Source: Atopobium sp. BS2 (GTDB taxonomy: Bacteria; Actinomycetota; Coriobacteriia; Coriobacteriales; Atopobiaceae). Taken from it: a stretch of 64,000 nt of DNA. The translations under genes and the position numbers were made by a program. The stretch is taken from NCBI RefSeq assembly GCF_000565075.1, contig NZ_JDFG01000012.1, positions 1-64,000 of the forward strand, read 5' to 3'. The notes under the pieces were generated by a model, which did not search any database, had not been told where the DNA came from, and saw only the letters and a list, made by a program, of their open reading frames with translations. Of the stretch, positions 1 through 64,000 are shown one piece after another. How positions within the stretch are numbered: position 1 is the first letter of the stretch; each line of letters begins with the position of its first letter.

Positions 1-36
1 AAGACGTATACATGACGCTGAAAATATCTAAAACAT

Positions 37-91
37 GCAGATTATCGTCATTAGATGTGTAAAATGCCCGCAATTGAGCAGAATATCTGAC
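37..91 (+). repeat. 55-bp spacer repeat, copy 1
   Basis: The sequence begins GCAGATTATC and ends GCAGAATATCTGAC. The reverse complement of 14580-14634 has the same length and about 39 of 55 identical positions. Conservation is concentrated at the two ends, where each copy carries a near-palindrome of the form CAGAWTATCTG. This looks like two protein-binding sites at fixed spacing or the ends of a small element. The function is unknown. Confidence 0.5.
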
Positions 92-341
92 TTAAGTGTG
101 TTCCTTAGGTGCGGAATTTATCTATAGTTAAATTTCTTATATAAGTCTATTCATGTATAAGCATATTAGATGAAGTTTATGCATAGAGATGCATATCAGG
201 TAGTGCAACCGCCTAGCTGCCTGGCTATCTTGATTAGGAACATGTCAATTCTTTAGCAGAACCTACCAAAGCTGCGCTATTTTGTGCGCCAGGCCTAAAA
301 GCCGACGCTAACACGCTGCAGAATCATAATCACCTGCATAT

Positions 342-385
342 GAACTGCCTCCCATTTCTTATGTCCAAGAAATGGAAGGCAGTTC
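342..385 (-). terminator. Hairpin downstream of the LPXTG adhesin gene
   Basis: A 19-bp stem with a single mismatch position (342-360 against 367-385) closes a 6-nt loop. It lies about 55 bp past the stop codon of the adhesin gene on the minus strand. There is no clear run of U after it on either strand, so it may be a processing or stability hairpin instead of an intrinsic terminator. Confidence 0.5.
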
Positions 386-438
386 AGAATAAATCTCACA
401 GGCTCTTTTACGTTTAACTTACGTTGTTGTAGCGTGCG

Positions 439-1989
439 TTACTGAGCGCGCCTCTTACCAAGAACACCAGCTGCAATAAGAACAGAAGACGCAGCTGCTA
501 CAGACGCTGCAGCAAAGGAAGCATCACCAGTTGAAGGAAGCTTAGGCTCCTTCTTCTTTGGCTGCTTTGGCTTCTTAGGAGTCTCTGAAGGTGGAGTGGT
601 TGGAGTTGGAGGAATGTGAGTATTAGTAATAGTAAAGCCACTGGTAACATCACCTGTTACCTCAGCCGTATAACCCTCAACCTCGTCCTCAACAACGGTG
701 TACGTAATAGCTGTTGTAGTGCCAGCCTGATTCTTATCGAGGTTACTAAATGTTGCAGTCCAGCCATTTGCGTCAGAGAGAACCTCACTCTTACCAGTAT
801 CTACGCCGTCTGCATAAAGGTGTACGGTAACTGAAGTAGGACGAGTGCCGTCAACGTTATTCTGGTCATCCCAAACCTTAGACACAGAAACGCTTACCTG
901 CTGCTCGCCAGTTGCAGTACCGGCACCGCGAGGATTAATCCACCAACCTTCACGAGTGAAGTTATCGGTGTTGCCATCAAAATCAAGAGTTGCTCTATTG
1001 TCTACCTGGGTAACGTTTGCTGGAACAATGGTCTTGTACTCAAGCCAGCAATCCTGGATAAGTGGTTGGAAACCAGCAAAATTAACCTGATCATTGAGTC
1101 GAGCAAAGTCAAGAGTGTAACCATTAGGGGTAAAGGTAATTGCAGGAAGGATCTGATCTGCAGAGAGAGTCTGAACAGCACCGTTAACAAGGTGGAGAAC
1201 AAAAGAGTGCTTAAGATATGGACCAGCAAGCTCATCTGAAGGATTAACGCCAGTACCAGTAAGCTTTGATGCATCAACAGTATAAGGATTGACAATCTGA
1301 TCCTTAACGGTGGCATTAAGCAGACCAACCTGGGTGATATCAGATGGAGTTAGGTTAACAACCCAGCTGGTAACGTAATAATCATTTCCAGTTGTAATAG
1401 TTGCACCAGAAGGAAGTGTATAAGTTGTCTCTGCAGTTGCACCAGTTCTGTTGTACTTAGTAATTGCAGTATCCATTGCAGCAATAGAACCGCCATACGT
1501 CATGTTAAGGCTGGTGTTACCAATATTGAGCGTAGTGCTGCCATTGCCTCTCTGTGCAATTGCGCTTGACCAATTGAGCGAGAAAGACATCTGGCCATGA
1601 ACGTTAAGAAGACCCGCAATATTGTTATTGAAGGTAACAGTCATGGTATTAGGGTTACTGGTAGGAGTTGCCGTACCAACAGAAATACTATTTCCGTTTG
1701 CATCTACACCCATAACCTCAAAAGGAGCTGGAGTATTATTCTCTAGCTCTGGAGGAAGCGTAATAGTAAAGGTATCACCTGGTTGTGCAGGAGCACCATT
1801 GTTGAGAGCATAATCAAAATTTACACGCACGTTACTACCAACTAATGTTGTATAGCTAGCGTTTGAAATAGTTGGTGTGTACTCAACAGCTTGTGCCTTT
1901 GTGTTGAATACAGTGAGCGCAGCAAATACAGTGAGCACGAACATAACTGCAAAGCTCAAAGACCTGCTAACTAAACCCTTAGACTGCAT
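439..1989 (-). CDS. LPXTG-anchored surface adhesin with Cna B-type domain
   Basis: This 516-residue protein is predicted to be exported and attached to the cell wall by sortase. A signal peptide (about residues 1-34) is followed by an adhesin-like region rich in Thr, Asn and Val with Ig-like character. A Cna B-type domain follows (KVWDDQNNVDGTRP through to TITNTH), of the kind that forms an internal isopeptide bond. A Pro/Lys-rich spacer leads to the sorting signal LPSTGD, a hydrophobic segment and the tail KRRAQ. The start at 1989 is preferred over an upstream in-frame Met at 2046 because GAGGAG lies at good spacing and the signal peptide begins there. The ligand is unknown. It resembles MSCRAMM-type adhesins in architecture only. 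Confidence 0.85.
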   Translation of the reverse strand: MQSKGLVSRSLSFAVMFVLTVFAALTVFNTKAQAVEYTPTISNASYTTLVGSNVRVNFDYALNNGAPAQPGDTFTITLPPELENNTPAPFEVMGVDANGNSISVGTATPTSNPNTMTVTFNNNIAGLLNVHGQMSFSLNWSSAIAQRGNGSTTLNIGNTSLNMTYGGSIAAMDTAITKYNRTGATAETTYTLPSGATITTGNDYYVTSWVVNLTPSDITQVGLLNATVKDQIVNPYTVDASKLTGTGVNPSDELAGPYLKHSFVLHLVNGAVQTLSADQILPAITFTPNGYTLDFARLNDQVNFAGFQPLIQDCWLEYKTIVPANVTQVDNRATLDFDGNTDNFTREGWWINPRGAGTATGEQQVSVSVSKVWDDQNNVDGTRPTSVTVHLYADGVDTGKSEVLSDANGWTATFSNLDKNQAGTTTAITYTVVEDEVEGYTAEVTGDVTSGFTITNTHIPPTPTTPPSETPKKPKQPKKKEPKLPSTGDASFAAASVAAASSVLIAAGVLGKRRAQ

Positions 1990-2134
1990 GATGCTCCTCA
2001 CGAATAGTTCAAAGATTAATTTATCTGCACACAAATAGCTGTACAAAACAATAAGATTTCTTTGAAACTCTAATTACCTACTTAATAATATAAAGTTCTA
2101 AAGTACTAATATCAAAGAACTATCTATATCTTCA

Positions 2135-2165
2135 TAAAAAAACTCCCGCACAGCGTGCGGGAGTT
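2135..2165 (-). terminator. Intrinsic terminator of ackA
   Basis: An 11-bp perfect stem (2141-2151 with 2155-2165) closes a 3-nt loop and is followed on the minus strand by a T run. It lies about 30 bp past the ackA stop codon and separates that gene from the adhesin gene. Confidence 0.9.
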
Positions 2166-2193
2166 AATAAATTGTTTGGATTGTAAGCAAAAC

Positions 2194-3363
2194 TTACTTA
2201 CCCAGAAGCTCCTGAACGTCAAGAGCGATCATGTACTCTTCGTTGGTAGGTACAACCAGGACGCGTACCTTTGAATCTGGAGCAGAGATGTCACGGATTT
2301 CGCCGGAGCGAACCTTGTTCTTCTCCTCATCAATCTTGACACCCATCCACTCAAGCTCTTTGACAACGCCAAGACGCATCTCATCGGAATTCTCACCAAT
2401 ACCAGCAGAGAATGCCATGGTATCAAAGCCGTGCATAGCCTGAGCCATCTCCATGATGAGCTGAGACGTACGGTAGTAGAACATCTCAAGTGCAAGCTGG
2501 CAGTTCTTATCGCCAGCATGAGCGCCATCCTCAATATCACGAGAATCGGAGTGACCAGACAGAGCGAGAAGACCAGACTGCTTGTTCATCATAGTGTCAA
2601 TCTCATCGATGGAGTAGCCGCCAACGCGAGAGAGATAGAAAACGGTAGCTGGGTCAATAGTGCCGCAGCGAGTGCCCATGATAAGGCCATCAAGTGGAGT
2701 AAGGCCCATGGTGGTCTCAAGATCGCGACCATCCTCAATAGCGGATAGAGAAGCACCAGAACCAAGGTGGCAGCTAACCAGCTTGTGAGTCTGACCGTTG
2801 GTAAACTCATTGGTTGCACGCCAAATGTAGCGGTGAGAAGTACCGTGAGCGCCGTACTTGCGGACGTGGTATTTATCAACAACATCGCGAGGAAGAGCAT
2901 AGCGATGTGCCTTCTCTGGCATATTGAAGTGGAAAGAAGTATCGCAAACGATTACATTGCCAACCTCTGGGAAGAGCTCACGGCAAATCTCAATAACATC
3001 GGCCTCAGCATAGTTATGAAGAGGAGCAAGTGGAGCAACCTCACGAACCTGAGCCAAGACCTTATCGTCTACAACAGCAGACTCTGGGAAGTACCAACCA
3101 CCCTGAACAACACGGTGACCAATGCCATCGATTGGCTTATCAATAGTCTTAAGGATGTCAAAGACATGCTTAATAGCAGTCTTGTGATCAGGAAGAGCAA
3201 CCTCAAGCTTCTGCTTCTCTCCACCAAGCTCCTCGTGACCAACAAAAGAACCTTCGATACCGATACGCTCGCAGTTTCCTTTTGCGTAAACCTCGCGGGT
3301 GTCAACGTCAAGAAGCTGATACTTAAGAGATGAGCTACCTGCGTTGATAACCAGTACGTTCAT
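2194..3363 (-). CDS. ackA: Acetate kinase
   Basis: Converts acetyl phosphate and ADP to acetate and ATP, the ATP-yielding last step of acetate fermentation in the cytosol. The 389-residue length is normal for the family. Visible ASKHA-fold signatures are NAGSSSLKYQL at the N terminus, GHRVVQGG, CDTSFHFNMP and SAGIGENS near the C terminus. A GAGGAG ribosome site precedes the ATG. No phosphotransacetylase gene (pta) adjoins it, so the acetyl-phosphate supplier must be elsewhere. A strong terminator follows the stop. About 130 bp separate it from the HIT gene upstream, leaving room for its own promoter. Confidence 0.97.
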   Translation of the reverse strand: MNVLVINAGSSSLKYQLLDVDTREVYAKGNCERIGIEGSFVGHEELGGEKQKLEVALPDHKTAIKHVFDILKTIDKPIDGIGHRVVQGGWYFPESAVVDDKVLAQVREVAPLAPLHNYAEADVIEICRELFPEVGNVIVCDTSFHFNMPEKAHRYALPRDVVDKYHVRKYGAHGTSHRYIWRATNEFTNGQTHKLVSCHLGSGASLSAIEDGRDLETTMGLTPLDGLIMGTRCGTIDPATVFYLSRVGGYSIDEIDTMMNKQSGLLALSGHSDSRDIEDGAHAGDKNCQLALEMFYYRTSQLIMEMAQAMHGFDTMAFSAGIGENSDEMRLGVVKELEWMGVKIDEEKNKVRSGEIRDISAPDSKVRVLVVPTNEEYMIALDVQELLGK

Positions 3364-3496
3364 GTGACTCCTCTTTCCGTGAAGCAGTGCAGACTATTAG
3401 GTCTTACTCTCCTACTTCAAATAAACATAACCGCATGACATCATAAACCCCAAGATACCCCGGAGTTAAATAGACGAGCAAAAAACTTGAATATTT

Positions 3497-3841
3497 TTAT
3501 TTTCCGCCCATAGAATCATTCAACTGCTTGCCACCTAAAACGTGGAAGTGGACGTGATTGACTGACTGGCCACCATGCTTTCCGGTATTGGTAACAACGC
3601 GGAATCCAGTCTCCTTAATTCCTGTCTTTTCTACTACCGCAGCTATAGCCTTAGTAACACTCTCAAGGGTTGCAGCAGGAATACCATCAATGATGTTGTC
3701 GTAGTGGTTCTTTGGTACAACAAGAACGTGAACAGGAGTAATAGGATTTAGGTCATTAAAAGCTACAACGTTTTCATCCTCATAGAGAAACTCTGTAGGG
3801 ATTTCTTTGTTAGCAAGCTTACAAAAAATACAATCAGACAT
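3497..3841 (-). CDS. HIT family nucleotide hydrolase (HinT-like)
   Basis: A small 114-residue histidine-triad protein, probably a purine-nucleoside phosphoramidase acting in the cytosol. The catalytic triad motif is visible as HVHFHVLGG near the C terminus, and the N terminus CIFCKLANKEIP supplies a CxxC pair common in this branch. The start has an excellent ribosome site (AAAGGAGAG). The gene begins 10 bp past the xseB stop, so it is probably the last gene of the protease-xseA-xseB-HIT transcript. The physiological substrate is not deducible. Confidence 0.93.
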   Translation of the reverse strand: MSDCIFCKLANKEIPTEFLYEDENVVAFNDLNPITPVHVLVVPKNHYDNIIDGIPAATLESVTKAIAAVVEKTGIKETGFRVVTNTGKHGGQSVNHVHFHVLGGKQLNDSMGGK

Positions 3842-3851
3842 AACCTCTCCT

Positions 3852-4115
3852 TTACTCGTCTAAATATGCAGTAGAAGGCGCTGCGGTTGTATCAGTAATT
3901 GCAGCTCCTGCCTGGGACTCATCAAGCAGAACCTTAACCTTCTGCTCTGCAGTATCAAGCCTTCCACGAAGATCCTTTACCAGCTCAACGCCACGAGCAT
4001 ACAGAGCCAAAGACTCCTCGAGCTCCAAATCTGTGCCCTCAAGCTTACGAACAATCTGCTCAAGCTCAATAGAAGCATCTTTAAAAGTCAGCTCTTCAGT
4101 CTTCTTAGTATCCAT
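3852..4115 (-). CDS. xseB: Exodeoxyribonuclease VII small subunit
   Basis: The 87-residue helical subunit binds XseA to form the single-strand-specific exonuclease VII. The family pattern is clear: FKDASIELEQIVRKLEGTDL, then LEESLALYARGVELVKDLRG, giving a two-helix hairpin. The C-terminal tail is acidic and poorly conserved. It starts 14 bp past the xseA stop with an AAGGGGA ribosome site, so the two subunits are made from one message. Confidence 0.95.
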   Translation of the reverse strand: MDTKKTEELTFKDASIELEQIVRKLEGTDLELEESLALYARGVELVKDLRGRLDTAEQKVKVLLDESQAGAAITDTTAAPSTAYLDE

Positions 4116-4129
4116 GTTGTTCCCCTTAT

Positions 4130-5479
4130 CTATGAAAGCTCAATATCAGAAACAGTTGCCTTAATTGTTCCATCCGTCATTTTGACCAGCAATGAATCTC
4201 CAACCGAGGCATCTTTGGCCGTTTTAATGACAGACCCCTTTTCATCTTGGACATATGCATATCCCCTTGTAAGAACCTTTAAAGGAGAAAGTGCATCTAG
4301 TTTTCCTGCAAGCGAAGAAAGAGAAGCCTCATATGGATGAAGCATGGCTGCACTAGCTCTGGTAAGTCTTTGCGACTCAACAGAAAGCATCTCTTTTTTT
4401 CTTAAAAGAAGCGCTGGTAGAGCATCCATTAATCTTTGCTCTGTCTGATTAAGATCTTCCGTTCTCGTAGAAATAATATAAGCAGGATCTTTTAGACACG
4501 GACGATCAGACAGCTTCTCTAGCTGGAATTTTTTACTTGATAGGGCATTTCTCATTGCCAAGTTGGAACGCTGTGCAACAGTAGTTAGATCCGTCTTATA
4601 GAACTGCAAAATCTTTCTTGTTGCGTTTCCAAGGCGAGAAATTCTGTTGTTAAACGTAGTTTGTAGCTCACTAATAGCGGGCGCCACAGACTCTGCAGCA
4701 GCTGTTGGCGTTGAAGTTCTTCTATCAGAAACCATATCTGCAATGGTGGTATCTGGCTCATGGCCAATACCTGTAATAACAGGTACAGGACACGCTGCGA
4801 TAGCACGCGCCACTCCCTCGTCGTTGAAGCACATAAGGTCTTCAAATGAGCCTCCACCACGCACCAGCAAGATTGCATCTGGACGTGTAGTTGCGGCCAC
4901 CTGAAGCGCCCTAATGATAGTTGCGGGTGCATGAGTACCCTGAACAGCGCAGCCAGACACTTCAAGCTCTACTAGAGGGTTTCTACGCGCAAGCGTACGC
5001 TTAACGTCATCAATGACGCTGCCAGAAAGTGACGTAACTACACCAATGCGTGTACAGAACTCTGGAATGTAGCGCTTTCTGGAAATATCAGTAAGACCCT
5101 CTTTTTCTAGCTTTTTAGCAAGCTGGGCAACCTTTTGACGAAGGTCTCCTTCTCCGGCAATCTGAATAGTGCGAGCATGAAAAGAAAGCTTGCCGCTTGA
5201 AGCGTAAATATCAAACTTTCCTGTCATCTGAATCTTCATACCGTCTTGCAGCGTAATGCCGCTAGCAGCATAAATCTTTGACCAGACGATAACCGCCATA
5301 GAGCTAACAGGGTCTTTTACGTCAAAGTAGCAATGACCAGATTTGTAGTTTGGTCCTCTAAATCCAGAAACCTCTCCCACTACCGTCATAGATGGCATTG
5401 AAGCAACTTCATTTTTTGCAAAGAGCACTGCATCAGATACTGAAAGAACAGAATCTTCTTTCTCTTGAATCTGATCCAT
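4130..5479 (-). CDS. xseA: Exodeoxyribonuclease VII large subunit
   Basis: The catalytic subunit of exonuclease VII degrades single-stranded DNA and takes part in repair. The 449 residues show an N-terminal OB-fold (VVGEVSGFRGPNYKSGHCYF), the catalytic core with RGGGSFEDLMCFNDE, PVITGIGHEPDTTIADMVSD and RTSTPTAAAE, then a long coiled-coil region and a small C-terminal module (TRGYAYVQDEKG). Its start lies 2 bp after the stop of the zinc protease gene, suggesting translational coupling. The length is typical. Confidence 0.96.
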   Translation of the reverse strand: MDQIQEKEDSVLSVSDAVLFAKNEVASMPSMTVVGEVSGFRGPNYKSGHCYFDVKDPVSSMAVIVWSKIYAASGITLQDGMKIQMTGKFDIYASSGKLSFHARTIQIAGEGDLRQKVAQLAKKLEKEGLTDISRKRYIPEFCTRIGVVTSLSGSVIDDVKRTLARRNPLVELEVSGCAVQGTHAPATIIRALQVAATTRPDAILLVRGGGSFEDLMCFNDEGVARAIAACPVPVITGIGHEPDTTIADMVSDRRTSTPTAAAESVAPAISELQTTFNNRISRLGNATRKILQFYKTDLTTVAQRSNLAMRNALSSKKFQLEKLSDRPCLKDPAYIISTRTEDLNQTEQRLMDALPALLLRKKEMLSVESQRLTRASAAMLHPYEASLSSLAGKLDALSPLKVLTRGYAYVQDEKGSVIKTAKDASVGDSLLVKMTDGTIKATVSDIELS

Positions 5480-5481
5480 TA

Positions 5482-6168
5482 CTAGTTCCTGTTTCTAGAA
5501 GAACCAAGTAGATATAAAAGCTGAAGTGCAGAAACCATTGCAGCAGCTACATAAGTAAGAGCAGCAGCAATTAGTACCTTTTTAGAGCCATTGTAGTCAA
5601 AGCCTGCGGGAGCGTTTGCCTTCAAAAAGGCCAATCCACGCCTTGAGGCATCAATCTCTACAGGAAGCGTAACTATATGGAACAAGAAGGTAAATGCATA
5701 GAGCCAAATTGCAAGCACAGTCATGCCTGAAACATTGAGCAAGACACCAGCAAGAAAGACATAAATCCACGCTGCAGATGCCAAATTAACAACAGGAACA
5801 AGAGCGGAACGAACGCGAGATGGCATATACATTTTGGCTGTCTGAACTGCATGGCCTGCCTCGTGACAAGAAACAGCAACAGAAGCTACGCTGCCCTCTG
5901 AGAAGTTTGCATCAGAGAGGTGCAGGCAATTGTCACGTGGATCATAGTTATCGGTAAGTTCACCAGAAATCCTCTTGATACCAACATTAGCTGCTCCATT
6001 TGTGTCCATCATGGCGCGAGCAACAGAAGCGCCGGTGGCATTAAACCCTGAAGGAACTAAAGAATACTTTTTAAATTCATGCTTGATGTACCACTGAGTG
6101 CCCAATCCGAGCACCAACGAGGCAACTACTAGAACAACGTATGGGATAAACGCACCAGAGTAATACAT
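5482..6168 (-). CDS. Membrane zinc metallopeptidase (YugP-like)
   Basis: A 228-residue integral membrane protein of the neutral zinc metallopeptidase family. The zinc motif HEXXH is seen in SCHEAGHAVQ. A first membrane segment starts at residue 6, a central hydrophobic pair follows the HEAGH motif, and a further segment lies at the C terminus. The family also has the D(N)CLHLSDANF segment seen before the motif. The substrate is unknown. It is the first gene of the run leading to xseA, xseB and the HIT gene; that arrangement is by position, with no functional link known to me. Confidence 0.88.
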   Translation of the reverse strand: MYYSGAFIPYVVLVVASLVLGLGTQWYIKHEFKKYSLVPSGFNATGASVARAMMDTNGAANVGIKRISGELTDNYDPRDNCLHLSDANFSEGSVASVAVSCHEAGHAVQTAKMYMPSRVRSALVPVVNLASAAWIYVFLAGVLLNVSGMTVLAIWLYAFTFLFHIVTLPVEIDASRRGLAFLKANAPAGFDYNGSKKVLIAAALTYVAAAMVSALQLLYLLGSSRNRN

Positions 6169-6271
6169 ATTTTTCTCCTATCTATGTATAAAGATGAGTA
6201 TACCCAACTCACCGGACAAAAAGTCAGATTTGAATGAGCAACCACACTTGCCTTAGATTAAAGCGCCTCAA

Positions 6272-7411
6272 TTACAACAGCTCTACTCGACCATTTTTGA
6301 CGGTAAGTCCTACCTCGCCATTGAGTAGTCCAACAAGCTGCTTGCCCACTAATTGATAGCGCCATCCAGTTTTAAGTCTTGCATCAACCTTGTCCAAAAG
6401 CAGATCAGTAAGATCGTCTTTATTGGCAATCAAAGGAGATGCAATTCCTTCTTTTTCTGAGACAATCCTGATAAGAGCATACATAAGCTCAACAACACCT
6501 TCAGAACCAGCTGAAGGATGAGCATGATGCTCAATTTTTGGACACTGATCAGCGGGAGTCTTTTGACCACGTTTGATTGCATCCAAAAGATGCACTACCC
6601 CACCTTGAGAAATCTGCTCGGTACCGCGAATTTTGCGTAGTCTATCAGGTGTTGTAGGCACACGACGACAAATCTCAATAATAAGTTCATCGGAAAGCAC
6701 CCATTTACGTGGAACATCTCTTTTAGCCGCAGTATCTTCTCGCCAAGCACAAACCTCTCGAGCAATGGCAAGCTGTCTGCGTGTAAGCGAGCCAGAACGC
6801 TTCAAACGAAGATACGCCTGATAGGGGTCTCGACGATACTGCTCAATATTGGTGTGCTGGTCCATCTCTGGCTTTACCCAGCTTAAACGGTCAAGCTTGA
6901 TGAGTTTCTCGATCATCTGATGATAAATTGCAGGAAGATATCTGACGTCATCCTCGGCATATACCAGCTGTTCTTTATCAAGCGGTCGCTTTGACCAGTC
7001 TGTTAAAGACTCTGCTTTAGCAAGCTTAACGTTAGCAAAATTTTCTACCAACCCGGCGTAGCTCACCTGCTGACGCATGCCTAAAAATGCAGCTGCTACC
7101 TGCGTATCAAATACAGGAGCGCACGCGCAATCCATTTTTTCTAGCAAGACTTCAAGGTCTTGTGAGCACGCGTGGAAAATCTTAACAATCTGCGGATTTT
7201 CCAGGAGCTCTTTAAGCGGAGTTAGGTCATCAATAAGTAACGGATCAATCGCAGCAATCTCTGAACCTGTGGAAACCTGTACCAGGCAAAGCTTGGGGAA
7301 GTAGGTTTTCTCGCGAAGAAACTCCGTATCAACTGCAAGGATATGCGAAGTCTTTGCTCGCTCACAAAATGCGGAAAGTTCTTCTGAGGTTGCTATATAC
7401 AATGCGTCCAT
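6272..7411 (-). CDS. rnd: Ribonuclease D
   Basis: A 3'-to-5' exoribonuclease that trims tRNA and other RNA ends. The DEDD exonuclease domain is visible as ILAVDTEFLREKTYF, then PQIVKIFHACSQDLEVL, and YAEDDVRYLPAIY. An HRDC domain follows (LAIAREVCAWREDTAAKRDVPRKWVLSDE). The start is uncertain: the frame is open to a Met at 7462, but the domain begins right after the Met at 7411, and neither has a strong ribosome site. The gene is divergent from the lipid kinase homologue, so the promoters share a short interval. Confidence 0.9.
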   Translation of the reverse strand: MDALYIATSEELSAFCERAKTSHILAVDTEFLREKTYFPKLCLVQVSTGSEIAAIDPLLIDDLTPLKELLENPQIVKIFHACSQDLEVLLEKMDCACAPVFDTQVAAAFLGMRQQVSYAGLVENFANVKLAKAESLTDWSKRPLDKEQLVYAEDDVRYLPAIYHQMIEKLIKLDRLSWVKPEMDQHTNIEQYRRDPYQAYLRLKRSGSLTRRQLAIAREVCAWREDTAAKRDVPRKWVLSDELIIEICRRVPTTPDRLRKIRGTEQISQGGVVHLLDAIKRGQKTPADQCPKIEHHAHPSAGSEGVVELMYALIRIVSEKEGIASPLIANKDDLTDLLLDKVDARLKTGWRYQLVGKQLVGLLNGEVGLTVKNGRVELL

Positions 7412-7500
7412 CCAATTGCCGATTAAGTACCTAACGTAAAGCGATACACTCATACGTATCAAAATGATATACCAGCTTGTCGCAAATCTTCGGAGGATAT

Positions 7501-8430
7501 ATGAGAACCCTCATCATTCACAATCCTTGCTCGGGTTTTAGCTCTGACGCAATCTTTGAATTTGAGCGCGCTCTTTTGAAAAGCGGCGACGAATGCCTGG
7601 TAAAGCTAGTTGAAAGCCATTGGCGCACAGATGAGGTTCTGAGTTCTGTTCAGCCTGAAGATTTTGACGTAGTGGTGCTCTCGGGCGGAGATGGAACCGT
7701 ATCTAGCCTGCTCTACGGCCTTAGAGGATGCCAGACACCTATTCTTGTCTTCCCTTCTGGAACCGCTAATCTTCTAGCTGCAAATATTGGAAACGCTCCT
7801 GAACCTAACGCACTGGCGCTGGCCTGCAGAAACCTTCAGACCGCACAGCTTGATCTGGGTGAGATTACCTGGACCACAGTGTCGGGAGAAACCCATGTAG
7901 CTGGAGTTCCTTTAATGGCCGGTACAGGCCTTGACGCAGAAATTATGCGTTCAGCTATACCCCACAAACAAACCTTTGGAGAAGCCGCATACTTTACTGC
8001 GGCCCTAGCCAACCTTATGCCGCCAGTTCACGACTTCAAAATTACCGTTGACGGCAAAGTACATGAGCTTCAGGGCATTGGCTGCCTTATTGCAAACAGC
8101 TCCATGATGCAAGCAGGAATTGAATTAGCCCCTGGTAATCGTATGAATGACGGTTTGCTTGAGGTTATTGTCATTGAGACTCACATGACTGCAAAACTGG
8201 TACGCCCACTGCTTTCTGGTTTCTTTGATCGCACGGGAGACTCGCTTGGTAGGCCCTACCTCAATAGCTTTAGCGGCAAAGAAATTACCGTTGAATCAAC
8301 AGCACCTATGCCACTGGAAGTAAATGGCGAGGTCACCTGCCACGACATATACGCCTATTCTGCTAGGTGTCTTCCTGGCGCGGTAAACGTAGTAGTGGAC
8401 TACATGAGCCCTTACAGTAAGAAAGCATAA
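7501..8430 (+). CDS. Diacylglycerol/lipid kinase family protein (YegS/DagK-like)
   Basis: Probably phosphorylates a lipid or sphingoid-like hydroxyl using ATP at the membrane face. The 309-residue protein starts with TLIIHNPCSGF, carries the nucleotide signature LSGGDGTVSSLLYGLRG and then FPSGTANLLAANIG, all diagnostic for the family. The ATG at 7501 is chosen because GGAGG lies at correct spacing; an upstream in-frame Met at 7477 has none. It differs clearly from the second family member at 57371 (SGTANLL here, SGNDYAR there), so the two are likely to have different substrates. Confidence 0.88.
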   Translation: MRTLIIHNPCSGFSSDAIFEFERALLKSGDECLVKLVESHWRTDEVLSSVQPEDFDVVVLSGGDGTVSSLLYGLRGCQTPILVFPSGTANLLAANIGNAPEPNALALACRNLQTAQLDLGEITWTTVSGETHVAGVPLMAGTGLDAEIMRSAIPHKQTFGEAAYFTAALANLMPPVHDFKITVDGKVHELQGIGCLIANSSMMQAGIELAPGNRMNDGLLEVIVIETHMTAKLVRPLLSGFFDRTGDSLGRPYLNSFSGKEITVESTAPMPLEVNGEVTCHDIYAYSARCLPGAVNVVVDYMSPYSKKA

Positions 8431-8580
8431 GAGCAGTTAAACAGCACAATAGGCACCGCCAAAGCTTGCGTTTTCTTTTCTTTCGTTTTCGTAACATTCA
8501 GCCAAAAAGATTGCACGTAACCGTCAGATTAACTAATCTTTTATAGATACATTGCTAAGGTACGCACGCAAATTTCTGAT

Positions 8581-9189
8581 GTGTGCGCACAGTTGATGGG
8601 ATATTTTTTGGTTGACGTTTCTAAAATTCGCGAGAGGTTCGATGAGCTTTCGACTCCTATTCTGAAGTCCGGAAGACTCTATCAGCTTGCAACTTTTACA
8701 CAACATGGAACTACCAGCACGCTCGACCACGTTATTGCGGTTGCTTATAGCAGCCTTGCCTTTGCCATGAACGCTGGCATCAAAGTTGACGAGCATGCCC
8801 TTGTACGTGGCGCGCTTCTTCATGACTACTACCTCTACGATTGGCACGATCACGAGGCCGCGCCAGACAACTGGCACGGATTTACGCACCCTCGCCATGC
8901 ACTTGATAATGCCCGCGAGGATTTCCCTGATTTAACCCCTGTTGAGGAAGACATCATCTTGCATCACATGTTTCCTCTGGTTCCTATTCCACCTCATACC
9001 AAAGAGGCTTGGATTGTAACAACCTGCGATAAAGCTTGTTCAACTGCAGAAACACTAACAGGCAATCCATACAAAAAAGAGGGATTCCGCCCAACGGGTT
9101 TCTCGACACCTGAAAGCGATTTTCAGGGCACAACAAACAGTGAGTCAGATGAGTCTAACGACTACATGGATTACGGAAACCTCTCGTGA
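8581..9189 (+). CDS. HD domain hydrolase
   Basis: About 200 residues with an HD phosphohydrolase core. The metal-binding residues are visible in LDHVIAVAYSSLAFA, ALVRGALLHDYYLYDWHDH, FTHPRHALDNA and IILHHMFPL. Members act on nucleotides or other phosphate esters; the substrate here is unknown. The start is uncertain: GTG 8581, TTG 8593 and ATG 8596 are possible and none has a strong ribosome site. It overlaps the next gene by 4 bp (GTGA), so the two are probably translated together. Confidence 0.8.
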   Translation: MCAQLMGYFLVDVSKIRERFDELSTPILKSGRLYQLATFTQHGTTSTLDHVIAVAYSSLAFAMNAGIKVDEHALVRGALLHDYYLYDWHDHEAAPDNWHGFTHPRHALDNAREDFPDLTPVEEDIILHHMFPLVPIPPHTKEAWIVTTCDKACSTAETLTGNPYKKEGFRPTGFSTPESDFQGTTNSESDESNDYMDYGNLS

Positions 9190-10034
9190 GCACCATGACT
9201 GAGACACTGCGTACACTTTTTGCACTCGATAAGAATATTGAGGTCTTTGTACAGCATCTGCCTCAGATGGTCATAATTTTTGCGCTGATTTCTTTTGGCG
9301 GTTGGGTGTACGAGACCATTTATTGCTCCGTTGTTGAGGGTGAGTTTACTAAACGCGGCTTTCTTTTTGGTCCTACCTGCCCCATTTATGGCATTGGTGC
9401 GCTTGCGGTTTGGCTGGTACTTGGCCAGATTTCAAATCCATTTGTTGTCTTTTTTATTGGCGGATTTTTGGCCACCGTTATTGAGTACTCGACCGGCCTC
9501 TTTTTGGAGCGTCGCTTTAAAAAGAAGTGGTGGGACTACTCCATGTTTAAGTTCAATTTGCATGGTCGAATTTGTCCCCAGGCCAGCGCGGTGTTTGGCG
9601 CGTTTTCTGTTACCTCAGTTTTTGTGCTCGTTCCAACGATGCTTAATATTTTGATGATTTTCTCCAAGCATACTGTCTCGGTTGTGGCGTTTATTGTGGT
9701 TACGCTTTATTTTTTGGACACAGTTGCGAGCCTTCTTTGGAATGGGCCTACTACCCATCACAAAGTTGAAGCCGCAGCTCAAGATGCATCAATAAAGGTT
9801 GAAGAAGCCGCACAGAATGCTTCGCAGAAAGTAAGCGCCGCGGCACAAAACGCATCGCAGAAAGCAAACGCAGCAGCTCAAAAGGCAAATGCGGCGGCCC
9901 AGAATGCAACTCTTATTGCTACCCAAAAGGCTCAACAGGTTTCGCAAAAAGTCCAGGTAACTAAGCAGAAACTTGACGATACCACGCAAAAAGTCAGAGA
10001 CCGCTTGCCGGGTTCGTTCCCATGGGACAACTAG
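9186..10034 (+). CDS. Multi-pass membrane protein of the 'ABC transporter type IV permease' family with 11-mer repeat tail
   Basis: A 282-residue protein with about five membrane segments in residues 20-180. It shows the family pattern FGGWVYETIYCSV, KRGFLFGPTCPIYGIGA and LHGRICPQ. The biochemical role of this family is not established. The last 90 or so residues are unlike a permease: repeated AAQNASQKV and AAQKAN units at roughly 11-residue spacing, predicted amphipathic helix, resembling group 3 LEA or apolipoprotein-like repeats. The GTG start at 9186 overlaps the HD gene stop; an ATG at 9195 is the alternative. A GGGTTTCTCGGCA word begins 3 bp past the stop. Confidence 0.75.
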   Translation: MSTMTETLRTLFALDKNIEVFVQHLPQMVIIFALISFGGWVYETIYCSVVEGEFTKRGFLFGPTCPIYGIGALAVWLVLGQISNPFVVFFIGGFLATVIEYSTGLFLERRFKKKWWDYSMFKFNLHGRICPQASAVFGAFSVTSVFVLVPTMLNILMIFSKHTVSVVAFIVVTLYFLDTVASLLWNGPTTHHKVEAAAQDASIKVEEAAQNASQKVSAAAQNASQKANAAAQKANAAAQNATLIATQKAQQVSQKVQVTKQKLDDTTQKVRDRLPGSFPWDN

Positions 10035-10093
10035 ACGGGTTTCTCGGCATATTGTAATACCTCAGCAAACGCTGATTTCGAGTTTGGATTTAT

Positions 10094-10810
10094 ATGTACA
10101 CCATTGAAAGTAGAGTTAGATATAGCGAGTGCGATGAGACCGGAAAGCTTTCCCTGGTAGGCGTTATGAACTACCTGCAGGATTGCTCGACGTTCCACTC
10201 AGAAGATATTGGCCGCGGCTTTAAGCAACTGACCAGCGAGGGATACGCATGGGTTCTGGCAACGTGGCAGATTCAAGTTGACCGTCTTCCCCAGTTTGGC
10301 GAGAAGATCTGCGTAGGTACCTGGTCGTATCAGATGAAGGGTCTTCAAGCATCTAGGTCGTTTGTTATTAATGATGCAGACGGCGCAACCATCGTAAAAG
10401 CGGACTCTACCTGGTATTTGATGGATATCAATGAAGGCAAGGCTGCTCGTGTTCCAGAAAGCGAGAACGTCTACATTACTGGCGAGCCTCGCGTAGATTT
10501 GCCACCAACTCCTCGTAAAATTGCACTTGAGGGAAACGCCGTTGATGGTCCAGCTATTCTTGTTTCTCAGCAGCACCTGGATACAAACAAGCACGTTAAT
10601 AATGCTCAGTACGTGCTCATGGCTGTCGACACGCTTGTGGCCCTTGGCTATTCTCACAAGCTGCGCCGCATTGTGGTTCAATACAGAAGTCAGGCACGCT
10701 TGGGCGACACCATTACTCCCCAGGTATACGCCGATGAGACGGGTTTCTCGGTAGTGCTCAAAGATGCCGAGAGTTCCACCGTTTTTGCAACAGTCAGGCT
10801 GGAGGGATAA
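10094..10810 (+). CDS. Acyl-ACP thioesterase
   Basis: A 238-residue double-hotdog protein that releases fatty acids from acyl carrier protein. The family hallmarks are the opening YTIESRVRYSECDETGKLSL, GYAWVLATWQIQVDRLPQFG, and in the second half DTNKHVNNAQYVLMAV, which carries the Asn/His active-site pair. The length fits bacterial FatA/FatB-like enzymes. It runs directly into the NUDIX gene, separated by a single base, so the two are probably cotranscribed. A near-match of the dispersed word (GGGTTTCTCGGTA) lies in its 3' part at 10741. Confidence 0.9.
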   Translation: MYTIESRVRYSECDETGKLSLVGVMNYLQDCSTFHSEDIGRGFKQLTSEGYAWVLATWQIQVDRLPQFGEKICVGTWSYQMKGLQASRSFVINDADGATIVKADSTWYLMDINEGKAARVPESENVYITGEPRVDLPPTPRKIALEGNAVDGPAILVSQQHLDTNKHVNNAQYVLMAVDTLVALGYSHKLRRIVVQYRSQARLGDTITPQVYADETGFSVVLKDAESSTVFATVRLEG

Positions 10811-10811
10811 C

Positions 10812-11243
10812 ATGTCCGAGGCCAAAACAGTCAATGTAGCTGCAGCTATCTTCTATAAAGACAACAAAATTCTTGCCGCTTGTAGAGCTGATGCGGATAA
10901 TGCTGGCTTCTGGGAGTTTCCTGGCGGAAAAGTTGAGGCTGGAGAAACCTCAGAGCAGGCGATGCGTCGAGAAATTCAGGAAGAGCTGCACTGTAGCGTG
11001 CAGGCAGCGTTTTTCTATGACACGGTAGCTTACTCCTACCCCACCTTTGACCTGCATATGGATTGTTATATCTGCACGCTGAGTGAGTCTGAAGAGCCTG
11101 TCGCGGATCCAGAGATTCACTCGGAGCTTCGATGGCTTGCTCAAAACGAGCTGCTTGACGTGCAGTGGCTTCCCGCGGACATTGAGCTCATTAAGCAACT
11201 TGGCACGTTCTGGAACGACATCTTTGCGTCGCAGCACCTGTAG
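10812..11243 (+). CDS. NUDIX hydrolase, MutT-like (8-oxo-dGTP diphosphatase)
   Basis: A 143-residue enzyme that probably hydrolyses oxidised or non-canonical nucleoside triphosphates. The full NUDIX box is visible as GGKVEAGETSEQAM followed by RREIQEEL. The short length, VNVAAAIFYKDNKILAACR opening and EFPGGK motif fit the MutT group best. The ATG at 10812 follows a good ribosome site (GGAGGG) that lies inside the end of the thioesterase gene. The specific substrate cannot be read from sequence. Confidence 0.9.
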   Translation: MSEAKTVNVAAAIFYKDNKILAACRADADNAGFWEFPGGKVEAGETSEQAMRREIQEELHCSVQAAFFYDTVAYSYPTFDLHMDCYICTLSESEEPVADPEIHSELRWLAQNELLDVQWLPADIELIKQLGTFWNDIFASQHL

Positions 11244-11265
11244 GAGCCGCGGACGCGTGAACCAC

Positions 11266-11312
11266 GGGCGCGAGCGCTGCGGGTGCGAGCGCTGCGGGTG
11301 CAGGCGAGCTGC
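11266..11312. repeat. GC-rich 15-bp imperfect tandem repeat
   Basis: Three successive units (GGGCGCGAGCGCTGC, GGGTGCGAGCGCTGC and a longer third copy) lie 22 bp after the NUDIX stop codon. The patch is much richer in GC than the surroundings. It may be decayed coding sequence or slippage-derived. Confidence 0.6.
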
Positions 11313-11443
11313 AAGTGTGGAGAAGCTGTCGTGTGCAGAATACTTTGCAGAGAATGTGGAGTGACAAAAAGAGGGGTTTCTCGCCATGAAATCCTTGGGC
11401 GACGACGGGTATCATCAAAGTATAAGCGTTTGATTGAGGATTG

Positions 11444-11692
11444 ATGGCAAAGAAAGACGACAACCAAGATACCAGGCACAACAGACATGAATTTGGCGAC
11501 GAGGGCCCTGATTTTGACCCAAACGATCCGTCGCAGATGCCTGATGGCTCTCCTTTTCCTGCGGGCTTGCTATTTTTTATAGTTATTATGCTGCTCTCGG
11601 GATTGGGACGTTCTTGTGTCGCAAGCAATCAGACTTCCTCTAGCCCGCTTTTTGGGGACCCCTACAGCGCTTATTCTGATAGCAATTGGTAA
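11444..11692 (+). CDS. Small hypothetical single-pass membrane protein
   Basis: I do not recognise this 82-residue protein. It has a charged N-terminal half (KKDDNQDTRHNRHEFGDEG), one hydrophobic segment (AGLLFFIVIMLLSGLG) and a short Ser-rich tail. The start is probably the ATG at 11444 behind GAGGA, though that spacing is short; a TTG sits immediately before it. It lies between the NUDIX gene and thyA, on the same strand, with a copy of TTCTCGCCA 60 bp upstream. Confidence 0.55.
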   Translation: MAKKDDNQDTRHNRHEFGDEGPDFDPNDPSQMPDGSPFPAGLLFFIVIMLLSGLGRSCVASNQTSSSPLFGDPYSAYSDSNW

Positions 11693-11770
11693 GGTACTTG
11701 GATAAGACTTGCTATATAAGCATCTAGCAGGTATTTATTCCATTTTGAACAGTAATTTGAAGGATTGAAT

Positions 11771-12619
11771 ATGAGCAAAGCAGATCGCATTTTTATTGAT
11801 ATGTGTTCCGACATTATTGAAAACGGCACCACCACCGAGGGCGAGAAGGTCCGTCCTACCTGGGAAGATGGTACCTCTGCATACACAATCAAGAAGTTTG
11901 GCGTCTGCAATCGCTATGATTTGCGTGAGGAGTTTCCTGCGCTGACGCTTCGCCGCACTGCGCTCAAGAGCGCCATGGACGAAGTTCTGTGGATTTATCA
12001 GAAGAAGTCCAATAACGTGAACGACCTCAACTCTCACATCTGGGATTCGTGGGCTGATGAGTCTGGCTCCATTGGCAAAGCTTACGGTTATCAGGTTGGA
12101 CAGGTTTCTCACTATGCTGACGGCGATTATGACCAGATGGATCGCGTGCTCAAGGATCTCAAAGAGAATCCATTCAGCCGTCGAATCATGACCAACTTGT
12201 ACACCTTTGCCGACCTCTCTGAGATGAACCTCTACCCTTGCGCATTCAACGCAATCTATAACGTTACTCAGGAGCCAGGCAAAGACAAGCCAACGCTTAA
12301 CCTGTTGCTTGTTCAGCGTAGTCAGGACATTCTTGCTGCTAACAACTGGAATGTTTGCCAGTACGCAATCCTGTTGATGATGGTTGCGCAGGTCAGCGGC
12401 ATGGAAGCTGGCGAGCTGGTTCACATGATTGCCGACGCTCACATTTACGATCGTCACGTGGATATTGTTAAAGAATTGATTTCTCGCCCAACCTTTGATG
12501 CACCAAAGGTGAGCCTGAACCCTAATGTCACCAACTTCTACAACTTCACTACTGACGACCTCATTGTCGAAGATTATCAGCACGGTCCTCAGGTTAAAAA
12601 CATTCCGATCGCTGTTTAA
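11771..12619 (+). CDS. thyA: Thymidylate synthase
   Basis: Methylates dUMP to dTMP using methylene-tetrahydrofolate and yields dihydrofolate. The 282 residues carry the catalytic Cys in MNLYPCAFNAIYNV, the dUMP-binding QRSQDILAANNWNVCQYA and the C-terminal HIYDRH. The residue after the catalytic PC is Ala-Phe where many ThyA proteins have His, so this belongs to a divergent branch closer to the Bacillus ThyA type. The start at 11771 has GAAGGA at good spacing. It is followed by folA, the enzyme that recycles its dihydrofolate product. Confidence 0.95.
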   Translation: MSKADRIFIDMCSDIIENGTTTEGEKVRPTWEDGTSAYTIKKFGVCNRYDLREEFPALTLRRTALKSAMDEVLWIYQKKSNNVNDLNSHIWDSWADESGSIGKAYGYQVGQVSHYADGDYDQMDRVLKDLKENPFSRRIMTNLYTFADLSEMNLYPCAFNAIYNVTQEPGKDKPTLNLLLVQRSQDILAANNWNVCQYAILLMMVAQVSGMEAGELVHMIADAHIYDRHVDIVKELISRPTFDAPKVSLNPNVTNFYNFTTDDLIVEDYQHGPQVKNIPIAV

Positions 12620-12768
12620 ACGCAGCTGCTGCGGACGCGGTTGACGCAGACGCGGCTAGCGCGGCAGACACGCCCAATCGGACATGACCGGTACAGCCGG
12701 TATGCCCGAGCGGACGCTCAAGCTAAGACCATCATTTCATTTAAGACGATACTTGCCAGGAGAACCAC

Positions 12769-13257
12769 ATGAACGCAATTGTTTCTGTAACACACGATTG
12801 GGGCATCGGATGCGACGGGGACCTTCTCATCCCCAACAAGGCCGACATGAAGCATTTTGTCGAGCATACGCGCGGTTGCACAGTTGTCATGGGCAGAAAG
12901 ACGCTGGAGAGCTTCCCTGGCGGACCGCTTAAAGGTCGCCGCAACATCGTCATCTCTAGAAACGCCGATTACCAGGTCGAAGGCGTTGAGGTTGTGTCGT
13001 CGGCAGAGGAAGCACTTCGTTTAGTTGAGGATGAAGCTCCCGAGAAGGTCTGGCTTATTGGTGGAGCTTCGATTTACCGCACCCTTCTCGACAAGTGCTC
13101 TTACGCGTACGTGACAAAACACGACACCGTAGTTGACGCGGACACATACTTCCCCAACCTGGATGAAGACCCTGCGTGGGAAGTTTGTAACGAGGAAGAC
13201 GGCGGCGTGACTCCGGAAGGCATCGCTTTCAAGTTTGTTACCTACAAGCACGTTTAA
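12769..13257 (+). CDS. folA: Dihydrofolate reductase
   Basis: Reduces dihydrofolate to tetrahydrofolate with NADPH. The 162-residue length is normal. Motifs visible are NAIVSVTHDWGIGCDGDLL at the N terminus, VVMGRKTLESFPGGPLKGR for cofactor binding and VWLIGGASIYRTLLD. The AGGAGA ribosome site precedes the ATG. A GC-rich 150-bp spacer with no clear gene separates it from thyA; coexpression is likely because ThyA consumes methylene-THF and releases dihydrofolate. Confidence 0.95.
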   Translation: MNAIVSVTHDWGIGCDGDLLIPNKADMKHFVEHTRGCTVVMGRKTLESFPGGPLKGRRNIVISRNADYQVEGVEVVSSAEEALRLVEDEAPEKVWLIGGASIYRTLLDKCSYAYVTKHDTVVDADTYFPNLDEDPAWEVCNEEDGGVTPEGIAFKFVTYKHV

Positions 13258-13365
13258 CTGGTGTGCGCGATCTACAAGGCCGTTCAGTCTCTGCGCGTTC
13301 AATCGTATGAATTTCATGTTGATTGGTCGAAACGTTTCATAGACTCTTTGATTTAGTTTTTATCT

Positions 13366-13409
13366 AAGTCCTCTTTTACCTGCATGTATGAGGGGACTTT
13401 TCTTGTTTT
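13366..13409 (+). terminator. Probable terminator after folA
   Basis: An imperfect hairpin (AAGTCCTC at 13366 paired with a GGGGACTT arm ending at 13400) is followed by TTTTCTTGTTTT. It lies about 110 bp downstream of folA and before the AT-rich nuclease-like gene. Confidence 0.55.
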
Positions 13410-13499
13410 GGAAGATTCGAGTTAAAGGGCTGGCAAACAACCGACAGATTGCTGAAAAATCGTGCTGGTATATTCGTTTCTCATTCTAAGGAGGAGCGG

Positions 13500-14543
13500 A
13501 TGGATATTATTTTCTCGCATGAAACTGCACTACAAATCTGCGCACAACTTAAGACACGCAGAAATGATGATGTTCTTTTGCAACGGACAACGAGGGATTT
13601 GCGCGCAACATATTCTGCGTGTTCAGATGAGGTGTATGAAGAAAAACTCCGATTTCTTAAGAAAGAATATGGCATAGTCTTGTCTAAAACCACTCATGAA
13701 ATACTCAGAGACAATTTAAGGACTAGATTTTCTGAAACGCGAGTATCACACCAGTTCAAATGTCTTTTGCCGGCAGGCTCCCTTATTGATCTGGGGCAGA
13801 ATATTTATTGTGTTACGCCTTCCCTAGCTGTTTGCTTACTCTCTAGGAATAAAAGTCCTCTTCATCAGATTGTGCTTGCGAATTTACTGATGGCCAGTTA
13901 TGGTCATCTCCCAAACGGTGAGCTCTGCGAATTTGATACGTCGTTGGTTGCTCCGAACGAAATTGCGTCTCTATTGAATGCGCTTGAACCTTATTCTCCT
14001 GGATTACATGTCACACAAAAGAATATGCGCTTTTTCTTTTCTGATGCAGCCTCTCCCATGGAAGTAAAGATGGCAATTAGATCTGCTCTCCCATATTGTG
14101 AAGGTGGTTTCAATCAAACGCCAATTGCGTTGAATAAATCGTATGTAATAAAAGACCAAATAAACCCAGGGATACCAGCAAAAGAACGAAAGCTTGATTT
14201 GCTGTTCGGGAAGATGTCTAAATCAAATTTGTCTGGATTAAATTTAGTGGCTATCGAATATAACGGTGCGTATCATGATGACTTCTACCAGCAAAGAAAA
14301 GATAATCAAAGAACTAACGAACTGAACTCAGTGAGTATTAAAGAGTACTTTGTAAATGCGGATATCTACAGGAATCAGCTGGCAATGCAAAATATGTTCC
14401 TGAGCATTAAAAAAGACTTGGGAGACAGCAATCTGTACCGGATCAAGCAGACGCTGCGCCAGTATTCTCATGAGCAATTCATTTTGATGAATAAACTTGA
14501 CTCAATATACAGATTTATGAATGAACTAATATATAAAGTTTAA
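13500..14543 (+). CDS. Predicted PD-(D/E)XK nuclease-like protein (DUF559/VSR-like C-terminal domain)
   Basis: A 347-residue protein with no certain family name. The first 170 residues look like a DNA-binding or regulatory region of the AbiEi-antitoxin kind (IIFSHETALQ). The second half carries a nuclease-like pattern: SPMEVKMAIRSALPYCEGG, then D233 in KLDLLFGK, and E253/N255/H259 in VAIEYNGAYHDD, followed by RKDNQRTNEL. This order matches DUF559 and very-short-patch-repair-like endonucleases. A textbook AAGGAGG site fixes the start. The gene is visibly richer in A+T than its neighbours and lacks the dispersed TGGCGAGAA word, suggesting transfer. The function is inferred; a defence role is possible. 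Confidence 0.6.
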   Translation: MDIIFSHETALQICAQLKTRRNDDVLLQRTTRDLRATYSACSDEVYEEKLRFLKKEYGIVLSKTTHEILRDNLRTRFSETRVSHQFKCLLPAGSLIDLGQNIYCVTPSLAVCLLSRNKSPLHQIVLANLLMASYGHLPNGELCEFDTSLVAPNEIASLLNALEPYSPGLHVTQKNMRFFFSDAASPMEVKMAIRSALPYCEGGFNQTPIALNKSYVIKDQINPGIPAKERKLDLLFGKMSKSNLSGLNLVAIEYNGAYHDDFYQQRKDNQRTNELNSVSIKEYFVNADIYRNQLAMQNMFLSIKKDLGDSNLYRIKQTLRQYSHEQFILMNKLDSIYRFMNELIYKV

Positions 14544-14579
14544 CTATCCCTAAATTGCCCTATGTGACAACACAGCAAA

Positions 14580-14634
14580 GTCAGATAATCTGCAAAATTC
14601 GATGTCAATAGCACATCAAATGAAGATATTCTGC
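14580..14634 (-). repeat. 55-bp spacer repeat, copy 2 (inverted)
   Basis: Read on the minus strand this starts GCAGAATATC and ends GCAGATTATCTGAC, matching 37-91 at about 39 of 55 positions without gaps. The ends are conserved and the middle is not. Confidence 0.5.
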
Positions 14635-14774
14635 ACTAAACACGCATTTTTGGAGCAATGTATAGCCTTTTTTGACAGATTATGTGACATAGGTGTGTTT
14701 TGTGAATCTGTAATCGTAGGTCCAATTAAATTTGCCCCTCGGGCGATTAGGTAGAAGGTTTAGAAAGCCAACAA

Positions 14775-14811
14775 AAGAGCCGGTTACCTGGGTTTTAGGT
14801 AACCGGCTCTT
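14775..14811 (-). terminator. Terminator hairpin of adhE (possibly bidirectional)
   Basis: A perfect 14-bp stem (14775-14788 with 14798-14811) closes a 9-nt loop and lies about 80 bp past the adhE stop. Moderately T-rich sequence follows on both strands, so it may end transcription from both directions. Confidence 0.75.
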
Positions 14812-14893
14812 GCTTTGTGCTTTACGCGCTTCGTGGTGGGCGCTCCGGGGTGGATGCGCTACGTAGCGGTTGCGACTGTGACGCACGCGAGAG

Positions 14894-17512
14894 TTAGTCC
14901 TCGTAGAAGCCTGGCTCGCGACCGTAGTAAGCATCCAGGTAGAGCTCGCGGAGCTCGGAAACAAGTGGATAGCGTGGGTTTGCGCCAGTGCACTGGTCAT
15001 CGAATGCCTGCTCGGACATCTCATCAAGGGTATCGAGGAAGTACTTCTCATCTACGCCGTAGTCCTTGATGGTCTCCTTGACGCCGATGTATGCCTTGAG
15101 CTCCTCAATCTTCTTGACGAAGTTCTCAAAGACCTCACGGTCATCCTTGCCGGTAACGCCGCAGAAACGGCCTGCCTCAGCGTAACGTGCGAGGGTGTGT
15201 GGATGATCGTATTGTGGGAAGGTTCCCATCTTTGTTGGACGCTCAGCTGCGTTGTAGCGCATAACGCGAGTAAGGATAACTGCGTTTGCCCAACCGTGTG
15301 GAATGTGGTGGAAAGCGCCCAGTTTGTGAGCCATAGAGTGGTTGATACCGAGGAATGCATTAGCAAATGCAAGACCACCCAGGCAGGAAGCATTTGCCAT
15401 GTGATCGCGTGCCTCAACATCGTTTGGATTGTCATAAGCACGTGGCAAGTACTCAAAGACCAGCTTCATGCCGCGAAGAGCCATGCCATCTGTGTAGTCA
15501 GATGCCATCATAGAGACAAATGCCTCGAGGCAGTGAGTAAGAACGTCGATACCAGAAGCAGAGGTCAGGCCCTTAGGCTGGCTCATCATGTTGTCGGTAT
15601 CAACAATTGCCATGTTAGGCAGCAACTCGTAGTCTGCAAGTGGGTACTTAACGCCGTTGTCAGCATCAGTGATGATGGCAAATGGAGTTACCTCGGAACC
15701 AGTACCAGAAGAAGTTGGAATAGCAACGAAGAATGCCTTGTTGCCCATCTTAGGATAGTTGTAGACACGCTTGCGGATATCCAAGAAGTCCGCTGCCATG
15801 TCCTCAAACTTCTCCTCTGGGTTCTCGTACATGGACCACATAATCTTACCTGCGTCCATAGCAGAACCGCCGCCGATTGCGATGATGCAGTCTGGCTCGA
15901 AGGAGCGAATGCGAGCTACACCCTCAAGAGCGCACTGAAGTGTTGGGTCTGGAGCAACATCCCAGAATGAAGAGTGGACGATGCCCAGGGAATCCAGAGT
16001 CTCCTCGATGGTCTTGGTGAAGCCACTCTTGTATAGGAACTGGTCTGTGACAATGAAGACGCGCTTCTTGTTGTAGACCTCTTTGAGCTCACGGAGAGCA
16101 AGAGGCATGCAGCCCCTCTTGAAGTAGACCTTCTCAGGTACACGAAGCCAAAGCATATTCTCTTGCCTCTCTGCAACAGACTTGTAGTTAAGCAGGTGCT
16201 GTGGGCCAACATTGCCGGAGACGGAGTTGCCGCCCCAGGTGCCGCAGCCAAGGGTTAGGGATGGAGCCATCTTGAAGTTGTAGAGGTCTCCAATACCACC
16301 CTGAGAGGAAGGTGTATTAATCAGGATACGGCAGGTCTTCATTGCCTCCTGATGCTTAGCAATCTTCTCTTTCTCGTTAATGTTGACGTAAAGAGAGCTG
16401 GTGTGACCGTAGCCACCATCAGCAACAAGACGCTCAGCCTTAGCAATAGCCTCGTCAAAAGTCTTTGCACGATACATGCCAAGAACTGGAGAAAGCTTCT
16501 CGTGAGCCATCTCTTCTGAAGGCTCAACAGAGGTTACCTCGCCGATAAGAACCTTGGTCTTCTCTGGAACATCAACACCAGCGGTCTTTGCAATGAAGTG
16601 AGCAGACTTACCAACAATACCTGCGTTAACAGCGCCGTTAACAATGACGGTCTTACGGACAGCGTCAAGCTCTTTGCCCTGGAGGAAGTAGCAGCCGCGA
16701 TCAGCAAACTCCTTCTTAACCTGGTCATATACGCTGTCAAGAACGGTAACGGACTGCTCGGAAGCGCAAATCATACCGTTATCGAACGTCTTGGAGTGGA
16801 TGATGGAGCTAACTGCAAGCTTGATGTCTGCAGTATCGTCGATGATAACAGGAGTGTTACCAGGTCCAACGCCCAGAGCTGGCTTACCAGAAGAGTAAGC
16901 TGCGTTAACCATACCTGGACCACCGGTTGCCAGGATGATGTCAGCATTGCTCATGACTGCTGCAGTCATATCAATGGTAGGAGCTGGTACCCAGTCGATA
17001 ATACCCTTGGGGCAGCCGGCCTTCTCGGCAGCATCGCGAACAATACGAGCGGCAGCAATGGTGCACTCTTTTGCGCGTGGGTGTGGGGAAATGATAATGG
17101 CGTTTCTTGTCTTCAGAGCAAGAAGTGTCTTAAAGATTGCGGTAGAAGTTGGGTTAGTAGTTGGAATAACTGCAGCTACGATACCCATTGGCTCGGCTAC
17201 AACTCGATAACCTGCAGCTGGATCATCCTCTACAACACCACAAGTCTTCATATCCTTGTATTTGTTGTAAATATACTCTGCTGCGTAATGGTTCTTGATA
17301 ACCTTATCTTCCATTACACCCATGCCAGTTTCTTCAACTGCCATGCGAGCAAGAGGGATACGATTTTTCTCAGCCGCAAGAGCAGCTTCATAGAAAATCT
17401 TATCGACCTGCTCTTGAGTGAATGTTGCAAACTCTGCCTGTGCTTCGCGCATCTCTTCGAGGCGCTTGAGCAAAGTATCAACATCCTCAATTTGAGTAGC
17501 CTTCTTTGCCAT
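14894..17512 (-). CDS. adhE: Bifunctional acetaldehyde-CoA / alcohol dehydrogenase
   Basis: Reduces acetyl-CoA to acetaldehyde and then to ethanol, regenerating two NAD per turn in fermentation. The 872 residues have the normal two-part layout. The N-terminal aldehyde dehydrogenase half carries the catalytic Cys in DNGMICASEQSV. The C-terminal iron alcohol dehydrogenase half carries AIGGGSAMDAGK, and metal-binding His residues in NHSMAHKLGAFHHIPHG. AAGGGG precedes the ATG, and a TATAAT box lies upstream at 17546-17551 on the minus strand. It is the ethanol counterpart to AckA in this window. Confidence 0.97.
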   Translation of the reverse strand: MAKKATQIEDVDTLLKRLEEMREAQAEFATFTQEQVDKIFYEAALAAEKNRIPLARMAVEETGMGVMEDKVIKNHYAAEYIYNKYKDMKTCGVVEDDPAAGYRVVAEPMGIVAAVIPTTNPTSTAIFKTLLALKTRNAIIISPHPRAKECTIAAARIVRDAAEKAGCPKGIIDWVPAPTIDMTAAVMSNADIILATGGPGMVNAAYSSGKPALGVGPGNTPVIIDDTADIKLAVSSIIHSKTFDNGMICASEQSVTVLDSVYDQVKKEFADRGCYFLQGKELDAVRKTVIVNGAVNAGIVGKSAHFIAKTAGVDVPEKTKVLIGEVTSVEPSEEMAHEKLSPVLGMYRAKTFDEAIAKAERLVADGGYGHTSSLYVNINEKEKIAKHQEAMKTCRILINTPSSQGGIGDLYNFKMAPSLTLGCGTWGGNSVSGNVGPQHLLNYKSVAERQENMLWLRVPEKVYFKRGCMPLALRELKEVYNKKRVFIVTDQFLYKSGFTKTIEETLDSLGIVHSSFWDVAPDPTLQCALEGVARIRSFEPDCIIAIGGGSAMDAGKIMWSMYENPEEKFEDMAADFLDIRKRVYNYPKMGNKAFFVAIPTSSGTGSEVTPFAIITDADNGVKYPLADYELLPNMAIVDTDNMMSQPKGLTSASGIDVLTHCLEAFVSMMASDYTDGMALRGMKLVFEYLPRAYDNPNDVEARDHMANASCLGGLAFANAFLGINHSMAHKLGAFHHIPHGWANAVILTRVMRYNAAERPTKMGTFPQYDHPHTLARYAEAGRFCGVTGKDDREVFENFVKKIEELKAYIGVKETIKDYGVDEKYFLDTLDEMSEQAFDDQCTGANPRYPLVSELRELYLDAYYGREPGFYED

Positions 17513-17545
17513 AAAATCCCCTTCTATTTAGGAACATTAATTCAA

Positions 17546-17551
17546 ATTATA
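17546..17551 (-). promoter_or_regulatory. Candidate -10 box of adhE
   Basis: TATAAT on the minus strand lies 34 bp before the adhE start codon. A good -35 box at standard spacing is not evident, so an activator or an extended -10 may be involved. Confidence 0.45.
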
Positions 17552-17579
17552 CCAAGGTCTGCTAAACAAATACTTACCG

Positions 17580-18362
17580 TTAACCAAGTCTCTCAAAATT
17601 TATAATCTGCGTTCTGGCGTCTTCATCAGTTGCTGTAAATCTATGCCATTCACCTGGCGATTCTTTCCACATGTAATCCACATACGGACCAAATCCACCC
17701 ACCAGCTGCGATGTTGCGCACGCAAAGCTCGGGTCCGTCTTGAGACCCGGATAGCGCACCGCCTCGACGCACGGATGGCACGCCAGGTACGCGGCAACCA
17801 CCTGCGCCGCGTCGCTCGCCGCGTGGCGAGAAACCCGTGCACTCGCCTGCTCTTCCGCTCCCGTGGCAGAAATCGTCACGTCCTCTGCAGGACACGCTTT
17901 TGCTTCAACCGCCTCTGCGACCCACGGTATGCAGCACTTTCGCATGCACACGACAACATATCCCGGCACCCGAGCGTCCTCGGCCACTGTAAGCTCTGCC
18001 CCCAAGCGACACGCGGGGCTCAACTCGGCTCCGATCGTACGCACGTCTGCCACCAGCAGCTCCCCTGCTGCAGCTCTGCCTTTGATGTCGCACACCTCAA
18101 CGGGCACGCCAGCAAGCGGCTCCACGACGGTTGCACCGCCCGAAACCAGTGTGGCGAGAAGTTCGTCTACATAGGAAACAGGGACAAGCCGCGCACGGCC
18201 TGCCCCTGTCATTTTTACGTATTCAGCTACAACGTCAGTTGCAGTTTGCGTGACAACGTCGGTTGCGGTTTGCGTGACAACGTCGGTTGCGGTTTGCGTA
18301 ACGCCGTCGATTGCACCGACACTCTTCGTGCCGCCTGCGCCATCCTGCGCGGTGCCACCCAT
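17580..18362 (-). CDS. Degenerate Cys/Met-metabolism PLP-fold protein lacking the PLP lysine
   Basis: About 260 residues aligning by eye with the middle and C-terminal parts of cystathionine gamma-synthase/lyase. VVEPLAGVPVEVCDI corresponds to the ETPxNPxLKVVDI segment, ELLVADVRTIGAELSP to LLVVDNTFASPYLQ, LGAELTVAEDARVPGYVVV to LGADIVVHSATKYLGGHSDV, and HPCVEAVRYPGLKTDP plus LVGGFGPYVDYM to the HPxVxxVxYPGL and GFGG segments. The Schiff-base Lys is replaced (SATK becomes AEDAR), and the N-terminal third of the family is absent. The first 50 residues hold three 8-residue repeats (VTQTATDV). The start is uncertain (18362, 18407 inside thrS, or 18212). It is GC-rich and may be a pseudoenzyme or decaying gene. 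Confidence 0.6.
   Translation of the reverse strand: MGGTAQDGAGGTKSVGAIDGVTQTATDVVTQTATDVVTQTATDVVAEYVKMTGAGRARLVPVSYVDELLATLVSGGATVVEPLAGVPVEVCDIKGRAAAGELLVADVRTIGAELSPACRLGAELTVAEDARVPGYVVVCMRKCCIPWVAEAVEAKACPAEDVTISATGAEEQASARVSRHAASDAAQVVAAYLACHPCVEAVRYPGLKTDPSFACATSQLVGGFGPYVDYMWKESPGEWHRFTATDEDARTQIINFERLG
18229..18300. repeat. Three 24-bp direct tandem repeats
   Basis: Units at 18229, 18253 and 18277 share the core ACAACGTCGGTTGCGG; the last two differ at one base and the first at two more. They encode VTQTATDV repeats in the degenerate PLP-fold reading frame, and a more decayed fourth unit follows at 18301. The length keeps the frame, consistent with slippage. Confidence 0.85.
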
Positions 18363-18387
18363 AACCTGCACTTTGTCCGAAACCTTA

Positions 18388-20154
18388 TTAACCAACGCGC
18401 TCAGCATTCTCTTTGACAACCTGAGCAATGAACTCGTCAAGCTCTGCAACGTGAGTCTCGTTGGAGCGGTCGCGGACAGAAATGTTTCCTGCCTCAACCT
18501 CCTGCTCACCAAGGATGAGCATATAAGGAACGCGATCCAGGGAGCGAGCCTCACGGATCTTATAGCCGATCTTCTCGTCACGGTCGTCCACCTTAACGCG
18601 AATACCAGCGGCAGCAAGCTTATCGGCAACCTCATGAGCATAAGGGCGAGACTTCTCGGAGACAGGAAGGACCTTGACCTGGCATGGGCTCAGCCAGACC
18701 GGGAACTTGCCTTCGTAGTTCTCGGTCAAAATACCAATGAAGCGCTCGAAGGAACCAAAGCCAGCGCGGTGAATCATGATTGGCTGCTTCTTGGTACCGT
18801 CGGAGTCAATGTACTCAAGCTGGAAGTTGTGAGGCAGCTGGAAGTCAAGCTGGATGGTACCGCACTGCCAAGAACGACCGAGGCAGTCGGTCAGATGGAA
18901 GTCAATCTTTGGACCGTAGAACGCGCCGTCGCCCTCGTTGACAACGTACTCAATGCCCATAGACTCAAGTGCGTCTCGCAGGCCCTGCTCAGCGCGCTCC
19001 CAATCCTCATCAGAACCCATAGAATCCTCTGGGCGCGTAGAAAGCTCAACGCGGTATGGGAAGCCAAACTGTGCATAGTAAGCGGTAATGAGGTGAGACG
19101 CATCCGTGACCTGCTCAGTAATCTGATCAGGACGGATAAAGAGGTGTGCATCGTCCTGAGTAAACTCACGAACACGGAACAAACCGTGCAGAGCGCCCTT
19201 CATCTCATAACGGTGATCAAGACCAGCCTCAGCCAGCTTCATAGGAAGATCCCTATAAGAACGTGGCTTGGACTTGTAAATCAAGCATGCACCAGGGCAG
19301 TTCATAGGCTTAATTGCAAAGTCCTCTTCATCTACCGTGGTGGTGTACATATTCTCTTTGTAGTGGTCCCAGTGACCAGAAGTCTCCCAAAGGGAACGCG
19401 AGAGGATCAGTGGGGTCTGAACCTCCTGGTAACCAAAGCGAGCCTGCATCTCATGCCAGTAATCGGTCAGGGCGTTGCGCAGAGCCATACCGTTTGGAAG
19501 CCAGAATGGAGAGCCAGGACCAAAGTCGGACATCATGAAGAGCTCCATCTCACGACCAATCTTTCTGTGGTCGCGCTTCTCGGCCTCTTCAATCATCTTG
19601 AGGTACTGAGCAAGTTCATCTTTGGAACCAAACGCAACACCATAAATTCTGGTGAGCATCTTGTTGTTCTTATTGGCCTTCCAATACGCACCAGAAATGC
19701 TGGTCAGCTTAAAAGCCTTAACACCCTTGGTGTAGAGCATATGAGGGCCAACGCACATGTCAACATATTCACCCTGCTTGTAGAAGGTGATGTGAGCGTC
19801 AGGAGCAAGATCGCCAATGTGCTCAACCTTGTAAGACTCGCCGCGCTCCTTCATGTAGGCAATAGCCTCATCACGAGGAAGTTCAAACGTCTCAATCTTG
19901 AGGTTCTCTTTGACAATCTTCTTCATCTCAGCTTCGATAGCTGGGAAATCGTCCTCGTTAACCTTAGTGTCTCCAAGATCAACGTCATAGTAGAAACCGT
20001 TTTCGGTTGCTGGACCATAGGCAAACTGTGCGTGTGGGTACAGACGCTTCAAAGCCTGAGCAAGCAGGTGAGCTGCATCGTGGCGAATAACCCCAAGCTC
20101 TTCAGCTGCATCGTTAATCTCGCCAACATGGCCGTCGTTATATAAAACCTTCAT
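18388..20154 (-). CDS. thrS: Threonyl-tRNA synthetase
   Basis: Charges tRNA-Thr. The 588-residue protein contains the editing domain (HDAAHLL and DMCVGPH), the class II catalytic core with zinc ligand Cys in MNCPGACLIYKS, the motif-2 region RVREFTQDDAHLF, and the C-terminal anticodon-binding domain (CQVKVLPVSEK to NAERVG). The usual N-terminal TGS domain of about 60 residues is absent; the protein opens directly at the editing module, so it is shorter than the E. coli enzyme. I see no T-box leader upstream. Confidence 0.96.
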   Translation of the reverse strand: MKVLYNDGHVGEINDAAEELGVIRHDAAHLLAQALKRLYPHAQFAYGPATENGFYYDVDLGDTKVNEDDFPAIEAEMKKIVKENLKIETFELPRDEAIAYMKERGESYKVEHIGDLAPDAHITFYKQGEYVDMCVGPHMLYTKGVKAFKLTSISGAYWKANKNNKMLTRIYGVAFGSKDELAQYLKMIEEAEKRDHRKIGREMELFMMSDFGPGSPFWLPNGMALRNALTDYWHEMQARFGYQEVQTPLILSRSLWETSGHWDHYKENMYTTTVDEEDFAIKPMNCPGACLIYKSKPRSYRDLPMKLAEAGLDHRYEMKGALHGLFRVREFTQDDAHLFIRPDQITEQVTDASHLITAYYAQFGFPYRVELSTRPEDSMGSDEDWERAEQGLRDALESMGIEYVVNEGDGAFYGPKIDFHLTDCLGRSWQCGTIQLDFQLPHNFQLEYIDSDGTKKQPIMIHRAGFGSFERFIGILTENYEGKFPVWLSPCQVKVLPVSEKSRPYAHEVADKLAAAGIRVKVDDRDEKIGYKIREARSLDRVPYMLILGEQEVEAGNISVRDRSNETHVAELDEFIAQVVKENAERVG

Positions 20155-20291
20155 GTAAAACCCCTCAGAGGTAGCTACTCATAGAAACAGGCACGGCGCC
20201 TACTCTGCTCACACAGGAGCTTAGGAGCAGACGCCTACATAGTCTCTGTTGTAAAACACCAGATTGCCATCATAAAGAACAAAACCAAACG

Positions 20292-20723
20292 TTATTGAAT
20301 GCGAGTGCGGCAGTAAGGGCAAACCTTCCAGTCTGCGTTCAGTGGACGATGGCATGTTGGGCAAACGTTTCTAACCTGCGTATTGCAGATTGGGCACACG
20401 ATAAAATCGCGGTCGATTGGTGCGGAGCACTTAGGGCAAATGCCGTAGTGAGACAGCTGGTGCTCACGAAGGGCAATGTCAAGGTCCTGCTCCTCACGGT
20501 CAATGAGGTAGCTGCTTGGACGCAGAATAACGTAAGCAAGCAGGCCAACAACAGGAACAACAGAAATGACTGCCCACATCCACCAAGGCTCTGCGCCACG
20601 ACGCTGAGCATCGCGAATAACGTAGATGATGGAAAGGATATAAAGCATTACGACGCAAATGACCATGAGGTAAATAACCATACGTACCTCAGGTGTAATA
20701 ATCTGATCAAGAATCTCCTGCAT
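20292..20723 (-). CDS. Membrane-anchored zinc-ribbon protein
   Basis: A 143-residue protein with two N-terminal membrane segments (about residues 14-35 and 46-67, the second in WWMWAVISVVPVVGLLAYV) and a cytosolic tail with four CPxC pairs (CPKC, CPIC, CPTC, CPYC) forming two zinc ribbons. The membrane part resembles the N-terminal domain found in phospholipase D-type proteins. The start at 20723 is preferred because GAAGGGG precedes it. The role is unknown. It lies between folC and thrS on the same strand. Confidence 0.75.
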   Translation of the reverse strand: MQEILDQIITPEVRMVIYLMVICVVMLYILSIIYVIRDAQRRGAEPWWMWAVISVVPVVGLLAYVILRPSSYLIDREEQDLDIALREHQLSHYGICPKCSAPIDRDFIVCPICNTQVRNVCPTCHRPLNADWKVCPYCRTRIQ

Positions 20724-20809
20724 CTGACAGCCCCTTCTGCTGGCTTTTTGTTCTCTCCTAAATCGTACGACAAACCGCCTCAAAAATGGGCGAAATGTCG
20801 CAGATAAAT

Positions 20810-22234
20810 TTATTTTACCAAAGCATCGCTAAATTGTGCAGCAACCTCGCCAGCAAGTGAAATTGTTCCACATGCCACAAAACTCTTCTCGCGCAAGGCG
20901 TCCACTGCCTCAGGGACGCTTTTGTAGACCGCTACCACGTTTGCGCCGCAGGATTTGTACAGCTCAGCAAGCTCATCTGCATCCATGGCGCGATCGTTGT
21001 CCGTCTGGGTTACCGCTACCTCAGGGAACTCTTTGGCGAGAAGTTCTGCGATGCCCTTAACGTCTTTATCTGCAAAAACTGCAGTCAAAAGCATGGGTCG
21101 ATTAGCAACTTCTGGCTCAATTGAGCGGATAGCAGTTAAGAACGTCTCGATTGACTGGGGGTTGTGAGCTGCGTCGATAAGCACTAAAGGCTTAGGCTGA
21201 AGCAGCTGGAACCTGCCAGGTGTAGGACACCTAGTTGTGGAGAAAAACGCTTTTTCTGCATCAAGCGGACGACCCAGAAAATCCTCAGCCAAGCAGGTTG
21301 CCAGAGCAATATTTGCTGCCTGGTAGCTTGGTTTAAGTGCAGCAAGGTCTTCGTAGATTGCACGCGGCGTCACAACCGTAAGCTCTAGCGGAAATCCAAT
21401 GCTCTTAGGTTTTTTGGTAATGAAGAAGTGAGCGTGTGGCAACTCTGGGTGGTCAGATGTCTGACCAGCAAAAACCTCTCCTTCAACGTCTTCAGGCTTG
21501 TCAGCCACAAGAAGGGTTGGGACAACGCCCGCGGAAGCCGCCTGGGACAAGAATACGTCCTGGACACTCTGAGGAGTTGTCGTTCCCACACCAAGCACGC
21601 AGGTACGACCAGGTTTGATGATGGCGGCCTTCTCGCCAGCAATAGCCTCGAGGGTATCGCCTAGGATACGCGTGTGGTCCAGGCCAACGCCCGTGATGGC
21701 AACGGAGGTGATGTTTTGCGCAGCGCTTGTTGCGTCCCACCTACCACCCATGCCACACTCAAGCACACAGACGTCAATCTCTGCCTCGGCAAAGACCACG
21801 AGAGCTGCGACCGTAAGCAGGTCAAACTCGGTGATGTCATAAGGGCGCTCGCCCAAAGCGGCTCGCTGAGCGTTGACGCGCTCCCCCGCTACCTGAGCTG
21901 CAGAGACACCGTGAGCAAAGGCAGCCTCAGAAACAGGCGAGCCGTTGATCTCCATGCGCTCGGTATAGCTGATGAGCTCAGGAGATGTGTACAGAGCGGT
22001 CTTGAGACCCTCTCCCTTGAGCAGGGCTGCAGTGTATCTAGAGGTAGACGTTTTGCCGTTGGTACCTGCAATCTGAACACTCTTGAAGCAAAGGTCAGGG
22101 TTACCCAGCTCTTTGAGCATGTCTTCCACGCTCTCCAGCAAAGGCTGGATGCCAAATTTCTTTGTATCGTGAAGCACCTTTAGAGACTGCTCATAACTCA
22201 ACTCAGGCACAGAAAAAGGAACGGAATAACTCAT
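20810..22234 (-). CDS. folC: Dihydrofolate synthase / folylpolyglutamate synthase
   Basis: Adds glutamate residues to dihydropteroate or reduced folates, retaining them in the cell. The 474 residues show the Mur-ligase fold with P-loop AGTNGKTSTSRYTAALL, ALYTSPELISYTERMEING, the metal-binding VLECGMGGRWDATSA and a C-terminal domain with LIDAAHNPQSIETFL. It starts 12 bp past folE and ends the one-carbon run fhs-fchA-folD-folE-folC. Confidence 0.94.
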   Translation of the reverse strand: MSYSVPFSVPELSYEQSLKVLHDTKKFGIQPLLESVEDMLKELGNPDLCFKSVQIAGTNGKTSTSRYTAALLKGEGLKTALYTSPELISYTERMEINGSPVSEAAFAHGVSAAQVAGERVNAQRAALGERPYDITEFDLLTVAALVVFAEAEIDVCVLECGMGGRWDATSAAQNITSVAITGVGLDHTRILGDTLEAIAGEKAAIIKPGRTCVLGVGTTTPQSVQDVFLSQAASAGVVPTLLVADKPEDVEGEVFAGQTSDHPELPHAHFFITKKPKSIGFPLELTVVTPRAIYEDLAALKPSYQAANIALATCLAEDFLGRPLDAEKAFFSTTRCPTPGRFQLLQPKPLVLIDAAHNPQSIETFLTAIRSIEPEVANRPMLLTAVFADKDVKGIAELLAKEFPEVAVTQTDNDRAMDADELAELYKSCGANVVAVYKSVPEAVDALREKSFVACGTISLAGEVAAQFSDALVK

Positions 22235-22246
22235 TGCACATACCTC

Positions 22247-22834
22247 TTATAGGCCGAGCAGACGCATAGCTTCTGCACGGGTTTTCTCGTTAGTTTTAAA
22301 AATGCCACGAACCGCAGATGTGGTGGTCAAAGCGCCCGATGCCCTAATGCCGCGCATACTCATGCACGTATGCTCAGCCTCCATAACCACTAAAACGCCC
22401 AAGGGATCAAGCTCTTCTACCATAGCATCAGCAATCTGGCCTGTAAGGCGCTCCTGTACCTGCAAACGGCGAGAATATCCACTGACGCAGCGAGCAATCT
22501 TGGAAAGGCCGGTAATACGACCATTTTGTGGAATGTAGCAAACGTGCGCCTTGCCCACAAACGGCAAAATGTGATGCTCGCAGGTAGACGAGAAAGGAAT
22601 GTCGCGGACAATAACCATCTCTTTATTGCCCTCTTCATGGAACTGTTTGCGCAGGTGAGCTGCAGGATTTTCCTGCATACCACCAAAGAGCTCCACGCAA
22701 GCACGAGCAACACGGTCTGGTGTATCAAGCAGACCTTCTCGCTCTGGATCCTCACCAATAGCAAGCAAAAACTCCTTGACCGCGGCTTTTACGCGCTCTT
22801 GGTCAAGCTCTTTATAGTTATTTTCCGCTGCCAT
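22247..22834 (-). CDS. folE: GTP cyclohydrolase I
   Basis: Converts GTP to dihydroneopterin triphosphate, the first step of folate synthesis. The 195-residue length is normal. Zinc and active-site residues are visible in [18 protein letters not shown] and in [14 protein letters not shown], with [13 protein letters not shown] between. The ribosome site is GAAAGG. The rest of the de novo pterin branch (folB, folK, folP) is not in the window, so this gene sits apart from it beside the one-carbon enzymes. Confidence 0.96.
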
Positions 22835-22855
22835 GAGGCAACCTACCTTTCACTC

Positions 22856-23725
22856 TTATGCAAGCGTTCTTTGAGCTGCAGCAACAACATGGCGAGCAAG
22901 AATTGCCGTTGTCACGCTACCCACACCGCCAGGAACAGGAGTATAAGCACTTACCAGAGGAGCTACCTGCTCTGTATTGACGTCGCCAACCAGCTTTTGA
23001 GTTGCTTCATCCCAGTTAATGCCTACGTCAACGATGATCTGACCAGCTCTTACGAAGTCAGCCCCAATAAGGTGCGCACGACCTGCAGCCACAACCACAA
23101 CCTCTGCCTGCTTAAGCGTAGCGGCAAGGTCTTTGGTTTTGCTGTGGCACACCGTAACCGTGGCGTTTCTTGCGCTTAAAAGCGCAGCAACTGGACGACC
23201 AATGACATTTGAGCGACCAACAACTGCAACAGGCGCTCCCTCAAGGGGCACCTGGTAAAAATCAAGAAGCGCCAGAACTGCCTCTGCAGTACAAGGTCCC
23301 AGAGCACCAGGAGTTCCACAAAGCGTTGCGAGCAGCATTGAATCAGTCGCACAATCAACATCTTTTTCTGGAGCTAGATGCTGGAGCGCTTCATGCTCAT
23401 CAATTTCAGCGGGAAAAGGACGCATAGGCAGACAACCATGCACCGATGCGTCGGCAGAAACCTGATCAAACGCAGCATTTACCTGCTCTTGCGTAGCGTC
23501 TTCTGGAAGCTCAATGATCTCAACTTCAAAGCCAACCTTCTCTGCACGCGTATATGCCGCGCGCTCATAGGTAAGGTCATCACTTTTCTGCCCAATGCGA
23601 ACAATAACCAGCTTAGGAGTGACCCCTTGTGCACGAAGTTCCTGAACCTGAGCAGCAAGTTTTTCAGTTATTGCCTTAGCAACAGGAGCGCCACGAAGCT
23701 CCTTTGACAGAGACTCTAAGCTCAT
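22856..23725 (-). CDS. folD: Methylene-THF dehydrogenase of the FolD family, cyclohydrolase residues missing
   Basis: Oxidises or reduces between methylene- and methenyl-tetrahydrofolate with NAD(P). The 289 residues keep the Rossmann part (VAVVGRSNVIGRPVAALL, VDVGINWDE, TPVPGGVGSVTTAILARH) and the KDVD aspartate. Ungapped alignment with E. coli FolD over [20 protein letters not shown] puts Ala57 at the catalytic lysine (K54 in E. coli), and the VQLPLP segment reads PMRPFP, so the conserved Gln is also lost. Cyclohydrolase activity is therefore doubtful. The neighbour fchA encodes a separate cyclohydrolase-type enzyme and starts 1 bp away, which fits a split of the two activities. Confidence 0.88.
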   Translation of the reverse strand: MSLESLSKELRGAPVAKAITEKLAAQVQELRAQGVTPKLVIVRIGQKSDDLTYERAAYTRAEKVGFEVEIIELPEDATQEQVNAAFDQVSADASVHGCLPMRPFPAEIDEHEALQHLAPEKDVDCATDSMLLATLCGTPGALGPCTAEAVLALLDFYQVPLEGAPVAVVGRSNVIGRPVAALLSARNATVTVCHSKTKDLAATLKQAEVVVVAAGRAHLIGADFVRAGQIIVDVGINWDEATQKLVGDVNTEQVAPLVSAYTPVPGGVGSVTTAILARHVVAAAQRTLA

Positions 23726-23726
23726 G

Positions 23727-24380
23727 TTATGCCTCCTGTCTCAGCTGTGCGCTCACCGCATCACTTACGGCGTCAGCTCGTGATACATAGGTGTCCAGAA
23801 GCTTATCCGCCTCATCAAGCAGCGTTTGAGCGTACGCCGAATCATGCATAGAACGAGTGTTTACAAACAGCGTATGAGAAGCGGCAATCAAAGCGCCACG
23901 TGCCAAGGCAGCACCGCAGCCCACATCGGATAAAAGCATACGGGAGCCCTTAATAAGCATCTCTTCAAGAAGCTCAATGGACTCGCATACTTTTCTCATA
24001 ACCTTTAGTGGTGGCTGAGCTGCTTCTTTAAGAGCATCTTCAACAATTTCTGCTCGCTTTGGGTTGTCCTTGGGCACGCTAAACGCACTTGACACCAGCA
24101 AAAACTGACGAGAGTCCTCGTCCATCAACTCCATAAAGTCCTGACGGAGCGCACTGGCTCGAGCAATATATTTTGCAAGATCATCTTCATGCTGAGCGTA
24201 GGCAGGTTTTCCTTGTGCGTAGACACCGGCCATTGAAGCCAAAGATACTGCAAGCGCACCTACATAAGCGGCAGCACTACCGCCACCAGGAATAGGCTCT
24301 TTAGCAGCAAGGTGTTGAGCATAAGAGTCTGCACTATAGGTTGTAAACGCTACTTCTTCAGGTGAAGAGGGATAAGACAT
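23727..24380 (-). CDS. fchA: Methenyl-THF cyclohydrolase / cyclodeaminase family protein
   Basis: A 217-residue helical protein of the formiminotransferase-cyclodeaminase C-terminal family. Motifs are PIPGGGSAAAYVGALAVSL near residue 29 and SDVGCGAALARGALIAASH in the C-terminal half. In fermenters and acetogens such proteins interconvert formyl- and methenyl-THF (FchA). The start overlaps the fhs stop (TAATG) and the stop is 1 bp before folD, so formate activation, cyclisation and reduction are encoded in reaction order. Cyclodeaminase activity is the alternative, but no histidine-degradation gene is nearby. Confidence 0.88.
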   Translation of the reverse strand: MSYPSSPEEVAFTTYSADSYAQHLAAKEPIPGGGSAAAYVGALAVSLASMAGVYAQGKPAYAQHEDDLAKYIARASALRQDFMELMDEDSRQFLLVSSAFSVPKDNPKRAEIVEDALKEAAQPPLKVMRKVCESIELLEEMLIKGSRMLLSDVGCGAALARGALIAASHTLFVNTRSMHDSAYAQTLLDEADKLLDTYVSRADAVSDAVSAQLRQEA

Positions 24381-26053
24381 TAGAAAAGACCCACAATTCT
24401 TCCATCATCAAGAACATCAATGTGCTCTGCAGCAGGAACCTTTGGAAGTCCTGGCATGGTCATAATAGAGCCCGTAAGGCAGACCACAAAGCCAGCACCT
24501 GCAGAAACACGAACTTCTCGCACAGTAATCTTAAAGTTTTCTGGAGCACCCAATTTGGTCTGGTCATCAGTAAATGAGTACTGGGTTTTTGCCATACAAA
24601 TAGGAAGCTCACCAAAGCCAAGCTCTTCAAGCTGCTGAAGTTGCTTGGCGGCACTTGGAGCAAATTCAACACCATCGGCGTGGTAAATCTTGGTAGCAAT
24701 GTCAGTAATTTTCTGCTTCAAAGACTCTTTGACATCGTATGCAAAGGTGAGTTTAGACTCAGTCTGACAGAGGCGCATGACCTCTTCTGCCAAAGCTTGA
24801 CCACCCTTTCCACCTTTTGCCCAAACCTCAGACAGCACTACATTTACGCCACGCTTCTTGCACTCCTCCTCTACCAGAGCAAGTTCTTCTGCGGTATCGG
24901 TTGGGAATGCATTGATAGCAACAACTACAGGAAGACCGTAGACGGTCTGAATGTTGTCAACATGACGTAGAAGATTAGGAATGCCCTCTTTAAGCGCCTC
25001 AACGTTTTGCTGGTTAAGATCTGCTTTGGCAACGCCTCCGTTGTACTTAAGAGCACGAACGGTTGCCACCAAAACAACAGCCGATGGAGCAAGGCCAGTA
25101 GCTCTGCATTTGATGTCCAAGAACTTCTCGGCACCAAGATCTGCACCAAAACCAGCCTCGGTAACAACGTAATCAGCAAGACGAAGAGCAGTCTTTGTTG
25201 CCTCAACCGTATTGCAACCGTGAGCAATGTTGGCAAAAGGACCACCGTGGACAAGAGCAGGTGTGTGCTCAAGTGTCTGGACCAGATTAGGCTGAATAGC
25301 ATCTTTGAGCAGCGCTGTCATAGCGCCCTCTGCGTGAATATCGCTAACGGTTACAGGCTTGCGGTCATAAGTGTAGGCAATAACCATTCTACCCAGGCGC
25401 TCTTTAAGGTCTTTGATGCCGGAAGCAAGGCAAAATACAGCCATGACCTCGGAGGCAACGGTAATATCAAAGCCGTCTTGTCTTGGCATTCCGTCAGCAA
25501 TGCCGCCAAGACCGTCAACAACATTTCTGAGCTGGCGATCGTTCATATCAACGCAGCGCTTCCACACCACGCGGCGTGGATCAATGTTGAGGCTATTACC
25601 CTGCTTGATGTGGTTATCCAGCATGGCGGCGCAGAGGTTGTTTGCAGCGCCAATAGCGTGGAAGTCTCCGGTAAAGTGAAGGTTGATATCCTCCATAGGA
25701 ACTACCTGGGCATAGCCGCCACCTGCAGCACCACCCTTGACGCCAAAGACAGGACCCAAAGAAGGCTCTCTCAGGGCCAACATGGCAGACTGTCCCAAGC
25801 TGGACAAGGCATCTGCCAGACCAACCGAGGTAGTAGTCTTTCCCTCGCCTGCCGGCGTTGGGTTAATGGCGGTTACCAGCACAAGTTTGCCGCGAAGAGG
25901 CTTATCTGCCAGAGCACGTGCATCAAGCTTTGCCTTATAGCGACCATAAGGCTCCAGAAGGTCCTCTGGAATACCCGCACGCTTTGCCACCTCAAAGATG
26001 GGAAGCATCTCGGATGATTGAGCAATCTCGATATCGGATGTAACCTCAGACAT
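24380..26053 (-). CDS. fhs: Formate-tetrahydrofolate ligase
   Basis: Makes 10-formyl-THF from formate, THF and ATP, feeding purine and thymidylate synthesis and possibly running in reverse for ATP. The 557 residues show [20 protein letters not shown] (nucleotide loop), [39 protein letters not shown] and the C-terminal [14 protein letters not shown]. It is the first gene of the one-carbon run. A hairpin at 26099-26120 separates it from valS. Confidence 0.97.
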
Positions 26054-26098
26054 GTTGTTCCTAACCTAAAGTGGACTGTTTGCACGTACTAAACACAT

Positions 26099-26120
26099 GA
26101 TGCGGCTGTTACACCGCATC
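26099..26120 (-). terminator. Hairpin between valS and fhs
   Basis: A 7-bp GC-rich stem (GATGCGG with CCGCATC) closes an 8-nt loop just after the valS stop. The following minus-strand sequence is only weakly T-rich, so termination may be partial. Confidence 0.5.
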
Positions 26121-26129
26121 AAGTTTTAC

Positions 26130-28835
26130 CTATGAGAAGTCGGCAATCTGCTGCTCTAGCTGAGCAACAAGCGTAGTAAGTTCTTCTGCGCGTGCACGTT
26201 TTTTCTCGATAACTTCAGGCGCTGCCTTAGCAACAAATCCCTGGTTAGCAAGGGTGCGCTCCACGCCAGAGAGCTCCTTCTTTGCAGACTCAAGATCTTT
26301 CTGAAGACGTTTAGCCTCAGCAGCAAGGTCAACAAGCTCGCCAAGAACAACGTACATTTCAAGGCCAGCATCGGTGACAGAAACAGAACCAGCAGGCTTC
26401 TGAGGCGCCTCAGCAACCTCAAATGAGCTTACGCGACCAACGTTCTGAATGAATGCTGCTTGCTCCTTCAACGCTGCAACATCCTGTGCTGGAGCTTTAA
26501 CCACAACAGCAAGGTCTGTCTTTGGCGACAGCCTATAACGAGCGCGAGAAGAACGAACAGCAGAAACAACGGTCTTAGCAAGCGAGAAGTTATGCTCAGC
26601 TGCCTCGTCAACAAAGTTTGCAAGCTCCTGTGGGTCTGGCCACTCAGAGACCATCAAGAACTCCGCATCGTGACTCAAAAGACCAGATGCAGGAAGGGCA
26701 TCCCAAACGCTCTCGGTAACAAATGGCATGGCTGGATGCAGAAGCCTCATGCTGACATCCAGGACAAAGACAAGGTTGCGCTGAACCTGCAGGCGCTGAT
26801 CAGGAGTTCCGTCCAGAAGGCGACCCTTGCAGAGCTCAATGTACCAATCGCAGACATCATTCCAGAAGAAGGACTGAATGTTGCGAGCATACTCACCAAA
26901 GCCATAGGTCTCAAGCTGCTCAGTTGTCTCTGCAACAACCTTTGCAAGGCGCGAGAACATCCATGCATCTTCTGGTGTCTCTGCCTTTGGCATGCCGGCA
27001 GTGTAGCCGTCCAGGTTCATCTGAACAAAGCGACTTGCATTCCAAATCTTAGTAACAAATGAACGTGCCTGATCAGTTCTTGGAGACTCAATAAGCTCAC
27101 GAGTCTTCTTATCAAGAACAGCATCAAACTTAACGTCCTGGTTGTTAGTGATAAGCGTAAGCAGGTTATAACGCATGGCGTCAGCACCGTACTTAGCAAT
27201 CAGGTCCATAGGATCTACGCCGTTACCCTTTGACTTGGACATACGGCTGCCGTCCTTAGCCAAAATGGTTGCGTAGATGTAGACATCATGGAATGGAATC
27301 TCTTTGGTAAAGTAGAGCGAACTCATAATCATGCGAGCAACCCAAAGAGCAATGATGTCTCGAGCGGTTACCAGGACCTGTGTTGGGTGGTGACCCTCAA
27401 GCTGCTCAGGATGATCTGGCCAGCCCTGTGTAGCAAAAGTCCACAGCTGAGAAGAGAACCAGGTATCCAGAACGTCCTCATCCTGATGAACGTGATGGCC
27501 GCCACACTTTGGACAGACGTCAGTGTCTTCCATAAGAGCATCCTGCCAGCCACAATCATCGCAGTAGAACACAGGAATGCGGTGTCCCCACCAAAGCTGC
27601 CTGGAGATATTCCAGTCACGGAGATTCTCCATCCAAGTGAGGTAGGTCTGAGTCCAACGCTCTGGGTGGAAGGTGACCTGACCGTCTTCGACTACCTGTG
27701 CTGCAGGCTCTTTGAGCTTATCAACGGCAACAAACCACTGCTCAGAGAGCCATGGCTCAAGAGTTGTGCCGCAGCGGTAGCAATGCATAACAGAGTGATC
27801 AAGGTCTTCAACGTGATCAAGCAGACCGTGCTCTTCAAACCAAGCAACAATAGCCTCACGAGCCTGATCTCTATCAAGGCCGGAGAACTCACCATAGCCG
27901 TCAACAACAACTGCGTGCTCATCAAAGATGTTGATCTGCTCAAGATTGTGAGTCTGACCCATAGCAAAGTCGTTAGGGTCATGAGCTGGAGTTACCTTAA
28001 CAAAACCGGTACCAAAGCCTGCGTCAACATGCCAGTCAGAGAAAATTGGAATCTCTCGATTAACAATGGGCAGAATAACAGTCTTTCCAACAAGATCTGC
28101 CTTTTCTGGATCTTGAGGAGAAACAGCCACGCCGGTATCGCCCAGCATAGTCTCTGGGCGAGTAGTAGCTACGGTAATGTACTCAACGCCATTAACAGGC
28201 TCTTTGAGTGGGTAACGTAGGTACCAAAGATGGCCCTTCTCGTCAGCGTACTCTGCTTCATCGTCAGAGATAGAAGTCTCGCAATGAGGACACCAGTTTA
28301 CGATGCGCTTACCGCGGTAAATAAGCTGGTCATGATACCAATCAACAAAGACCTTACGTACTGCCTGAGTGTACTCAGGAGACATAGTAAACTTCTCGTC
28401 ATTAAAATCAATGGAGCAGCCCATGCGCTTAATCTGAGAAACAATGGTTCCGCCGTACTCGCGCGTCCAATCCCAGCAAGCATCCAGGAACTTCTCGCGA
28501 CCAATTTCAAGGCGAGAAATACCCTCTGACTTAAGCTTCTTGTCAACCTTAGTCTGGGTTGCAATGCCTGCGTGGTCAGTTCCTAGAATCCAACGAGTTG
28601 AATAACCGCGCATGCGAGAATAACGAATGTAGGTGTCCTGGATGGTGTCATCCATGGCATGACCCATGTGAAGGATGCCAGTAACGTTTGGTGGAGGGAT
28701 AACTACCGTACGGTCTTCAGTTCCTTTGCTGCGACCATAGCAATCTGCCTTTATCCACTTTTCAATGAGCTCAGGTTCAGCTGCCTGAGGATCATAATTC
28801 TTGGGCATTTCTTCCACAGTAATCTTGCCTTTCAT
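26130..28835 (-). CDS. valS: Valyl-tRNA synthetase
   Basis: Charges tRNA-Val. The 901-residue class I enzyme has the HIGH motif as PPNVTGILHMGHAMDD, the editing domain (VATTRPETMLGDTGVAV), the KMSKS motif in DGSRMSKSKGNGVDP, an anticodon-binding helical domain and the C-terminal coiled coil (LAAEAKRLQKDLESAKKEL). The start may be 28835 or the Met ten codons in (PKNYDPQ follows it); neither has a strong ribosome site. A TATACT box lies upstream at 28873-28878 on the minus strand. No T-box leader is visible. Confidence 0.96.
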   Translation of the reverse strand: MKGKITVEEMPKNYDPQAAEPELIEKWIKADCYGRSKGTEDRTVVIPPPNVTGILHMGHAMDDTIQDTYIRYSRMRGYSTRWILGTDHAGIATQTKVDKKLKSEGISRLEIGREKFLDACWDWTREYGGTIVSQIKRMGCSIDFNDEKFTMSPEYTQAVRKVFVDWYHDQLIYRGKRIVNWCPHCETSISDDEAEYADEKGHLWYLRYPLKEPVNGVEYITVATTRPETMLGDTGVAVSPQDPEKADLVGKTVILPIVNREIPIFSDWHVDAGFGTGFVKVTPAHDPNDFAMGQTHNLEQINIFDEHAVVVDGYGEFSGLDRDQAREAIVAWFEEHGLLDHVEDLDHSVMHCYRCGTTLEPWLSEQWFVAVDKLKEPAAQVVEDGQVTFHPERWTQTYLTWMENLRDWNISRQLWWGHRIPVFYCDDCGWQDALMEDTDVCPKCGGHHVHQDEDVLDTWFSSQLWTFATQGWPDHPEQLEGHHPTQVLVTARDIIALWVARMIMSSLYFTKEIPFHDVYIYATILAKDGSRMSKSKGNGVDPMDLIAKYGADAMRYNLLTLITNNQDVKFDAVLDKKTRELIESPRTDQARSFVTKIWNASRFVQMNLDGYTAGMPKAETPEDAWMFSRLAKVVAETTEQLETYGFGEYARNIQSFFWNDVCDWYIELCKGRLLDGTPDQRLQVQRNLVFVLDVSMRLLHPAMPFVTESVWDALPASGLLSHDAEFLMVSEWPDPQELANFVDEAAEHNFSLAKTVVSAVRSSRARYRLSPKTDLAVVVKAPAQDVAALKEQAAFIQNVGRVSSFEVAEAPQKPAGSVSVTDAGLEMYVVLGELVDLAAEAKRLQKDLESAKKELSGVERTLANQGFVAKAAPEVIEKKRARAEELTTLVAQLEQQIADFS

Positions 28836-29114
28836 ATGCTTTTAGCAGTATTCCTATTAACCATTTGAACAGTATAATGCATTAAAACAGATGTGGTTTA
28901 GGGGAATATATTAATGTAATTTTAATATTACATATAAAAAATTACACTTTGTATAAAAAGTAGTAGTATTGATTTGTCACAACATTCAATTCAAAGTTTT
29001 AGCTGAAAGAAGCCATAACAAACATATCAAACACTAAAATTGATTGAAAAAATCAACAACATTTAAATCAAAAGTATAGTCAACAACTTTTTCTACAGGT
29101 TAAGAAGGTTTGAC
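28836..29114. other. AT-rich divergent promoter region
   Basis: About 280 bp between valS and the ABC exporter gene. It is very AT-rich and contains a TATACT box for valS, but no T-box, riboswitch or small open frame that I can support. Confidence 0.5.
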
Positions 29115-30833
29115 ATGAAAAGCACTGTTAAAGAAATTCAAAACGACCTTAAACGGAGTCTTTTTTGGAGTAATAAAAAGTTGTTATTCGGCTCCTTTTT
29201 CTTTACAACTTCTTTAGAACTAGTTACGGTATGTTCACCCTACATAACTTCAATTCTCATGAATTCCGCTGTGTCAGGATCATTTAATGATTTTCTACAA
29301 GGTTGTCTATTTGCCGCCATATTAACAATCTCAGCAATTACAAATAAATTAGTGGTTCGTTATTTTGTTCCTAATTATCTCTATCATGCTGCTAACTCTT
29401 ATCGCAACACCGCATTTAAATACATGCTGAAAAAAGGTATAAACTCGTTTGAAGCAAGTGGTAGTTCCGTTTATGTATCTGCACTTACTAATGATTTAAA
29501 TACTATAGAGACTACATATCTTGAACAGATGTTTTCTTTGGTAAGCGATAGTATATCTTTCATTGTGGCCCTCATAATGCTCATGGTTCAAAGCATTCCA
29601 TTAACTATGGTAGCTATTGCCGCTTCAATTCTTCCTCTAATCATTGGCGTAAAGCTAGGCGGAACACTCGGTAAAATTCAAAAAGAATCTTCTGCGAAAA
29701 CTAGCCAATTCATTGCCCAAGTCACTGATCTAGTAAAAGGCTTTCCTTTGATAAAAGCTTACGGTGCAACAAAGGCTGCAGTGAGACTTTTTGAGAAAGA
29801 CAATACCGCTCTTGAAAGCTCAAAAAGAGAAAGTAGAAAAACTACTCGATTCATTAATACTTTGAGTTGGAGTGCTTTCGGCTTATCTCAATGGGCTGTT
29901 TTGATTGCTGGTACATATCTTTGTATTTCAAATCAAGGAGTAACACCTGGTGTAATTCTTATGGCCACGTTACTTATGAACTACATTAGTCTCCCTTTAC
30001 AAACAATTCCACCGGTACTTGCATCACGCAAGGCCTCAAATGATTTGATTTTAAAATTTTCTGAGACTCTTGCTGACAATGAAGAAGAAGAGGGGCAACA
30101 GACATTAGATAAAGTTACAAAAGGAATAGTCATCAACAATCTTTCATTTGCTTACGAACAAAATAAAGCTGTGCTGAAAAATTTATCAATCAAACTTCTA
30201 CCTAATAAAAGTTATGCAATTGTTGGAATATCAGGATCTGGAAAGTCTACTTTATTTAATCTTCTTATGGGTGGCAATTTAAGTTATCAAGGAGATATAT
30301 TTTACGATAGCTTAGAGTTAAGAACTATTAATAAAAAGAGTCTCTATCAAAACGTTTCACTTGTACAACAAGAGAATTTCTTATTCAATGCATCAATTGA
30401 AGACAACATTACTATGTTCGAAAACCACTCAAAAGATGCTATTTCTCAAGCTTGTGAAAAGGCTGGACTTACAGAGTTCATTAAACAAAATAAACTGAGC
30501 TATCAATGTGGTGAAGCAGGTTCAAACCTTTCTGGTGGCGAACGTCAAAGAATCTGTATTGCTAGAAGTTTGTTAAAGGGTTCTAAAGTTCTGTTTTTCG
30601 ATGAAGCTACATCAGCACTTGACCATTCAACTACTGACCAAATTATAAATTCAATAACAAATCTCAAAGGCACACTACGCCTAGTTATTACACACAACTT
30701 AGAGGAAGCTCAGCTGAAAAAATTTGACGAAATTATTGTAATGAAGGAAGGTAGTATTATCGAAAAGGGTTCGTTTGAGGAACTTATGCAACAAAATCAT
30801 TACTTTAAGGCCCTCTATACTCTTGAACAATAA
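29115..30833 (+). CDS. ABC exporter, fused permease and ATPase
   Basis: A 572-residue half-transporter of the ABCB/MsbA type that should act as a homodimer or with a partner half. Residues 1-310 hold about six membrane segments. The ATPase part has Walker A GISGSGKST (near residue 371), signature LSGGERQR (near 471) and Walker B VLFFDEATSALD. The substrate is unknown; drug, lipid or peptide export are all possible. Its A+T content and AAA/ATT-rich codon use differ sharply from its neighbours and it has no copy of the dispersed TGGCGAGAA word, suggesting acquisition from a low-GC organism. No precursor peptide, peptidase domain or partner half-transporter is adjacent. Confidence 0.88.
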   Translation: MKSTVKEIQNDLKRSLFWSNKKLLFGSFFFTTSLELVTVCSPYITSILMNSAVSGSFNDFLQGCLFAAILTISAITNKLVVRYFVPNYLYHAANSYRNTAFKYMLKKGINSFEASGSSVYVSALTNDLNTIETTYLEQMFSLVSDSISFIVALIMLMVQSIPLTMVAIAASILPLIIGVKLGGTLGKIQKESSAKTSQFIAQVTDLVKGFPLIKAYGATKAAVRLFEKDNTALESSKRESRKTTRFINTLSWSAFGLSQWAVLIAGTYLCISNQGVTPGVILMATLLMNYISLPLQTIPPVLASRKASNDLILKFSETLADNEEEEGQQTLDKVTKGIVINNLSFAYEQNKAVLKNLSIKLLPNKSYAIVGISGSGKSTLFNLLMGGNLSYQGDIFYDSLELRTINKKSLYQNVSLVQQENFLFNASIEDNITMFENHSKDAISQACEKAGLTEFIKQNKLSYQCGEAGSNLSGGERQRICIARSLLKGSKVLFFDEATSALDHSTTDQIINSITNLKGTLRLVITHNLEEAQLKKFDEIIVMKEGSIIEKGSFEELMQQNHYFKALYTLEQ

Positions 30834-30867
30834 ATACTATCTGCAGATACATTTTATGAGGAGCTCT

Positions 30868-31602
30868 ATGTCTGCCACAATTCCTGAAGCCACTGCTCGA
30901 CTTGAACTTGTCCTGGGAAAAGATCGCCTTGGACAGATTCAAAATTCCTGCGTTATGGTCTTAGGACTTGGCGGCGTCGGCTCAAACTGTGTCCAGGCGC
31001 TGGCTAGAGGCGGTGTGGGTTCCTTTGTTTTAGTGGATGCCGATGCAGTGGAGGCATCCAATCTTAACAGGCAGGCTATTGCCTACGTAAGCACCATTGG
31101 AAAAAGAAAGGTTGACGTTACCAAAGAGATGATTCTGGACATTAATCCAGACGCTCACGTGGTCACCCTTGACGCTTTTTTGCTTAAAGACAACGTTGAT
31201 GAGCAGCTCTCTGCTCTTCCAAAACCTGATGTTGTAGTTGATGCTATCGACACCATTTCTGCCAAATTGGCTGTTGTTGCATGGTGTCAAAAAAACGATA
31301 TCTACCTCATCTCCAGCATGGGTGGAGGCAATAAAATCCACCCAGAACTCCTGGAAATCACTACGCTTTCAAAAACGCATACTGATGCTCTTGCAAGAGT
31401 AATGAGAAAAGAGTCCAAGAAGCGCGGCCTTGCTGACTTCCGCGTGCTCTACTCCCCCGAGCCAGCGCGACCAGTTTTTGCACCAGAGGGCGCAACGGGT
31501 AAATCTGCCAAGCTAGGCACTATGTCCTACTACCCTCCCATTATGGGCCAGATGATTGCATCAGACGTCATCTTGCATCTGTCAGGGCTTGCCTATGAGT
31601 AA
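30868..31602 (+). CDS. tcdA: tRNA threonylcarbamoyladenosine dehydratase (ThiF/HesA family)
   Basis: Probably cyclises the t6A base at tRNA position 37 using ATP. The 244-residue E1-like protein has the nucleotide loop MVLGLGGVGSNCVQALARGG, LVDADAVEASNLNRQ, the Arg-finger region and the C-terminal MGGGNKIHPE and GTMSYYPPIMGQM, all typical of CsdL/TcdA rather than ThiF. The ATG at 30868 has GAGGAG upstream; the longer frame starting inside the exporter gene is not the start. It overlaps the TatD gene by 8 bp. Confidence 0.88.
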   Translation: MSATIPEATARLELVLGKDRLGQIQNSCVMVLGLGGVGSNCVQALARGGVGSFVLVDADAVEASNLNRQAIAYVSTIGKRKVDVTKEMILDINPDAHVVTLDAFLLKDNVDEQLSALPKPDVVVDAIDTISAKLAVVAWCQKNDIYLISSMGGGNKIHPELLEITTLSKTHTDALARVMRKESKKRGLADFRVLYSPEPARPVFAPEGATGKSAKLGTMSYYPPIMGQMIASDVILHLSGLAYE

Positions 31603-32365
31603 CCTCACGTATTTTGATGCGCACGTCCATGCCAACCTTATAGACTCTCCACTCAATGTAGCGAGAAGTTCTAGTGAGGTTGGATTAGGTTTCTTTACCT
31701 GCGGCGTTACTCCTCACGACTACCTAGAACTTGCTCCTCAGCTTACGCAAGACAACATCCGTGTGGGACTTGGAGCGCACCCCTGGTATATCTCTGATGA
31801 GCGCGTTACTCAAAAAGACATAGAGCTCCTTTTAGAGCTTATGGAGCAGACATCTTACATTGGCGAGATTGGACTAGATTTTTCTTCTCGCTATTGTGTT
31901 GATGGGTTGCAAGATTTGCAGGTTAGAACGTTTGCGCAGATCTGCACACGTGCAGCAGAGCTTTCACGCAACGGCCAGCCACGAGTGTTCTCGATGCACA
32001 CCGTTAGAAGTGTTGATGCGGTACTAGATATTCTTGAGCAGACAGGAGCTGCTCAAGAATGCATTCCTATCATCCACTGGTTTAGCGGTAGCTCAGAAGA
32101 GCTCCAAAGGGCTATTAAGCTTGGCTGTTGGTTCTCTGTTGGCGAGATGAGCCTTAAGACCAAGCGTGGCCGTGAATACGCTAAGGTCTACCCAAAAGAT
32201 AAACTCCTTACCGAGACTGACCTTCCATCCAGTGATCAGACGAATATTAGCGCGGCGGACATTGTGGATAGCCTGAAACGCGCGCTTAGCGGTCTTAGCG
32301 AGGCCCGTGGATACTCTGTGCAAACTGAAGTAATGGCAAACGCAGCAGGCGTTTTTGGCGTCTAA
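31595..32365 (+). CDS. TatD family metal-dependent hydrolase
   Basis: A 256-residue amidohydrolase-fold protein, possibly a 3'-5' DNase or RNase. Metal ligands are visible in FDAHVHANL, YIGEIGLDF and IIHWFSGSS, and the C-terminal Asp in LLTETDLPS. It is more divergent than housekeeping TatD proteins. The start at 31595 overlaps the tcdA stop; translation is probably coupled. The substrate is not known. Confidence 0.82.
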   Translation: MSNLTYFDAHVHANLIDSPLNVARSSSEVGLGFFTCGVTPHDYLELAPQLTQDNIRVGLGAHPWYISDERVTQKDIELLLELMEQTSYIGEIGLDFSSRYCVDGLQDLQVRTFAQICTRAAELSRNGQPRVFSMHTVRSVDAVLDILEQTGAAQECIPIIHWFSGSSEELQRAIKLGCWFSVGEMSLKTKRGREYAKVYPKDKLLTETDLPSSDQTNISAADIVDSLKRALSGLSEARGYSVQTEVMANAAGVFGV

Positions 32366-32382
32366 GTGATAAAGTCTTACGT

Positions 32383-33528
32383 ATGAGAAGATTACGTAAA
32401 ATACCTACACAACGCCTTGTTGGAACAGGCAGGGCGCAACTTTCTGGAGCAATGCTTGCCAGCTCATCCGATGAGCTGGGTCTTGCTCTTAATGATGTTG
32501 TGCTTGTTTTTGCCTGCAGTGATAACTTTGTGCCGTATTTGTCTGTAGCAATTCAATCCATCATTGAGAACGTCAATCCAGAGCGTCGTTACGACATCAT
32601 TGTATTGACTCGTGACCTCACTCCTACCAGCATGATTACGCTTACTCGTCAGGCTCAGCTTGTTGATAACGTCCATGTTGGTTTCTTAGATGTTGATGCT
32701 GCTCTTGGTGATATTGAGCTTCCTCATCATGGTCACTTTAGACCAGAAACTTACTACAGACTGCTTGCTCCCTCGCTGCTTCCTAACGTCAATAAAGCCA
32801 TCTACCTTGACTCTGACCTGGTAGTTAATACCGATATTGCAAAGCTCTATGATATTGATGTCACCGGGTATTTGGTAGGCGCTACGCGCGACGCAGATAC
32901 TATTGGCCAGATTGATGGCTATGACGCTACAGTTGGTCCCTACCTCAAAAATGAGCTGGGTATGGATGATCCTCACGATTACTTCCAGGCAGGCGTCATT
33001 TTGATGAACCTTGAAGAGATTAGAAAGCAGATTTCTCCTGAAGAGTTTCTTAAGGTATCAACCATGCGCGCATGGCGCTGGCTTGATCAAGATGTTCTTA
33101 ACAGGTTTGTGAACGGCCATTATCTTCGTATTAATATGAAATGGAATTACCTGGTAGACTGGCAATTCCTTCGTCGTGATCATATTGTTGCTCAGGCACC
33201 AAAAGACGTGCGAGAAGAATACGAAGAGGCTCGTAAGAATATCTGTATTGCTCATTTTGCAGGACCAGACAACAGGCCTTGGCTCTATCCAAACTCAGAT
33301 CTTGCAGGCCTTTTCTGGTTCTATGCTCGTCGCTCCCCTTATCTTGAGGAGCTTCGTTCACAGCTTGAAGAGTCAAGACGTACGGTAAGAGGTCTTTCTC
33401 ACCGAGTACAAAGTGGTGTTCTTTTCCGCGGCTTAATGCCTTTGTTTGATACCGTCTTCCCACCAGGCACCAAGACCCGCACCCAACTTATTACGTCATA
33501 CAACAAACTTGGCGGCGGCAATCTATAA
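32383..33528 (+). CDS. Glycosyltransferase family 8 protein
   Basis: A 381-residue retaining sugar transferase, probably adding galactose or glucose to a surface glycan. The GT-A fold is supported by LVFACSDNFVPYLSVAIQSI, the substrate-binding HFRPETYYRLLAPSLLP, the DxD motif in AIYLDSDLVVNTD, and the HFAGPDNRPW segment near the C terminus. No signal peptide or membrane helix is evident. A strong terminator follows 4 bp past the stop. Confidence 0.88.
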   Translation: MRRLRKIPTQRLVGTGRAQLSGAMLASSSDELGLALNDVVLVFACSDNFVPYLSVAIQSIIENVNPERRYDIIVLTRDLTPTSMITLTRQAQLVDNVHVGFLDVDAALGDIELPHHGHFRPETYYRLLAPSLLPNVNKAIYLDSDLVVNTDIAKLYDIDVTGYLVGATRDADTIGQIDGYDATVGPYLKNELGMDDPHDYFQAGVILMNLEEIRKQISPEEFLKVSTMRAWRWLDQDVLNRFVNGHYLRINMKWNYLVDWQFLRRDHIVAQAPKDVREEYEEARKNICIAHFAGPDNRPWLYPNSDLAGLFWFYARRSPYLEELRSQLEESRRTVRGLSHRVQSGVLFRGLMPLFDTVFPPGTKTRTQLITSYNKLGGGNL

Positions 33529-33531
33529 CAC

Positions 33532-33560
33532 AAAAGGAGGTCTTTCGACCTCCTTTTTTA
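33532..33560 (+). terminator. Bidirectional terminator between GT8 gene and clpX
   Basis: An 11-bp stem (33532-33542 with 33547-33557) closes a TTTC loop and has T runs on both strands, serving the convergent GT8 and clpX genes. Confidence 0.9.
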
Positions 33561-33572
33561 TTGCTATGCGAG

Positions 33573-34871
33573 TTATTTCTTTTTGCCCTTGATGATTTCT
33601 GGGGCGTTTTCTCCGCCAACGCTTTCTGGAGTAACCACAACCTTTGTGATATCCAAATCTGATGGCAGATCAAACATGGTCTCTTGCAGTGTAGACTCGC
33701 AGATTGCACGAAGACCACGAGCTCCGGTACCACGAGCCAAAGCCTTCTTAGCAATCTCTCTGAGTGAATCCTCAGTAAACTCCAGATCTACTCCCTCAAG
33801 CTCAAACATGCGCTTGTACTGCTTGGTAAGAGCATTCTTTGGATCTGTGAGGATACTCATCAGATCTTCCTCACCAAGCTCACGAGTAGAAGTGATAACA
33901 GGAATACGGCCCAAAAGCTCTGGAATCATGCCAAACCTGTGCAGGTCCTGAGGCATAACCTTGGCGATAAGCTCAGACTCACCTTCTTTGACATTCTGAG
34001 CAACGTCAGAGTTAAAGCCAATTCCCTTTTTACCAATGCGGTCAGCAACAATCTTATCCAGGCCAACAAAAGCGCCACCACAGATGAACAAGATATTGGT
34101 GGTATCAATGTGAATAAGCTCCTGCTGAGGATGCTTACGTCCACCTGTTGGAGGAACACTTGCAACGGTACCCTCAAGAATCTTCAGAAGTGCCTGCTGA
34201 ACGCCTTCACCAGAGACGTCACGAGTAATAGAGAGATTCTCGGCCTTGCGAGCAATCTTATCAATCTCATCGATGTAGACAATGCCTACCTGAGCGCGCT
34301 CAACATCGCCATCTGCGGCAGTAATGAGCTTAAGCAGGATATTCTCGACATCTTCACCAACGTAACCAGCCTCAGTAAGGGTTGTTGCGTCAGCAATAGC
34401 AAACGGAACCTCAAGAAAACGAGCAAGCGTCTGAGCAAGCAGTGTTTTACCAGTACCAGTTGGGCCCAGCAGCAAGATGTTGGACTTTGCAATCTCAACA
34501 TCCTCCTGGCCCTCCTGAGGATCATCGTTACCTGAAAGAATACGACGATAGTGGTTATACACTGCTACCGACATAGCACGCTTAGCGTCTTCTTGACCCA
34601 TTACGTACTGAGATAGCTCATCGTAAATCTCATGTGGAGTGGGCAGATCTTTGATAACAGGCTCATCAGAGTGAGTCTCAATCTCTGACTCTTCATCAAA
34701 GCCGAGAGACTCATCAATCATATCTGAGCAGGTTGAGACACATTCATCGCAAATGCAGACGCCACCTGGGCCCTGGATAAGCTTATTTACCTGCGACCTA
34801 CTCTTTCCACAGAAAGAACAGTGCATCTCATCTAATCCGCCAAAAGGCGAGAAGTCCTGGTCTTTAGCCAT
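33573..34871 (-). CDS. clpX: ClpX ATPase subunit of ClpXP protease
   Basis: Unfolds tagged proteins and feeds them to ClpP. The 432 residues begin with the four-Cys zinc domain (CSFCGKS and CICDECV), followed by AAA+ motifs [15 protein letters not shown] (Walker A), [14 protein letters not shown] (Walker B), the pore and sensor regions, and [19 protein letters not shown] with the loop that docks to ClpP (IGF). It starts 26 bp past clpP, forming the standard clpP-clpX pair. Confidence 0.97.
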
Positions 34872-34897
34872 AACTTAAACCCTCAATACAAGTACAA

Positions 34898-35506
34898 TTA
34901 TTGATCGTTACGAGAAGAGATAACGCGGTCTACCAGGCCGTAATCACAAGCCTCCTGTGCACGAAGATAATTATCGCGCTCGGTGTCTACATTGATCTTC
35001 TCGATAGGTTGTCCAGTATAATCCGAAAGCAGCTCATTGATGCGCTGGCGAATCCACTTTGTCTCATCTGCAATAATCTGGATATCGGTCTGCTGACCCT
35101 GAACGCCACTGGATGGCTGGTGAATCATAACCATAGAGTTAGGAAGCGCAAGACGCTTACCCTTTGCACCGGCTGCAAGAAGAACGGCACCCATTGATGC
35201 TGCCATACCAACGCAGATGGTAGACACGTCAGGCTTAATGAAGTTCATGGTGTCAAGAATGCCCAGGCCTGCATAAACGTCTCCACCAGGAGAATCAATG
35301 TAGAGAGAAATATCCTTGTCTGGATCCTGGCTCTCAAGGTGCAAAAGCTGTGCAATGACCAGGTTTGCAGAATCGCGCGTTACCGGCTCTCCCAAGAAAA
35401 CAATACGATCATTGAGCAGCCTAGAGTAGATGTCATAGCTACGCTCACCACGAGGAGTCTGCTCAATAACATACGGAATAGTTGGAATGTTTGTTGGATA
35501 ATGCAT
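34898..35506 (-). CDS. clpP: ClpP protease subunit
   Basis: The serine peptidase of ClpXP/ClpCP. The 202 residues show the catalytic Ser in [16 protein letters not shown], His in [11 protein letters not shown] and Asp in the [13 protein letters not shown] region. A good ribosome site (AAGGAGG) precedes the ATG. It lies downstream of tig, the conserved bacterial order tig-clpP-clpX, with a hairpin between. Confidence 0.97.
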
Positions 35507-35536
35507 AATCCTCCTTCAAAAGTCTTTCCTTAGAAA

Positions 35537-35572
35537 CATACCCCGGGAAGCATGTCTCTAACCCGGGGTATG
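35537..35572 (-). terminator. Hairpin between tig and clpP
   Basis: An 11-bp GC-rich stem (CATACCCCGGG with its complement) closes a 14-nt loop. The minus-strand tail TTTCTAAGG is only weakly U-rich, so it may attenuate transcription between tig and clpPX instead of stopping it fully. Confidence 0.6.
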
Positions 35573-35637
35573 AAAAATTCAAAGTAACTGCAACTTTTGG
35601 CGCAGTCTTTCTGGCGAGAAACCCAACCAGTTGCGGA

Positions 35638-37047
35638 CTACTCAGCGTCCTTCTCTGCGTCCTCGTCCTTCTTAGCTGCCTTCTTCTTAGCAGTAGCCTT
35701 CTTAGCAGGCTTCTTCTCTGCCTTCTGCTCTTCCTTTGCAGCCTCAGCAATCTCGTCGACAACGGTGACGGTTGCGTTGTCACGCAGCCAGTCAAGAGCC
35801 TTAGAGCGACGGATGGACTCGCGAATTGCAGGAAGACGGCCAGCCTTGCGCCACTCCTCAATTGCAGACTCAACGTTAGGAACACCAGCGCGCTCAAACT
35901 CTGCGCGAATGTCATCCTCAGTTGCCTCAAGCTTGAGCTCTGCAGCCACTGCGTCAAGAGCCAGGGACTGACGTGCGCGCTCCTCAGCCTGAACACGAAG
36001 ATCAGAGATGAAGTCATCAGTCTTAATGCCGCGTGCAGCCAAGAACATATCAAGAGTCATACCCTGCTGCTGAAGACCACTCAGGAACTCCTGAGCAATC
36101 TCGTTGAAGACCTCGTTCTTATACTCCTCTGGAACCTCATCAAGCTGAAGACGCTTACCTACAGCCTCGACAACGCGGTCCTCTTTAAGAGTTGGAAGAG
36201 AATTCTTCTTGTCGGACTCAATCTCAGACTTAACAGCCTCACGGAGTTTCTCGACAGTATCATAACCAAAGGTGTTCTTTGCAAACTCGTCGGTCAGCTC
36301 TGGAGTGACGGACTTCTTGTGAGCAACAACCTTGACGTTGATATCGTAATCGTGGGAGTGAACCTCATCGCCGTGAGTGTGGCTGTGAGTCCACTTGACC
36401 TCTTTCTCCTCACCTGGCTTCATGCCGATGAGTGCCTCCTCAAGCTCCTTTGGAGCCTGGGTGCCGTTAAGGGTAAGAACGCGGTCCTCGCCCTCCATGT
36501 GAGCAGCGCCCTCAATGTTCTTGATGTCTACACCAATGGTGTCGCCCTCTTTAACAGCGCGCTTCTCCTTGGTGTTCTCAAACTTAGCCTGATAAGAAAG
36601 AAGCTGCTTAATCTGGTGATCAACCTCAGCCTCAGTTGCCTCATTTGGAGGCATGTTGATTGCAGGAGCATCGTAAGAATCAAGCTTAGCCTCAGGACGA
36701 ACGTTGAAGACTACCTCATAGAAGTAATCCTGACCCTCAACAGGAAGGTCTGCATCCTGGTTGTAATCACCACGGCCAACAGGAACAAGATCAAGCTCCT
36801 CAAGGAGCTGTGGCTCTGCTGCGCCGAGAAGATCGTTGGTTGCCTGAGCAAGGACTGCCTCGCGGCCAACAATGCTATCAATGACAGGACGAGGTGCACG
36901 GCCCTTGCGGAAACCCTGGAAGGAATACTTGTTTGCAATGTCCTTGTAAGCCTGCTTAATGGCAGCGTCTACCTCTGCAGCAGGAACTGTAACCTTGACG
37001 GTGAGTTTCTCGTCAACTGGCTTATCTGCGGTAACGGTGATGTTCAA
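35638..37047 (-). CDS. tig: Trigger factor chaperone with His-rich PPIase loop
   Basis: A ribosome-bound chaperone and prolyl isomerase. The 469 residues carry the ribosome-docking signature GFRKGRAP at 45-52, the FKBP-like domain at about 160-245 and the helical C-terminal arms. Two features stand out. Residues 220-233 (THSHTHGDEVHSHD) hold five His where most family members have an acidic stretch. The last 35 residues are a Lys/Ala/Asp-rich low-complexity tail. A copy of TGGCGAGAAACCC lies 14 bp past the stop. tRNA-Leu lies 60 bp upstream on the same strand. Confidence 0.95.
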   Translation of the reverse strand: MNITVTADKPVDEKLTVKVTVPAAEVDAAIKQAYKDIANKYSFQGFRKGRAPRPVIDSIVGREAVLAQATNDLLGAAEPQLLEELDLVPVGRGDYNQDADLPVEGQDYFYEVVFNVRPEAKLDSYDAPAINMPPNEATEAEVDHQIKQLLSYQAKFENTKEKRAVKEGDTIGVDIKNIEGAAHMEGEDRVLTLNGTQAPKELEEALIGMKPGEEKEVKWTHSHTHGDEVHSHDYDINVKVVAHKKSVTPELTDEFAKNTFGYDTVEKLREAVKSEIESDKKNSLPTLKEDRVVEAVGKRLQLDEVPEEYKNEVFNEIAQEFLSGLQQQGMTLDMFLAARGIKTDDFISDLRVQAEERARQSLALDAVAAELKLEATEDDIRAEFERAGVPNVESAIEEWRKAGRLPAIRESIRRSKALDWLRDNATVTVVDEIAEAAKEEQKAEKKPAKKATAKKKAAKKDEDAEKDAE

Positions 37048-37106
37048 CGTTCCTCCAGTGTCTCGTAAAAAATGCTGGCGTACCAGCTCTTAACCAAATT
37101 TCTGCA

Positions 37107-37192
37107 TGGTGCGGGCGGAGGGAATCGAACCCCCACGGACTTAGTCCACTAGAACCTAAATCTAGCGCGTCTGCCAGTTCCGCCACGCCCGC
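37107..37192 (-). tRNA. tRNA-Leu (anticodon TAG)
   Basis: An 86-nt tRNA with encoded CCA. Acceptor stem GCGGGCG pairs with CGCCCGC, the anticodon stem CTAGA/TCTAG encloses loop TTTAGGT, and a long variable arm typical of class II tRNAs is present. It lies between carB and tig. Confidence 0.95.
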
Positions 37193-37276
37193 ATATTTAT
37201 GCAGCCTTGCAATAATAACAAACTTTTGCGCTCTTCACTAGGAGAACTTCGTATTCTAAACACTTCCCTCACGAAA

Positions 37277-37304
37277 AAGACCGGCCTTTTTCAAGACCGG
37301 TCTT
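37277..37304 (-). terminator. Terminator downstream of carB
   Basis: An 8-bp stem (AAGACCGG with CCGGTCTT) followed on the minus strand by a short T run (TTTTTCG). It lies 34 bp past the carB stop and before tRNA-Leu. Confidence 0.75.
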
Positions 37305-37337
37305 GTTCAAGTGAAAAGCTCATTCTCCAAGCACGTT

Positions 37338-40300
37338 TTAAAGATCTTGTAGTGCAAAGGTCTCGGGCTCGCTCTTTCTTGCCGCGGCTAGTGCCTGGAT
37401 AAGAGCGGTAGCTGCAGACATTGCGGTGACGCAGGTAATACCCTGGCTGACAGCTTCTGCGCGCATCTTGGTGCCGTCGCTATGAGCCTCGTGACCATGA
37501 GGCGTATTGATGATGAAGCTGACGGTTTTATCGCGCATAAGGTCAACAACATTTGGATGACCATCGGAAATGCGGTTGACGGTGGTGCAGTCAATTCCAG
37601 CCGCACGCAGCGTCTTTGCGGTACCGCCCGTGGTGTAGATGCCATAGCCAAGGTTCTCCAGAGCCATAGCAACAGGAGCAATGGCGCGCTTATCGCGGTC
37701 GCACACACTGATGAAGACGGAGCCCTGCTCAGGTAGCTTGTTCTCAACTGCCTCACGAGTCTTTGCGTACGCTGCTGGGAAGGTGCGGGCAATGCCCATG
37801 ACCTCGCCGGTAGACTTCATCTCTGGGCCAAGGATTGAGTCGGCGCCAGGGAATCTAGACCAAGGCATGACCGCCTCTTTGACCGCGTAGTAATCGACGG
37901 TGCGATTTTCGTCTGGAAGCAGGCCTTGTGCTCTGAGCTCACTGATCTTCTCGCCAGCCATGATGCGAGATGCGTATTTGGCCAGGGAAACGCCAGTTGC
38001 CTTTGACGAGAAAGGCACGGTTCTAGAAGCGCGAGGGTTGAGCTCGATGACAAAGACGTGCTCGTCGCGGACGGCGTACTGGATGTTCAGGAGACCTCGA
38101 ATGCCGCAGGCAAGTGCCAGCTTTTTGGTGATGGCCCTAATCTGGTCAACAATCTTTTCAGAGAGCGAGAAGGGCGGCCAGCAGCAGGCGGAGTCGCCAG
38201 AGTGAATACCGCACTCCTCGATGTGCTCCAGGACGGAGCCTACGTAGCACTCCTCGGTGTCGCAGAGAGCGTCAACGTCCAGCTCAATGGCGTCCTCCAG
38301 GAAGGCGTCCAGGTAGACAGGACGATCTGGCGTGACGTGCGTCGCGGACTCCATGTAGGTGACCAGGTCGGAGTCATCGTAGACAATGGCCATGCCGCGA
38401 CCACCAAGAACGTAGCTTGGGCGGACAATCAGTGGGTAGCCAATGCGGCGAGCGGCGTCGCGAGCCTCGTCCATGGTAGAAGCAACTGCCGATGGTGGGC
38501 AGGCAATGTTCAGGCGGTCAAGAAGGGCTGCGAAGCGGTCGCGGTCTTCTGCCAGGTCAATTGCCTCTGGCTGAGTGCCCATGATTGGAACGCCAGCATC
38601 CTTCAAGGCGCGTGCTAGCTTGATTGGCGTCTGGCCACCAAGGGTGACAATGACGCCTTCCGGCTTCTCAACCTCAATGACATCCATGACGTCTTCAAAG
38701 GTCAAAGGCTGGAAATAGAGTCGATCAGAAGTGTCGTAGTCTGTAGAGACCGTCTCTGGGTTGCAGTTGACCATGACCGTCTCATAGCCCTGCTCGCGAA
38801 GAGCGTAGGCAGCATGAACGCAGCAGTAGTCAAACTCAATGCCCTGACCGATACGATTAGGACCTGCGGAAAGAATCATGACGCGTGGCTTTTCTGCCTT
38901 CACGTACTCCGTGGCATTGCCCTTCTCGTAGGTGACGTAGTGATACTGCGTGGTTGCACCAAACTCACCAGCGCAGGTATCAACTGTTTTGACCTGTGGG
39001 CGAACACCCAGCACTTCCCTAACGGCGCGGACAACGTCTGTCTTGGTGCCGGTAAGGTGTGCCAGCTGCTCATCCGAAAAGCCCAGCTGTTTGGCAGCAA
39101 GCATGTTATCGGTAGTGAGACCAGAAAGCCCCAGCTCTTTGATGCGTTTCTCGGCGTTGATGATACCTGCCATGCGATGCAAATACCAAGGATCAATGCC
39201 GGTCATATTATGGATACGCTCAACGCTCCAGTTTCTGCGCAGAGCCTCAGCAACATAGAAAATACGCTCTGGTGTTGGCTTGCTGACCAACTCATCAAAG
39301 TTTTTCTCGTCAAAGACATCGTGGCCGTCAGCACCTAGACCAGCGCGGTCTTGCTCCAGAGAGCGCAGTGCCTTCTGCAGGGCCTCTTCAAAGGTTCTGC
39401 CCATAGCCATAGCCTCGCCGACCGACTTCATGCGGGTAGTCAAAACGCGACTGGTACCCTTGAATTTGACGAAGGCAAAGCGAGGAACCTTAACCACGCA
39501 GTAGTCGATGGAAGGCTCAAAAGCAGCTGGAGTTGCCTTGGTGATGTCGTTAGTAATCTCATCCAGCGTATAGCCAACAGAAAGCAGCGCGGCCATCTTT
39601 GCAATTGGGAAGCCAGTTGCCTTAGAAGCCAGTGCGGAAGAGCGGCTAACACGAGGGTTCATCTCAATAACAATGACGCGGCCGTTAGTTGGATTGACCG
39701 CAAACTGAACGTTAGAGCCACCACAGGCAACGCCTACACGCTCGAGAATAGCGATGGAGTAGTCGCGGAGATTCTGGAGCTCTTCATCGGTAAGCGTCTG
39801 AGCTGGCGCAACGGTGATGGAGTCTCCCGTGTGGACGCCCATTGGATCGAGGTTCTCGATGGAGCAGACAACAATACCGTTACCTGCGGTATCGCGCATG
39901 ACCTCCATCTCAATCTCTTTCCAGCCCTCGATGGACTCCTCTACTAGTACCTCGTGCTCTGGAGAAAGCAAGAGGCCCTGCTCCACAATCTCTACAAGCT
40001 CTTCTGGGGTATGTGCAATGCCGCCGCCCGCACCACCAAGGGTGAAGCTTGGGCGAATGACCACGGGATATCCCAGGTCAGTAACGATGCGCTGAGCGTC
40101 TTCCATGGAGTGAGCAATGTCTGCGCGAGCAACCTCTAGGCCAATATCCTGAACTGCCTCGCTGAAGAGCTCACGGTCCTCACCGGTACGAATGGACTCC
40201 AGGTTGCAGCCGATGACCTCGATGTTGTACTTGTCAAGAACGCCTGCCTCGCCAAGGCCAATGGTGCAGTTCAGAGCGGTCTGGCCTCCCATGTTTGGCA

Positions 40301-40559
40301 GAAGCGCGTCAGGACGCTCGCGCTCAATGACGCGGGTTACGGATTCAACAGTGATTGGCTCAACGTAGGTTCTATCTGCAGTTTCTGGATCTGTCATGAT
40401 GGTTGCTGGGTTTGAATTAACCAGAACAACCTCAAAGCCCTCTTTACGAAGGGCGCGGCATGCCTGAGTACCGGAATAGTCAAACTCACAAGCCTGACCA
40501 ATAACAATTGGGCCAGAGCCAATGACCAGGATTTTCTTAATATCAGTACGCTTTGGCAT
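37338..40559 (-). CDS. carB: Carbamoyl-phosphate synthase large subunit
   Basis: Makes carbamoyl phosphate from bicarbonate, ammonia and two ATP for pyrimidines and arginine. The full-length 1073 residues contain the two homologous ATP-grasp halves ([16 protein letters not shown] and [18 protein letters not shown]) and the C-terminal allosteric domain ([18 protein letters not shown]). The ATG overlaps the carA stop (TAATG), so both subunits are translated together. Regulation is by the leader upstream of carA. Confidence 0.97.
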
Positions 40560-41812
40560 TAGAAGCGCCTCCCCTCACGAACGTCGATGGCAAGATAGTC
40601 AGACTGTCCCTCCATCAAACGAGCAAATGCCTTGAACAAGTAGGATGAATCGTGAGGTCCTGGGCTTGCCTCAGGGTGATACTGAACGGAAAACGCTGGA
40701 ATATCCAGGAACTGAATGCCCTCTGGAGTACCATCGTTAAGGTTTACGTGTGTGAGCCTGACGCGGCCAAACTCCTTTGTCTGGACAACAGGAGCAATAC
40801 GCCTTGCGGACCACTCGCAGAGGTTGTCAAAGTGCTCGGAGATTCCACCGGACTCCTCTGCAATGAGCTTGCCCAGGCTTGGGAAAACCAGGCCGTAGTT
40901 GTGGTTTTGAGCAGTAATCTCAACCTTGCCAGTTAGAAGATTCATGACTGGTTCGTTGCCACCGTGGTGTCCAAATTTGAGTTTCTCGATATCTGCACCT
41001 GCGACAATGGAGAGCATCTGGTTGCCCAGGCAGATACCAAAGACGGGGACCTTGCCCAGAACGCCGCGAGCGGCCTCCTGCGTAGCGTCAACCTGCTCTG
41101 GGTCACCAGGGCCGTTGGAGAAGAAGATGCCGTCTGGGTTGTAGGCCAAGGCGTCCTCTGCAGGTGTGTTCCACGGTACAACCGTGACCTCGCAGCCGTT
41201 TGCTGCAAGACCCTGGAGAATGCCGTTCTTCTCGCCACAGTCGTATGCGACAACGTTGAAGCGCTTCTTGGACGTAGCGGAGACCACGTGAGGTGCGTCG
41301 ACGGAGACGTCGGGGACAAAGTTGTGCTCGGAGATGTTGGGCGACGCCTGGACGCGCGTGAGTAGATGGGCGGGATCCAGGTCCTCGGTGGAGATGGCCG
41401 CCTTCTGTGCACCATGGTCGCGCAGGTGCATGGTCAGCGCGCGGGTATCGATGCCCTCGATGGCAACGACACCGTTTTCCTGCAGAAACTCTGGCAGGCT
41501 CTGCTTGGATGTCCAGTTGCTTGGCTCGTAGCACATGTCGTGGACGACAAAACCACGCAGGTGCAAGACGTCTCGCTGCATGACCGCAGGATCGATGCCG
41601 TAGTTGCCTACCTGCGGATAGGTCAGCGTGACAATCTGGCCGGCGTAACTTGGATCGGAAATAATCTCCTGGTAGCCGGTCATAGACGTGTTAAAAACAA
41701 TCTCGCCGAAGGTCTCTCCGCTAGCACCACAGCACCTCCCCTCGAAGGTTGTTCCGTCTTCGAGAACAAGCAGCGCGCGAGGCTGCGAGGTGGCACTTGC
41801 CAGTGGATTCAT
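40559..41812 (-). CDS. carA: Carbamoyl-phosphate synthase small subunit (glutaminase)
   Basis: Hydrolyses glutamine and passes ammonia to CarB. The 417-residue protein has the N-terminal CPSase domain ([13 protein letters not shown] to [18 protein letters not shown]) and a class I amidotransferase domain with nucleophile Cys in [12 protein letters not shown] and the His/Glu pair in [12 protein letters not shown]. The frame runs open to 41926, but the Met at 41812 has GGAGAG at good spacing and starts where the family starts; the upstream 38 codons cover the regulatory leader. Confidence 0.95.
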
Positions 41813-41848
41813 ATACTCTCCGATCTGCGTAGGAGCATGCCGAGCCAT

Positions 41849-41876
41849 AAAAAAAGAGCACTCCTTGTGGAGGCTC
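41849..41876 (-). terminator. Leader terminator (attenuator) upstream of carA
   Basis: On the minus strand the hairpin GAGCCTCC-ACAA-GGAGTGCTC, with one bulged base, is followed directly by a run of T. It lies in the untranslated leader, about 40 bp before the carA start, where a pyrimidine-responsive terminator would be expected. Confidence 0.65.
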
Positions 41877-41907
41877 AACAGCGAACATGCGCACTCAACG
41901 CTATGGG

Positions 41908-41938
41908 CCTTGCCGGTGTCTCGCACCGTCCTTAAAGG
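41908..41938 (-). promoter_or_regulatory. Candidate PyrR-binding loop in carAB leader
   Basis: The leader RNA reads CCUUUAAGGACGGUG, then CGAGA, then CACCGGCAAGG. CCUU pairs with AAGG at the base and CGGUG with CACCG above, leaving internal loops and a GAGA-containing apex. This matches the general layout of PyrR binding loops of pyrimidine operons. A TACAAT box at 41947-41952 (minus strand) would start transcription just upstream. The assignment is by shape, not by alignment. Confidence 0.5.
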
Positions 41939-41977
41939 TTGGTAGTATTGTAGCGCATAACCAATAAAGGAGATGGC

Positions 41978-42649
41978 ATGTTTCCAGATTTTCTAGAGAA
42001 TCCCTCAGATGTGGCCGCGCCGCTGCTTTTGGGATGCACTCTGACAAGGACAATTACGCTTAATGGCGAGAAACACAAACTAGTTGCAAGAATTGTGGAG
42101 ACCGAGGCTTACGACCAAGATGATCCCGCAAGTCATGCGTTTGGCGGTCCTAGCGAGCGCAATGCAGCCATGTTTGGACCTGCGGGTCACCTCTACGTTT
42201 ACGTTTCGTACGGTATGCATCACTGCTGCAATGTGGTGTGTGGTCCTGAGGGATTTGGCAGCGGATGCTTGGTGCGCGCGGTTGAGCCTCTTGAAGGCAC
42301 GGCAGCTATGCGCGAGCTCCGTGAGGCTGGACGCGCGGGTAAAGCGCATACGGGACATGCAGGTAAAGAGCAAGCGGAACGTGCTGGCAAAGCGCAAGCA
42401 GAACGTGCGCGTAAGCACCCGCTCAAGCTGCGCGACCTCACCAACGGGCCAGGTAAGGTCTGCGCTGCGCTTGGCATTGACAAGGAGCTCTACGGACATG
42501 ACCTGACAGTTGAGCCGCTTGTGTTGGACTTTACTCCCCTGTTACCAGGAGAAACAATTGGGCGTTCACCTCGCGTAGGTATCAGCAAAAACACCAATGC
42601 TCAGAAGCGCTTTTTCATCAAAGGAAACGAGTTTGTTTCAAGAGCGTAA
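41978..42649 (+). CDS. mpg: DNA-3-methyladenine glycosylase (AAG/MPG family)
   Basis: Excises alkylated and deaminated purines in base-excision repair. The 223 residues show LVARIVETEAYDQDDPASHA (catalytic Glu), GHLYVYVSYGMHHCCNVVCG and LTNGPGKVCAALGID, all family hallmarks. A Lys/Ala/Gln-rich insertion with repeated HAGKEQAE and RAGKAQAE units (about residues 113-145) separates the two conserved parts and makes the protein longer than needed. The AAAGGAG site fixes the start. It is divergent from carA. Confidence 0.93.
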   Translation: MFPDFLENPSDVAAPLLLGCTLTRTITLNGEKHKLVARIVETEAYDQDDPASHAFGGPSERNAAMFGPAGHLYVYVSYGMHHCCNVVCGPEGFGSGCLVRAVEPLEGTAAMRELREAGRAGKAHTGHAGKEQAERAGKAQAERARKHPLKLRDLTNGPGKVCAALGIDKELYGHDLTVEPLVLDFTPLLPGETIGRSPRVGISKNTNAQKRFFIKGNEFVSRA

Positions 42650-42695
42650 GCGCAGGGCGTAGAGCGCGAGAAAACTGCGATCAATAAGCGATACA

Positions 42696-42728
42696 AAAAG
42701 GACCTTGGGAGACCAAGGTCCTTTTAAA
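42696..42728 (+). terminator. Terminator of the glycosylase gene (bidirectional with gdhA)
   Basis: A perfect 13-bp stem (42696-42708 with 42713-42725) with a GAGA loop and T residues within and after the 3' arm. The complementary strand also ends in T, so it can serve gdhA as well. Confidence 0.88.
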
Positions 42729-42805
42729 TCATACGTTAAAGCCAACGATGTAATTAGCTCAAATACATGCTACAACAACGGGTTTCTCGCCAAATGCGAT
42801 GCAAA

Positions 42806-44245
<1,440 letters not shown>

Positions 44246-44292
44246 TTATTCTTGCTCTTGGGCGATTTGTCACCTATACTTTTCTCTCGGCT

Positions 44293-44369
44293 CGGGGTGT
44301 AGCGCAGCTTGGTAGCGCAACTGCTTTGGGAGCAGTGGGTCGCTGGTTCGAATCCAGTCACCCCGACCA
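44293..44369 (+). tRNA. tRNA-Pro (anticodon TGG)
   Basis: A 77-nt tRNA with encoded CCA. CGGGGTG pairs with CACCCCG, ACTGC/GCAGT encloses loop TTTGGGA, and the T arm GGTTCGAATCC is standard. Confidence 0.96.
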
Positions 44370-44393
44370 TTTTTTCTTTTTGCTTTACCCTTG

Positions 44394-44468
44394 CGGCGGT
44401 AGTTCAATTGGTAGAGCATCAGCCTTCCAAGCTGACTGTTGCGGGTTCGAGTCCCGTCCGCCGCTCCA
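44394..44468 (+). tRNA. tRNA-Gly (anticodon TCC)
   Basis: A 75-nt tRNA with encoded CCA. GCGGCGG pairs with CCGCCGC, the anticodon loop is CTTCCAA and the T arm is GGGTTCGAGTCCC. It follows tRNA-Pro by 24 bp and is probably cotranscribed. Confidence 0.96.
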
Positions 44469-44732
44469 TAAAATTTCCTATTTTAAGTTATCTCCTGTTC
44501 AAGGCATAATTCTGAATATTTATCCCGCCTCTTGTTTCTTCATGAGTGCTGGTGTTTTTTAGACGAGTTAGAGATTTTTCCACGGCTATCTCTGTTTTCA
44601 CAGACATCTTATTGGCAATTTTCTTCTTTACTTGTCATGATCAACTTTTGATTTATTAAATTGAATATTCATGCAATTAAATTCATTTCCATGAATACGT
44701 AATTTTTGCGCTCAAAATTATGTGCCGAAAAA

Positions 44733-44880
44733 GGTAAAAAACGCGTTTAGTTGGAAATGAAAATTAAAAATTAGACGTTTTATCTCCAACTAAGACGATT
44801 TTTTACCGCCTCAAAAACTTTTATCTGGACAAACGTTGTATGCAGAAAAATGTAATCTCCAACTAAACGCATTTTTTACC
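44733..44880. repeat. Inverted-repeat element, copy A (three 23-24 bp modules)
   Basis: GGTAAAAAA plus CGTTTAGTTGGA at 44733-44756 is mirrored by CCAACTAAACGC plus TTTTTTACC at 44858-44880; a variant third module in the second orientation lies at 44785-44807. The same pair bounds 63678-63855, where the right-hand 23-bp module is identical. The interior sequences differ. No transposase or target-site duplication is seen. Both copies lie shortly downstream of tRNA genes. Confidence 0.75.
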
Positions 44881-44977
44881 GCTTGAGGATATGTTTTGAC
44901 TCAACCAGTGTTGATTGCACAGACTGCACAGGCCAACGCCCAACTAAGCATCTACCCTGCTCTACTTTACCAGCAAA

Positions 44978-45008
44978 AAAGAAGGCTGTGCGAAGCACAG
45001 CCTTCTTT
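44978..45008 (-). terminator. Terminator of the second LPXTG gene
   Basis: A perfect 14-bp stem (44978-44991 with 44995-45008), GAA loop and a minus-strand T run, located 24 bp past the stop codon. Confidence 0.92.
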
Positions 45009-45032
45009 GCACTTGTAATCTATACGCCAAAA

Positions 45033-46922
45033 CTAACGGCGAGCCTTTACAGAGTACGCAAGACCGGAAGCAATAATACCTGCAGCAGCAAGTGCGCTTG
45101 CAATGGACATTGCATCGCCAGTATCTGGCAGGTTAGACCTCTTCTTCTTAGGAGTCTTAGGCTTTGGCTCTGGATTAGGCTCCGGCGTTGGGGTTGGTGT
45201 AGGAGTTATTGGCTTATCAGCTGTAGCAACTTCCGCAGGAACAATGGTCTGATCTGCAGCATTGAATGTTGCAGGAGCTACCGTAAATGGAATCTGATTT
45301 GCATTGAGTTCATATCCCTCTGGAGATGCAGTCTCAACCAGGTAATAATTGCCTGGCGTCAGATAGAACTTATCTCCATCCTGATAGATACCCTTAGTCA
45401 ACAAATCTGCAGTTGCCGCAGTGTTCTGAACCAGTGTAGTCAGCTCAGTCTTTGTAAGAACATCTCCGGATGTAAAGGTACCGTCTGCACCAGTAGTAAG
45501 CCCCTCTTTAACCAATGTGCCATCGGCTTTGTAGAGGCTATACGTTGCACCAGCGACAGGCTTGGAGGCATCATCAGAGTCAGTCTTCACAAGCTTCAAA
45601 GGAGAAGGAACTGCACGATACGTGAGGTAATACTGCCTGGTACGGTTTACAGAACCATCTGCGTTGAAGCCAGGGGCTAAAACCGAATTATCACGAGGGC
45701 CAGAGTTATACGTACCAATTGCAAGAGATGTTCCCTCTGGAACATCAATATCGTTTGCAATGTAGACGTAAGAATCACCAGGTCCCGCAGACTTAATCTC
45801 GTCAACCGACTTGCGAACAGTGGTCAGCAACAGATTAGTTGAAGGATCAGTCTCGAACTTATTACCGCCGGCAACAGAGTCATCTGCAGCAACGCCAGCA
45901 TACTCGGGCATGTACACAACATGACCCTTTGTGTTGTAACGCGCAGACACCTGACGATCCTCAAATGCTGCGGAGGTTGTATATGTAGCAGCCAGATCAT
46001 CAAGACCAAGAACACTTACTGCACCGTTACCATAAATAGGAAGGCCAGCATTTCTTTGCGCAATAGGATCACTTAGACCAAGACCATTAAGCTGCCTGTA
46101 TGCAAGATCGTCGACATAGTGATACACAGCCGTTGCTGTATCAATGACACGCGCAGGATAACGTTTGGTGTATGCGTGAGTGCCTCCCCAAGATTTCTTA
46201 ATGCCACCCTGAATTCCCAGTTGATAAGACCTATCAGAAATGTTCAGTGGTGCGGAGAACTCAATGTACTGACGAGCTGTGACTGGTGCAGTAAATACAG
46301 CAGCAGGCTCTTCATAAGAAGTGCCGCCCATAATAGACTGACCATTAACCTTGACGGTAAACATCAAATTAGTCTTTGGACCACCACCCGAAAGAGCACC
46401 TGTTGCATCCATTGGTTTGTACGTATCAACAGCAGAATGAACAGAAACGGCCACCTTACGCAGGCCATAACCATTTGGATCATTGTGTGGGAAGTTGAGC
46501 AGGTTATCCGTATCGCCGAGAAGAACGTAGTAAGCGCGAATTTCTCCGCCTTCAGCAATCATCTGCGCAACGGAATATTTAGTTGGATCCATGTCCAGCT
46601 TGAGCGCAGTACCATCGGGCTTTACCCAGTAATAACGAACGATGACACCTGTACGATCTTCTCGCGGCTTAGCCGCCTGAGCGGTAATCTCGGCCTGGAT
46701 TTCAGCATCAGAAATAAAATCTGGGAACGGGTTGGCAACGGTCTGAGTTCCATCAAGCGGCGCGCCGTCCACATCATCGGAATAAATTGCTGGGTCAGCA
46801 GCATATGCCGTGTGTGGAAGAGTAAACGCCAAAATTGCACCCACAAATAGCATAAGAATTGCTAAAACCGTAAAGCGAGAAAATCGAGTGCTTCTAACGC
46901 TTCTAACAGAAGTGCTGTTCAT
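45033..46922 (-). CDS. LPXTG-anchored surface protein with SpaA/Cna B-like domain
   Basis: A 629-residue exported wall protein. A signal peptide (about residues 1-42, ending HTAYAADP) precedes a large N-terminal region I do not recognise. A collagen-binding B-like or SpaA-type domain follows (LKLVKTDSDDASKPVAGATY to YYLVETASPEGYEL). A Thr/Pro repeat spacer (TPTPTPTPEPNPEPKP), LPDTGD, a hydrophobic segment and KARR complete the sorting signal. The start at 46922 is preferred because GAAGGA precedes it. No sortase or second pilin gene adjoins, so it may be a lone adhesin, not part of a pilus cluster. Confidence 0.85.
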   Translation of the reverse strand: MNSTSVRSVRSTRFSRFTVLAILMLFVGAILAFTLPHTAYAADPAIYSDDVDGAPLDGTQTVANPFPDFISDAEIQAEITAQAAKPREDRTGVIVRYYWVKPDGTALKLDMDPTKYSVAQMIAEGGEIRAYYVLLGDTDNLLNFPHNDPNGYGLRKVAVSVHSAVDTYKPMDATGALSGGGPKTNLMFTVKVNGQSIMGGTSYEEPAAVFTAPVTARQYIEFSAPLNISDRSYQLGIQGGIKKSWGGTHAYTKRYPARVIDTATAVYHYVDDLAYRQLNGLGLSDPIAQRNAGLPIYGNGAVSVLGLDDLAATYTTSAAFEDRQVSARYNTKGHVVYMPEYAGVAADDSVAGGNKFETDPSTNLLLTTVRKSVDEIKSAGPGDSYVYIANDIDVPEGTSLAIGTYNSGPRDNSVLAPGFNADGSVNRTRQYYLTYRAVPSPLKLVKTDSDDASKPVAGATYSLYKADGTLVKEGLTTGADGTFTSGDVLTKTELTTLVQNTAATADLLTKGIYQDGDKFYLTPGNYYLVETASPEGYELNANQIPFTVAPATFNAADQTIVPAEVATADKPITPTPTPTPEPNPEPKPKTPKKKRSNLPDTGDAMSIASALAAAGIIASGLAYSVKARR

Positions 46923-47044
46923 ACATCCTTCTTCCCTCGTGAAGGGTGAATATTTATATATACCATAGCTCATTTCTTGTCATTTATGCAGATGAGACCA
47001 AAACAGATGATATTTTTGCTAATAAAATTGGTAAAGAAACACAT

Positions 47045-47077
47045 CAAGCGGTCTAGACTACTTGACTAGACCGCTTG
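47045..47077 (-). terminator. Hairpin downstream of glgP
   Basis: A perfect 12-bp stem (CAAGCGGTCTAG with its complement) closes a 9-nt loop, 66 bp past the phosphorylase stop. The U tract is weak on both strands. Confidence 0.65.
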
Positions 47078-47142
47078 TTTAGAATGCTTGTTTAACAGCC
47101 ACTGGTTAAAACAACTGACTCGCTGGTTTGTACTGCGTGTCT

Positions 47143-49407
47143 TTACTTATCAGGAGTAAGGTGCCAAATCTCATTGTTATATTCGGCAATAGTTCTATCA
47201 GATGAGAACGTTCCTGCCATAGCAATATTTACAAGAGACTTCTGGAGCCACGCTCTCCTATCCTCATAATCATCGAACACGTGCTCTTTTGTTGAAATGT
47301 ATGCTTCCAAATCAAGCAGCGTCATAAACCAGTCTTTTGAGCACAAGTTTTTGTGGAGACGCTCTAGGCGCTCCTCATTTCCAAGAGAAATAAACTCTGG
47401 GCTAATTAAGAAATCAACGAGTGGTTTAATCTGGGGTTTCTTATAAAACTCTTTTGCTTTGTAACCTTTGTGCTCATAAAGGCTTACAACCTCATCACTT
47501 GAAGCACCAAACGCGTAGATATTCTCCTTGCCTACCAAGTCGGCAATTTCTACATTTGCACCATCAACTGTGCAAACGGTAACAGCGCCGTTAAGCATGA
47601 ACTTCATGTTGGAAGTTCCAGAAGCCTCCTTGGAAGCCAGTGAAATCTGCTCAGAGATATCTGCTGCTGGAATAACGTGCTCAGCGGCAGTAACATTGTA
47701 ATTCTCGATCATTATCACCTGAAGATATGGTGAAACATCTGCATCGTTTGCAATCAAAGACGAGAGAACAAGAATTGCATGAATGATATCTTGAGCAGCC
47801 ACGTATGCTGGTGCAGCCTTACCACCAAAAATGACAGTAATAGGATGCTTTGGAAGGTGTCCAGACTTAATATCAAAATATTTCCAAATCAAATAAAGCA
47901 ATAGCATTTGCTGACGCTTATATTCGTGGAAACGCTTCACCTGGACATCAATAATGGAGTCGGCATTAACTTTTGCATCTTGAGTGTCCAGCAAAAATTT
48001 GACCATTCGATCTTTTGCTGCTTGCTTTATTTCCTGCAGTTGATTGAGGACTTCTTCGTTATCGCGATACTCTAAAAGCCCCTCGAGATGAGCGGTTGTT
48101 CTCCAATCATCTCCTATCAACGCATCAAGATACTCGGCAAGCTCGGGATTACAACCCATGAGCCAGCGACGGAAAGTGATTCCATTAGTTTTGTTAGAGA
48201 ATTTCTCTGGGTACAAATCAAAGAATGACTTGAGCTCTGTCTCTTCCAAAATCTTAGTATGAAGCGCTGCAACGCCATTGATGCTAAAGCCGTAATGAAT
48301 GGCAAGGTTAGCCATGTGAACTTTCTTATCAATGATGACTTGTACACTTGGATCAGCGACGGTACTGCGGATACGCTCGTCAAGTTTTTTGATAATTGAA
48401 GCAATCTTTGGAGATACTTCCTCGATAAATTTAAGAGGCCACTTTTCAAGAGCTTCTGCCAAAATTGTATGATTTGTATATGCGACAAGTGAAGAAACAA
48501 TGGCTACAGACTCTTCAAACGAGATATCGTATTTCTCAGTCAAGATACGAATAAGCTCTGGAATTACCATTGTGGGGTGCGTATCGTTAATCTGAATCAC
48601 AACATAGTCAGCGAGGTCATGAACATTACTGCCGCGCTCAACCGCCTCTTTAACAATCAGCTGTGCAGCATTTGAAACCATAAAATATTGCTGATACACA
48701 CGAAGAAGCTGACCGTCTTCGTCCGAATCGTCGGGATACAAAAAGAGTGTTAGATTCTTTTTTAAAGCAGTCTTATCAAAATCAATAGCGTCATCAGAAA
48801 CTAATGATTCGTCGATACTTTGCAGGTCAAACAAACGAAGTCTGTTTTTCTTTGTTCGGCCATATCCCAAAACATCAATTGAATAGAGCTCAGACGTCAC
48901 CGAGAAATCTCTAAATTCCACGGTAAATGATGTCTTCTCGTCTTCAAGCCACCTATCATCAGCAAGCCAAGCATCTGGAACGGCAGTTTGCTGTCTATCT
49001 AAAAACTGCTGATGAAAGAGGCCAAAATGATACTTAAGGCCTACACCATCGCCTGGCAGACCAAGTGTTGACATGGAGTCGATAAAGCATGCTGCCAATC
49101 GACCAAGACCACCGTTACCAAGTGAAGGCTCAACTTCAATCTCTTCGATGTCTTCGAGCGAATGGCCTGCTTTAGAAAGCTGCGATTTTACTTCGTTATA
49201 AATTCCCAGATTGATGAGGTTATTTGAAAGCAGCTTGCCAATCAGAAACTCTGCGGAGATGTAATAGAGCCTCTTCTTACCATTATTTAACGGAAGAGCT
49301 TCCGACTTACTCTTAACCACTTGAAGCAGTAATTCAAAAACCTGCCTGTCAGTAATTTCAGACAGGGGTTGGTTAAATTGTTGAAGAGATAAAGTGTCTA
49401 AGTTCAT
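47143..49407 (-). CDS. glgP: Glycogen/maltodextrin phosphorylase
   Basis: Releases glucose 1-phosphate from alpha-1,4-glucans using phosphate. The 754 residues, somewhat short for the family, show LGNGGLGRLAACFIDSMSTL, QINDTHPTMVIPELIRIL, VKRFHEYKRQQML and the PLP-lysine segment ASGTSNMKFMLNGAV. As the last gene of the maltodextrin operon (start overlaps the malQ stop, TAATG) it most likely acts on imported maltodextrins, so malP would be an equally good name. Confidence 0.95.
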   Translation of the reverse strand: MNLDTLSLQQFNQPLSEITDRQVFELLLQVVKSKSEALPLNNGKKRLYYISAEFLIGKLLSNNLINLGIYNEVKSQLSKAGHSLEDIEEIEVEPSLGNGGLGRLAACFIDSMSTLGLPGDGVGLKYHFGLFHQQFLDRQQTAVPDAWLADDRWLEDEKTSFTVEFRDFSVTSELYSIDVLGYGRTKKNRLRLFDLQSIDESLVSDDAIDFDKTALKKNLTLFLYPDDSDEDGQLLRVYQQYFMVSNAAQLIVKEAVERGSNVHDLADYVVIQINDTHPTMVIPELIRILTEKYDISFEESVAIVSSLVAYTNHTILAEALEKWPLKFIEEVSPKIASIIKKLDERIRSTVADPSVQVIIDKKVHMANLAIHYGFSINGVAALHTKILEETELKSFFDLYPEKFSNKTNGITFRRWLMGCNPELAEYLDALIGDDWRTTAHLEGLLEYRDNEEVLNQLQEIKQAAKDRMVKFLLDTQDAKVNADSIIDVQVKRFHEYKRQQMLLLYLIWKYFDIKSGHLPKHPITVIFGGKAAPAYVAAQDIIHAILVLSSLIANDADVSPYLQVIMIENYNVTAAEHVIPAADISEQISLASKEASGTSNMKFMLNGAVTVCTVDGANVEIADLVGKENIYAFGASSDEVVSLYEHKGYKAKEFYKKPQIKPLVDFLISPEFISLGNEERLERLHKNLCSKDWFMTLLDLEAYISTKEHVFDDYEDRRAWLQKSLVNIAMAGTFSSDRTIAEYNNEIWHLTPDK

Positions 49408-50900
49408 TACTTCTCCTCTTTGTACACTCTGAAGTACATCTCAGTAATAGTTCTTAAAAAATCTTCTATGTGACGCGTAATGGCTCCTTGCTTCATACGC
49501 CAACACCAGTTACCTCCAACAGTGGCTGGAACATTCATGCGTGCAGAATCATCTAAGCCAAGAAGATCTTGCATGGTGTGAATACAAGTGTCACTCACAG
49601 AAGCTGCAATTCCACGTGAAAGCGCCTCACCAATTGGCTCATCTTTTGAGCGATGCAGGTAAATATCTGCCTGTTCACGCTCTCTATCAGTAGCCTGAGT
49701 CTCATACCAACCACGAGCAGTTGGATTATCATGCGTTCCCACATAAGCAATGGTATTTGCAGTGTAATTGTGAGGAAGATCTCTTGAATCATGCTTTCCA
49801 TCAAATCCGTACTGCAAGATTTTCATTCCTGGGAAACCAGTTTCATCTCGCATGGCGATAAGCTCTGGTGTAATTAAGCCAAGGTCTTCCGCAATGATTG
49901 GAAGCTTACCCAGCTGCTTTTCCAGTTCCTTAAACAGCTCCAAATCTGGCCCTTTAGTCCATTTGCCTTCTGTAGCATTTGCAGCTCCGTAAGGAATCTC
50001 CCAATAGGCTTCAAAACCTCTAAAATGATCAATTCTAAGCACATCAAACATCTCAAGATTTGTCTGTACACGCCAAACCCACCATGAATAGTGCGATTTC
50101 TTCATATACTCCCAGTTATAAATGGGATTTCCCCAATATTGACCGGTGGAAGAAAATTGATCAGCAGGAGTGCCCGCAACCGTAATAGGCCGTCCTGTTT
50201 CATCCGTTTTAAACAGTTCTGGCTGTGCCCACATCTCAACAGAATCGCGCGAGACATAAATGGGAAGATCACCAATTATAAGTACTCCCCTTTTATTGGC
50301 ATAAGTCTTAACCTTTGCCCATTGAGTAAAGAAGAAATACTGAGTCATCTTGTGATACAAAACTGACTTTTGCAGTTTCTTAATTTCTTTTGCAGTAGTC
50401 TCGTTTCTGTGCTGATAAAGTTTTGGCCACTCCCAGTAGGCTTTATGTCCAAACTCTTCCTTTAGAGACATGAACTCCGCATATGGATCAAGCCACTCTG
50501 CGTGATCGTGACAGAACTTCTCAAAATCAGCAGGAACATCTTGCATAAACCTATCAAAGGCACGGTTAAGTAAACGACGATGAGTTACAAAAAGCGCACC
50601 ATAATCAACACAAGTATTGCTAGTCCCAAAAGAAATATCTTCAAAGTCATCTGACTTTAAATAGCCAAGTTTCTCAAGATCTTTTAAATCTATATAGTAA
50701 GGACTTCCCGCTGCAGCAGAAAAAGACTGATAAGGAGAGTCACCATAACTTGTGGTAGTAAGAGGCAAAACCTGCCAATACCTTTGTTTTGTCCTGACGA
50801 GAAAATCAATAAAATCGTAGGCTTCTTTGCCAAACGTGCCAATCCCATATGAATTTGGAAGAGAAGAAACGGCCATAAGTACTCCGCTTGCTCGTCCCAT
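49407..50900 (-). CDS. malQ: 4-alpha-glucanotransferase (amylomaltase)
   Basis: Transfers glucan segments between maltodextrins, making substrates long enough for the phosphorylase. The 497 residues show the GH77 pattern: GVLMAVSSLPNSYGIGTFG, RYWQVLPLTTTSYGDSPYQ, VLRIDHFRGFEAYWEIP (catalytic Asp) and IIAEDLGLITPEL (catalytic Glu). The start at 50900 has GAGG upstream, preferred over a GTG five codons earlier. A 15-bp terminator hairpin lies immediately upstream, so malQ-glgP output is probably lower than that of the transporter genes. Confidence 0.95.
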   Translation of the reverse strand: MGRASGVLMAVSSLPNSYGIGTFGKEAYDFIDFLVRTKQRYWQVLPLTTTSYGDSPYQSFSAAAGSPYYIDLKDLEKLGYLKSDDFEDISFGTSNTCVDYGALFVTHRRLLNRAFDRFMQDVPADFEKFCHDHAEWLDPYAEFMSLKEEFGHKAYWEWPKLYQHRNETTAKEIKKLQKSVLYHKMTQYFFFTQWAKVKTYANKRGVLIIGDLPIYVSRDSVEMWAQPELFKTDETGRPITVAGTPADQFSSTGQYWGNPIYNWEYMKKSHYSWWVWRVQTNLEMFDVLRIDHFRGFEAYWEIPYGAANATEGKWTKGPDLELFKELEKQLGKLPIIAEDLGLITPELIAMRDETGFPGMKILQYGFDGKHDSRDLPHNYTANTIAYVGTHDNPTARGWYETQATDREREQADIYLHRSKDEPIGEALSRGIAASVSDTCIHTMQDLLGLDDSARMNVPATVGGNWCWRMKQGAITRHIEDFLRTITEMYFRVYKEEK

Positions 50901-50922
50901 AGTTGCCTCTTTCACAAAAAGA

Positions 50923-50955
50923 GTACTGGCTTATCTTTTCAAGATAAGCCAGTAC
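50923..50955 (-). terminator. Intercistronic terminator between ATPase gene and malQ
   Basis: A perfect 15-bp stem (50923-50937 with 50941-50955), TTC loop and CTTTTT tail on the minus strand. It begins 6 bp past the ATPase stop and ends just before the malQ ribosome site, giving partial termination within the operon. Confidence 0.9.
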
Positions 50956-50961
50956 AAAGCT

Positions 50962-52155
50962 TTAATACTTAACTAGATTATCCTGTGTATTCTTATCAAA
51001 GAGATGAACAGCATTGTCTTCAAATTTAAACCACACTTCATCTCCAATTTTGAGGTTTCGCTTAGCAAACTCAGTTGCTGGAACGATAAGAACAAAGTTG
51101 CCGTCGTCTGTATGAACATGAAGGTGAACAGTGGAGCCCATAAGCTCGCTTACCTCAAGATTGCCCTTAAAAGCGCCAATTCCATTTGGCTCAGTCAAAT
51201 AAATTTGCTCGGGCCTAATGCCGACAATGACATCTGTTGCTGGCGCAGCAACCCAAGACTGTGCTAACAGATTAGCCATCTCAGGAGAAATTTCAAATGA
51301 CATGTTATCTGTCTCCACATGGAACTCATTGTCCACGCGAATAAGATGTGCGTTAAAGAAATTCATTTGAGGCATGCCAATGAAGCCAGCAACAAAGAGA
51401 TTAGCCGGTCTATTAAACACTTCTTGTGGTGTTCCAATTTGCTGAACAAAGCCATCCTTCATAATGACAATGCGGTCGCCCAAGGTCATTGCCTCTGTTT
51501 GGTCGTGTGTAACATAAACAAAGGTTCCATTAACCTTCTGACGAAGCTTAATAATCTCTGTACGCATCTGATTTCTCAGCTTTGCATCAAGATTTGAGAG
51601 TGGCTCATCCATCAGGAAGACTTTTGGATCACGGACAATTGCACGACCAATTGCAACGCGCTGACGCTGACCACCAGAAAGTGCCTTTGGCTTACGATCA
51701 AGATATGCTGTAATACCTAATGTTTCTGCAGCTGCACGGACCTTCTCGTCAATAACTTGTGGATCAACCTTTTTAAGCTTAAGAGTAAACGCCATATTGT
51801 CATAAACGGTCATATTTGGATACAGCGCATAGCTTTGGAAAACCATTGCAATGTCTCGGTCTTTTGGTGCGACATCATTAACAAGCTTTCCATCGATATA
51901 AAGCTCGCCAGAAGAAATATCTTCTAGACCTGCAATCATACGCAGTGTAGTAGATTTTCCGCAACCCGAAGGGCCAACAAGCACAACAAACTCGTGCTCC
52001 TTAATAGTGAGATTGAAATCCTGAACAGCAACAACGCCTTCTTCAGTTACCTCAAGATTGCTCTTTTTCTGCTCAGTTTTCTTACCAAAGAGAGTCTTGC
52101 GCTTCTTCTCATTTGGGTAAATCTTTTTTATATTCTTCAAAACGATTTCTGCCAT
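50962..52155 (-). CDS. msmK: Sugar ABC transporter ATPase (MsmK/UgpC/MalK type)
   Basis: Energises carbohydrate import. The 397 residues have Walker A GPSGCGKSTTLRM, Q-loop MVFQSYALYPNMTV, signature LSGGQRQRVAIGRA, Walker B VFLMDEPLSNLDAKLR, and a C-terminal OB-type regulatory domain. An insertion of about 25 residues rich in Lys and Glu (KKRKTLFGKKTEQKKS) lies between the first strand and Walker A, which is unusual. It is encoded with its two permeases and binding protein, so it is probably dedicated to them. Confidence 0.94.
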   Translation of the reverse strand: MAEIVLKNIKKIYPNEKKRKTLFGKKTEQKKSNLEVTEEGVVAVQDFNLTIKEHEFVVLVGPSGCGKSTTLRMIAGLEDISSGELYIDGKLVNDVAPKDRDIAMVFQSYALYPNMTVYDNMAFTLKLKKVDPQVIDEKVRAAAETLGITAYLDRKPKALSGGQRQRVAIGRAIVRDPKVFLMDEPLSNLDAKLRNQMRTEIIKLRQKVNGTFVYVTHDQTEAMTLGDRIVIMKDGFVQQIGTPQEVFNRPANLFVAGFIGMPQMNFFNAHLIRVDNEFHVETDNMSFEISPEMANLLAQSWVAAPATDVIVGIRPEQIYLTEPNGIGAFKGNLEVSELMGSTVHLHVHTDDGNFVLIVPATEFAKRNLKIGDEVWFKFEDNAVHLFDKNTQDNLVKY

Positions 52156-52203
52156 GATAAAACCTTTCAGAAATGCCTACAGCTTGCTGTAATACATTGA
52201 GAT

Positions 52204-53043
52204 TTAGCCTTTTACAGCACCAGAGACGACACCATCGATGATGTAGCGCTGGCACAGTAAATACATAATGACAATTGGGATAATAACCATCATGATGCAG
52301 GCAAACATTGGACCCATCTCAACGCGTCCATATCCACCTCTAAAGTACTGAATCAGAATTGGGATAGTTTGGAATTTGGTTCTATCCAGAACAAGATATG
52401 GAAGCAAATAGTCATTCCAGACCCACATAGTTTCGAGAATACCAACAGAAATATACGTTGGCTTCATAATAGGCAAAACAACATGGAAGAATGTCTGAAG
52501 CGGATTGCAGCCATCAATAGTTGCAGCTTCCTCAATCTCAAGTGGAATAGTCTTAACAAATCCAGCAAACATAAATACTGCTAATCCAGCACCAAAGCCC
52601 AAGTAAATGAAGCAAATATTGAAAGGAGTATTAAATCCAAGCGTGTTTGCCATATTGGACAGTGTGAACATAAGCATCTGGAACGGTACTACCATCGAGA
52701 AGACAAACAGATAATACAGAATATTACTAATGCGATTTTTTACACGGACAATAAACCATGCACACATTGAGCAACAAACCAAAATCAGCGCTACAGATGT
52801 GATGGTAATAACTAGAGAATATCCAAAGGCTGCTAAAAAGCCCTGCTTATCCAAAGCAGCAATATAATTAGCAAAACCCGCAGAGTTCTCTGAAGTTACA
52901 AAATCAAACGCCGTGGATGTGGTAATAGTTGTTTCTTCTTTGAATGAATTCATCAAGATCATAACCATTGGATAAATCCATGCAAGAGAAAGGATAGTAA
53001 AGAATACAGCTAAAATTTTGTTAATGATCTTATCGCGCTTCAT
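52204..53043 (-). CDS. Maltodextrin-type ABC permease, MalG-like
   Basis: A 279-residue membrane protein with six predicted segments and the EAA loop EIEEAATIDGCNPLQTFFHVV typical of carbohydrate importers of the MalFG class. The start at 53043 has GGAGG upstream and overlaps the previous permease stop by one base. It ends 48 bp before the ATPase gene. Confidence 0.92.
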   Translation of the reverse strand: MKRDKIINKILAVFFTILSLAWIYPMVMILMNSFKEETTITTSTAFDFVTSENSAGFANYIAALDKQGFLAAFGYSLVITITSVALILVCCSMCAWFIVRVKNRISNILYYLFVFSMVVPFQMLMFTLSNMANTLGFNTPFNICFIYLGFGAGLAVFMFAGFVKTIPLEIEEAATIDGCNPLQTFFHVVLPIMKPTYISVGILETMWVWNDYLLPYLVLDRTKFQTIPILIQYFRGGYGRVEMGPMFACIMMVIIPIVIMYLLCQRYIIDGVVSGAVKG

Positions 53044-53897
53044 TATTGCTGCACCTCCCTCGACCTGGTGGCTCTTAGCTGAATCATGACAATACAAATA
53101 ACTAAAATGCAGAAAATAACAGCTTTAGCCTGGCCGATACCCATCCACTTTGCTCCCTGTCGAGCGTAGAAGGTGTTGTAGATATTAAGAGCAAGCATTT
53201 CGGTTGCGTGCTTAGGCTCACCTGCAGTAAGTGCTAAGTTCTGATCAAATAATTTAAAGCCATTTGTTACCGTCAAGAAAAGACAAATAGTAATGGTAGA
53301 CATAAGGTTTGGAATTTTTACCTTCCAAAGTGTCTGCCAAGCATTTGCTCCATCGACTCGTGCTGCTTCAAGATAATCACTTGGAATAGATTGCAGGCCA
53401 GCAATATAAATAATCATCATGTAGCCAACTTGCTGCCATAAGGTAAGAATAATCATTCCCCAGAATCCAGCAGTGCTATTAAGCGCAAGAAGCTGCTCGC
53501 CCACAATAGAAAGCGCGCAGTTAATCAAAATATTCCAGATGTATCCCAGAACAATGCCGCCAATAAGATTAGGCATAAAAAAGACAGTTCTAAATGAATT
53601 GGTACCCTTAAGGTCTTTTCTAGTTAAGGCAAGCGCAATTGCAAGCGCTAATACATTAATAAGAACTGTTGAGACTAATGCAAATAATGCGGTATACCAA
53701 AAAGCATTAGCAAACTGTGGGTCAGAGAAAGCTGCTACATAGTTATCTAGACCAACTGGTTTAGCATCGCTAATGGTAATAAATTTACAAAACGAAAGAT
53801 AAAATCCCTGCACAAACGGAATCATAAAGCCAAACAAAAAAGATAGCGCAGTAGGCAGAACAAATAATGGCCACCACCGCTTCAACATCTTAGCCAT
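53043..53897 (-). CDS. Maltodextrin-type ABC permease, MalF-like
   Basis: A 284-residue membrane protein, six predicted segments, EAA loop DYLEAARVDGANAWQTLWKV. It pairs with the MalG-like subunit. The ATG at 53897 follows GGAGGG; the longer frame would begin inside a 34-nt palindrome and is rejected. It lacks the long periplasmic insertion of enterobacterial MalF, as expected outside that group. Confidence 0.92.
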   Translation of the reverse strand: MAKMLKRWWPLFVLPTALSFLFGFMIPFVQGFYLSFCKFITISDAKPVGLDNYVAAFSDPQFANAFWYTALFALVSTVLINVLALAIALALTRKDLKGTNSFRTVFFMPNLIGGIVLGYIWNILINCALSIVGEQLLALNSTAGFWGMIILTLWQQVGYMMIIYIAGLQSIPSDYLEAARVDGANAWQTLWKVKIPNLMSTITICLFLTVTNGFKLFDQNLALTAGEPKHATEMLALNIYNTFYARQGAKWMGIGQAKAVIFCILVICIVMIQLRATRSREVQQ

Positions 53898-53917
53898 AGA
53901 GATACCCTCCAATAACA

Positions 53918-53951
53918 AGAGACGAGAAGAGAGATCTCTCTTCTCGTCTCT
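53918..53951 (-). promoter_or_regulatory. 34-nt perfect palindrome between binding-protein and permease genes
   Basis: The two 17-nt halves (AGAGACGAGAAGAGAGA and its complement) can form a very stable RNA stem. No U tract follows on the minus strand, so it is more likely a stability or processing hairpin that raises binding-protein mRNA over permease mRNA than a full terminator. Confidence 0.75.
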
Positions 53952-53980
53952 CACCAATCAAAGCATTACTAGAAGGACTA

Positions 53981-55291
53981 CTATGCGTTAGCCTCTTTTT
54001 CAGTCTTCCAACCGTCAACAAATGCAGACTTAACAGCATCCCAGTCCTCTGTTCCTGCTGCATAGCCCTTAAGTGCACTGGAGAGATTGTTCTTCCACTC
54101 CTGAGAAGGAATGTAAATGAAGTCCCAAGCAACAGACTCATTGCCCTTCTTTGCATACTCAGCTGCAATGTTTGCAAGAGCATTCTTAGTTGCCTTTGCG
54201 TTCTTGAATGGAATGGTGAAGCCCATTTCCTCAGCAATTGCAGTGGTAGCTGTATCAGAAGTCACGCACCAATAGATAAAGTCAAGTGTTGCCTTCTGAG
54301 AAGCGTCGTCTGCCTTGGAGCTTACGCACCAATAGTTCTCGCCGCCGGAGCACATACCCTGCTTCTCTTCACCCTTAACACCAATATAAATTGGAATCAT
54401 ACCAAGAGCATCGTCACCAAGCTTCTTGATGTCATTGTATGCCCAGGTACCGTTCTGGTAGAAGACTGCGTCGCCGTTAACAAACTCTGCCACAGCGTCA
54501 TCACCAGTCTTGCCAGAAAGCTCTGTTGGGCTGCATGTGGCATTGTTGATATAGAGATCAAAAATCTGCTTGTAGTTAGGGAGATACGTTCCCTTAATTT
54601 CTTTAGCCTCAGGATTACCAGTATCCTTGAACTCATAGTACAGAGGAAGATTTGCAAGGTGTGTGGTAAAACGCCAGTCAGAACTGGAATCAAGGCCAGC
54701 ACTGGTAAATGCGCCCTTTACGCCAAGCTCTGCTTTGCGAGCCTGAATATCCTCAACGACCTTCTTCAGTGAGGCAAAGTCCTTGATGTCGTCTCCCTTA
54801 TAGCCAGCCTTCTCAAGCAGCTTCTTGTTGTAGATAATGCCGTAGTCTTCCTCTACATAGTCAACACCGTAGACAACGCCATCCTCCTGAAGTTTAAGAG
54901 CGTCATTGGTGAGCTCATCCAGAATCTTGGCACCCTTTAGGTCAATACAGTAATCCTTTACACCAATAAGACCAGAAGGACCATTTGTCTGGAACAGTGT
55001 TGGAGCTACAGAAGCGTCCTTGTTAATCTCAGACTGGAATGTCTGTGCATAGGTATCAGAAGCAGCAGTTACTACCTTTACAGGAACCTTTGTTTCCTCA
55101 GTATACTTAGCTGCAAGATCTTTCCACTGCTGATCAGCCTCAGGCTTGAAGTTCAGGAAATAAACTGAACCGTTTGCAGAATCAGACCCTCCCTGCTTTT
55201 TGTCGTTATTTCCTCCACAAGCAACAAGACCCAGTGAGCAAAGAGCTGATGCACTTAAGGTGACAAACTGCCTACGATTGATACCGGACAT
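53981..55291 (-). CDS. Sugar ABC transporter substrate-binding lipoprotein
   Basis: A 436-residue extracellular binding protein, tethered by lipid. The N terminus has NRRQF, a hydrophobic stretch and the lipobox LVACGGN; the Arg pair resembles a twin-arginine signal but the lipobox is the clearer feature. The mature part is a family 1-type binding protein (VYFLNFKPEADQQWKDLAAKY, with YCIDLKG and VNGDAVFYQNGTWA). Maltodextrin is inferred from the malQ and glgP genes of the same operon; the binding residues are not enough to prove it. Confidence 0.9.
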   Translation of the reverse strand: MSGINRRQFVTLSASALCSLGLVACGGNNDKKQGGSDSANGSVYFLNFKPEADQQWKDLAAKYTEETKVPVKVVTAASDTYAQTFQSEINKDASVAPTLFQTNGPSGLIGVKDYCIDLKGAKILDELTNDALKLQEDGVVYGVDYVEEDYGIIYNKKLLEKAGYKGDDIKDFASLKKVVEDIQARKAELGVKGAFTSAGLDSSSDWRFTTHLANLPLYYEFKDTGNPEAKEIKGTYLPNYKQIFDLYINNATCSPTELSGKTGDDAVAEFVNGDAVFYQNGTWAYNDIKKLGDDALGMIPIYIGVKGEEKQGMCSGGENYWCVSSKADDASQKATLDFIYWCVTSDTATTAIAEEMGFTIPFKNAKATKNALANIAAEYAKKGNESVAWDFIYIPSQEWKNNLSSALKGYAAGTEDWDAVKSAFVDGWKTEKEANA

Positions 55292-55413
55292 AAGACTCCT
55301 CCTTAGAGAGTGCTCCTAACCCTTTGCTAGGTTGCATCTCTTCTCATGATTTTCATAAGCTATGCTTTGATACACGTTCAAAACAATTTTGCTTATGTCT
55401 ACAAAATAAAAGT

Positions 55414-55445
55414 ATATTAGTATTAACGAGTTGTTTAAACAACTC
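55414..55445 (-). promoter_or_regulatory. Promoter and operator of the maltodextrin operon
   Basis: On the minus strand TTGTTT (55437-55442) and TAATAT (55414-55419) are separated by exactly 17 bp. A perfect 18-bp palindrome, GAGTTGTTTAAACAACTC (55428-55445), covers the -35 box. It is the obvious candidate operator for the divergently encoded GntR regulator. Confidence 0.65.
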
Positions 55446-55585
55446 ACTTCCGAGCGGTATGAAATTATCGGTAAATGGTATGAAAGGAATCATTTTATGT
55501 AACTTTCATTTTATAAAGCTACTATCTAATCAAGAGCAACTTGAACATGCAACTCCAACCTTCAACAGCACGTTAAGGAAAAAAT

Positions 55586-56305
55586 ATGCCAAGCGCACGG
55601 TTTAATACGATTTATCATGATTTAAAAAATAAGATCTTAGACGGGACATATGCGTATGAGTCCTATTTACCAACCGAGATGGAGCTTACTAAGATATATT
55701 CCTGCTCCAGAAACACCGTTCGACGTGCGCTCACACTTCTGTCCGATGAAGCTTTTCTTCAGCCTATTCACGGTAGAGGCGTACGCGTTATTTGGCAGAA
55801 AAAGCCAAGTGAGGTTATTGGCTCATTAGAAGGACTTGAGTCCTTTCAAGAATATGCCCACAGAAACAATCTTGTACCTGAAACAAATGTCATTGTCTTT
55901 GAGCACGTTCCTTGCACAGACGATATTTCTCATCAAACTGGTTTTAAAGCAGGAGAAGAACTTATTCACATTATTCGAATCCGTAAACTCGACGGATCTT
56001 CTCGCCAGATAGACAACGACTACCTTTTAGCATCTGCCGTTGGAAATCTAACCATTGCTGATGCATCAACGTCTATTTATGCATACCTAGAAAACACGCT
56101 TCATATGAAAATTCTAAAGAGCAAAAGAACCATCAGTGTTGAGCTGGCAACTGAAGAAGACCAGCGACATTTAGAGCTTGGAGATTTTAACTGCGTTGCA
56201 GTGGTGGAAAGCCATTCATTCAACTCAAAAGGCGTTATGTTTGGCTTCACACAAACTCGTAGTCATCCAGAAACGTTCTGCTACAAGGTTATTTCAAAAA
56301 GATAA
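55586..56305 (+). CDS. GntR/HutC-type transcriptional regulator with UTRA domain
   Basis: A 239-residue repressor-like protein. The N-terminal winged helix is clear (YHDLKNKILDGTYAYESYLP, then SRNTVRRALTLLSDE and HGRGVRV). The C-terminal UTRA effector domain follows (LEGLESFQEYA to FGFTQTRSHPETF). It is divergent from the sugar transport operon, whose promoter carries a palindrome, so it most likely controls that operon in response to a sugar or sugar phosphate. Confidence 0.88.
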   Translation: MPSARFNTIYHDLKNKILDGTYAYESYLPTEMELTKIYSCSRNTVRRALTLLSDEAFLQPIHGRGVRVIWQKKPSEVIGSLEGLESFQEYAHRNNLVPETNVIVFEHVPCTDDISHQTGFKAGEELIHIIRIRKLDGSSRQIDNDYLLASAVGNLTIADASTSIYAYLENTLHMKILKSKRTISVELATEEDQRHLELGDFNCVAVVESHSFNSKGVMFGFTQTRSHPETFCYKVISKR

Positions 56306-56312
56306 TCTGCGG

Positions 56313-57197
56313 TTAAATGTGCAGAATAAATTTCTTCTCTAGTTTGTGGAAAACGGTATAGCCAATTACGAGGGCAAGAACTGCAGAAACAAGGCAGCCT
56401 AAAATGGTGCTTGTTGCAGGAAACTTCTGGAAAAGAAGGCAGTCTCTAATAAATGTTACAAAGTGGAACATTGGATTAAAACGCTCAATCTGAAGCATCC
56501 AAGGCGACATGATATTAACGGAGTAAAAGAGCGGTGTACCATACATCCAGGCAGTGGTTACAACGCTCCACAGGTGAATAACGTCTCTAAAAAAGACTGC
56601 AAGGGCCGAGAGAAGCATTGCAAGACCGATGCAAAAACAAGCCAGAAGCAGCAAAGCAACAGGTGTGAGCAATGAATAAATTGTCAGCGGAATGCGGAAG
56701 ACAAGCATAACAATGCCAACAGCAATGAGCGAGAAAAGATAGTTTACAACCGCAAAAAGCACTTTCTGAACAGGGAAAACAACACGATTGATGCGAACCT
56801 TCTTAAGCAAGCTAGATGCATCAATAATTGAGCGCATTCCCATAGTGGTTGCATCGTTCATCAGCTGAAACGCTGTGTTACCCAGAATAAGATACAAAGG
56901 ATAGTTCACAACATCCTCGGCGCGGTTGCCTAAAAAAGTAGAAAAGACAACTGCCATAACGGTCATCATCAAAAGTGGGTTCAAAACTGACCACACAACG
57001 CCCAAAATGGAACGGCGATATTTGAGCTTGAAGTCTTTACTTACCAGCTGACGCAAAATGAACTGGTCACGCTGATGTGTTGGATACCATGCATCTCGAG
57101 CAGAAACAGCAACAAGACTTGCACTTGCACTATTAGTATTTGCAGAAACTACACTTGTGTCCTGCGCATTATTAGTTTGTGTTGAAGACTCGCTCAC
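56313..57197 (-). CDS. ABC-2 type polysaccharide export permease (orphan)
   Basis: A 294-residue membrane protein of the O-antigen/teichoic acid export class: FILRQLVSKDFKLKYRRSILG, VVWSVLNPLLMMTVMAVVFS, and about six membrane helices. An extended Ser/Thr/Asn-rich N terminus precedes it. The partner ATPase, usually the next gene, is absent on both sides (a convergent regulator and a divergent lipid kinase), so it must be elsewhere. The substrate is probably a surface glycan. Confidence 0.88.
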   Translation of the reverse strand: MSESSTQTNNAQDTSVVSANTNSASASLVAVSARDAWYPTHQRDQFILRQLVSKDFKLKYRRSILGVVWSVLNPLLMMTVMAVVFSTFLGNRAEDVVNYPLYLILGNTAFQLMNDATTMGMRSIIDASSLLKKVRINRVVFPVQKVLFAVVNYLFSLIAVGIVMLVFRIPLTIYSLLTPVALLLLACFCIGLAMLLSALAVFFRDVIHLWSVVTTAWMYGTPLFYSVNIMSPWMLQIERFNPMFHFVTFIRDCLLFQKFPATSTILGCLVSAVLALVIGYTVFHKLEKKFILHI

Positions 57198-57370
57198 GCG
57201 CTATCCTTTTCTACCGATTTCTGTATGGTTTATCCTAGCACAGACAGACAAAGCCGTTTAAACTTGAAACGTTGTTGAACTGTTTTCTCCACTATTTTAT
57301 TTTGATATGTGGTGACAAGACTATTTAGTAACAGCGCGCTCAACAGCAGCGCTTGTAGAAATGGTGCAAA

Positions 57371-58300
57371 ATGTCTCAATCCCCTCTTGGACGCACGCTT
57401 ATCATTGCTAATCCGGCTGCTCATAGCGGTAAAGGCGCAGCTGGTGCAGAATTTGCCCGTCATTTCCTTACCAGCTATTCTGCTGCAACGGACGGTTACG
57501 AGCTCAAGCTCACCACAGCTATGGGAGACGCTCGTATCATGGCCGCAGAAGCCGCAGATTTTGACACGGTTGTCGCACTTGGCGGAGATGGCGTCATCCA
57601 CGAGGTGGTCAACGGCCTCATGACCTTATCGCCAGAGGTGCGTCCAGCGCTTGGCATTATCCCTATGGGCTCGGGAAACGACTATGCACGCACCTTGGGC
57701 ATGAAAATTAACGACCCCGAAGGCGCGTTTGCACAGCTGGTTCGCGGCAAGGTTAAGCAGCTAGAGATTGGTCGCATCAACGACGTCTACTTCATGGAGA
57801 CCATGTCGTTTGGACTTGATGCAGCTATTGCAGCCGACACCACAAAGCGCCGCGCGAACAACTCCTCTACCGAGGGCGAGGCGCTCTTCTTAACCTCAGG
57901 TCTCAAGTTTATGGCTGCAGGTAGCAAGGGTTACCCTTGCACCGTCTCGTTTGATGGCGAGAAGGACATTGATCTTCAAGCGCTTATCATGGCCTTCCAG
58001 ATTGGCCCTACGTATGGCGGCGGCTTTAAGGTCTGTCCGCATGCGCAGCCTGACGATGGCCTTCTTACCGTTTGCTACAACACTAAAGTGCCTATCATTC
58101 CTCACCTGCTTGCTCTGTTTGGCCTGGCTAGGGCTGGCAAACACGTCAACTCCCGTATCATTGAGGAGCGTCACCTCAAGCAAGCAGTGGTAACTTTCCA
58201 CAAGCCTGTCCCAATTCAGGTAGACGGAGAGGAGCTCCCTTTTGCAGAACAGTTTGTCATTGAGGTTATTCCCGCCGCACTTTCCGTGATTGTTCCCTAG
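57371..58300 (+). CDS. Diacylglycerol kinase family protein
   Basis: A 309-residue lipid kinase, probably recycling diacylglycerol to phosphatidic acid. Motifs are TLIIANPAAHSGKGA, VVALGGDGVIHEVVNGLM and GIIPMGSGNDYARTLG, the last being the form found in DgkB-like enzymes, unlike the paralogue at 7501. The ribosome site is weak (GAAATGG), so the start is less certain. An inverted pair of the dispersed word forms a hairpin 65 bp past the stop. Confidence 0.9.
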   Translation: MSQSPLGRTLIIANPAAHSGKGAAGAEFARHFLTSYSAATDGYELKLTTAMGDARIMAAEAADFDTVVALGGDGVIHEVVNGLMTLSPEVRPALGIIPMGSGNDYARTLGMKINDPEGAFAQLVRGKVKQLEIGRINDVYFMETMSFGLDAAIAADTTKRRANNSSTEGEALFLTSGLKFMAAGSKGYPCTVSFDGEKDIDLQALIMAFQIGPTYGGGFKVCPHAQPDDGLLTVCYNTKVPIIPHLLALFGLARAGKHVNSRIIEERHLKQAVVTFHKPVPIQVDGEELPFAEQFVIEVIPAALSVIVP

Positions 58301-58364
58301 CGCACAGAGCAACTCCTGCACCGTAGGTCGCGCTTCGAAGCTCGGGCTTTGCCGGTTGCGCATT

Positions 58365-58388
58365 GCGAGAAGATCGGTCTTCTCGCCA
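58365..58388 (+). terminator. Hairpin from an inverted pair of the dispersed word
   Basis: GCGAGAAGA (58365-58373) and TCTTCTCGC (58378-58386) form a 9-bp perfect stem with a TCGG loop; the 3' arm continues as TTCTCGCCA. It is the only close inverted pair of the word in intergenic DNA. No U run follows. Confidence 0.6.
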
Positions 58389-58409
58389 GAAGGCTTAACG
58401 TTAAAAAAA

Positions 58410-58439
58410 CAGGGGCACCTGCCAGCGCAGATGCCCCTG
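58410..58439 (-). terminator. Terminator of ptsI
   Basis: An 8-bp GC-rich stem (CAGGGGCA with TGCCCCTG) followed on the minus strand by GTTTTTTTA, 38 bp past the ptsI stop. Confidence 0.88.
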
Positions 58440-58476
58440 AATTTGTATTGTGTAGCTAAGACTTTACGACTAGAAC

Positions 58477-60180
58477 TTAGCGAGCTTCACGCTCAAGCAG
58501 AGCCTTAACCTCAGCTGCGGTGTCAAGCTCCATAACGCGAGCGGTGAGCTCATCTGCCTCAGCCTTTGTCCAAGCAGCAATGGTCTTGCGGGTGCGCAGG
58601 ACAGATGGTGCAGAAACGGAGAACTCGTCCAGACCAAAGGAAAGCAGAACTGGGATGAGCAGTGGATCTGCAGCTGCCTCGCCGCACATACCAACCATGA
58701 TCTTCTCCTTGTTACCCTCACCAATGAGGAACTTGAGGGAACGGAGAACGGATGGCTGGTAAACCTCGTAGAGGTAGGCAACGCGGTCATTACCGCGGTC
58801 AGCGCACATGGTGTAGCCAATAAGGTCGTTGGTGCCAATGGAGAAGAAGTCGCACTCACGAGCCAGCTTGTCTGCAATCAGGGATGCAGATGGAGTCTCG
58901 ATCATGGTACCGACCTCGATGTCCTTGTTGTAAGCTACGCCCTCAGCGTCAAGCTCACGCTTACACTCCTCAACAAGAGCCTTTGCCTGGCGAACCTCAT
59001 CAACGGTGGTGACAAGAGGAAGCATAATCTTGATGTCACCAAATGCGGATGCGCGGAGAAGAGCGCGGAGCTGAACCTTGTACTGCTCAGCATTGTTGAG
59101 GCAGTAACGGATAGCGCGGAAGCCCATGAATGGGTTCTCCTCAGCCTTCATGTTGAGGTAAGGAATCTCCTTATCGCCACCAACATCAAGAGTGCGGATG
59201 ATGACAGGCTTATCCTTCATGCGTAGAGCAACCTTCTGGTAAGCAGCAAACTGCTCTTCCTCACTTGGAAGCTCCTTTGCGTCCATGAACAGGAACTCGG
59301 AGCGGAAAAGACCAATGCCCTCAGCGTCAGCTTCAACTGCGCCGTTAGCATCATCTGGGTTGCCGATATTAGCAACAAGCAGAACCTTGATGCCGTCAGC
59401 AGTTACGGTCTCCCTGCCACGATAAGCCTCAAGAGCGGCCTTCTCTGCAGCATAAGCCTCAGCCTGAGTCTTGTACTCAGCAAGCTCAGCCTCAGAAGGA
59501 TTAACAACAACCTTGCCATTGGTGCCGTCGACAACAATAGCGTTGCCAGTTGCAACCTCAGAAGTGATGTTAGGAACAGAAAGAACTGCAGGAATCTCAA
59601 GAGCACGAGCAATGATTGCGGAGTGAGAAGTACGACCACCAGTCTCGGTAACAATACCTGCAACGTGGTCCTTATCGATGTCTGCGGTCATAGAAGGAGT
59701 CAGCTCATGGCAGACAATGACGGAGTTCTCTGGAAGTGTGGAGAGGTCAACAACCTCTTTACCAAGAAGGTCAGCGAGAAGACCAGTCTTTACGTCAGCA
59801 ACGTCTGCAGCGCGCTCACGGAAGAGCTCATCCTCCATGCCAAGGAACATGTTGTAGTACATGTCGTATGCGTCACTTACAGCCTGCTCAACGCAGGTGC
59901 CACCGTCAATTGCGCCGTTAACAGCCTCTTTGATGCCCTCATCCTCAGCAAACTCAATGTGAGCACCCATAATTGCAGCAGCTTCCTCGCCCACCGTCTT
60001 GGTCATGCGCTCAATCTGCGCATTTGTCTGTGCGATGAACTTAGTTACAGCCTCTGCGTAACGAGCCTTCTCTGCAGCTGTATCTTCAACAGTGTGTGGA
60101 GTAAAAGTAAGATCTGGATCTACGGCAACCTGAGCAGTACCGATGCCGATTCCATTGGACGCATTGACTCCCTCAAACAT
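58477..60180 (-). CDS. ptsI: PTS enzyme I (phosphoenolpyruvate-protein phosphotransferase)
   Basis: Transfers phosphate from PEP to HPr, the first step of PTS sugar uptake. The 567 residues show the phosphohistidine site TGGRTSHSAIIARALEIP, FRSEFLFMDAKELPSEEEQ, FSIGTNDLIGYTMCADRGN and the catalytic Cys in VGMCGEAAADP. The start at 60180 has GGAG upstream, better than a Met at 60195. ptsH is not adjacent. It lies downstream of fruK on the same strand, with a terminator between. Confidence 0.96.
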   Translation of the reverse strand: MFEGVNASNGIGIGTAQVAVDPDLTFTPHTVEDTAAEKARYAEAVTKFIAQTNAQIERMTKTVGEEAAAIMGAHIEFAEDEGIKEAVNGAIDGGTCVEQAVSDAYDMYYNMFLGMEDELFRERAADVADVKTGLLADLLGKEVVDLSTLPENSVIVCHELTPSMTADIDKDHVAGIVTETGGRTSHSAIIARALEIPAVLSVPNITSEVATGNAIVVDGTNGKVVVNPSEAELAEYKTQAEAYAAEKAALEAYRGRETVTADGIKVLLVANIGNPDDANGAVEADAEGIGLFRSEFLFMDAKELPSEEEQFAAYQKVALRMKDKPVIIRTLDVGGDKEIPYLNMKAEENPFMGFRAIRYCLNNAEQYKVQLRALLRASAFGDIKIMLPLVTTVDEVRQAKALVEECKRELDAEGVAYNKDIEVGTMIETPSASLIADKLARECDFFSIGTNDLIGYTMCADRGNDRVAYLYEVYQPSVLRSLKFLIGEGNKEKIMVGMCGEAAADPLLIPVLLSFGLDEFSVSAPSVLRTRKTIAAWTKAEADELTARVMELDTAAEVKALLEREAR

Positions 60181-60335
60181 ACTTGCTCCAATCATTGTCC
60201 GCGAAGCGGTGTATTTAGTTCTGCAAGCCTATCCACATTGGACAATAGTCGCAGAAACAAAACTGTCTTTTTACAGAGTAACATTTTTTTGACCTGTTAC
60301 GTTGTGAGTATCGTTAAATAAATTTCAATAAAAAA

Positions 60336-60368
60336 ACACTTGGCAAGAGAATCTTTCTTGCCAAGTGT
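60336..60368 (-). terminator. Terminator of fruK
   Basis: A perfect 13-bp stem (60336-60348 with 60356-60368) and a strong minus-strand T run. It lies about 100 bp past fruK, with a GGGTTTCTCGCCA copy in between. Confidence 0.92.
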
Positions 60369-60471
60369 ATGTACGTTCACAATAGTAAAAGTGTTCAGTA
60401 TTTCTTGCGCGGCGAAAGTACACCATCTGAGGGTTTCTCGCCAAAAGACCTAGACGATTAGCTTGTGGTTA

Positions 60472-61485
60472 CTACTCAGAATCTGCCAGCCAAGATGACT
60501 TGCCCTCGCGGCTCTCCTCTTTCTGGCGAGCAAGCTGAATCTCTTCTGCGATAGAAGCAGGCATTTCTCGGCCCATCTTCTTGTAGAGAGCAGTGACAAC
60601 ACGATCGATGGTTGCGCGCTTTGCGATTCCTCGGCTTGCTGCAGTTGCCGTTCCGCAAGCAGAAGCGTAGATAAGCGCAGTGTCGTAATCATAGCCAGCG
60701 GTGGTCTTTGCCAAAAAGCCTGCAACCATGGAGTCACCAGCGCCAGTTGCGTTAACAAGGCGAATCTTTGCAGTTGGGACAATGTGCTCAGTACCATACT
60801 CGTCCAGGAGCAGCGAACCTGCACCGCCGCAAGAGACGATAACGTTGCGAGCGCCGCCGTCCTGGAGCTTCTTTGCAAATGGAATGCACTCTTCTGGAGT
60901 CTCTGGACTTGCACCAAAGATACGGCCAACCTCGTGGTTGTTAGGCTTGATCAGGAATGGTTGAGCCTTAATAGCCTCCATAAGCAGCTGACCAGGAGCG
61001 TCAACAACAAACTGAATACCGCGACCAGCAAGCTGAGCCATAAGGCGAGTGTAGATATCCTCTGGAAGCGAGCTTGGAATAGAACCGGTAAGAACCAGGG
61101 TGTCACCTGCGCCAACAACATCCATGCGCTCCAGCAGCTCATCAACCTTTTTCTCCGGAATGCGTGGACCATTGCCGTTGACCATAGTCATAACAATGCC
61201 GTTAAGCTTGACATTAATGCGGGTAAAGCCTGAATCCAGCTTGACGAAGTTACTTGGAATACCCTGACGCTGAAGATCACTCAGCAGGTATTCACCAGTA
61301 AAGCCACCGACAATGCCCATAGCAACGGTGACTTTATCAAGCTCATTTAAGAGTGTGGAGACGTTAATACCATTACCACCGCAGTGCAACTCTTCTGAGG
61401 AGGAACGGTTAGTAAAGCCCATGTCCAATGTGTTTGGATGCATGACATAGTCAAGCGCGGGATTAAGCGTCATTGTGTAAATCAC
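60472..61485 (-). CDS. fruK: 1-phosphofructokinase family sugar kinase
   Basis: Phosphorylates fructose 1-phosphate to the bisphosphate. The 337-residue PfkB-type protein shows TMTLNPALDYVMHPN, the CGGNGINVSTLLNELD sugar motif and the ATP/anion-hole motif NATGAGDSMVAGFLAKT. Tagatose 6-phosphate kinase (LacC) is a close relative, so the substrate is inferred. Proximity to ptsI fits PTS-imported fructose. No fructose permease gene is present in the window. Confidence 0.9.
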   Translation of the reverse strand: MIYTMTLNPALDYVMHPNTLDMGFTNRSSSEELHCGGNGINVSTLLNELDKVTVAMGIVGGFTGEYLLSDLQRQGIPSNFVKLDSGFTRINVKLNGIVMTMVNGNGPRIPEKKVDELLERMDVVGAGDTLVLTGSIPSSLPEDIYTRLMAQLAGRGIQFVVDAPGQLLMEAIKAQPFLIKPNNHEVGRIFGASPETPEECIPFAKKLQDGGARNVIVSCGGAGSLLLDEYGTEHIVPTAKIRLVNATGAGDSMVAGFLAKTTAGYDYDTALIYASACGTATAASRGIAKRATIDRVVTALYKKMGREMPASIAEEIQLARQKEESREGKSSWLADSE

Positions 61486-61581
61486 GGCGAGTCCTCCGAA
61501 CTACAATAAAATCATGGAGACTTCAGTATGACGCAATCGCTCTCAACAAACAATTAGAAACTAGCGACTCACAAAAAATAA

Positions 61582-61605
61582 AAACCCCGACGCATGCCGG
61601 GGTTT
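61582..61605 (-). terminator. Terminator of the tRNA-His/tRNA-Lys transcript
   Basis: An 8-bp stem (AAACCCCG with CGGGGTTT) with a minus-strand T-rich tail, directly after tRNA-Lys. Confidence 0.85.
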
Positions 61606-61615
61606 GAAATTCAAA

Positions 61616-61691
61616 TGGTGGATCGTCAGGGGTTCGAACCCTGGACCTTGGGATTAAGAGTCCCCTGCTCTACCAGCTGAGCTAACGATCC
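61616..61691 (-). tRNA. tRNA-Lys (anticodon CTT)
   Basis: A 76-nt tRNA with encoded CCA. GGATCGT pairs with ACGATCC, the anticodon loop is CTCTTAA and the T arm is GGGTTCGAACCCC. Confidence 0.95.
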
Positions 61692-61706
61692 AATTAACGT
61701 TTCGAA

Positions 61707-61783
61707 TGGGGTGGGAAAAGGGGCTCGAACCCTCGACCTACGGAGCCACAGTCCGTCGCTCTGCCAACTGAGCTACTCCCACC
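61707..61783 (-). tRNA. tRNA-His (anticodon GTG)
   Basis: A 77-nt tRNA with encoded CCA and the extra 5' G opposite C73. The acceptor stem is GGTGGGA, and ACGGA/TCCGT encloses loop CTGTGGC. It precedes tRNA-Lys in one probable transcript. Confidence 0.95.
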
Positions 61784-61923
61784 ATTTGGCCACCTCATGA
61801 AACGCAGCTAAATCATTATTACAGAATCAGAAAAAGATGCAAGCGAGAAACGCAGATTTTTCAAACTCTTTTTTGATTTTCTTAGAAATCTGCCGGTGCA
61901 ACGGGTTTCTCGCCAAACAAAAT

Positions 61924-61947
61924 GCGGAGAAGAACGAGCTTCTCCGC
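61924..61947 (-). terminator. Terminator of the MalY-type gene
   Basis: A 9-bp stem (GCGGAGAAG with CTTCTCCGC) with a moderately T-rich minus-strand tail that runs straight into a GGGTTTCTCGCCA copy at 61903-61915. Confidence 0.75.
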
Positions 61948-62045
61948 AGGTGATTTCATGCGCTATACGAGCTGGTATATGGTGGTATGGCAGTGGTACG
62001 GTGTCAAGAAACCGCAATCAATCCGCTTAAAGCCGCAGACTGTAT

Positions 62046-63236
62046 CTAGAAACCGTGAGCCGTAAGTGCTGCATCCAGGCGATCCAGCGCCTCTTCAATC
62101 TCCACACGAGGGGCTGCCAAATTCCAACGCTTGAAGCCCTGGGCAGCCTCGCCAAAGAAGACTCCGTCGGTGAAGAAGAGCTGAGCCTCAAACTGCAACA
62201 GGTGGTCGAGCTCTTCTGGGGTAAGGCGAAGGTCTCTGAAGTCAAGCCACTGGAGGTAGGTTCCCGTGATTGGTGCAAGCTTCACCCGAGGGTGCTTGGT
62301 GGCGAAGAAGTCCAGGACCAACTTCTGGTTATCGTCAACTGCCTTGATGCATGCGTCCAGCCATGCCCCACCCTTGCTATAAGCCAGCTCACAGGCCTTG
62401 AAGCTGATTGGATTGCATGAGGTGGTCTCTCGGGCCTGCAGGCGCTTCTCGAGGCGGCTGCGCAGTTCTGGATTGCTCACGATGATGTTGCTGAACTGCG
62501 TGCCAGCAAGGTTGAAACTCTTTGAAGCGCTTGTGCAGGTAATGGTACGCGCTGCGACTTCATCGGAAACTGTTTCAAAGACGGTATGCGTAGAACCTGG
62601 CATGATGAGGTCGTGGTGGATCTCGTCGGCGACCACGATGAGGTTGTGCTTAACCGCAATCTCTGCGATGCGCGTAAGCTCTTCTTTGGTCCACACGCGA
62701 CCGCTTGGATTGTGGGGTGAACACAGGATGATCATGGTGTTCTTTGGCTCGGCGGCAAGTTTCTCAAGCAGGTCAAAGTCAATGTCGTAGTGAGGACCCT
62801 CTGACAGGACAAGCGGGCACTCTACCAGCGCACGGTTATTCTCCTCAACTGCCATGTAGAACGGATGGTAGACAGGAGTAAACAGGATGACACCCTCGTC
62901 TGGCTGAGTGAACTCGGCAACAGATGCAAAGAGCGCAGGCACCACGCCTGAAGAGTTGAGCAGCCACTCTGGTTTTACATCCCAGTTGTGGCGAGTCTTC
63001 ATCCACTTGCACACAGCCTGCTTCATCTGATTGGTTGGCACGGAATAGCCAAGAATTGCGTCATTGATATATTCCTTGAGGCCCTCGACAATCTCTGGGG
63101 CTGTGTGGTACTCCATATCAGCAACAGAAAAAGGTGGAATACCAGGAGCTACATCAGGATTAACGTCATACATGACGTTCCATTTTCTAGAACCAGTACC
63201 AGCACGATCAACGCGTGATTCAAAATCATAAGACAT
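62046..63236 (-). CDS. MalY/PatB-type aminotransferase (cystathionine beta-lyase)
   Basis: A 396-residue fold-type I PLP enzyme, probably a C-S lyase releasing homocysteine, pyruvate and ammonia from cystathionine or sulfide from cysteine. It opens YDFESRVDRAGTGSRKWN and shows PPFSVADMEYHTAPEIVEGL, LNSSGVVPALFASV, ILCSPHNPSGRVWT, VVADEIHHDLI and the PLP lysine in CTSASKSFNLAGTQ. The start at 63236 has GGAGA upstream. It is unrelated in sequence to the degenerate Cys/Met PLP gene at 17580. Confidence 0.92.
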   Translation of the reverse strand: MSYDFESRVDRAGTGSRKWNVMYDVNPDVAPGIPPFSVADMEYHTAPEIVEGLKEYINDAILGYSVPTNQMKQAVCKWMKTRHNWDVKPEWLLNSSGVVPALFASVAEFTQPDEGVILFTPVYHPFYMAVEENNRALVECPLVLSEGPHYDIDFDLLEKLAAEPKNTMIILCSPHNPSGRVWTKEELTRIAEIAVKHNLIVVADEIHHDLIMPGSTHTVFETVSDEVAARTITCTSASKSFNLAGTQFSNIIVSNPELRSRLEKRLQARETTSCNPISFKACELAYSKGGAWLDACIKAVDDNQKLVLDFFATKHPRVKLAPITGTYLQWLDFRDLRLTPEELDHLLQFEAQLFFTDGVFFGEAAQGFKRWNLAAPRVEIEEALDRLDAALTAHGF

Positions 63237-63362
63237 AGTGTCTCCATTCACGTAAGCCTGTAATCAGTGTAGCTGCTTTTAGTGTAGCTACTTTTCTTTT
63301 CCTTTGTCATTCTTCTGATAAGAAAATCTTTGATGGCACGACGTATTTGCAATCCTTATTGC

Positions 63363-63368
63363 TATAAT
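63363..63368 (+). promoter_or_regulatory. -10 box of tRNA-Arg
   Basis: A perfect TATAAT 14 bp before the tRNA 5' end. The -35 region at standard spacing is weak. Confidence 0.6.
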
Positions 63369-63382
63369 GAACGACGCTATAT

Positions 63383-63459
63383 GTCTCCTTAGCTCAGCTG
63401 GATAGAGCGTCGGTCTTCTAAACCGCAGGTCGCGCGTTCGAATCGCGCAGGAGGCACCA
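63383..63459 (+). tRNA. tRNA-Arg (anticodon TCT)
   Basis: A 77-nt tRNA with encoded CCA. GTCTCCT pairs with AGGAGGC (one G-T pair), the anticodon loop is CTTCTAA and the T arm is GCGTTCGAATCGC. Confidence 0.95.
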
Positions 63460-63468
63460 GAAACTCCA

Positions 63469-63496
63469 GGTAGATGGCTTGCCGTCTACCTTTTTT
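63469..63496 (+). terminator. Terminator of tRNA-Arg
   Basis: A 9-bp stem (GGTAGATGG with CCGTCTACC, one G-T pair) and a six-T tail, 10 bp after the tRNA. Confidence 0.93.
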
Positions 63497-63677
63497 GTTA
63501 GGCCAACACCGCAAGTGCACCCTTTTTGCACCCAAACTGTATGGCTACTGTAAAAGTAGAATACCTGTTCGAATAAAAGTTTTAACTATCTAGATAGGCG
63601 ATTTTTGCATAAACACTTGCCAATATGCAGGAAAACTAATCAAGAAATTGATGTATCAAATGAGAGGTGCTGTTTTG

Positions 63678-63855
63678 GGTAAAAAATCCGTTTAGTTGGA
63701 GTTTATTTTTGGTCTTCGAAGTTTTGGCACTTACGTTTACCCAGCTCAGAAATTTTGTACTAATTTCCACAATTTTGTCCACGCAAAATTGCTGGTAGAT
63801 GGACTGCATAGAAACTAAGCATTTTTGGATACTCCAACTAAACGCATTTTTTACC
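63678..63855. repeat. Inverted-repeat element, copy B
   Basis: The left end GGTAAAAAA plus CGTTTAGTTGGAG (63678-63701) faces the right end CCAACTAAACGC plus TTTTTTACC (63833-63855). The right end is identical over 23 bp to 44858-44880. The interior has no coding potential. It starts about 180 bp past tRNA-Arg and its terminator. Confidence 0.75.
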
Positions 63856-63911
63856 ACTTTGCCGCCGAATGGTACTCTATCGCTGAAAAATTTCACTCGG
63901 ACGCACAAAAA

Positions 63912-63948
63912 TACCCGTTCGATTCCACGAAATAGAATCGAACGGGTA
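63912..63948 (-). terminator. Terminator for a minus-strand gene beyond the right edge
   Basis: A perfect 14-bp stem (63912-63925 with 63935-63948) followed on the minus strand by TTTTGTGCG. Nothing in the window would use it, so a minus-strand gene probably ends at or just beyond position 64000. Confidence 0.65.
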
Positions 63949-64000
63949 CTAGGTCAACGAAAATGATGCGTGCACGACTGCACGCCAGATATTACAGCAG

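Follow-up and report, generated by a model that had tools for sequence, protein, structure and literature searches.

What is the function of a lone nuclease-like gene that stands between folA and adhE in Atopobium sp. BS2 and is followed by a spacer full of repeats? The gene, here called X (13500–14543, + strand, within the window, the 64,000-nucleotide stretch of DNA that was analysed), is an open reading frame of 347 amino acids with homologues throughout the family. It is convergent with adhE, and folA and thyA lie upstream. The ATG start codon at 13500 is preceded by a ribosome-binding site, GGAGGAG (13490–13496, + strand), read directly from the sequence. Further upstream, 3′ of folA, lies a terminator-like hairpin, AAGTCCTC..GAGGGGACTT followed by a T-rich tail (13366–13409, + strand). 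The original prediction had listed a terminator and a ribosome site of the gene's own; the latter is plainly there, whereas the hairpin is visible by eye and is missing from the list of a consensus terminator scan with a loop limit of 8. The gene is AT-rich as had been noted (GC 39% versus ~50% in the flanks), and this low GC is a trait of the X copies of the genus, homologues in Olsenella and Thermophilibacter having a GC content about equal to that of their own flanks. Rfam gave no match within 12000–16000, and a structured RNA at the locus was rejected on that basis. The enzyme known to accompany dispersed repeats of the REP type is RAYT, an HUH transposase. We propose, with a probability of roughly 0.58, that X acts in trans as the enzyme of a comparable, REPtron-like unit consisting of a gene and its cognate dispersed repeats, in which a PD-(D/E)XK-type nuclease most likely takes the place of RAYT.

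The protein matches nothing in PADLOC (0 families at E 10), NCBIfam or the PDB sequences, and its best Pfam match, to DUF6669, is sub-threshold (E 0.042). A PDB search with a profile of the X family returned SpbK alone (E 0.078). The Pfam families REase_MTES_1575 (PF18741) and DUF559 (PF04480) have an E..D..(E/D)..H arrangement of the same kind as that in X; the window protein itself matches neither, and the E-values across 28 X members are weak (REase_MTES_1575 in 7 of 28, best E 0.0073; DUF559 in one, E 0.085). MTES_1575 is a Vsr-family REase according to the description in PMC3710099. An AlphaFold2 model of X, built with 27 sequences, has a pLDDT of 81.9 and a pTM of 0.76. Foldseek found no PDB match to this model under E 0.001, and our statements on the fold rest on a second structure aligner. 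The top match to residues 185–309 (14052–14426, + strand) is the EDxHD homing endonuclease I-Bth0305I (3r3p; Z 9.0, rmsd 2.5, 95 aligned of the chain's 97 residues); a pair of mitoribosomal chains follows at Z 8.1 and 7.5, and the lower rows include TnsA (Z 5.5). This match and the invariant residues described below mark out a predicted VSR/EDxHD-like PD-(D/E)XK nuclease domain, and we regard the C-terminal nuclease fold as fairly secure. A VSR-type nuclease is what the original prediction had called for, and the model does contain the restriction-endonuclease-like fold on which that claim had been staked.

The N-terminal part (residues 1–180; 13500–14039, + strand) had been likened to AbiEi. 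Modelled alone as residues 1–181 (pLDDT 82.7), it aligns with AbiEi (6y8q) at Z 7.9 (rmsd 3.7, 117 residues aligned), with an unrelated 60-residue match nearly equal (Z 7.5) and MenT1 toxins at Z 6.2–6.5. The AbiEi segment concerned is residues 67–195, that is, the C-terminal antitoxin domain and not the winged helix, which was not recognised in this part of X in the structural alignment. The likeness therefore stands for one domain of AbiEi and not for its winged helix, and we hold with moderate confidence that the N-terminal part resembles the C-terminal, nucleotidyltransferase-like domain. Neither Rv2827c nor Vsr is among the structural matches listed for X, an absence that carries no weight. 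The N-terminal part diverges faster than the C-terminal part (median pair identity 49 versus 55%), which is the behaviour one would expect if it determines specificity.

The site of the nuclease is intact and conserved. E188, D233 and H259 are invariant in all 28 aligned homologues, as are D268, R271 and E274, and position 253 is E in 21 and D in 7. All five residues picked out beforehand (E188, D233, E253, N255 and H259) occur where they had been placed, but position 255 is free to be N, D, H, L, Q or K, so that N255 falls outside the conserved site. For scope, A1 took in 28 of 34 loci and A3 took in 26 of 29 named loci.

Members of the X family occur in 131 of 140 Atopobiaceae genomes (profile search, E 1e-5), often in 5 to 18 copies per genome (14 candidates per genome scored), and in 269 of 396 genomes of a sample of the class Coriobacteriia at E 1e-10. 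These counts bear out the original prediction's mention of similar lone proteins in Coriobacteriia. All but two of the class matches listed are in Coriobacteriales, and the named bearers are Olsenella, Thermophilibacter and other Atopobiaceae. The genome of the window (G000) itself holds two divergent paralogues, on contigs C22 and C48. The adhE slot is occupied by an X member in five of five genus genomes, the adhE proteins of which are 89–99% identical to that of the window; the X protein of the slot is 82% identical to that of the window in G001 and 28–31% identical in G002, G003 and G004. A tree unites the adhE-slot genes at only 84/86 support, on long branches, and X may occupy the slot either by descent or through replacement. 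Between G000 and G001 (L037), X has a dN/dS of 0.086 and a dS of 1.19, about two to four times the synonymous divergence of the neighbour genes (0.33–0.68), which marks it as constrained yet fast-diverging. Recent acquisition, as the original prediction had supposed, was rejected given a slot kept in all five genus genomes and the low dN/dS. In Olsenella-like genomes the members are spread over a small number of shared slots, without a neighbour family that recurs in all of them.

A role in defence had also been suggested, and we consider it very improbable that X is a lone defence nuclease whose repeats are self-marking or incidental. Such a nuclease would fit the fast divergence of the protein and a precedent in PMC3710099, where a conflict-system protein is described as having a VSR-like REase of this type, but PADLOC gave no match, no defence genes were seen in the neighbourhoods examined, no relative was found among viral contigs, and the cognate dispersed repeats would be left unexplained. 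The viral contigs were scanned once, with query A2, and none of the 27 stretches matching a pattern was a relative; phage cargo was rejected on the same scan. A type IV toxin–antitoxin system was rejected as well, there being no nucleotidyltransferase partner and the neighbours in the window being folA and adhE.

The repeats are the second half of the locus. As foreseen, the spacer after X is repeat-bearing: motif search located a 24-nt motif, A, that is present three times, two copies being direct (14569–14592 and 14610–14633, + strand, 41 bp apart) and one inverted (14676–14699, − strand), copies 1 and 3 forming the arms of a hairpin on folding. A simple finder of exact repeats missed the copies because they have diverged too far, and an exact 12-mer metric is 0 for the window. 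The motif is nevertheless real, as 90 sites across the genome compare with 0 for the reversed pattern. Paralogues are accompanied by other motifs.

This arrangement recurs across the family. Exactly repeated 12-mers in the 500-bp flanks cover a median of 149 bp for 33 X genes and 0 for 195 same-locus control genes, and at least 60 bp of flank repeats were found for 27 of 33 X genes as against 15 of 195 controls (Mann-Whitney p 9e-18). The test took in 24 of 29 named loci and all nine genus genes, with L064, L067, L071, L074 and L075 left out for a short flank or a broken or partial gene; the X genes of the window, G001 and L047 score 0 because their copies have diverged. The signal is weaker in other clades (7/20 versus 2/48, p 1.5e-4), where 20 members were sampled from the many matches beyond the closest clade, and 7 of these 20 score 0 for exact flank repeats. 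Most of the relatives examined adjoin a private repeat, with arrays often downstream of X or at both sides; one such flank inspection covered 19 of the 29 named loci. Direct copies are spaced at 41–42 bp in motifs that have no obvious sequence in common (A and those of L048, L056, L061 and L068), at 30–33 bp in motif D and at 73 bp in motif B.

A different kind of repeat, common across genera and unlike the private motifs, consists of short words, for example GTCAGATA (or AACGCGGATCC), that recur every 10–11 bp just 5′ of many X genes. These words were seen upstream of the X start codon at L040, L041, L052, L053, L058 and L062 and at the Eggerthellaceae-like L096 and L109, and they are possibly the site of a common regulator.

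Each of the four private motifs searched genome-wide is dispersed through the genomes that hold its own X gene. Motif A has 90 sites in G000 and 33 in G001, the two genomes with similar adhE-slot genes, and none in G002, G003 or G004. G003 and G004 share one X gene type in the adhE slot; its motif, D, has 64 sites in each of these two genomes and none in G000, G001 or G002. Motif B comes from the C48 paralogue, a gene that G000 alone possesses, and has 37 sites there and none in the other four genomes. Reversed-pattern controls for A, B and D gave 0 throughout the five genomes. Among 31 Olsenella-like genomes, the named loci led us to expect L052-type X in G090, G097 and G112 alone, an expectation that preceded the motif search but was written down together with its result. 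The corresponding motif has 38, 75 and 40 sites in these three genomes, 0 in 23 and 1–2 in five. In the last of the three, O. uli An733 (G112), the L052-type gene (L067:8001–8573) has a broken frame and encodes 191 amino acids, and the 40 motif sites persist. Nine motif patterns searched against 49 loci matched only at their own locus or at those of close relatives. For the four families searched genome-wide (A, B, D and L052-type), one X thus pairs with one repeat family, with the exception of the 1–2 stray sites in five of 31 genomes. The window itself contains a partial A array of two copies at the left contig end (38–102, − strand) and two B arrays cognate to motif B of the C48 paralogue, one of three copies at 44733–44880 and one of two inverted copies at 63678–63855, neither assigned to a strand; all three were located by motif search.

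The dispersed copies have a fixed structure and were copied whole. Of the 35 A clusters counted in G000, 22 have the identical layout ++− at 41/66 bp, although this genome is a draft in which clusters at contig ends may count twice; the single contig of G001 has its 33 sites in 11 clusters. Arrays of motif A stand at the ends of G000 contigs C12, C16, C18, C22, C33, C34, C39 and C44, and the breaking of many draft contigs at such arrays indicates that the repeats limit assembly. Copies are 79–92% identical to one another over about 350 bp, and 226 bp of the element are homologous to the X locus itself (14477–14702, + strand; 67% identity, E 3e-29 against a consensus of nine copies), a stretch that comprises the array and the last ~67 nt of X. 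Similarity of this length, together with the leftover piece of the 3′ terminus of X, argues that the A elements arose by copying rather than as operators or binding sites that evolved independently, and it points to a copied miniature element apparently derived from the end of an X unit. The outer arms of the elements form a hairpin (ssDNA z of −3.3, −6.9, −6.4 and −5.9 in four elements) and are paired in 94% of cells versus at most 43% when slid. Four pairs of the A arms have changed on both sides, a count that 280 of 500 shuffles also reach; the covariation score is 0.097 against 0.059 shuffled, with 0 of 500 shuffles above, and is inflated by related copies. A further hairpin, GAACTGCCTCC..GGGAGGCAGTTC, adjoins many dispersed A elements (L078, L082, L083 and L087), in some copies at both sides like an outer boundary.

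These features bear on the alternative that X is an AbiEi-type DNA-binding regulator or chromosome organiser, for which the arrays would be binding sites, some other transposase would have spread the elements, and the nuclease fold would serve binding or rare repair. We consider this unlikely. It would agree with the resemblance of the N-terminal part to AbiEi and with the intergenic position of the arrays, since 17 of 20 checked overlap no ORF of at least 100 amino acids (the other three overlap ORFs of about 104–117 codons), but the dispersed copies contain a remnant of the X gene, arrays often lie downstream of X or at both sides, all 28 homologues keep the same four residues at the nuclease site, and a winged helix was not found. 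As described in PMC7319586, AbiEi and Rv2827c bind 23-bp inverted repeats, of which Rv2827c has four within 131 bp, and both autoregulate through them; the size and layout are close to those of the X arrays. Compared with these type IV antitoxins, X shares the domain matched to AbiEi residues 67–195 but has no winged helix in the alignment, has no toxin partner and is fused to a nuclease. The same precedent makes it plausible that an AbiEi-like domain recognises the arrays in a REPtron-like unit.

Comparison of G000 with G001 shows differences in the presence of units and elements. The C22 gene with both of its inverted arrays (4005–5755) faces only 49 bp at the orthologous site, G001 has 99 and 70 bp opposite two B elements of about 600 bp, and the C48 gene is absent from between the Fe-ADH and deoC genes. 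The B array at 44733 lies within a stretch of the window of ~2.1 kb after tRNA-Gly (44499–46632), comprising the array and most of a 646-aa ORF, that is absent from the G001 counterpart as a whole, so that this case is not a clean element insertion; the B array at 63678 has no G001 alignment beyond the element. Comparison of these sites, the flanks of which are about 10% diverged, revealed no clean target-site duplication, with a possible 22-bp direct repeat at C22 only.

Absence of the C22 unit from a relative, inverted arrays that flank X like long terminal repeats, and a homing endonuclease as the closest solved fold could all be read as signs of ordinary selfish homing or IS-type elements, with MITE-like repeats as remnants and the present X genes as relics that have no continuing role. 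This is improbable, because three things speak for a function that continues: purifying selection on X (dN/dS 0.086), a gene that has kept one slot in five of five genus genomes and a small number of common slots among Olsenella relatives, and the divergence of gene and repeat in step. I-Bth0305I has the same catalytic fold as X and the same kind of acidic/His site, and it acts on long DNA targets according to PMC3943268. X differs from it in being chromosomal, intergenic and paired with dispersed repeats, and no intron or phage context was found for it. Each end of the transposon Tn7 carries an array of sites of about 22 bp. It is similar to X in these site arrays and in its PD-(D/E)XK nuclease TnsA, which is matched by the X model as given above, but X is a single gene with no DDE transposase or other Tn7 gene adjoining.

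The closest parallel is the REPtron, in which RAYTs are described as distinct single-copy genes, each flanked by REPs of its own (PMC3733652, PMC3116915, PMC8266576). In the terms of these descriptions, REPtron and X unit alike consist of a lone gene with flanking repeats that are also dispersed extragenically as inverted hairpin doublets, and each gene has a repeat of its own; the REPtron gene is single-copy and largely vertical within species. At the X loci, repeats flank the gene, inverted hairpin doublets are dispersed in extragenic DNA, and each of the four repeat families has its own X. The two differ in that X is, by predicted fold and invariant residues, a VSR/EDxHD-like nuclease and not an HUH/Y1 tyrosine transposase, in that inspection of the consensus sequences of A, B and D shows no GTAG tag, and in that direct copies at X are often phased at 41–42 bp. 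Not being an HUH transposase, X would work like a REPtron enzyme without being one.

In the REPtron-like reading that we prefer, each X protein would recognise its own 22–27-nt repeat, present as phased and inverted copies beside the gene and as hairpin-forming miniature elements in intergenic DNA. The VSR-like domain would nick or cut at the elements, and repair or strand transfer would then copy them into new sites, with the gene staying put, like those of RAYTs, and evolving along with its repeat. We infer binding and cleavage by X, and that X and not another enzyme moves the repeats, from the pairing of gene and repeat, the nuclease site and the X remnant within the elements. In no genome did we notice, incidentally, a second X unit nearly identical to the first. 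This counts against the reading, as do the lack of a clean target-site duplication, the lack of a recognisable winged helix, the persistence of the motif in G112, the members outside the closest clade that score 0 for exact repeats, the count of two-sided changes that shuffles often reach, and the possible double counting of clusters in the G000 draft.

More tentatively, at somewhat short of an even chance, the X genes could represent a class found across the order Coriobacteriales, in which one VSR/EDxHD-like PD-(D/E)XK protein both reads and spreads private, phased hairpin repeats with no DDE, HUH, tyrosine or serine recombinase involved, the repeats diverging along with the protein while the gene remains in place. 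In this group of gut and mouth bacteria, X and its many relatives with private repeats look like a novel means by which small DNA repeats are propagated or kept, and we found no account of such a nuclease–repeat pairing in the open-licence literature on REP/RAYT, MITEs, coriobacterial repeats, AbiEi and DUF559/MTES_1575. If X is a second enzyme, unrelated to RAYT, with the same one-gene-one-repeat logic, then this lifestyle arose twice, and a role would be assigned to a family that fills Coriobacteriales genomes. The many natural protein–repeat pairs would offer a ready set for learning how the N-terminal part reads a 22–27-bp site, and would also suit tests of whether the repeats serve the host or themselves. 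As a separate observation on repeats in these bacteria, GGCGAGAAGAACC / GGTTCTTCTCGCC is very frequent in the intergenic spacers of the Olsenella loci L047–L070, sometimes right after a TACAAT box.
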